IMG/VR virus record: IMGVR_UViG_3300022745_000136
Span: 1 to 25,312 of that record
Strand: one strand, 5' to 3'
Source of the DNA: a virus
DNA length: 25,312 nt
Part shown: piece by piece, positions 1 through 25,312 of the stretch
Layout of the letters: every line of letters starts with the position of its first letter
Position numbering within the stretch: the stretch's first letter is position 1
Made by a program: the position numbers and the translations under genes
Notes under the pieces: model-generated
What the model saw: the letters and a program-made list of their open reading frames with translations, nothing else
What the model was told of the DNA's origin: nothing
Database searches by the model: none

Positions 1-99
1 GCCCGACGCACAAATTTGTGTCAGTTTTGGGCAGGGGGGCATCATTTCGTTGCCAGCCTAGATTGCTTTCGACTGATAGATTGGCAGAAGGGCCAGCCA

Positions 100-618
100 A
101 TGACCGCATCAAAATCCGGGCGAAAACCTGCGCCGCCTGAAAAAGTGGTTCTTCCCCCGATGGATCCGCCTGCCAGACTCAAGGTGGAACGGGAACGGGA
201 GGTTTACCGGGAGCTTTGGGAACTTTGCAGTAAGGCCCCCAAGTTCAGCGTCTGCGAGACCGAGTTGCTGATCCACCTGGCCCGCAAGATCGCCCGGGCG
301 GACCGCCTGGCTGAGCTGATCGAAGGGAACCAGGAAATTATGGTTTCTGCTGGCAACGGAGGCGGGGCGGTCGTTCACCCGGCCTGGCGGGCGCTCCAGT
401 CCCTGGAGGACTCGATCCAGTCGTCCCTGGCTCAACTGCTGCTGACCAGCCGGTCCAGATCATCCGCCCGGGTGGCATCCGCCGAGAAGCCGGTCCAGTC
501 TCCTTTGCCTGCGGACCCTGCCGCGAAGAAGGCCAAGCCAAACGCCAAGGACCGGCGCCGGTCCCGCGTCCTGCAAATGTTCGAGCTCCGTAACAATGGC
601 AAAACTGAAACCGCTTAA
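100..618 (+). CDS. terS: Terminase small subunit (P27-like)
   Basis: This is probably the DNA-recognition subunit of the packaging motor; it would bind phage DNA and hand it to the large subunit encoded directly downstream. The 172-residue product has a basic, Pro-rich N-terminus, a helical core (about residues 25-125) and a Lys/Arg/Ser-rich tail. The spacing of the helices and the position before an unmistakable large subunit fit P27-family small terminases. I chose the ATG at 100 because AGAAGGG lies just upstream; an in-frame TTG at 16 would add 28 residues with no Shine-Dalgarno (SD) signal. The 3' end overlaps the next gene by 23 nt. Family assignment rests on pattern and position only. 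Confidence 0.65.
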   Translation: MTASKSGRKPAPPEKVVLPPMDPPARLKVEREREVYRELWELCSKAPKFSVCETELLIHLARKIARADRLAELIEGNQEIMVSAGNGGGAVVHPAWRALQSLEDSIQSSLAQLLLTSRSRSSARVASAEKPVQSPLPADPAAKKAKPNAKDRRRSRVLQMFELRNNGKTETA

Positions 619-1498
619 CGGGGCCAAGCTCTACGGGAAGATGGGCTGGGAGAAGGCCCAGAACTCATGCCTGTGGATCGAGGAATGTCTTGGATACAAG
701 CCCTACGACTGGCAGCGCGAGTCGATCCTTTACCCGATTTTCGGGACGCTGGACAGGTCAGGCCTGCGCCGTTATTCCACGGCCTACATCGAGATCCCAA
801 AAAAGAACGGTAAATCCCTGATCGGGGCCTGGATCGCTTTGCTCATGCTGTGCGGGGATGGCGAACAGGACGCCCATGTCGTCAGCGCGGCGGCGGATAA
901 GGACCAGGCCAAGATCGTTTTTGGGGCGGCCAAGAAAATGGTCGAGCGATCTGAGATTCTTTCGAGCCTGTGTATACCGTATCGCGACAAGATTCTTGGC
1001 CCTCATGGCGGGGTCTACGAAGCGATCAGCGCTGAAGCCTTCACCAAACACGGGCCGTCCTACAGCGGGATCATCTTTGACGAGGTCCACGCCCAGCCAC
1101 ACCGCGAACTCTGGGACACGATCACACCGGGCATCATGGCCAGGGATCAGGGCCTGGTCTTTGCGATCACGACAGCGGGCCACGACAAGACAAGCTTGTG
1201 CTGGGAGCTTCACGAACGGGCCGCGCGGGCTATGCTTCGCCCCGATTTGGATCCAACCTTTTACGGGAAAATCTGGGCCTGCGATACCGTCAATCTTGCC
1301 TGGGATTCCGAAGAAGCTTTCGCATCCTGCAATCCTTCCTACGGCAAAGCGATTCGCAAGAAGGCCTGGGAAAGCCTGATCGCCAAGGCCCGACTCAACC
1401 CGCTCAATGAGGCCTCGTACCGCCAGCTCCATCTCAACGAGTGGGCCAACGCGGCCACCAAATGGATCTCGACAGAGGTATGGGCGCTATGCGCGTAG
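596..1498 (+). CDS. terL: Terminase large subunit, ATPase half
   Basis: This is the ATPase motor half of the packaging terminase. The Walker A-like loop PKKNGKS has its lysine at residue 73 and Walker B IIFDEVHA has D162/E163. A TTAGHD-like coupling motif and an LNEWANAATKWIS linker follow, typical of Terminase_1/YmfN-type large subunits. The frame stops at TAG 1496-1498, exactly where such proteins pass from the ATPase to the nuclease domain. The nuclease continues in the -1 frame from 1489. The 300 residues are therefore only about 60% of a normal large subunit. The split could be a true two-gene arrangement, a frameshift or a sequence error. The start at 596 lacks a clear SD and overlaps the terS end, suggesting translational coupling. 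Confidence 0.88.
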   Translation: MAKLKPLNGAKLYGKMGWEKAQNSCLWIEECLGYKPYDWQRESILYPIFGTLDRSGLRRYSTAYIEIPKKNGKSLIGAWIALLMLCGDGEQDAHVVSAAADKDQAKIVFGAAKKMVERSEILSSLCIPYRDKILGPHGGVYEAISAEAFTKHGPSYSGIIFDEVHAQPHRELWDTITPGIMARDQGLVFAITTAGHDKTSLCWELHERAARAMLRPDLDPTFYGKIWACDTVNLAWDSEEAFASCNPSYGKAIRKKAWESLIAKARLNPLNEASYRQLHLNEWANAATKWISTEVWALCA

Positions 1499-2142
1499 AG
1501 CGGCCCCTGGTCGGTCGTGGGCTGGTCGCTTACGGTGGCATGGACCTTTCGTCCCACCTCGACCTGACTGGCTTTGCCGCCGCGATCCCCTTTGAAAAAA
1601 AAATCCATCTGGATGTCTACGCCTGGATCCCCGAAGACGCCTTCGAGGTCCGCGAGACGGCCAACCGGGACCGGTTCCGACTGTGGCGGGATCTCGGCTG
1701 GCTCACGGTCCACCCTGGCCCGGTGATCGATTACGAGCTGCTGCTGGCGGACCTCAAGCAGATCAAGACCCAGTACAAACTTAAAGCAGTCGCCTTCGAT
1801 CCATGGGGCCTCGAATCGCCCGCCCAGGCGCTGACCAAATCCGGGTTCAAGATCGTTGATTTTCGGCAGGGGGAAAAAACCATATCTCCCGCCGTCAAGG
1901 ACTTCGAGGCGGTCGTCTACTCAGGCAAGCTCAAGCATTACAACAACCCAATCCTGAGTTGGTGCATGGAAAATGTGCGCATGGAAAAAGGACCCGCCGG
2001 CGGGTTCAAGCCATCCAAGCGACACAGCACCGGCAAGATCGACCCCTTGATGGCCTCGATCATGGCGGTCGCCATGGCCGAGCAGGGCAAACACGGCCCC
2101 AAAACCTCCGTCTATTCCAACCGGGAAATGCTGATGGGATAA
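1489..2142 (+). CDS. terL: Terminase large subunit, nuclease half
   Basis: This is the RNase H-fold nuclease half of the terminase, which cuts concatemeric DNA during packaging. All three expected acidic residues are present: D19 in YGGMDLSS, D104 in AFDPWG and D185 in GKIDPLMA (numbering from ATG 1489). That start overlaps the ATPase stop by 10 nt and has AGAGG (1474-1478) ten bases upstream, so independent translation by coupling is possible. An in-frame ATG at 1480 sits too close to AGAGG. Joined with the upstream half by a -1 shift, the protein would be about 517 residues, a normal TerL length. The intact catalytic residues argue against simple decay. Confidence 0.87.
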   Translation: MRVERPLVGRGLVAYGGMDLSSHLDLTGFAAAIPFEKKIHLDVYAWIPEDAFEVRETANRDRFRLWRDLGWLTVHPGPVIDYELLLADLKQIKTQYKLKAVAFDPWGLESPAQALTKSGFKIVDFRQGEKTISPAVKDFEAVVYSGKLKHYNNPILSWCMENVRMEKGPAGGFKPSKRHSTGKIDPLMASIMAVAMAEQGKHGPKTSVYSNREMLMG

Positions 2143-2178
2143 ATCGCACAGATCTGGCTGGCATTGTCTGTGTCAACT

Positions 2179-3813
2179 ATGGCCAGCAATCGCTTTCTTC
2201 GTGCCGTTTCCGTCCCGATCTCCGCCCTTGTCGGAGCTGGTCAGGCTGTCGCGTCCTGGGTCAACACCGCCGCGAAACGGTCCGCGACCTACTTGATGAG
2301 CGATACCACCGTCGATTGGCGGCGGGTGTTTGGATTGCCTCCACGCAAAGGCACCCGCAGGTTTCGCCGTTACATCACACCCAACGAGGCCCTGACCGTC
2401 CCCGCTTACGCGCAAGCGTTACGGGTCCTTTCGCGCAGCTTTGCCCAGTGCCGCATCCGGTTTTACAAAGAAGGCCTGGGCGGTCCAACTGAAGCCAAAT
2501 GGCATCCGATCTGGCGAATGCTCCAGCGTCCTTCGCTTGACCTCGACCGGCATCAGTTCTGGTCAACGATGATTTTCCACTACCGGCACCGCGGCAATGC
2601 CTTTGCCTCGATCAAGCGACTGCCAGACGGGAATTTCAATCTGACGATCATGTTCCCCGATTGGGTGGAATGTGACAACGACAAGACGACCGGCGATCCA
2701 ATTTTTGTGTACAAGGAACCTGGCAAGGATCCCAGGCCTTACTGGGCCCGCGATGTCATTCATCTGATGGGGGATACCTGCGACGGAAGGCGCGGGATCG
2801 ATCCGATCCGGCAACACCAGCGCAGCTTCGATCTGATTATCTCCACTGAGGATTACGCCTGCGATTATTTCGAAAAGGGATTCTCCGCTGCCGGGTTCAT
2901 GAGTCATCCCGGCCCCCTGGATGATGATGCCCGCGAAAATGTCCAGAAGTCGATCCGCAAATTTCGCGGGCTGGATGGCGATGATCAATTCGGCGTCCTG
3001 GTTGGCGAAGATGGGGCGACATTCACCCAAATCACCAGCGATCCGGAAAAGGCCCAGCTTGTTGCCTCCCGCGATGCCGGGATCCTCGAAGTCTCCCGGA
3101 TCACGGGGGTTCCTCCGTCGTTTCTCATGGTGCCCGGTTCGAGCTATTCGACAGCCGAACAAGAGGGAATGAGGCTCCTTTCGGTCGCTGTCGGTCCAAT
3201 CCTTGATCAACTGGTTGAGCAGATCCACTGCAAGCTGATGACCCCCGATGAGCTTGGCGCCTTCTGCGCCGTCGCCGATCTCGATCCGCTGCTTAAAACC
3301 GATGCCCTGACCTGGGCCAGGATCTGCGCACTTGAATGCAACTGGGGCGCGCTGATCCCCAACGAATGGCGCCGCATGAAGTGGCGTAAAGATGTCCCGG
3401 GTGGCAACAAGGCCATGCGCCCGATGAACATGTCAACCCTGGGAATCGACACCAACGCCGGATCGGCCCCGCCCAGCAGCTCCGCCGTCGTCAACCTCGA
3501 CCCCAACGCGGCGCCGGGTGAAACGCCCATTGACCAGGTCGCCAATGATCCCAACCCGCCAACACCGGCCCCTGGCAATACCGGAGCGGCTGCGGATGTC
3601 GCGGCAACTGGACTAAACGGCGCTCAGATCGATTCTCTGATTGGGATCGTGACCAGCGTCATCCAGGGGTTGCTTCCACTGTCGGCTGGCGTGGCGATCC
3701 TCAAGGCGGCTTTCCCGCTGCTTGACGATGTCCAGATCAAGTCCATCTTTGGCGATGTCAAACCTGGATCGCAAAACCCGGCGCAGCCCAACCCAACCAA
3801 ACCAGGAGCCTGA
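2179..3813 (+). CDS. HK97-type portal protein
   Basis: This is the dodecameric portal at the capsid vertex, through which DNA enters and to which the neck attaches. The segment ALTVPAYAQALRVLSRSFAQ and the following core match the HK97/Phage_portal pattern, and the next two genes are the prohead protease and capsid protein. The 544 residues exceed the usual 400-450. The extra length is a Pro/Ala/Asn-rich linker (about residues 430-475) and a helical tail beginning LNGAQIDSLIG, a module I have seen on other portal-like proteins. The ATG at 2179 is preferred; a TTG at 2164 is possible, and neither has a strong SD. The gene ends 3 nt before the protease gene. Confidence 0.9.
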   Translation: MASNRFLRAVSVPISALVGAGQAVASWVNTAAKRSATYLMSDTTVDWRRVFGLPPRKGTRRFRRYITPNEALTVPAYAQALRVLSRSFAQCRIRFYKEGLGGPTEAKWHPIWRMLQRPSLDLDRHQFWSTMIFHYRHRGNAFASIKRLPDGNFNLTIMFPDWVECDNDKTTGDPIFVYKEPGKDPRPYWARDVIHLMGDTCDGRRGIDPIRQHQRSFDLIISTEDYACDYFEKGFSAAGFMSHPGPLDDDARENVQKSIRKFRGLDGDDQFGVLVGEDGATFTQITSDPEKAQLVASRDAGILEVSRITGVPPSFLMVPGSSYSTAEQEGMRLLSVAVGPILDQLVEQIHCKLMTPDELGAFCAVADLDPLLKTDALTWARICALECNWGALIPNEWRRMKWRKDVPGGNKAMRPMNMSTLGIDTNAGSAPPSSSAVVNLDPNAAPGETPIDQVANDPNPPTPAPGNTGAAADVAATGLNGAQIDSLIGIVTSVIQGLLPLSAGVAILKAAFPLLDDVQIKSIFGDVKPGSQNPAQPNPTKPGA

Positions 3814-3816
3814 CAA

Positions 3817-4464
3817 ATGCCCGCCGCTTTGCTTCCGCTGCCACCCAAGGAAAAGCGCTCCACCGGCATCATCGGGAATGGATCCAATCCGACTTACGGC
3901 GATCCTTCCGCGGTCCCCGCTTTGCGGGATGGCCGGACCGTGTTTGGCTACGCTGCGGTCTTTGGCAAGCGTTCCCAGGATCTCGGCGGTTTTGTCGAAG
4001 AACTCGAAGCCGGCTGTTTCACGCAGACCCTTCTCGATGGCCTGGAAAAACACGCCCTCTGGGACCATATCTCCCGGTACATTCTCGGGTCTCTGGTTTC
4101 CAATAGCACCCTGACATTGAGACAGGACGCCAAAGGCCTCTATTTCGAGGCGGTCACCCCCAATGTCTACTACGCCGAAGCGGTCCGGACGCTGATCTCC
4201 GAAAAGTACATGCGCGGCTGCTCATTTTCGTTTCGCTGCTATGCGGGCGGGGCGGAGTGGTCCGAACTCCCCGATGGGACGGTCCTGCGCAAAATCAAGG
4301 CCTGCCAGCTATTTGAGGTCAGCGTTCTGGGCAATCCGGCCTACCTGGATACCGAAAGCGATCTTCGCACGGCCAAGGCCGAATTCGACTCCTTTAAACG
4401 AGATAAATCTGCGCCGTGGCTGGCAATGGAACAAAGGTTCCGGCTGCTCCAACTCTCGGCATGA
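3817..4464 (+). CDS. HK97-family prohead protease
   Basis: This S78-type serine protease would act inside the procapsid, cutting off the N-terminal scaffold of the capsid protein and then itself. The core starts at FGYAAVFG (residue 43). A candidate catalytic His is H84 in LWDHIS and the candidate Ser is S136 in RGCSFSF. The C-terminal LFEVSVLGNPAY strand is a hallmark of the family. The length (215 aa) is normal. An AGGAG lies just before the ATG, and the gene begins 3 nt after the portal stop. It precedes a capsid gene with an unusually long N-terminal region, which is the expected substrate. Confidence 0.92.
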   Translation: MPAALLPLPPKEKRSTGIIGNGSNPTYGDPSAVPALRDGRTVFGYAAVFGKRSQDLGGFVEELEAGCFTQTLLDGLEKHALWDHISRYILGSLVSNSTLTLRQDAKGLYFEAVTPNVYYAEAVRTLISEKYMRGCSFSFRCYAGGAEWSELPDGTVLRKIKACQLFEVSVLGNPAYLDTESDLRTAKAEFDSFKRDKSAPWLAMEQRFRLLQLSA

Positions 4465-4536
4465 TGCAAGACCCCTTCGCCACAAGGCAAGGGAAAACCA
4501 GGGCCAAATGGTGCGCCCGCTTTTTTCGGAGGACTC
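4465..4536 (+). promoter_or_regulatory. Structured leader of the capsid gene
   Basis: This 72-nt gap holds a hairpin at 4473-4493 (CCCTT, bulged C, GCC, loop ACAA, GGC, AAGGG). A short GGGC/GCCC hairpin follows (about 4501-4519) and leads into TTTTTT at 4521-4526. GGAGG then sits 5 nt before the capsid ATG. The second hairpin plus T-run resembles a weak attenuator or an mRNA-end signal. The arrangement may set capsid mRNA level or stability; this is inference. Confidence 0.35.
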
Positions 4537-6213
4537 ATGTCTCTCAAGGATCTCGTATTTTCGCCTCCGGATTTTGCCGCGAGCGCTTTCGCTGGTGGTC
4601 CGGAGTTTCGCAGCGCCAACGGTGGGGGAACGCCCCCGGGCGGCCAGGGCAACGGCCAGGGCGGGCAGAATGCTCCCCAGGTTCCCAATTTCAAAAATCG
4701 TGGCGAAGAGCTGGTCTGGTTGCGCTCGCAAAAGCTCAACCTGCTCAATGAGGCCAGGGCGATGGGTGATCGCCTGAAAGCCGAAAAGCGAACCTGGACT
4801 CCCGAAGAAGAGTCCCGGGTTACCGCGATTGAAACCCAGATGCAGGATTTCAATAACCGCATCACCGCTTGTGAAACCGCCATTCAAGGCGATGCCAGCG
4901 CAGATGCTGGAAGTAACAGCCTGCCCCAGGGTGGCAAGCAATCCCGGTCTTATGAGGATTTCATCGCTGGCCTGGAAAAGTCCTTTGTCGGACACAATCC
5001 CGCCCAGCAGCGGTCCGCCAATGGCGGCCAGGGGCAGGGCAATCACCAGCAGCCACCCATGCAGAACGCCCAGGGACAGGGCGGTAATAATCATCGGGCC
5101 AGTCAGCCGATTCCCGCCGGCGCAGCCTCGATCAACTACATGCACACCTACGGCAACAAAACCGATCTGGAATTGCGCCGCAACGCGATGCAGGGCTGGG
5201 CTGGCGCCGAACGCCGGAACATGTTCACCAAAGATCAGCAGCGCCAGCACGATGAAGCTGCCGAAGTTCTGGGGATCGATCTGCGCGGGAAAACCTTCGA
5301 GATCCCGATCAGCCAGGAGCAATTCGACAACTACCGTCAAAAGGAAAACCGGGTGATGACCGTCGCGTCGTCCACCCTGGGTTCCAAGGCGGTTCCAACA
5401 ACCCTGATTGACAAGGTGGTCGAGCGCCTGGTCGCTATTGCCCCGATTCGCACCGTTGCGGATCAGTTCACGACCGAAACCGGTCAGCTGATGCCTTTCC
5501 CGACGATTGACGATTCGGCCAATAAAGGTCGGGTTCGGGCAAGCGAAACCATGGCTGGCAGCAAAACCGATGTCGCCATCGGGCAACGGTCCTATGACTG
5601 TTTCGAGTTTGCCTCGGATATCGTCCTGGTCTCCAATCGGCTGATTCGTGACTCGATCTTCGCCCTGGAAAATCGACTCGGCCAACTGTTACCACGGCGC
5701 ATTGCCCGCAACCAGGCGGACAAGTTCACCAACGGTTCCGGTACCGGCGAGCCCGAAGGAGTCGTCACCAGCGCGACCGCTGGGGCAACCGCCCTGGCTC
5801 AGGCCGCCCTGGTCCGTCGGGATTTGATCAAGCTGCAAAACAGCCTCGATCAGGAATACCAGCAAAATGCCATGTGGCAATTTCCCCTGTGCGTCCTGGA
5901 AGCGCTCCAGCTCATGGAAACTACTACGGGCGAACCGCTTTTCCACAAGATCAGCGAAGGCAATCCGCCTTTGCTCTTGGGCAAACCCTGGATGTTGAAC
6001 CAGTCGATGGTTTCCGCCCTGTCCACTGGGGTTGTCGCGGTTCTTTACGGCGATTTCCGCCTGGGCTATTCGATCCGCGATGTCGGGTCTTTAGTACTCT
6101 CGCGCTCCGAAGAATACGCCTGGGACTCTGAGCAGGTGGCCTTCAAGGCGATTCTGTCCTCCGATGGCCGGGTGGTTGACCCTTACGCCATCCAGAAATT
6201 GACGATGGCATAA
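4537..6213 (+). CDS. Major capsid protein, HK97 fold, with long N-terminal scaffold
   Basis: This is the main shell protein. Residues from about 268 to 558 carry the HK97 capsid pattern: STLGSKAVPTTLIDKVVERL, then MPFPTIDD, the GSGTGEPEGV loop and a C-terminal YGDFRLGYSIRDVG...AFKAIL segment. The N-terminal 265 residues include a predicted coiled coil (about 49-110), as in delta/scaffold domains. Two Gly/Gln/Asn-rich stretches (about 25-48 and 160-190) flank it. At 558 residues it is much longer than typical HK97-type capsid proteins, so proteolytic maturation by the upstream protease is expected. GGAGG 5 nt before the ATG is one of the best ribosome sites here, in keeping with high expression. 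Confidence 0.93.
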   Translation: MSLKDLVFSPPDFAASAFAGGPEFRSANGGGTPPGGQGNGQGGQNAPQVPNFKNRGEELVWLRSQKLNLLNEARAMGDRLKAEKRTWTPEEESRVTAIETQMQDFNNRITACETAIQGDASADAGSNSLPQGGKQSRSYEDFIAGLEKSFVGHNPAQQRSANGGQGQGNHQQPPMQNAQGQGGNNHRASQPIPAGAASINYMHTYGNKTDLELRRNAMQGWAGAERRNMFTKDQQRQHDEAAEVLGIDLRGKTFEIPISQEQFDNYRQKENRVMTVASSTLGSKAVPTTLIDKVVERLVAIAPIRTVADQFTTETGQLMPFPTIDDSANKGRVRASETMAGSKTDVAIGQRSYDCFEFASDIVLVSNRLIRDSIFALENRLGQLLPRRIARNQADKFTNGSGTGEPEGVVTSATAGATALAQAALVRRDLIKLQNSLDQEYQQNAMWQFPLCVLEALQLMETTTGEPLFHKISEGNPPLLLGKPWMLNQSMVSALSTGVVAVLYGDFRLGYSIRDVGSLVLSRSEEYAWDSEQVAFKAILSSDGRVVDPYAIQKLTMA

Positions 6214-6237
6214 TCCGACCCGCCATGGTCTCTGATT

Positions 6238-6293
6238 CAAGGCAGGCATCCCCCGGCTTGTAACCAGGGAACTCGATTGCCTGCCTTGTTTTT
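6238..6293 (+). terminator. Stem-loop after capsid gene; tRNA-derived appearance
   Basis: An 11-bp perfect stem pairs 6238-6248 (CAAGGCAGGCA) with 6278-6288 and is followed by TTTTTGTTT, so it could terminate or attenuate transcription or protect the capsid mRNA 3' end. Inside is a second hairpin with the seven-base loop CTTGTAA (6257-6263), which has the layout of an anticodon loop (U33, UGU, A37). A CTCGATT stretch resembles a T-loop. There is no D-arm. About 25 bases align with the tRNA-like element at 9243-9314. The functional class is uncertain. Confidence 0.5.
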
Positions 6294-6324
6294 GTTTCGG
6301 TTCCATTACCAATGAGTCCAAACG

Positions 6325-6525
6325 ATGAAAGCGATTCTGAAAACGAGCCTGATGACTACCGCGGCTGGATTCCCTTCTGGATCCACGATCGACACCGATG
6401 CGCCCGGATGCCCATTGAACGAAGTCGAGCTCAGGCGTTACATCGACAACGGGCTGGCCACGCCCGTCAGCGGCGAACCCGAAGTCCCCGAAAAGCGGGC
6501 CAATGACCGCAAGGAAAAAAGGTAA
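6325..6525 (+). CDS. Small late-operon protein, paralogue of 9349-9531
   Basis: This 66-residue protein lies between the capsid and connector genes. I do not recognise a function. It contains D-x3-P-G-C-P (around residues 24-31) and a C-terminal charged tail. The same D-x3-P-x-C-P arrangement occurs in the 60-residue protein at 9349, which also begins MK and also follows a structured element behind a major virion gene. Its leader GAGTCCAAACG-ATG resembles GAGGTCCAGACC-ATG at 9349. The frame ends 9 nt before the connector gene. A competing ORF from 6312 in another frame has a less protein-like composition and was not chosen. Confidence 0.6.
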   Translation: MKAILKTSLMTTAAGFPSGSTIDTDAPGCPLNEVELRRYIDNGLATPVSGEPEVPEKRANDRKEKR

Positions 6526-6534
6526 CAAGCAACT

Positions 6535-7209
6535 ATGGACCCTTACGCCCCCTATTACCCTTACGGGTATCCGAATCCAACGGACGAGCCCGAGTTTGTC
6601 TTTGACGAGACTTACGCGGCGCCGGGGGCGGCGGTCCTTTCCATCACGCAGATCAAAACCCTCTGCCGGATCGAATTGACGGATGACGACCCGTCCGATC
6701 CAGCCGTTATCGCGCGGGATGCCAGCCTGCTGGATTACGAAAAAAGCGCGCGCGATTACTGCGAAAAACTGAGCGGTTTTGTTTTCTCGCCGACGACTTT
6801 TCGGATCCTTTGCCCAAGGCCTTCGGTCGATGGCCGGATCTACCTGCGCAAGGCCCCGGTCACGGCGATCACCAGCGTCAAGTTCTACGGCACCGATGGC
6901 AATCAGCGCACCTTGACGGTCAATACCGACTACCAGCCCTGGATGGTCGGCAACGATCCTTTCATCGCCCCGCCATCGGGGGGATCTTTCTTTTCCAATC
7001 TTCAGATCAGTCCGCCCCGGCAAGACGCGATCGAGATCATTTTCACGGCGGGGTTCGCCTCGAATCGATTGCCCCAGCGGTTTTTGGACGGGATCCGGAC
7101 TTACATCTCCTGGCGCAACGACAACCCCGGCGATGTCGTCACCGTCCCCGAAGCGGTCAACAGTTTTTGCCGGACTTCCCGGATCCGGAGGCGCGGGCCC
7201 AATGGCTAA
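6535..7209 (+). CDS. Head-tail connector protein (gp6-like)
   Basis: This is likely the adaptor ring that docks under the portal. After a Tyr/Pro-rich N-terminus, residues from about 36 follow the Phage_connect/gp6-like plan: helices with LSITQIKTLCRIE, a helix around SLLDYEKSARDYCEKLSG, beta strands (IYLRKAPVTAITSVKFYG, then DAIEIIFTAGF), and a final helix around RFLDGIRTYISWRND. The location after the capsid gene is the standard one. The 224-residue length is at the upper end for the family. An AAAAAAGG sits upstream of the ATG. The C-terminus is basic and overlaps the next gene by 8 nt. Confidence 0.82.
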   Translation: MDPYAPYYPYGYPNPTDEPEFVFDETYAAPGAAVLSITQIKTLCRIELTDDDPSDPAVIARDASLLDYEKSARDYCEKLSGFVFSPTTFRILCPRPSVDGRIYLRKAPVTAITSVKFYGTDGNQRTLTVNTDYQPWMVGNDPFIAPPSGGSFFSNLQISPPRQDAIEIIFTAGFASNRLPQRFLDGIRTYISWRNDNPGDVVTVPEAVNSFCRTSRIRRRGPNG

Positions 7210-7543
7210 GGAAGCGCAATACGCCAAGAAGTACATTGAGCGCTGGGCCTTGCAGGAGGTCACCGGGACCACCATCGTCAAGGGTCAACAGGTCCAGACC
7301 TGGGCGACCTACCGCAGCGTCTGGGCCGCCTCGACCGAGGTCACTTCCGCCGAGATCGGTCTGGCCATGGGACTCCATGAAAAGTGTTCCCACCTGGTCG
7401 AAATGCGATTCTATGACCGGATCACTTCCCAGCACCGCCTCACCCGCAAGGGCCGGATCCTCAATATCCTGGGTGTCACCAACCCCGATGGCCGCCGCAT
7501 TGAAACCAGGCTGGCCTGCCTGGAAATCAAGCCGAAAGCGTAG
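7202..7543 (+). CDS. Head-tail adaptor / head closure protein
   Basis: This 113-residue beta-rich protein matches the Phage_H_T_join (SPP1 gp16-like) pattern. An N-terminal region mentions the test direction (QVQTWATYRSVWAASTEVTS), and a later strand region, RFYDRITSQHRLTRKGRILN, is followed by ILGVTNPDGRRIE. Such proteins close the portal channel before the tail joins. I chose the ATG at 7202 because GGAGG (7187-7191) is correctly spaced. It overlaps the connector stop by 8 nt. A longer reading frame from 7133 would overlap far more and has no SD. Confidence 0.8.
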   Translation: MAKEAQYAKKYIERWALQEVTGTTIVKGQQVQTWATYRSVWAASTEVTSAEIGLAMGLHEKCSHLVEMRFYDRITSQHRLTRKGRILNILGVTNPDGRRIETRLACLEIKPKA

Positions 7544-7552
7544 GCCGACTTT

Positions 7553-8350
7553 ATGGCCAAAAAGCAAGTTCCCCAGGCCAACTTCCAAGTCACCAAGTCC
7601 GGCGATGCGTTCGAGGTTTCAATCCCGATCATCGATATCGTTTTGGAGCGAGTGATCACGGATCTGGGGATCACCAAAGGTTTCGCGATCTACAAAAAGG
7701 CGATCCTGGCGGCTGGCCGGGTCGGGTTACGCTATCTGCGGGCCGAGCTCAAGAAGCATTATGGCAGGTTAAATAAGTCTCAAAAACGGTTCCAGTCATT
7801 TGAATACGGCGAGACTGGAGCGCTGACGGCAGCGCAACGGGTTTATTTTCGCACGGCCAAAAGCGGGCTTTATTCTTATGCCGTGATCGGCACGGACGCA
7901 GATCTTCAAGTTCCAGCCAGGCGCGGCAAGCAGACGATCTACGCCAAGCCCTCTTCTTATATCCACCTGGTCAACCAGGGTTTTATCGCCGTGGGCCGGG
8001 TCGCCGGCCAGCGTGGGCGCAAGACCAATCAGGATGTCGTCTGGGCACTGCGCACCATCGCCCGTCACCAGAAGATCGAAAACGCCTCAAAACTGGGAAT
8101 GAGGCGCCTCCTCGAAGAAAAAACCGACCGTCTCTTTTTTCAGCAGACCGGGGCAAAACGCTTTGCTCTGCGCTCTGCCTACATCGCCCGCTACCAGTCG
8201 GCCAAAAAGACCACCGTCGAGGGTCGCTTCTATCTGCAAAAAGCGGCCCGGTCCAGCCGGGACGATTCGGTCGCCGCGGCGATGACGACCATGCAGACCG
8301 AATTTGAAAAGGCACTCAAGGAAATGGAACAAAGGAACCCCGTCCCATGA
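7553..8350 (+). CDS. HK97 gp10-like neck/minor tail protein
   Basis: This 265-residue basic protein occupies the slot of HK97 gp10-like morphogenesis proteins, between head closure and tail terminator. It is helical and Lys/Arg-rich with a beta segment near YSYAVIGTDADLQVPARRGK, and it includes YIHLVNQGF, similar to the fold-signature 'hvvEfGt' region of gp10 relatives. It is longer than the usual 120-170 residues because of a C-terminal helical extension (from about residue 160). The stop overlaps the next start as ATGA. Assignment depends largely on synteny. Confidence 0.6.
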   Translation: MAKKQVPQANFQVTKSGDAFEVSIPIIDIVLERVITDLGITKGFAIYKKAILAAGRVGLRYLRAELKKHYGRLNKSQKRFQSFEYGETGALTAAQRVYFRTAKSGLYSYAVIGTDADLQVPARRGKQTIYAKPSSYIHLVNQGFIAVGRVAGQRGRKTNQDVVWALRTIARHQKIENASKLGMRRLLEEKTDRLFFQQTGAKRFALRSAYIARYQSAKKTTVEGRFYLQKAARSSRDDSVAAAMTTMQTEFEKALKEMEQRNPVP

Positions 8351-8775
8351 GCATCGAATTTGGCACCGCTGTCCGAGGATTTTTGATCGCGGACACCGCC
8401 GTCGCAGCCGCCCTGCCTGGCGGAATCTGGCTCAATGTCGTTCCTCCCGATGTCGCCCTGGATGACCCCGCCGCGATCTACACGGTCCAGCGATCCGACC
8501 GGCCCACCTCCTGCTCTGGGGCGCTCAATCATCGGGATGTGACGCTTTCGCTCGAATTTGTGGGGGTCAATCCGACCCAGGCCCAGGCGGCTCATGGGGC
8601 AATTGAAGACCGGATCATGGCCCACTGGAACGAAGCCATCACGCAGGACGGGACCAAAGTCTCCCAATTGGAGCTGGGGGAGTTCCTCGAACAGACGGAG
8701 GACCTGAGCGACGGCAGCGGGACGACGCTGACCCGTTTCAAAACGACCATTTCGGGGGCCCTGATACTCAGCTAG
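8347..8775 (+). CDS. Tail terminator / completion protein (gp17, DUF3168-like)
   Basis: This 142-residue protein would cap the tail tube at the head-proximal end. Features typical of the family are an N-terminal helix (FGTAVRGFLIADTAVAAALP), a strand after the PAAIYTVQRSD segment, a VTLSLEFVG strand and a C-terminal FKTTISGALIL strand. It is translationally coupled to the upstream gene through ATGA (8347-8350). Its own stop (8773-8775) directly abuts the hairpin that covers the ribosome site of the tail tube gene. Confidence 0.72.
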   Translation: MSIEFGTAVRGFLIADTAVAAALPGGIWLNVVPPDVALDDPAAIYTVQRSDRPTSCSGALNHRDVTLSLEFVGVNPTQAQAAHGAIEDRIMAHWNEAITQDGTKVSQLELGEFLEQTEDLSDGSGTTLTRFKTTISGALILS

Positions 8776-8791
8776 CCCCCATCCGGGGGTG
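8776..8791 (+). promoter_or_regulatory. Hairpin over the tail-tube ribosome binding site
   Basis: CCCCC (8776-8780), loop ATCC and GGGGG (8785-8789) form a GC-only hairpin whose right arm is part of the SD-like GGGGGTG for the ATG at 8794. The TAG of the upstream gene ends at 8775, so a terminating ribosome would melt the stem. This suggests translational coupling of tail terminator to tail tube. Confidence 0.5.
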
Positions 8792-8793
8792 CC

Positions 8794-9231
8794 ATGTCCG
8801 CAATCAATGTCACAAGAACGAGAGCGACGACGGCCACCATCACCCCGTCGACCGGCTCCGCCATCACCCCGGCCCACCCCAAATCGATCAAGGGCTTGAC
8901 CTGGGAACGGGAGGTGATCGAGTTCACTTCCATGACCCTCGACCAGATGCGACGCATCTGCGGTGAGAAAAAGTTTGAACTTCTGGTGATTACGGTCCTT
9001 TATTTCAAATCCGAATTCACCGCGCTTCAGACGGTTTTCAACAATAACTACACCTGCTCGACCGCCTTGGTGATGCCCAAGGACATCGCCAACACGACCT
9101 CGACCAACAAGACCGTCACGATCACCGGTCAGATCGCCAAGATCATGGAATCCGATGTCACCGACGCGGGCAACGCCGAACCGCAAACACTCGAAATCAC
9201 CATCGCCACCGATGAGGTCACCGTCAGCTAA
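8794..9231 (+). CDS. Major tail tube protein (candidate)
   Basis: This 145-residue Thr-rich beta protein is the best candidate for the tail tube subunit because it lies between the tail terminator and the tail assembly chaperones. The Thr-rich N-terminus, central WEREVIEFTSMTLDQMRR helix region and C-terminal strands (KTVTITGQIAKIME, TLEITIATDEVTVS) fit small tube proteins. I see no long insertion or Ig-like C-terminal domain. Its SD (GGGGGTG) is folded into a hairpin. An initiator-tRNA-like element follows after 11 nt. Confidence 0.65.
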   Translation: MSAINVTRTRATTATITPSTGSAITPAHPKSIKGLTWEREVIEFTSMTLDQMRRICGEKKFELLVITVLYFKSEFTALQTVFNNNYTCSTALVMPKDIANTTSTNKTVTITGQIAKIMESDVTDAGNAEPQTLEITIATDEVTVS

Positions 9232-9242
9232 TCGCCAGACAT

Positions 9243-9314
9243 CGCGGGAGGGAGGTAGGCATCTCGCCCCGGCTCATAACCGGACTGAAACCGGATCAAT
9301 ACCGGTTCCCGCAA
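9243..9314 (+). tRNA. Initiator-type tRNA-Met(CAU)-like element
   Basis: The sequence folds as a cloverleaf. The acceptor has position 1 (C9243) mismatched with position 72 (A9313), then six Watson-Crick pairs. The D-stem is GAGG/TCTC with a GG-containing loop. The anticodon arm has loop CTCATAA (9273-9279, anticodon CAU) on four pairs. The variable loop is CTGAA, and a perfect 5-bp T-stem carries loop ATCAATA. The C1:A72 mismatch, A11:U24 pair (9253/9264) and CUCAUAA loop are marks of bacterial initiator tRNA. Deviations are G at position 8, A at 54, an extra base near 26, a mismatched 27:43 pair, no GGG:CCC run in the anticodon stem and no encoded CCA. It may be functional, degenerate or only tRNA-like. 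Confidence 0.5.
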
Positions 9315-9348
9315 ATCTTCCTTTTTCTCTTTTCCTGAGGTCCAGACC

Positions 9349-9531
9349 ATGAAGTTTAAAGTCTTACGCGATTTCGTCACCGGCAATGCCGAGCTGGTCA
9401 AAGATCAGATCCTCGATTCCAAAGACCCCGCTTGCCCCATCCCCGTCAAGCTCCTGGCCAAGCTAGGGGAAAATCTCTGCTCGATCGGCCACCTCGAAAA
9501 GGTCGAAGACGGGACACCCGCGCCCGTTTAA
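9349..9531 (+). CDS. Small late-operon protein, paralogue of 6325-6525
   Basis: This 60-residue protein follows the tRNA-like element and precedes the tail assembly chaperones. It starts MKFKVLRDF, has a short strand-like region, D-x3-P-A-C-P (around residues 23-31) and an acidic/Pro C-terminus. The pattern is that of small phage proteins with a hydrophobic N-terminal strand and a 'leaving Pro' motif; function is unknown. GAGG eight bases before the ATG supports the start. It shares motif, leader and genomic setting with the 66-residue protein at 6325, so the two are probably paralogues. Confidence 0.7.
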   Translation: MKFKVLRDFVTGNAELVKDQILDSKDPACPIPVKLLAKLGENLCSIGHLEKVEDGTPAPV

Positions 9532-9541
9532 TCCCAAGCCA

Positions 9542-9607
9542 GGGGCCAAAGGGCCGACACCCATCCTGGACTATGGGTCATACCGCCGAGATCGTCCCTT
9601 TGGTCCC
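9542..9607 (+). other. Compound hairpin before the tail assembly chaperone
   Basis: A 12-bp stem pairs 9542-9553 (GGGGCCAAAGGG) with 9596-9607 (CCCTTTGGTCCC; one G:U). Inside it a 6-bp hairpin pairs 9559-9564 (ACCCAT) with 9573-9578 (ATGGGT). A T-rich stretch follows (TTATGTTTTCGTTTTG). It could be a partial terminator or an mRNA stabiliser between the tube and chaperone genes. No tRNA-like loops are evident. Confidence 0.45.
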
Positions 9608-9643
9608 TTATGTTTTCGTTTTGTCCAGTCAGGATCCTGCAAC

Positions 9644-9973
9644 ATGCCGCTGCCATTTCGCCGTAAATTGGGCCGTTCCACGATCAAGCTCGACCCCATT
9701 TCCGGGATCGAGGGCGATGTCCATGTCACCCCATGGACCGTCAAAGAGTTCGAAGATCTGGGCGCCGAGCTCGACCGGGTGAAGACCGACGAAAACGGCT
9801 TCGATTCGATCAAGAAGTTGGTCATAACTCGCCTGGTCAATCCGGATGGATCGCCATCGGACGCGACCGTCGCCGACCTGGATGAGCTCGAAGCGCCGAC
9901 CCTGACCGAGCTGTTCCACCAGATCCTGACCCGGTGTGGCTTCGCCAAGCGCGAGGACATCGCAAAAAACTAG
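9644..9973 (+). CDS. Tail assembly chaperone, short form (gpG-like)
   Basis: This 109-residue acidic protein sits between tail tube and tape measure, where lambda gpG-like chaperones lie. Its product would coat the tape measure protein during tail assembly. It has an N-terminal beta region and a helical C-terminal half (KEFEDLGAELDRV; ELEAPTLTELFHQIL). It ends ...IAKN-stop in the sequence GCA AAA AAC TAG, which is a canonical -1 slippery site in the right frame, so a fraction of ribosomes should make the longer fusion with the next ORF. Confidence 0.8.
   Translation: MPLPFRRKLGRSTIKLDPISGIEGDVHVTPWTVKEFEDLGAELDRVKTDENGFDSIKKLVITRLVNPDGSPSDATVADLDELEAPTLTELFHQILTRCGFAKREDIAKN
9953..9973 (+). 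promoter_or_regulatory. Programmed -1 frameshift site A AAA AAC
   Basis: The heptamer at 9964-9970 is read in the zero frame as A AAA AAC, immediately followed by TAG (9971-9973). An SD-like GAGGA (9953-9957) lies six bases upstream, the type of internal stimulator known from dnaX. Slippage joins the short chaperone to the -1 frame that continues LDDPRERIK. I see no strong downstream stem. Confidence 0.9.
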
Positions 9974-10311
9974 ATGACCCCAGGGAGCGGATCAAGCTTC
10001 ATTTGGTCGCTCACCTGGGATTTAAGACGGTCGGCGAGCTCGAGCGAGATCTACCGCAGGAAGAATTTGAAAAGTGGGTCATCCTGCGCGACCGCGAGCC
10101 ATGGGGCGTCTATCGCCTCGACTTCCTTTTTGGCCTGCTGCGCCATACGCTCATCGGGCAATGGTCCACCAAGGAAAACCCGCCGCCTCCGCTCAAGGAT
10201 CTTATTCCCCGATGGGACATCGATCCGCCCAAAACCCGCGAACAACTCGAAGCCGAAGCCGATGAAGAGTGGGCACGCTCCAGCGCCAACTTCATCGACC
10301 TGGTGAGCTGA
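9970..10311 (+). CDS. Tail assembly chaperone extension (gpT-like), made by -1 frameshift
   Basis: This -1 frame extends from the slippery site to TGA at 10309-10311 and adds 113 residues to the upstream chaperone, giving a fusion of about 222 residues. It is the equivalent of lambda gpT in the gpGT product. The segment includes GELERDLPQEEFEKWV and a C-terminal acidic helix (EQLEAEADEEWARSSANF), typical of tape-measure-binding T domains. A GTG at 9934 exists in this frame but has no useful ribosome site, so independent translation is unlikely. Confidence 0.85.
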   Translation, partial: LDDPRERIKLHLVAHLGFKTVGELERDLPQEEFEKWVILRDREPWGVYRLDFLFGLLRHTLIGQWSTKENPPPPLKDLIPRWDIDPPKTREQLEAEADEEWARSSANFIDLVS

Positions 10312-10383
10312 CCTGCTCACACCGGACAATGCCCCCGTCTCTGTCCCTTAGATCCATTCCGTTCCTTTTGAGGCTTCAATCCC

Positions 10384-12114
10384 TTGGGAAAGACAGTCGC
10401 CTTTCCGGTCGTCGGTATTGGCCTCGACGCCAACCCGCTGAAACGCGGTCTGGCGGATGCCAAGGCCTCCGTCGCCCAGACGGTCGCCGGGATCAAGATG
10501 TCTGCAGCCGAGCTGGCCAAGGCCAAGTTCGTGACGGCATTCGCCGACCGCCTCAAGCCCGGCGACTACAACCTCAAAAACACCGTCAAGGACCTGGCCG
10601 CCCACTACGGCAAGGAGATTCAAACCCGATTCGCCGAAGTCAAAACCAAGTTCTCCGAGTCCCAGACCGGCAAGGACTTGATCAACGACTTCGGCGCCTT
10701 CTGGGCCCAGATCACCGCCGTTGCCAATCGGGTGAGATCGTCCGCCATCGGTCGAGGCCTGGAAGGTTTTGCAACGGGTTCGGTGAAAGGCGTTGGAGTC
10801 TTCGCCCGTGGTTCCGGTTTGAGTGCCCTGGTCGGCGGGGCTGGAGCGGCCCTGGTTCCCTCTCTGAAAGTTGCCGCTGGCGGTCTTTGGTCTGGTGCAA
10901 AATACGGTGTCGGTATCGCTGGTACGGGCATCTCCAAGTTGGCGAATATCCCCGAAACGTTATCCAAAGCCGCGCTCCCGCTCAACCAGACCCTGGAACT
11001 AGCCGGTAAGGCCCAACGGCTTCTCGGCGCCCCGATTCGGTCCATGATGAACTGGGAGGCGAATAACAACCAGGCTGTCTGGGAAGGCGGGAAATCAGCG
11101 CTTAATGACAAGGGGTGGAGTGGAACCCTTCAGCGCTTCGAAGTTGGCGTCGAGTCGATGTTCTCCAATATCCTCAACGCTCTCGATAAGACCTTCAATT
11201 TTAAAGGATGGATCGAGGCGGCCCGTGGTGCCATGGACGGAGTCAGCCGAATCATCGAAAGCGTCTTTGGGTCCCTCGACCAGGCTAGCTCCGGCAGCGA
11301 CAACATGGAAGAAATGTTCATGGCGGGGCAGGATGTTGCCATCGATCTGAGTCAACAGATGGTGGAGTTTCTTTCCCAGATTTACAACAGTTCGCTGGAT
11401 GCTTACGAGCAGTTGATCTACATTTACAACGCGCTTATGCACCCATTCTCCGATTCGGCGTTTTACAAATCGCTTCACCAGGGGCTAAGTGATGCGGGCC
11501 TACGGGACCGCCAAGGAAACAAGATTGGCCGAATTGATATCGATAAAGATGTTGGCGGATTCTTTAAAGGGATTCGTGAAAATCTGAACTATGACCGGAT
11601 GCTTAACGAAATGTTTGGCATCAAGAACATGGAGTTGGAACCCAGCAAAAAAGCCCAGGCCGAAGCCCGCAAATCTCTCGAAGACATGGCGGCAGGATTC
11701 CGCAACGGATCTGATCAGATTGCCCAGGCGCAAACGACTTACGCCCAAAGCCTGGATCAGATCCGCATACTTGAAAACCAAGGAGGAGCGGCGGTTCGCG
11801 GCCAGGCCAACGCGGCCAGAGATGCTGCGGATCGAGCGAGGGCCCAAAGCGTACTTGGCGCAATTCAGCCTTTTATCGCGATGCAGGCCCAGGCCCGCGA
11901 ATCCAAGGCGCTTGAAGGCAACTCGGACGACTTAATCTCGGCGATCTACCGGGCTCAAAACCTGCCGGAACAGGACTTCAAGCAGCAGCAGCTCGACGCC
12001 ATGAAGGCCTATGGCGAACAACAGAAGCTGACCAATCAAAAACTGGATTCGATGATCAGTGTCTTGAAGATGCCTCAGGCTCAGGGCTTTGCCATTGGGG
12101 GAATCCCAGGTTAA
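10384..12114 (+). CDS. Tail tape measure protein
   Basis: This is the longest gene of the late operon and lies right after the tail chaperones. The 576-residue product is mainly helical with a central Gly/Ala/Val-rich hydrophobic stretch (about residues 120-190), Gln/Ala-rich C-terminal helices and a Gly-Ile-Pro-Gly end, as in tape measure proteins. At about 1.5 angstrom per residue it predicts a tail near 85 nm, which is short for a siphovirus. I use the TTG at 10384, with GAGG (10370-10373) ten bases upstream; the first internal ATG (codon 39) would cut the basic N-terminus. No lytic domain is seen. Confidence 0.8.
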   Translation: MGKTVAFPVVGIGLDANPLKRGLADAKASVAQTVAGIKMSAAELAKAKFVTAFADRLKPGDYNLKNTVKDLAAHYGKEIQTRFAEVKTKFSESQTGKDLINDFGAFWAQITAVANRVRSSAIGRGLEGFATGSVKGVGVFARGSGLSALVGGAGAALVPSLKVAAGGLWSGAKYGVGIAGTGISKLANIPETLSKAALPLNQTLELAGKAQRLLGAPIRSMMNWEANNNQAVWEGGKSALNDKGWSGTLQRFEVGVESMFSNILNALDKTFNFKGWIEAARGAMDGVSRIIESVFGSLDQASSGSDNMEEMFMAGQDVAIDLSQQMVEFLSQIYNSSLDAYEQLIYIYNALMHPFSDSAFYKSLHQGLSDAGLRDRQGNKIGRIDIDKDVGGFFKGIRENLNYDRMLNEMFGIKNMELEPSKKAQAEARKSLEDMAAGFRNGSDQIAQAQTTYAQSLDQIRILENQGGAAVRGQANAARDAADRARAQSVLGAIQPFIAMQAQARESKALEGNSDDLISAIYRAQNLPEQDFKQQQLDAMKAYGEQQKLTNQKLDSMISVLKMPQAQGFAIGGIPG

Positions 12115-12117
12115 ACC

Positions 12118-13110
12118 ATGCCCATTTACACCTATTCGATTGACGGCCCCAAGGATCGCACGGATAACTTCGACGGCGCAGGTCGCGTCCAGACCCATAG
12201 TTACACGCTGGTCACGGACGATCCGACCATGGATGAGTTTTTGGCGTCGGCCAAATTCTCCGATGTCAAAGGAATCGTTAAGGGCACGGCCCATCCCTCT
12301 TGCTCTTACGCCTACTGCAAGGGGGTGAGCTGCGACGAGGAAACCAAGAGCAAAATTCCCAACAAGCTTTTCAAGATCAAGGTCAATTACGCCACCAACC
12401 CGGACACGGGCGGCGGCGGCGGTGGCAGTTTCGCGCCTGTCAGCGGGCCGGCTGCCAACCAGGTGGCCCAGCAGCAGCAGGGGATACCGCCGACAGAGCG
12501 AATCGACAATCCCCTTTTGCGCCCCTGGGACTTCAGCTCCGACTGCTCGACCTATGAGGTGGCGACCTACTGCGACCGCAACGGCCTGGTCTATTGCAAC
12601 ACGCTGGGGGATATGCTTCTACCTCCCAAAAAGATCAAGGCGCCAGTCGTCAAATACACACTGGGTAAAAACTTCATTCTCCCGATGGAAAATCTTTACA
12701 GGGCAGTCGGAGCGGTCAACACCTCTGCGGTAACTCTGCCAGGATCGACCATCACCTGGGGGGTCGAAACCTTGAAATTTGACCATTTACAGATCAGCCG
12801 AATTTTTGAAAATGCCATCTCTTACTACCGCCATAACTTCAACATTCTGAGTGGTCCCTATTGGACCTGGGACTTCAGCGAATACCTTGGTTGGATTTAC
12901 GAGGTCCCCAATGTCGGCAAGCGGGCCAAGGTCGGGACAGGACCATCGGCCAAGGTGATTCCAATTACCGATGATTCGGGCTGCCTGGTCAGCGACTACC
13001 GGTTCCTTGACGCAGACGGATACGAGATCGATTTCCCGGACGGGTCGCTTCTGCACTGGCTGCGCTTCCATCCGGAAAACCTGTTCAACATGGCTGGGAT
13101 GTTCTCCTGA
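12118..13110 (+). CDS. Tail-tip protein of unknown family
   Basis: This 330-residue protein starts 3 nt after the tape measure stop, where distal tail or baseplate hub proteins are usually encoded. I do not recognise the family. An N-terminal beta domain (to about residue 95) contains four cysteines (C62, C67, C72 region). A six-glycine run and a Gln-rich linker join it to a larger C-terminal domain (from about 135) rich in Tyr/Trp, including YYRHNFNILSGPYWTWDFSE. The stop overlaps the next start as TGATG. Position suggests a distal tail role, but this is inference. Confidence 0.6.
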   Translation: MPIYTYSIDGPKDRTDNFDGAGRVQTHSYTLVTDDPTMDEFLASAKFSDVKGIVKGTAHPSCSYAYCKGVSCDEETKSKIPNKLFKIKVNYATNPDTGGGGGGSFAPVSGPAANQVAQQQQGIPPTERIDNPLLRPWDFSSDCSTYEVATYCDRNGLVYCNTLGDMLLPPKKIKAPVVKYTLGKNFILPMENLYRAVGAVNTSAVTLPGSTITWGVETLKFDHLQISRIFENAISYYRHNFNILSGPYWTWDFSEYLGWIYEVPNVGKRAKVGTGPSAKVIPITDDSGCLVSDYRFLDADGYEIDFPDGSLLHWLRFHPENLFNMAGMFS

Positions 13111-14261
13111 TGTCTGGCGTTCTTTTTGATTTTGATGCCGCGCGCCGGATCTCCCGGACCGTCCGTGAATTCGAGCAAGGCCGCAATCGCGAGACCTCCC
13201 TGGAAAACGGAGGGCTCAACGCATCCAACCAGGCCTGGGTTAAAACGCCGGCGAGCCTTCCTGGTGGTTACGACGGCACGGAGGCGCTGACCGGAACGAT
13301 CGTTTATGTCCTGGAAGATGGGACCGTCTACGACACGACCACCGAATGCTACATCAAGGACCCAAACGCCGGACCGCTCGAAGAGGACAAGGTCTATCGG
13401 GGGACTTTCAACGGGGCCTTTGAGCAAAGCGGGACGACCCTGGGTCTGCACCTGGTCCAGTCCCAACCGTCCACCTCGACCCCAACTCTCGAATATGTCC
13501 TGCCCTGGAAATGGGTCGATGTCACTTTTGATGCTGCTTATTACGGATCAACCTACACTCAAAAAGGATTGCTTTTCACCAGACTGGAAAGTCAGCTTCA
13601 TCCGAAGTCAGGCACCATTCCAGATCTGGGAAACATGGCGTCACCTGGTGAAGATTATTGGCTTGATCCCAGCCGGCTCAATGCGCCTGATGCGGACATC
13701 ACCCCTTACTTCATTGATGGAAGTCCACACGATCCATTGCCGGTTTACTCCACCAGCAATACGGCTTTCCTTTCTACTTCATCAACTGACTACTATGAAG
13801 GGGCCACGGCTGCATCTTTCTACTTGTCATCAATGGGACTTGCTCTTCCCAAAATTCTCGGCAAATTCGTCTCCAGCCAGTACACCACTGTCGCCAAATA
13901 CGGTGGTGGTACCATGCCCATCAAAACCAATGTCGATATCAACTCCACTTCTTACCATTCCAGCTATCCGGTCAAACACCTGGTCAGCCCATTTTTAGCA
14001 ACGGTAAAATACAAGTCGATGTCTGGTGCGATCTGGGGGGTAACCTCGACTCCTTATTCCTGGAAAACCTCAGGTGGAACTACCAAAGATCTCTACTTCT
14101 GGTTCCCGGACATCATCGGTCTCCTTGCGAACTCTGGAGCTGATCAGCAAGTCCTAGTGACACCGATTGCCAATACTAAGATGGATGCCACTTTTACGAA
14201 CTACCAGTTATCGGCCAAAACAAACGGCGATGTTATCTACCTGATCACCAACAAGTTCTAA
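13110..14261 (+). CDS. Tail-tip or receptor-related protein, unknown family
   Basis: This 383-residue protein is one base overlapped with the gene before it (TGATG), so the two are surely co-translated. The N-terminus looks helical (DAARRISRTVREFEQGRNRE). A middle region with beta character, TGTIVYVLEDGTVYD and LPWKWVDVTFDAAY, resembles a small hub or adaptor domain. From about residue 150 the sequence is Ser/Thr/Tyr-rich as in tail spikes or fibres. Codons become more AT-rich there (around 13530-14250), which hints at a separate origin of the C-terminal half. No catalytic motif is visible. Confidence 0.6.
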   Translation: MSGVLFDFDAARRISRTVREFEQGRNRETSLENGGLNASNQAWVKTPASLPGGYDGTEALTGTIVYVLEDGTVYDTTTECYIKDPNAGPLEEDKVYRGTFNGAFEQSGTTLGLHLVQSQPSTSTPTLEYVLPWKWVDVTFDAAYYGSTYTQKGLLFTRLESQLHPKSGTIPDLGNMASPGEDYWLDPSRLNAPDADITPYFIDGSPHDPLPVYSTSNTAFLSTSSTDYYEGATAASFYLSSMGLALPKILGKFVSSQYTTVAKYGGGTMPIKTNVDINSTSYHSSYPVKHLVSPFLATVKYKSMSGAIWGVTSTPYSWKTSGGTTKDLYFWFPDIIGLLANSGADQQVLVTPIANTKMDATFTNYQLSAKTNGDVIYLITNKF

Positions 14262-14274
14262 CACGGATCCAGCC

Positions 14275-14772
14275 ATGACACTCGAAGCCCAGATCGCCCA
14301 GACCTTTTCCGCCAAAATGACCGGTGCCGCTGGGGTCAACACGCTCACGACGGGGATCGGGTCCATTCCTGTCATGTCCCAGAGCTACACCAACGGTATG
14401 GGCGCTGGCCAGATCAATAAATGCTGGTTCAAGACCAAGGACCTGACGGCGGGATCCTCCGACACCTGGGACCTGACATCGGGGCTGACCGATCACGAAG
14501 GCAACGCGGTCGTCTTCACGGGGATCAAGGAGCTGATCGTCGCTGTTATTACCCCCGATGGCACCAAGAAAGTCGTCGTCGGCAACGCCGCCAGCAACTC
14601 CTTTCAGGGCAAATTGTCTGCTGGTTCGACCGAAGATTGTTTTTATTACGCCCGATGGCCCAAGCCCGACGCCAGCGGCTACGCCGTGGACAGTACTCAC
14701 AAGAACCTGAAAATCAACAACCCGGGCGCCAGCACGGTCACCTACTTCATACTCGCCCTTGGCATCGGATAA
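14275..14772 (+). CDS. Small beta-rich virion protein
   Basis: This 165-residue protein belongs to a pattern I recognise from many siphophages: a Thr/Gly-rich N-terminus, GMGAGQINKCWF, a DLTSGLTDHEGNAVVFTGIK strand pair, KKVVVGNAASNSFQG, and a C-terminal LKINNPGASTVTYFILALG strand. The function in those phages is unassigned, although a role in the tail tip or capsid decoration is often assumed. Its place just before two other small beta proteins and the fibre points to the adhesion device. It starts 13 nt after the previous stop. Confidence 0.7.
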   Translation: MTLEAQIAQTFSAKMTGAAGVNTLTTGIGSIPVMSQSYTNGMGAGQINKCWFKTKDLTAGSSDTWDLTSGLTDHEGNAVVFTGIKELIVAVITPDGTKKVVVGNAASNSFQGKLSAGSTEDCFYYARWPKPDASGYAVDSTHKNLKINNPGASTVTYFILALGIG

Positions 14773-14812
14773 TCAGAGATCGGATAACACGCTCCCGATG
14801 GGTCCAGTCTCA

Positions 14813-14851
14813 GGTGGAGAGATTCCAACTCTTTCTATCTGAAATTCCACC
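14813..14851 (+). other. Small branched hairpin in a gene gap
   Basis: GGTGGA (14813-14818) pairs with TCCACC (14846-14851). Within it two small hairpins can form: AGAG/CTCT with an ATTCCAA loop, and TTTC/GAAA with loop TATCT. It lies in the 91-nt gap before the 14864 gene, whose GGGGGTGA ribosome site (14853-14860) begins two bases after the stem. A link to translation of that gene is possible but unproven. Confidence 0.35.
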
Positions 14852-14863
14852 CGGGGGTGAGTT

Positions 14864-15142
14864 ATGTCTGCTGCTGACCGTTTTGCTGGGGTGAATACCA
14901 TCGCCGCGCGTGGCCCTTCTACCTTTGCGGAAAACGTCACCCCTTCGGATACCGTCGATCTGACCTACGTCTCTACCAGGATCTGGGTCGGCGTGACGGG
15001 TCATGTCCGCTGGACCCCGCTCGATGTCGCTGATGGTTCCTACGTTCTCACCAAAAACCTTCCCGTTGGCTTCCACGACATCCGGGCCAAGCGAATCTGG
15101 GCCACGGGCACCACAGCCACCGACATCGTTTCTTACGCGTAA
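14864..15142 (+). CDS. Small virion protein, spike-base (Rcc01079)-like
   Basis: This 92-residue beta protein has the plan of the 'spike base protein, RCAP_Rcc01079' family, known from gene transfer agents and phages: ENVTPSDTVDLTYVSTRIWV, a glycine turn, VRWTPLDVADGSYVLTKNL, PVGFHDIRAKRIWATGTTAT, and a final strand. In that family it forms the platform for head spikes; here it might serve either capsid or tail adhesion. The ribosome site GGGGGTGA is good, with one wobble. I am fairly sure of the pattern match, less so of the role. Confidence 0.68.
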   Translation: MSAADRFAGVNTIAARGPSTFAENVTPSDTVDLTYVSTRIWVGVTGHVRWTPLDVADGSYVLTKNLPVGFHDIRAKRIWATGTTATDIVSYA

Positions 15143-15178
15143 TCTCGAAATGTTTTAGCGATCCCAGGAGGATTTCTC

Positions 15179-15481
15179 ATGCTCGCGTCGGTCACGACCA
15201 GCGCCCAGACTTTGTATGCCGCGACCTCTGGTTTGACTGGCAATTATCCCAACCGTCGCGGGATCACCCTGATCGCTCCGTCCACCAATACCGGGAATGT
15301 CCATTTTGGAAATTCCAGCGGTGTGACTTCCAGCGGCGCCACGACTGCCGGTTTATTCCTGGCTCCTGGACAATCGGTGACGATTCATCCTTCGTTCGCG
15401 GCTGACGCGAAAAACCTTTATGTGATTTCCTCAACGGGTACACAAAACCTGATTTGGGACACTGACCAGAATCCTTCCTAA
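15179..15481 (+). CDS. Small beta-sandwich virion protein
   Basis: This 100-residue protein has a repeated phage pattern: TLYAATSGLTGNYPNRRGI, then TLIAPSTNTGNVHFGNSSGV, SGATTAGLFLAPGQSVTI and a final LYVISSTGTQNLIW strand. Proteins like this lie near fibres in many phages and probably form a jelly-roll that trimerises or decorates the particle. AGGAGG precedes the ATG, one of the strongest ribosome sites in this region, so high expression is likely. The exact role is not known. Confidence 0.68.
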   Translation: MLASVTTSAQTLYAATSGLTGNYPNRRGITLIAPSTNTGNVHFGNSSGVTSSGATTAGLFLAPGQSVTIHPSFAADAKNLYVISSTGTQNLIWDTDQNPS

Positions 15482-15493
15482 GGTGCAAGAAAA

Positions 15494-16753
15494 ATGGACA
15501 TAAAAGGCGGCGCATCCGGGTCGGGTTCCGTCACTTCGGTTTCCATCGTCTCGGCGAACGGTTTCGCTGGGTCGGTGGCGACTTCCACTTCCACCCCAGC
15601 CATCACCCTTTCGACTTCCATCACAGGATTGCTGAAGGGCAATGGGACCGCGATCAGCGCGGCAGCGGCTGGTACCGATTATCAAGCGGTGATTGGCAAC
15701 ACCACGGCGTTGACTGTTAACTCTCTGACCATTGACGGCAATATCTCGTCTGCGGCATGGACCACGAATGGTATCCGGATTAAGGGGATTTCGACCACCA
15801 TCACGGATACAACCAGCTCCGGAACGGTGGCAACTGCTTACACGAATAGATGGGGTGGATCAACGATAGCGGCAAGCTCTGCGGTTACCTACACCGATTA
15901 CTTTAATACCTTCATCAAATCCCCGGTTGCTGGGTCGAATGTGACCTTTACGAATGCTTGGTCCCTTGGCCTTGAAGGCCCGATGAAAGCCCCATCGATC
16001 ACCTTGGCAACGGGAACCATTACCACCAGCCAGCCGGTTATTAATGCTACGCAAACCTGGAACGCTTCCGGGGTCACTTTTACCGGACTGTTTTTAAATG
16101 TCACTAATACCGCCAGCGCAAGCGATTCATTATTGATGGATTTGCAAATTGGCGGATCTTCGAAATTTAAGGTTGATAAGGCCGGCGTAGCTTATGGTAT
16201 TGGCATTTATGATGTTACTGGAGTGGTAGGAATAGATAATAGCCTTACCGCTACATTGAGATTATGCGTATCTGGTTTGTTTTATGGTACTTTAACCTCT
16301 TCCGCTTTTAATGTCGGATCTGGATTGTCTATTGGCTGGTCGTCAACCAGTGCAGGAACTGGTTCCCAGGATTTAAGTTTGTTTCGTGACGCGGCTGATA
16401 CCTTGGCCCAGCGGCGCGGAACCAACGCGCAAACCGCACGGATTTACGGAACCTATACCGATTCCAGCAATTACCGACGATTGACTACCACAGTTACAAC
16501 TGGCGGACTGGCCACCTTAAAAGTCGAAGGGGCGGGAACGGGTGCAAGTCCAGCGGGTCTTAATTTGGGCAGCGCGTCCACCGATAAGGTTGCTTTTTTC
16601 GGGGTAACTCCTGTTGTCCAGCCAGCGACGGGTGGAAGCTCTGCGACGATTGTAAACGGATCTGGTACCGCTGGAAAACAGGATGACACCTATGACGGCT
16701 ACACGCTGGCCCAGGTGGTTAAGGCATTGCGGAACCTTGGAATTTTGACATAA
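15494..16753 (+). CDS. Tail fibre / receptor-binding protein
   Basis: This 419-residue protein is a probable tail fibre. The N-terminus carries the very common fibre module GSVTSVSIVSANGFAGSV followed by TPAITLSTSITGLLKGNGTA and the AGTDY turn. The centre (about 100-330) is Ser/Thr/Gly-rich with beta-helix-like spacing. The C-terminus has GVTPVVQPATGG and ends in a Tyr/Leu-rich helix (YTLAQVVKALRNLGILT) that may trimerise the fibre. Codons in the middle section (about 16050-16420) are AT-rich compared with neighbours, suggesting a swapped receptor domain. No chaperone domain or variable template repeat was seen. Confidence 0.85.
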   Translation: MDIKGGASGSGSVTSVSIVSANGFAGSVATSTSTPAITLSTSITGLLKGNGTAISAAAAGTDYQAVIGNTTALTVNSLTIDGNISSAAWTTNGIRIKGISTTITDTTSSGTVATAYTNRWGGSTIAASSAVTYTDYFNTFIKSPVAGSNVTFTNAWSLGLEGPMKAPSITLATGTITTSQPVINATQTWNASGVTFTGLFLNVTNTASASDSLLMDLQIGGSSKFKVDKAGVAYGIGIYDVTGVVGIDNSLTATLRLCVSGLFYGTLTSSAFNVGSGLSIGWSSTSAGTGSQDLSLFRDAADTLAQRRGTNAQTARIYGTYTDSSNYRRLTTTVTTGGLATLKVEGAGTGASPAGLNLGSASTDKVAFFGVTPVVQPATGGSSATIVNGSGTAGKQDDTYDGYTLAQVVKALRNLGILT

Positions 16754-16763
16754 GGATTGAATC

Positions 16764-17141
16764 ATGGCAAAAGGTATTCTTGGGATCGAGGCTCTTCCAA
16801 CGGTTACATCGACGAAACCATTTATCGTTCCGGCAACGGCGGAGGTCGATTACCCCAACCCGCGCCACGATGCTATTGCGATTGTGCCGCAGTTTGACCA
16901 ACCTCCTGTCTTTGATGACAAGGGAGGCTTCCTTCGAATCAAACTCCGGGTCAATGATCAGATTTCCATGGGCCGATGGAACGGCAATTCGTTCGAGTTG
17001 GCCCCAGGTCCAAAGCGGCTTTACGACGAACAAGACTTCCTCACGCCAGAACGACTGGCCAAATATCCCGGCCTCGAAGATGCGGTTCATTTATTGATGC
17101 AAGTGATTGAGGCCGAAGCCATCGCGGCTGGCGTCATCTGA
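16764..17141 (+). CDS. Uncharacterised protein after the tail fibre
   Basis: This 125-residue protein has no fold I recognise. It contains a Pro-rich N-terminus, a middle beta region (FDDKGGFLRIKLRVNDQISM, GRWNGNSFELAP) and a C-terminal helix rich in Leu/Ala/Glu (LEDAVHLLMQVIEAEAIAA). The position directly after the fibre suggests a fibre assembly partner or attachment protein. AAGGA precedes the ATG. The stop overlaps a downstream start as TGATG at 17139-17143, although I favour a later start for the next gene. Confidence 0.6.
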   Translation: MAKGILGIEALPTVTSTKPFIVPATAEVDYPNPRHDAIAIVPQFDQPPVFDDKGGFLRIKLRVNDQISMGRWNGNSFELAPGPKRLYDEQDFLTPERLAKYPGLEDAVHLLMQVIEAEAIAAGVI

Positions 17142-17200
17142 TGTTCACCTGGGTTCCTCTTCTTCTTGGTTTTCTCTATCAGTTTTCGCGAGGTCGCAAC

Positions 17201-17980
17201 ATGCAGAAACAATTGGTCATCCTGGTGGATATCGGCAAATGGCTTGGGGCGATTTCGCTTTTGATCGTCCTGGGTTGCTGGGCCGAACGGACTCCCGTTG
17301 TGGCACCCCAGCCAGCCAAGCCCGAAGCAGAAAAGCCCGCGCGCAAGCGGATCTTCCCCATCCTCAAAGGAGAGCTGGACGATCTGCAAACGGATGCCCC
17401 TGGGGCCAGGATTCATCTTGGCGATACGCATCCTCCCGATGGCTCCAAAATCCAGATCGATTTTCCTCTTGAGCGCGATATGAGGAATATCGGATCCCGG
17501 GTCGATGGCGCGGGCATGTGCGTTATGACTTCGGCGGAGCGTGCCGCCGACTGGTCAGGCCTGGAGGAATTGAAAGGGATCCGTGACTGGGCGGCCAAGC
17601 GGCCAGGCGGATGCTATCCGGAAAAGTTTGATGCTCAGGTAAAGCAGTATTGCAAAGAGAAAAAAATCAATGTTCCCAATTATATTTTTTATCTTGGCCG
17701 GGACGCATCGATTTTGGAAATCGCTTTAAAGTCTGGCCGTATGCCAGCGGTCAGTTACAGCGGACATGATGGGGTTCAATATCGCGGACCAATTGCTCAT
17801 GTTGTCAACCCGGTTCATTACCGAGATGGATGGGTTGGTATCTACGACAACAACTACGATGCGACTAAACGCATCTGGTTACCAGAGAACGAATTTTTAA
17901 ACCGATGGGCGGATGGTAGGAATTTGGGTTGGGTCATTGTTTGGCTCGATCCTCCTCCACCTCCCGTAGTTGCCGAGTAA
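17201..17980 (+). CDS. Lipoprotein with papain-like (C39-type) Cys/His domain
   Basis: From ATG 17201 the 259-residue product has a lipoprotein signal: basic start, hydrophobic stretch and lipobox-like VLGC with the Cys at 26. A Pro/Lys spacer follows. The domain from about residue 95 has GMCVMTSAE with C107, then AHVVNPVHYRDGW with H200/H206 and IYDNNYD with D216/N217, the order and spacing of C39/papain-like peptidases or amidases. This suggests an envelope-acting cysteine hydrolase, perhaps for lysis or cell-wall entry. A GAGG sits nine bases before 17201. The alternative ATG at 17141, overlapping the previous stop, would add 20 hydrophobic residues. I recall similar domains in planctomycetes, unverified. 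Confidence 0.62.
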   Translation: MQKQLVILVDIGKWLGAISLLIVLGCWAERTPVVAPQPAKPEAEKPARKRIFPILKGELDDLQTDAPGARIHLGDTHPPDGSKIQIDFPLERDMRNIGSRVDGAGMCVMTSAERAADWSGLEELKGIRDWAAKRPGGCYPEKFDAQVKQYCKEKKINVPNYIFYLGRDASILEIALKSGRMPAVSYSGHDGVQYRGPIAHVVNPVHYRDGWVGIYDNNYDATKRIWLPENEFLNRWADGRNLGWVIVWLDPPPPPVVAE

Positions 17981-17993
17981 GGAGGAAAGTCCA

Positions 17994-18863
17994 ATGTTTC
18001 TTTTGTTAGCTGTACTTTTGGCGATCGGTGATTTTACCTGGGGAACGACCAACGACCCCAACCAAAAAAGCCTTTGGCAGGATGGAAAACAAATCGGTGT
18101 TTGGAAGATCGCGGAAAAAGAGTATCTGACCCTGACCGCGCGCGGTTGGGTTCATGCCACTTGCCCGGTCGATGATCCCCAGGATCCTCCCCCCGATTTT
18201 GTCGGCCCTCCGGAGCGACCCAAGGAGTCAACGGTCCCCAGTCCGGGAGAAATCAACTACGGACTAGACCGGTCCAAGTGTCCCACGGAAGGAGAGTATT
18301 TTTCCTACTCTGGGACACCGATCGACAAAGCCAAGGCCCTGGCTGTCCTGGGGGCCATGGACGGCCAGACGGCCCAATCCAAAGTGGACCCGGATCAGCT
18401 TACCGACGATCACCAGTCCGCGCGTCTGACCGTCGTAGGCAAGGGCGCGGATAAACTCCTGGCCACCATCCAGGCCGATTCCCGTTGGGCCGAACTGGGC
18501 AAAGGTGTCCTGGCCGCCGACTACAAACCGGACGCCTGGCAACTCCGTGGCAAGGGCTACAAAGCCACGAGTCCAGACAAACCGACGATCTACCTGACCG
18601 ACTCTGAAGGGAAGATCCTCTACCAGGGCGAAGATCCCGAAGGGCTCTTTGACGGACTCAGGCGCAAGCGCGACCCCTGGACCTTCAAATGGAACTCGAC
18701 CTGGTTTGGCGTCAATCCGTTTACCTGGATGTTTGGCGCGGGCTGGTCCAACCTTCAGATTCCGATTGAGTTTGTCCTTCTCGTGATCGGCGCCATCGTG
18801 GTGGGGATCCTGGCCCTGAGGAAGAAGCCAGGCCCACCAGGTCAACCGACAAGGGGGGCGTAA
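17994..18863 (+). CDS. Type-I membrane protein, thioredoxin-like domain possible
   Basis: The 289-residue product starts at ATG 17994 behind a strong AAGGAGG. It has a signal peptide (MFLLLAVLLAIGDFTWG), a large extracytoplasmic region and one transmembrane segment near the end (about 258-277, IPIEFVLLVIGAIVVGILAL) with a basic RKK tail. A segment around TIYLTDSEGKILYQGEDPEG looks like the beta-strand end of a thioredoxin fold. There is no CxxC, so redox activity is not implied. It lies between a lipoprotein and a holin-like gene, so a lysis or envelope role is a reasonable inference. The function is unknown. Confidence 0.65.
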   Translation: MFLLLAVLLAIGDFTWGTTNDPNQKSLWQDGKQIGVWKIAEKEYLTLTARGWVHATCPVDDPQDPPPDFVGPPERPKESTVPSPGEINYGLDRSKCPTEGEYFSYSGTPIDKAKALAVLGAMDGQTAQSKVDPDQLTDDHQSARLTVVGKGADKLLATIQADSRWAELGKGVLAADYKPDAWQLRGKGYKATSPDKPTIYLTDSEGKILYQGEDPEGLFDGLRRKRDPWTFKWNSTWFGVNPFTWMFGAGWSNLQIPIEFVLLVIGAIVVGILALRKKPGPPGQPTRGA

Positions 18864-19096
18864 TGTTTGTCAACCTTATCTATGGGCCGCTGACCGAACC
18901 ATGGTGGAGATTTTCCACTCAGGTTGGAGCGGCGTTTGGCGAAGCGATAGTGGCCCTAACCGGTGGGCCGGTAACTGGATTTCTGGTCGGAATCCTTTTG
19001 GCGTGGTCCTTGTTTATGTTGCCTGCTGCGGTTGGAATTTATTTTTTGCTGATTTGGTTACCTTCCAAATTACTCGAACTTCGAAAGAAGAGGTGA
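18863..19096 (+). CDS. Small membrane protein, holin candidate
   Basis: The 77-residue product contains a hydrophobic region from about 30 to 68, which could span the membrane twice (GPVTGFLVGILLAWSLF and LPAAVGIYFLLIWLP), and a strongly basic C-terminus LLELRKKR. This layout and the place beside an envelope hydrolase fit a holin. The start overlaps the previous stop as TAATG. No dual-start (antiholin) motif is obvious. Other small membrane proteins can look the same, so this is a structural guess. Confidence 0.55.
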   Translation: MFVNLIYGPLTEPWWRFSTQVGAAFGEAIVALTGGPVTGFLVGILLAWSLFMLPAAVGIYFLLIWLPSKLLELRKKR

Positions 19097-19099
19097 TCC

Positions 19100-19351
19100 G
19101 TGAACTTGTCTTTAATCCATCTGATCTTCTGGGCGTTCCTCGCCTGGGCCGGCTGGTGGGCCCGTGGCCGATACGGTGCCCAGGTCGGTCAATTCGTCGC
19201 GCCCATTACCAATGACCCTGAGGAACAGGAAGTCCTCAAGATCTTCCGCGAAAGCAAAAAGCGGGACGAAGACGCCGCCGCCGCCAAACGCACAGAAGAA
19301 TTCCGCGCCAAGCTGGCTGGCAAATTCCAACCGCCCAACCCAGGTCAATAA
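19100..19351 (+). CDS. Small N-anchored membrane protein, spanin-like
   Basis: This 83-residue protein starts at GTG 19100, 3 nt after the holin candidate and behind AGAGG. An N-terminal membrane segment (LIHLIFWAFLAWAGWWA) is followed by RGR and a long charged helix (EEQEVLKIFRESKKRDEDAAAAKRTEEFR). The topology is like an inner-membrane spanin: short anchor and coiled-coil periplasmic rod. There is no Rz1-type partner. It may equally be an accessory to the holin. Confidence 0.5.
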   Translation: MNLSLIHLIFWAFLAWAGWWARGRYGAQVGQFVAPITNDPEEQEVLKIFRESKKRDEDAAAAKRTEEFRAKLAGKFQPPNPGQ

Positions 19352-19354
19352 CCC

Positions 19355-19642
19355 ATGGATGTCATCAAGAGCTTTGGCAAAAAGGAAAACGGCCAGGAAC
19401 TTTGGGTTTTCCATTGTCCTGGCTGTGGTTACGGTCACCCATATGAGGTCCCAAGATGGACCTGGAACGGGTCAACCACCAAACCCACCTTTACGCCATC
19501 GCTCCTGGTGAGCCCAAACAGCGAACCAAACCGTTGTCATTTGTTCGTTACCGATGGCAAGATCCAATTCCTTGGAGATTGCCATCATGACCTCAAGGGT
19601 AAAACCGTGGACATGATTCCGATTGATGAGTGGTACAAGTAA
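19355..19642 (+). CDS. DUF6527-like Cys-rich protein
   Basis: The 95-residue product has HCPGCGYGHPYEVPRWTWNG, then KPTFTPSLLV, a CHLFVTDGKIQFLGDCHHD segment and an 'hDLkGKTVD' end. This pattern is common in phages (DUF6527, sometimes misnamed ammonia monooxygenase). Four Cys and several His are likely to bind zinc, but no activity has been shown to my knowledge. It ends 30 nt before a strong terminator, so it closes the late operon. It begins 3 nt after the previous stop. Confidence 0.75.
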   Translation: MDVIKSFGKKENGQELWVFHCPGCGYGHPYEVPRWTWNGSTTKPTFTPSLLVSPNSEPNRCHLFVTDGKIQFLGDCHHDLKGKTVDMIPIDEWYK

Positions 19643-19672
19643 TCTTCCGTTCGTTGCAGGTCGGAAGAAGGG

Positions 19673-19703
19673 AAAGCCTCTGGCAAGACGCCGGAGGCTT
19701 TTT
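19673..19703 (+). terminator. Intrinsic terminator of the late operon
   Basis: AAAGCCTC-T-GGC, loop AAGAC and GCC-G-GAGGCTTT make a stem of about 12 bp (one T:G pair), followed by TTTTT overlapping the stem end. The reverse strand also ends in an A/T run, so it could stop transcripts from the minus-strand ORF at 19724-19870. Confidence 0.9.
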
Positions 19704-19723
19704 CCATTGGACCTGGCTGAAAC

Positions 19724-19870
19724 CTAATCTGGCTCCGGCTCCGGAGGATCAACCACATCCCGAAACTCCAGCGGCCCAGGCCCACGCAAACACCACTTGA
19801 CCAGGACAACCAGCCCAATCAAAACCACCAGGGCCAAAGCAGGGGCAACGCGAGGGAGGGAAGGGGGCAT
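19724..19870 (-). CDS. Small minus-strand membrane protein
   Basis: A 48-residue ORF on the minus strand runs from ATG (19870) to TAG (19724). It has a short Pro/Arg start, a hydrophobic span (about residues 8-25, VAPALALVVLIGLVVLVK), a Cys-Leu-Arg boundary, and an acidic Pro-rich tail ending PPEPEPD. The composition is that of a real single-span protein rather than a random frame. It is head-to-tail with the terminator at 19673-19703 and divergent from the gene at 19943. I see no clear SD, so it could be a chance ORF. Confidence 0.45.
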   Translation of the reverse strand: MPPSLPRVAPALALVVLIGLVVLVKWCLRGPGPLEFRDVVDPPEPEPD

Positions 19871-19942
19871 GGGTTAGGCTGCCTATTACAAATCAATTCG
19901 AAACATTCTACAATACATCCCAGGAAATGAGAGGTGCCCATC

Positions 19943-20548
19943 ATGCGAATTTTCCTTTATGTTATCGGCGTTTTGTTTCTCGGGTTTACTCTGGTTTGTG
20001 GCGGGTGTTTTGTCGGCGGGGGATTGGTTTGCAATAGCACAATGAATGCTTTGGTAGAAGCAAAAAAAAGAGTTGATAAAAGAGCGGACGAGCTGGTAAA
20101 AGAAAGACAAATCAAGGAAGAAGAAGAAAAGAAAAACGCCGAAGAAGACAAAAAAGAAAAGCCATTACTTCCCGATGAGCCTATTGGGAATCAAGCCAAG
20201 CCCCTAATCGAGCCAAAACAAAACCAGCCTGAGCCAATAAAGAAAGCCCAGGTAAAGCCAGCTCTGGCACCTGATCCTGAGATCGAGAAACGCAAAGAGG
20301 AAGAAGATCGACGAAAAGAATACAAAAAATCTCTGGAAAATTATGAGGAACAGCTCCAGGAACTTGCCACACTGGAAAAGCGTTACAAGGAAACAGGGGC
20401 CAAGGCATTGAAAGCGGAAACCGTCGAAGAAGAAGCCTCTTGGAAAAAGTCCAGTCAGGAGGCTTACTCTAAATACAAATCTTTAAAAACCGAACTGGAC
20501 GCAAAAAAGAAAGCCCTGGACAAGGAAAAGAAGAAGTTTGGGTTTTAA
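19943..20548 (+). CDS. Lys/Glu-rich coiled-coil membrane protein (moron)
   Basis: The 201-residue product starts at ATG 19943 with GAGAGG eight bases upstream. A hydrophobic N-terminal segment holds cysteines in CGGCFVGGG, possibly a membrane anchor or lipid-modified signal. The rest is a highly charged Lys/Glu helix: EKKNAEEDKKEK, a Pro/Gln-rich spacer (about 75-110), then long coiled coils (to 201). Codons are AAA/GAA-rich, unlike the GC-rich neighbours. A TACAAT at 19909-19914, with a poor -35 seventeen bases before it, is a possible promoter. It is enclosed by terminators on both sides, so it may be expressed in the lysogen. The function is unknown. Confidence 0.7.
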   Translation: MRIFLYVIGVLFLGFTLVCGGCFVGGGLVCNSTMNALVEAKKRVDKRADELVKERQIKEEEEKKNAEEDKKEKPLLPDEPIGNQAKPLIEPKQNQPEPIKKAQVKPALAPDPEIEKRKEEEDRRKEYKKSLENYEEQLQELATLEKRYKETGAKALKAETVEEEASWKKSSQEAYSKYKSLKTELDAKKKALDKEKKKFGF

Positions 20549-20586
20549 CCAAAGCCAACCGTCCGTTATGGGCAACGACGGAAGGG

Positions 20587-20616
20587 AGCCGGCCTTCGAA
20601 AGAGGGTCGGCTTTTT
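20587..20616 (+). terminator. Intrinsic terminator after the coiled-coil gene
   Basis: AGCCGGCCTT (20587-20596) pairs with AGGGTCGGCT (20603-20612) with two G:U wobbles and a short loop, followed by TTTTT. It terminates the moron gene and separates it from the integrase leader. Confidence 0.85.
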
Positions 20617-20865
20617 CGTTGACACTTTGACACCCAATATCGACAAAGTCAAAGAATTTTGTAAATTATTCAAAGACTTTCATGATGTTGATAAGGCTTT
20701 GTAAACAAATACTTTACGACTTTCAGTGAGCCAAAGAATCCAAAAAGTTTCAGTATGATGTTGGCAGAAAGGGATGGTATTCCTCAAAAACCATTGGTAC
20801 CCTGGGAAAATAAGCTCATTCGCAAGGTTTAAATACTTTCTAATTCTATTAATTTCGTATAGCCG
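20617..20865 (+). promoter_or_regulatory. AT-rich repeat region upstream of the integrase
   Basis: This is a gene-free, AT-rich stretch with no translatable gene that I can support. It holds repeated short motifs: TTGACAC at 20619 and 20627, CAAAGAAT at 20650 and 20732, AAAGTC at 20645 and its inverse GACTTT at 20675 and 20718. The repeats could be arm-type integrase sites or operators, and the first TTGACA could be a -35 box without a clear -10. An attachment core cannot be identified from one copy. Confidence 0.4.
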
Positions 20866-20887
20866 CCAAGTGTCAACTGACACTTGG
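20866..20887 (+). promoter_or_regulatory. 22-bp palindrome at the integrase leader
   Basis: Two 10-base arms (CCAAGTGTCA and TGACACTTGG) are separated by AC, so the sequence is a near-perfect palindrome. It ends at the start of the integrase SD GGAAGGAG. CAAGTG/CACTTG hexamers also recur near the ribbon-helix-helix gene. It may be an operator, an RNA hairpin that affects the ribosome site, or both. Confidence 0.6.
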
Positions 20888-20904
20888 AAGGAGTTCTTAC
20901 CCCT

Positions 20905-22005
20905 ATGGACCAGCCCAAAATCTCTTGGCACCCGGCATCAAAAAGGGCTTACATTACTTACCAGAAAAAAAGGTACTATCTGGGCCGGTGGGAGGATAAA
21001 ACGGCACCGATCCCCAAAGAAGTTAAGCTGAAATACCATTCCGTAGTTGGTCAATTGTGGCATATGGGAAAGACTGAAGAAGTCCGACCAGCCGAATACT
21101 CCATCGGGGAAATGTGCGCGGAATACCTAAATGCGATAAAAGAAAAATTGCATCCGGCCAGCTATGCCGCCGTAGGCCTGGCGTCCCAAAAACTTTGTTT
21201 GCTTTTTGGAACGGCGGATGCCAACACTTTCACGGCAGGAAAATTGAGGAAAGTCCAAGAGTATTACATCGAACAAAAGTTGAGCCGCGGGTACATCAAT
21301 TCCCAAATGGGTTGGATTCTTCGGATTTTTCGATGGGCCGTCTCGTTTGACAAAATCCCGCCAACTGTTTTGGTTTCGATCAAAACGGTACCTGGTATTT
21401 CAACAGGCACGAAAGGGGTTCGTGAGGCGCCTGGGGTCAATATGGTTACGCTGGATACGGTTAAGAAAACCTTGCCCCATCTCTTTGAGCCAATTCGCTC
21501 CATGGTCAAGATTCAATTAATGACCGGAGCTCGGCCTGGTGAAGTCCGCGCCATGACCTGGGGCGCTATTGATCGGTCCGATAAATCCATGTGGATCTAT
21601 TCTCCCAAAGAACACAAGACGGCCCGCCTGGGTAAGGTCCGAACCATTCCCCTTGGACCAGAAGCCCAAGCGGTCCTGATGCGTTTTCCCAAATTGGATC
21701 CTGACGCCCCGATTTTCGATCCCGCTCTGGCCACAAGAGGAGAGGCAAAAGGCCCACCTAAGAAATACAACCGATTGAGTTATCCTTACGCGATTCGCCG
21801 AGTTTGCGAAAAACATGAGATCCCGGTTTGGAACCCGCGCCAGCTGCGGAAACTGGCCGCGCAAAGGGTCGATGATATCCTGGGAATCGAGCACGCCAGC
21901 GCCCTGCTTGGCCATGGTGGAAGCGATATAACCAGAAGAGTTTACGCCAAATCACAACTGGAAAAAGCTAAGAAGGCTACGCTCAAAATTGAAAAAATTT
22001 CCTAA
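20905..22005 (+). CDS. int: Tyrosine recombinase (phage integrase)
   Basis: This enzyme would integrate and excise the phage by strand exchange. The 366-residue protein has an N-terminal arm-like domain (AYITYQKKRYYLGRW), a core-binding domain (about 60-170) and a catalytic domain. R210 lies in TGARPGEVRAM, a lysine is near K244, R315 is in NPRQLRKLA, H337 in LLGHGG and Y347 in ITRRVYAK. The His normally found in box II (HxxR) is replaced by Arg312. The start is the ATG at 20905, with AAGGAG eleven bases upstream; a TTG at 20884 lies inside the palindrome. The N-terminal YYLG motif and the C-terminal layout are like integrases I associate with planctomycetes (from memory). Confidence 0.9.
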   Translation: MDQPKISWHPASKRAYITYQKKRYYLGRWEDKTAPIPKEVKLKYHSVVGQLWHMGKTEEVRPAEYSIGEMCAEYLNAIKEKLHPASYAAVGLASQKLCLLFGTADANTFTAGKLRKVQEYYIEQKLSRGYINSQMGWILRIFRWAVSFDKIPPTVLVSIKTVPGISTGTKGVREAPGVNMVTLDTVKKTLPHLFEPIRSMVKIQLMTGARPGEVRAMTWGAIDRSDKSMWIYSPKEHKTARLGKVRTIPLGPEAQAVLMRFPKLDPDAPIFDPALATRGEAKGPPKKYNRLSYPYAIRRVCEKHEIPVWNPRQLRKLAAQRVDDILGIEHASALLGHGGSDITRRVYAKSQLEKAKKATLKIEKIS

Positions 22006-22188
22006 TCCCTGAAATCTTCCATTGGCTTCCGGGTTTCACTCATAGATAGTGAACAGATACCTGAACAAACCCGGGGGCCCCACCGTGGTCAAGATGATAA
22101 ACTGGCTGAATATTTTTCGCGGATTTGTTAAAAATCCACAGACATTGTTTGACAGTATTTTTCTTTGTTGGCCACTTGTTCCAATAAA
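22006..22188. other. Gene-free gap between integrase and regulator
   Basis: This gap contains a stem CCGGGTTT (22029-22036) / AAACCCGG (22067-22074), and inside it TTCACT/AGTGAA around CATAGAT (22035-22053, sharing two bases). GGGGGCCCC follows. A CACTTG hexamer lies at 22173-22178. No T-run follows the stem, so a terminator is doubtful. A 31-codon ORF is present on the + strand but has no support. Confidence 0.3.
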
Positions 22189-22392
22189 CTAAACAATATA
22201 TTTTCCGTCTGGTGGGAAATCGATACCTTGTTCTTGGCAGTATTGATATAAAGCGTATTTCAAAATAGCTGTTTTGTCCCGCCTCTCCTTCTGAACCAAA
22301 AGATCAAAAGCCTTCTTCTCTTCATCTGTCAGGGTTAGCACTACCCGATGAGGAGCGGTTCTTCTTGGCTTTTCGATTTTCTTCTTTGCCAT
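22189..22392 (-). CDS. Ribbon-helix-helix regulator (CopG/Arc-like)
   Basis: This 67-residue minus-strand protein starts at ATG 22392 (MAKKKIEKPRRTAP). RVVLTLTDEEKKAFDLLVQK has the strand-then-helix pattern of ribbon-helix-helix DNA-binding proteins, followed by a second helix (DKTAILKYALYQYCQEQG). Such dimers bind short repeats. The frame stays open upstream to 22644, but the extra residues are not protein-like, so I chose the internal start, which is near a weak GGGG. CAAGTG-type hexamers in the 160-nt gap upstream suit autoregulation. As it is divergent from the small + strand operon, it may be the lysogeny control. Confidence 0.65.
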   Translation of the reverse strand: MAKKKIEKPRRTAPHRVVLTLTDEEKKAFDLLVQKERRDKTAILKYALYQYCQEQGIDFPPDGKYIV

Positions 22393-22551
22393 GGCTGGCC
22401 CCATTTGTTCGAGCTTGTCGGCACTTGTCCCCAAGTGTGTCCACAAGTAATTTAGAAAACTTTCAATTTTTTTCGAATTTGGGCTTGTGCAAGTGTTGCA
22501 ACAGGTTTTAAATGTACCCATCGCCGCACACAAGTGAGGCAAGGAGCTGAG
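22393..22551. promoter_or_regulatory. Divergent regulatory region with CAAGTG repeats
   Basis: The gap between the minus-strand regulator and the + strand operon holds CACTTG at 22422 and CAAGTG at 22432, 22490 and 22531. The first two form an inverted repeat (CACTTG-TCCC-CAAGTG). On the minus strand TTCGAA (17-base spacer) TAAATT is a plausible promoter for the regulator. The + strand match (TTGTGC, 17 bases, TTAAAT) is weak. AAGGAG precedes the + strand gene. Confidence 0.5.
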
Positions 22552-22824
22552 ATGAGAGCCGTGATTGATCCAGAAGTAAAGCCATCTGATGAAACCTTTG
22601 TGGCTGTTTGGACAAACGGAAGCCTTGAAGGCTGGACAGTCCAAAAAGTCGCAAGCCGGTTAAACCTACGCCCGATGGACGCATACCATCATGCAAGAAA
22701 GTTGGCCGCCTCAGGAGTAAAACTTCCACTTTTGTGCGGACAGACCCAAAGACCTGCCGGTCAAATCCGCAAACTCAATGCGATCATCTCCAAGACTCTG
22801 AAAGGCAAAGGCGAAAAATCATGA
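22552..22824 (+). CDS. Small helix-turn-helix-like protein
   Basis: The 90-residue product begins at ATG 22552, with AAGGAG five bases upstream, and opens the divergent operon. The region SLEGWTVQKVASRLNLRPMD is shaped like a helix-turn-helix recognition unit (a GWTVQKVASRL helix pair), followed by a basic C-terminus (RKLNAIISKTLKGKGEKS). This suggests DNA binding, maybe as a Cro/CII-type regulator or replication-initiation partner. A GTG at 22534 would add six residues but overlaps a CAAGTG site. The stop overlaps the next start as ATGA. Confidence 0.6.
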   Translation: MRAVIDPEVKPSDETFVAVWTNGSLEGWTVQKVASRLNLRPMDAYHHARKLAASGVKLPLLCGQTQRPAGQIRKLNAIISKTLKGKGEKS

Positions 22825-23120
22825 CCTACGAACAGGCGGGCGACAGTAATTACAGCCATCGCTTTAAATCCAGCTTTGGACAGTGCCAATGCCTCTGGTG
22901 TGGCAGCCGACCCGATGGACAATGGTGCCCTGTTTCCAAGGAAACGCGCGAGGCCTTGTTTTCTTACGCAGCAAGAAATGGGACCAAGTGGAGAAGCAAG
23001 CTTATAAAGGCCTGGCAATCAGGAGAGGACATTGGCCAAGAGCTTCAGTTTTTAAGGAATGTTGTCGGCCCATCTGGTCTTTATCGAATTCCTGGCCGGT
23101 TAATTAAGTTGGGGGCGTGA
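22821..23120 (+). CDS. Small Cys-rich early protein
   Basis: This 99-residue protein starts at the ATGA overlap (22821). It has CQCLWCGSRPDGQWC (about residues 22-36), which looks like a small zinc-binding knuckle, then a helix with GTKWRSKLIKAWQSGEDI and an Arg/Gly-rich end (GLYRIPGRLIKLG). I do not recognise the family. The first six residues MTYEQA are repeated at the start of the next gene, from nearly identical DNA (16 of 18 bases). It is co-transcribed with its neighbours. Confidence 0.55.
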   Translation: MTYEQAGDSNYSHRFKSSFGQCQCLWCGSRPDGQWCPVSKETREALFSYAARNGTKWRSKLIKAWQSGEDIGQELQFLRNVVGPSGLYRIPGRLIKLGA

Positions 23121-23123
23121 GTC

Positions 23124-23438
23124 ATGACCTACGAGCAAGCGGTCACCAAGTTGGAAGAGCTGGCCTTGGAAGGTTCGGATCAGTTGATCCCGGCAACCCA
23201 GGCTCTGCCTCATGTTGACCGTCAAAAAATATGGAGGCTTGTCCACTCCGGCCAACTGCCAGCAGTCCGCCTGGGCGAGTTCAAAACCACCAAGGAAATC
23301 GCCGTCCACTTCTTCCGGATCCATATCCGGGTGACCAGGCCGGCCAAGGAAACCGTGGTCAAGGAAAACCGCAAACAGCAAATTGACGAAGCGATTAAGC
23401 AAGTCATGAACAGCACCAAAAGGAAGTCGAAAGTCTAG
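23124..23438 (+). CDS. Excisionase-like DNA-binding protein (candidate)
   Basis: The 104-residue product starts 3 nt after the previous stop. After MTYEQAVTKLEELAL the middle part VDRQKIWRLVHSGQLPAVRL fits the excisionase/MerR-type helix-turn-helix pattern (helix, 'hsGelPavrlG', wing). The C-terminus is basic with KRKSKV. Such proteins direct integrase toward excision, which is plausible because an integrase lies 1.1 kb upstream on the same strand. The usual wing ending is altered, so this remains a candidate. Confidence 0.5.
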   Translation: MTYEQAVTKLEELALEGSDQLIPATQALPHVDRQKIWRLVHSGQLPAVRLGEFKTTKEIAVHFFRIHIRVTRPAKETVVKENRKQQIDEAIKQVMNSTKRKSKV

Positions 23439-23471
23439 TTTTTTTTGCCATGTTTTTGAAAGGGCAGAACG

Positions 23472-23924
23472 ATGGGACGGATGAAGGACAAGTGGATTGA
23501 TGAAAACCCCATGCAGCTCACGCCGGGGGACTGCGTTGGCGAAGCCAGATATGACGCCCGCGAGGAACTGAGCTCCCGGCGGGTGGAGTTGATGCGCAAG
23601 GCGCGGGAGCTGCCAAGCTGGGAGCACTTTGCCCAGAAGCTTAAGGAGTATCCCTACACCGGCAAGGACGGGAAGCTGAATCTGGATGCTTGCTTTGGTC
23701 TCCTGTGCTCCTTTTGCGAGACCTGCAATGTCCTGGCCTATCCTTTTTACCGGCTGGTGTATGACCTCAACGGTGAGATTGAAAGGCTGGATGGTCACTT
23801 GGCTGAACGGGACGCGAAGATCGAGGCCATGGCGCGAGACCTGACCATCACAACCAAGGCCAAAGCCAAGTTTTCGACAGCGATCACCAAGCGCCCTGGT
23901 CGGCCAAAAGCCAATCGGGGTTAG
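23472..23924 (+). CDS. Unknown early protein with C-terminal coiled coil
   Basis: The 150-residue product begins at ATG 23472 behind AAAGGG. An N-terminal acidic part with GDCVGEARYD is followed by helix-rich sequence (AREELSSRRVELMRKARELP), then four cysteines in a CFGLLCSFCETC segment. A coiled-coil-like helix (DLNGEIERLDGHLAERDAKI) and a basic tail (KRPGRPKANRG) complete it. The tail could bind nucleic acid (AT-hook-like GRP core). No family is recognised; its place in the operon suggests an early regulatory or replication role. Confidence 0.55.
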   Translation: MGRMKDKWIDENPMQLTPGDCVGEARYDAREELSSRRVELMRKARELPSWEHFAQKLKEYPYTGKDGKLNLDACFGLLCSFCETCNVLAYPFYRLVYDLNGEIERLDGHLAERDAKIEAMARDLTITTKAKAKFSTAITKRPGRPKANRG

Positions 23925-23968
23925 AATCCTGAGTTTTTCTTCCCCCGATGTTTCTGGAGGTGTTTGAA

Positions 23969-24343
23969 ATGGGATGGATTACGCGGGCTCTGGTTTATCG
24001 GCGCGACCGGGCAGACCTGGAAAGCAGGCTGGCCAATGCCAAGGCCGATGCGGATTACTGGCGCAATGAGTACGGCAACAAGCAAGCCGAGCTGGTTGAA
24101 ACCAAGGACCAATTCGAACTGGAAAGGAACCTGGACGCGGCGACCATAAAGGATCTTCAGGAGAACTTGGCCAAAGCTAATGAAAAAGCGGCCAGCTTGG
24201 AATCACGATTAACTTCAGCAAAGGCTGTGATCGAGGAAGAGACCGACAAGCGGCTGAAGGCCAGGGAAGAAATGAAAACAGCCCGAAAATTCCTCCAGGA
24301 ATTTGCCGAGAAAATCGGCCCATTTACCCAAAGTTGGATTTGA
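23969..24343 (+). CDS. Unknown protein, mostly coiled coil
   Basis: The 124-residue product starts at ATG 23969, with GGAGG (23955-23959) nine bases upstream; an in-frame ATG at 23948 has no SD. An N-terminal short hydrophobic/basic segment ([16 protein letters not shown]) is followed by an almost continuous helix of heptads ([18 protein letters not shown] and later [20 protein letters not shown]). It probably dimerises through its length. No enzyme or DNA-binding motif is seen. It lies directly before csrA. Confidence 0.55.
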
Positions 24344-24372
24344 TTAAATTCCAAATCACGAAAGGAATCCCA

Positions 24373-24534
24373 ATGCTAGTGCTCTCAAGGAAGGTGGGCG
24401 AAGTAATCCTGGTCGGTGATCAGATCAGGATCACCATCGTGGAAATCGACCGGGGAAAAGTCCGGGTGGGCATCGAGGCCCCCAGGGAAATTCCCATAGA
24501 CCGCGAAGAAATTCGCGCGAAGAAGGCGGCTTAA
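24373..24534 (+). CDS. csrA: CsrA-type RNA-binding regulator
   Basis: This 53-residue protein is a CsrA/RsmA carbon storage regulator, a small dimer that binds GGA motifs in mRNA and blocks or alters translation. [20 protein letters not shown] carries L4 and R6, and [18 protein letters not shown] carries R44, the residues important for RNA contact. The start is the ATG at 24373 behind AAAGGA, seven bases upstream; an earlier ATG at 24334 adds an unrelated segment. A phage-located copy may redirect host metabolism or phage timing. It is the last gene of the small operon. Confidence 0.93.
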
Positions 24535-24594
24535 AAAATTTTTGACTCTCAATAAGCGATTTTACCGATTCGAAAAGTTGAAAAAGGACGACCC

Positions 24595-25312
24595 ATGGAC
24601 AGCAATTTCACCTATGTGCTGAGAACTTGCAACGAGGACATGACATCCGGAAACGGCTTTATCCAGCCTCCGTTCTTTGTCTGGCCAGAGTCCGGGCCAG
24701 TCGAGGCGCCTGACTGGGATCCGGACCCGGTAAGGTCATGCGGCGGTGGGCTCCATGGCCTGGAGTACGGCCAGGGTGATTTGAAGTTTTGCTCCATATA
24801 CCGGGATATGGAAACCGCTAAATGGATGGTGGTCAAAGTGGACAAATCAGCGGGCTTTGTACCAAGCAAAGACAAAGTCCGGTTTCGCCGTGGTGAGGTG
24901 ATCTACGCTGGCGATCGACCCGGCGCACTGAAAAAGTTTCGAGAGGTGGGCTTTACTGGCGCGCTTCCCTGGGATTTGGTTTTGGTCGGAGACAAAGGGA
25001 CCGCGACCGCTGGCTGGAATGGGACCGCGACCGCTGGCTGGAAAGGGACCGCGACCGCTGGCTGGAATGGGACCGCGACCGCTGGCTGGAATGGGACCGC
25101 GACCGCTGGCAATTATGGGACCGCGACCGCTGGCAATTATGGGACCGCGACCGCTGGCAATCATGGGACCGCGACCGCTGGCAATGATGGGACCGCGACC
25201 GCTGGCGATTATGGGACCGCGACCGCTGGCGATTATGGGACCGCGACCGCTGGCAATTATGGGACCGCGACCGCTGGTAAAAAAGGAATTATTTCCCTCC
25301 GATGGTATGACC
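24595..25312 (+). CDS. DUF7666-like protein with octapeptide repeats (3' cut)
   Basis: The ORF begins at ATG 24595 (AAGGA upstream) and runs off the window edge. Residues 1-134 form a globular domain with FTYVLRTCNEDMTSGNGF, CGGGLHGLEYGQGDLKF and a VVKVDKSAGFVPSKDKVRFR region, similar to the DUF7666-type family I recall from phages. Residues 135-230 are twelve copies of the octapeptide GTATAG-X-X. The sequence resumes GIISLRWYD as in relatives, where this segment precedes the C-terminus. The function is unknown. The minus-strand ORFs opposite are shadows of the repeat. A weak promoter may lie in the 60-nt gap before it (TTGACT at 24541). Confidence 0.75.
   Translation, partial: MDSNFTYVLRTCNEDMTSGNGFIQPPFFVWPESGPVEAPDWDPDPVRSCGGGLHGLEYGQGDLKFCSIYRDMETAKWMVVKVDKSAGFVPSKDKVRFRRGEVIYAGDRPGALKKFREVGFTGALPWDLVLVGDKGTATAGWNGTATAGWKGTATAGWNGTATAGWNGTATAGNYGTATAGNYGTATAGNHGTATAGNDGTATAGDYGTATAGDYGTATAGNYGTATAGKKGIISLRWYD
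24997..25284 (+). repeat. Twelve 24-bp tandem repeats
   Basis: Each unit is GGGACCGCGACCGCTGGC followed by two variable codons, in frame with the 24595 gene. The first 17 bases are identical in all twelve copies. Only the last seven bases vary, giving WN, WK, WN, WN, NY, NY, NH, ND, DY, DY, NY and KK. The last copy has GGT instead of GGC. There are no unique spacers, so it is not a CRISPR array. Confidence 0.97.

Follow-up and report, generated by a model that had tools for sequence, protein, structure and literature searches.

A probable divergent initiator-type tRNA gene and two paralogous small genes in the head and tail module of a viral contig

Two RNA elements, each followed by a gene for a small MK protein, occur in the head and tail module of the viral contig IMGVR_UViG_3300022745_000136, one behind the capsid gene and the other behind the putative tail tube gene, and raise the question of whether they represent two copies of a single cassette or elements of different nature. 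The original prediction, made on the window (the entire IMG/VR contig of 25,312 bases, a lone viral contig), described a duplicated unit of a tRNA-derived element plus a small protein, foreign to the standard arrangements of phages. As described there, a structured element (E1) and a 66-residue reading frame (A) follow the capsid gene, another element (E2) and a 60-residue frame (B) follow the putative tube gene, and the motifs and element-to-ATG spacings quoted for both sides are present in the sequence. The reading preferred here, with a probability of about 0.72, is that E2 is a phage-encoded divergent initiator-type tRNA, which would provide an extra late initiator together with a separation of messages, that E1 is an unrelated terminator-like hairpin, and that A and B are paralogues.

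According to Pfam and PHROG matches for terminase, portal, protease and HK97-type capsid, the window contains a head and tail module of the siphovirus type (Table 1). The label "tail tube" is only positional, the 145-aa protein matching no family in Pfam or PHROG; it shares 69% identity with the proteins encoded at the corresponding position of three viral contigs (L002-L004), and a tube alignment used as query recovered the same three contigs only. The capsid protein as sole query recovered no loci, and the relatives discussed below were obtained with a capsid alignment instead. The presence of an integrase gene indicates that the phage is probably temperate.

Table 1. Coordinates of the features discussed, with the solitary tRNA genes of the E2 group found at other viral loci.
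Feature	Position	Strand	Remarks
Major capsid protein gene, HK97 type	4537-6213	+	Pfam Phage_capsid 6.3e-45; phrog_10 1.3e-37
E1, GC-rich terminator-like hairpin	6238-6297	+	Stem CAAGGCAGGCA / TGCCTGCCTTG, inner stem, 7-nt loop, U-run 3'
Small MK protein A, 66 aa	6325-6525	+	Paralogue of B
Putative tail tube protein gene, 145 aa	8794-9231	+	Named by position
E2, divergent initiator-type tRNA gene (predicted)	9243-9314	+	Anticodon CAT 9275-9277; A73 at 9314
Small MK protein B, 60 aa	9349-9531	+	Paralogue of A
Integrase gene	20884-22005		phrog_1 5.9e-32
L127 group tRNA			Solitary; behind decoration gene and hairpin
L158 group tRNA			Solitary; ~1 kb upstream of large terminase
L245 group tRNA			Solitary; upstream of small terminase
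L254 group tRNA			Solitary; between terminase and portal

The earlier designation of E2 as initiator-tRNA-like proved right and can be strengthened to that of an initiator-type tRNA gene. With bacterial tRNA-fMet, E2 shares the cloverleaf, the CAT anticodon in the 7-nt loop CTCATAA (9273-9279) with U33 and A37, the C1xA72 mismatch, A11:U24 in a D-stem GAGGT/ATCTC, the G30:C40 and G31:C39 pairs, and A73. Its initiator identity relies on positions 1:72 and 11:24, judged by published counts: C-A at 1:72 occurs in 3392 of 4438 bacterial initiators versus 3 of 5479 elongator Met/Ile2 genes, and A:U at 11:24 in 4430 of the 4438 initiators and in no elongator (PMC5143459). However, the third initiator hallmark, GGG/CCC or AGG/CCU at 29-31:39-41, is replaced by CGG/CCG, with C29:G41 instead of G29:C41, a combination that is found in none of the 4438 initiators but in 869 of 2762 elongator Met genes (PMC5143459). 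E2 also differs from tRNA-fMet in the loss of U8 (GG at positions 8-9), in a 5-bp D-stem that closes, in the best stem, a loop of just 4 nt (AGGC) rather than a normal-sized D-loop whose G18G19 could contact the T-loop, in A instead of T at position 54, and in the lack of an encoded CCA. Despite these many substitutions, nearly all stem positions pair, the T-stem being fully paired, and A7:U66 and C29:G41 depart from the canonical pairs yet still pair.

Aligned with a bacterial initiator tRNA, E2 reaches a score of 30, the best of 40,000 shuffles attaining 19. A covariance model (R1) built from 18 other viral tRNAs of the E2 group, E2 being left out, gives 67.4 bits (E 7e-12), up to about 34 of which are built in through the 17 fixed positions of the pattern by which the seeds were picked and which E2 also has; the next match in the window is at 11.6 bits. 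On reference sequences, R1 gives 60.6-68.7 bits for genuine bacterial initiators, 36-57 bits for annotated phage tRNA-Met genes, and 20.5 and 25.2 bits for elongator tRNA-Met. A second model (R2), made from canonical bacterial initiators and thus partly independent of R1, assigns 49.4 bits to E2 and no more than 11.9 to anything else in the window, which speaks for tRNA character rather than for initiator identity because R2 also scores elongator tRNAs well. By both models, E2 displays the cloverleaf and conserved nucleotides expected of tRNAs in general. ARAGORN at its default setting and the Rfam tRNA model RF00005 miss it, Rfam searches of the window and of each element separately returned no meaningful match, and ARAGORN reports a tRNA-Met(cat) at 9242-9315 only from a threshold of 97% downwards. 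In a longer RNA surrounding E2, the fold of lowest energy is a structure other than the cloverleaf, no more stable than shuffled sequences (z -0.07).

E2 very probably belongs to a group of initiator-like tRNAs distributed among unrelated phages, which was delineated by scans for exact patterns. The first scan, for the initiator frame, returned at least 120 stretches, and among the matches listed 12 were missed by ARAGORN, a few of them being clearly E2-like cloverleaves; the second, requiring GG at positions 8-9, returned 22 stretches including some 17 cloverleaves. In all 19 members (counting E2) positions 1 and 72 form a mismatch, C facing U, A or C at a position (72) which the search did not impose. 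The tRNAs of L158, L250, L259 and L260 have the GAGGT...ATCTC D-arm, the GG at 8-9 and the 1:72 mismatch of E2, but differ from it by D-loops of 5-9 nt in three of the four (4 nt in L250), by their genomic settings and, for L158 and L259, by an encoded CCA. Solitary members stand amid genes for packaging or the head, or in their vicinity (Table 1), and several others are inside tRNA clusters. The query derived from the group also recovered tRNA-Met genes of Pseudomonas phage pf16, Mycobacterium phages Myrna and prophiT49-2, and Komagataeibacter phage phiKX1, which have the CAT anticodon in common with E2; these annotated genes are nearer to canonical tRNAs, are found by standard tools, and mostly form part of tRNA clusters or lie outside the structural region. 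A search of 299 genomes of Pseudomonadota type (the phylum of genome G012) for the group pattern gave no match, and E2 is absent from its nearest relatives, L002-L004. Two R1 matches at 18 bits in the relatives' records were dropped, as neither contains CTCATAA.

Some further peculiarities were observed among these viral tRNAs. Nine members (L158, L165, L189, L238, L246, L250, L251, L255 and L257) have G for U at T-loop position 55, e.g., TGCAAGT and GGCAGTA; most of them encode CCA, and they constitute a second unusual sub-type. In L165, two adjacent CAT-anticodon tRNAs, one ordinary and the other a member of the E2 group, occupy positions 395-570. Pseudanabaena phage Pan5 (L267, ON968456) possesses at 1483-1554 an unannotated initiator-like tRNA-Met (R2 85.5 bits, ARAGORN-positive), within which the annotated gene Pan5_41 (1497-1787) begins.

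Membership in such a group leaves the function of E2 to be weighed. It could derive from an initiator tRNA without taking part in translation, and be kept behind the tube gene as a processing signal for RNase P and RNase Z or as a 3'-end signal. Such a role would suit an element flanked by coding genes within a late operon, and also the retention of cloverleaf pairing in a molecule that has no CCA, has lost U8, has a 4-nt D-loop and is altered at 29:41; on the capsid side, E1 would achieve the same through termination. Processing alone, however, does not require that the initiator-specific features at 1:72 and 11:24 persist, and ACCA directly follows the acceptor stem in 11 of the 18 other members, several of which reside in tRNA clusters, as suits working tRNAs. 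A purely processing role is for these reasons considered unlikely, and E2 may work as an initiator in translation, a proposal to which we give slightly better than even odds.

As for E1, the succession of capsid gene, structured element and 66-residue frame was confirmed, and the element itself is a stable GC-rich hairpin (6238-6288) followed by TTTTTGTTT, i.e., a hairpin with a U-run as in intrinsic terminators. Its folding energy has a z value of -2.9, none of 200 shuffles being equally stable. Among relatives recovered with the capsid alignment, about 10 lineages have, directly 3' of the capsid gene, a stable hairpin whose tail is often T-rich; a small MK protein follows and then, in several of them, a head-tail connector. 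These hairpins, e.g., those of L019, L021, L069 and L072, resemble E1 in position and stability and by the small MK protein that comes next, and most share its T-rich tail, but their sequences are unrelated to each other and to E1, whose inner loop is longer; in most cases their energies are well under those of shuffles. In a large clade (L025-L062), the small protein begins at the capsid stop codon without any hairpin. Since hairpins of unrelated sequence recur there together with a small protein in about 10 lineages, we take E1 to be this phage's version of a widespread arrangement and, most plausibly, a terminator-like element. The belief that the unit is not standard in phages has consequently to be given up for the capsid side. 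The expectation of an element behind each virion gene in homologous phages holds for the capsid site in these lineages, and fails for the tube site in L002-L004, where the B-related protein directly follows the tube gene with no RNA element between. In the gap 5' of the capsid gene (4465-4536), a possible hairpin GGGC...GCCC is followed by TTTTTT and then by GGAGG; because of this hairpin and T-run, the capsid gene may be flanked on both sides by terminator-like structures.

The view that E1 and E2 arose by duplication of a single RNA element, with E1 later reshaped into a hairpin, draws on a common core, AGGYAGGCATC(n3)CCCCGGCTnnTAACC, which extends over 26 aligned positions with 3 mismatches and one 3-nt gap. 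Its local score of 28 was equalled in 22 of 40,000 double shuffles (p ~5e-4) and, with softer scoring, in 97 of 40,000, a modest significance (p ~5e-4 to 2e-3). In addition, ARAGORN at 97% flags exactly the E1 and E2 sites, as compared with 0.017 hits per shuffled window, and the adjoining small proteins are paralogues. Conversely, the tRNA-Thr(tgt) fold proposed by ARAGORN for E1 was rejected as forced, requiring a very long variable loop and breaking the strong hairpin. Compared with 57 tRNAs, E1 shows no notable similarity, and its similarity to the viral tRNA group is not significant (154 of 1500 shuffles are as good). Conservation of structure, proposed as a check on both elements, is evident for the group of E2, in which 9 of 16 predicted pairs have changed on both sides; E1 hits neither R1 nor R2. 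The search of viral contigs with the core as a DNA pattern did not find the same pair, nor any contig at all, and the 11 scattered matches in genomes are about the number we estimate for chance. With unrelated hairpins occupying the E1 site in relatives, a common origin of the two elements is judged improbable: E1 and E2 are different things, and a partial copy of E2 turned into a hairpin is possible for E1 but not needed.

Thus, the repeated unit of RNA plus reading frame stands for the proteins and not for the RNA elements. Compared directly, A and B show a weak similarity (p 0.019), and their relationship becomes apparent through the protein that follows the capsid gene in L019, which both match strongly, A with a score of 93 and B with 77 (0 of 1000 shuffles in both cases). 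A also matches the corresponding protein of L004 (91), and B the one that follows the tube gene there (53), again with 0 of 1000 shuffles. A and B are accordingly paralogues, belonging to a widespread type of small protein common in phage head and tail operons. L067 and L069 likewise have another small protein broadly of this type close to the tube gene. A small protein of L069 weakly matches DUF7210 (PF23843) and phrog_2616 (8.7e-5 and 8.5e-5, under the Pfam cut-off), whereas A and B match no family. Protein B as query recovered no loci.

Two other explanations of E2 carry little weight. A decaying tRNA pseudogene, captured from a host or from another phage, would account for the divergence from canonical initiators, the loss of several conserved nucleotides and the absence of E2 from relatives, but is very unlikely in view of the almost complete pairing of the stems, the fully paired T-stem, the changes on both sides at 29:41 and 7:66, and the closeness of E2 to other viral members (score 38 with L259 and 35 with L158, the best of 1500 shuffles reaching 18). 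An attachment site (attP) overlapping a host initiator tRNA can hardly be envisaged, even though tRNA genes are common phage attachment sites and the phage has an integrase, for E2 is a complete divergent cloverleaf rather than a short stretch identical to the 3' portion of a host tRNA and lies 11.5 kb from the integrase gene, not beside it.

If E2 is a divergent initiator-type tRNA, it would be transcribed within the late mRNA, from its place between the tube gene and the gene of B; the host RNase P would cut its 5' end and the 3' tRNA-processing enzymes its 3' end. The excised molecule would then receive CCA, be charged, and act as an extra initiator tRNA during the synthesis of virion proteins, its excision resulting, as a by-product, in a cut between the tube message and the downstream message. 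E1 would limit read-through 3' of the capsid gene, as in related phages. That E2 is expressed, processed, charged and used in initiation, and that it separates messages, we infer from general knowledge of tRNA processing. A separation of mRNAs by two different means, termination at E1 and tRNA excision at E2, is plausible.

The presence of tRNA genes in phages has long called for an explanation. E2 is the sole recognisable tRNA gene of a small contig, is of initiator type and lies inside the virion operon; compensation for rare codons cannot account for it, and it points to control of translation initiation or to replacement of an attacked host tRNA. Evasion of anticodon nucleases by phage tRNAs has been proposed, and phages are reported as a rule not to carry tRNA-fMet in cases where this tRNA is a VapC target (PMC10264068). 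Resistance of E2 to such nucleases is a hypothesis suggested by that work, to which the sequence alone lends no support because the loop is unchanged and only the stem differs; the divergent initiator group nevertheless offers a direct test case for the proposal. Default tRNA annotation misses E2-like genes, and their frequency is therefore underestimated. Quite tentatively, a special lineage of phage initiator tRNAs in which the D-arm is reduced, U8 is missing and the 29:41 pair is altered may have been overlooked by tRNA finders, its members standing solitary among packaging, head and tail genes, where a phage-specific initiator might bias late translation or survive the tRNA-cutting defences of the host.
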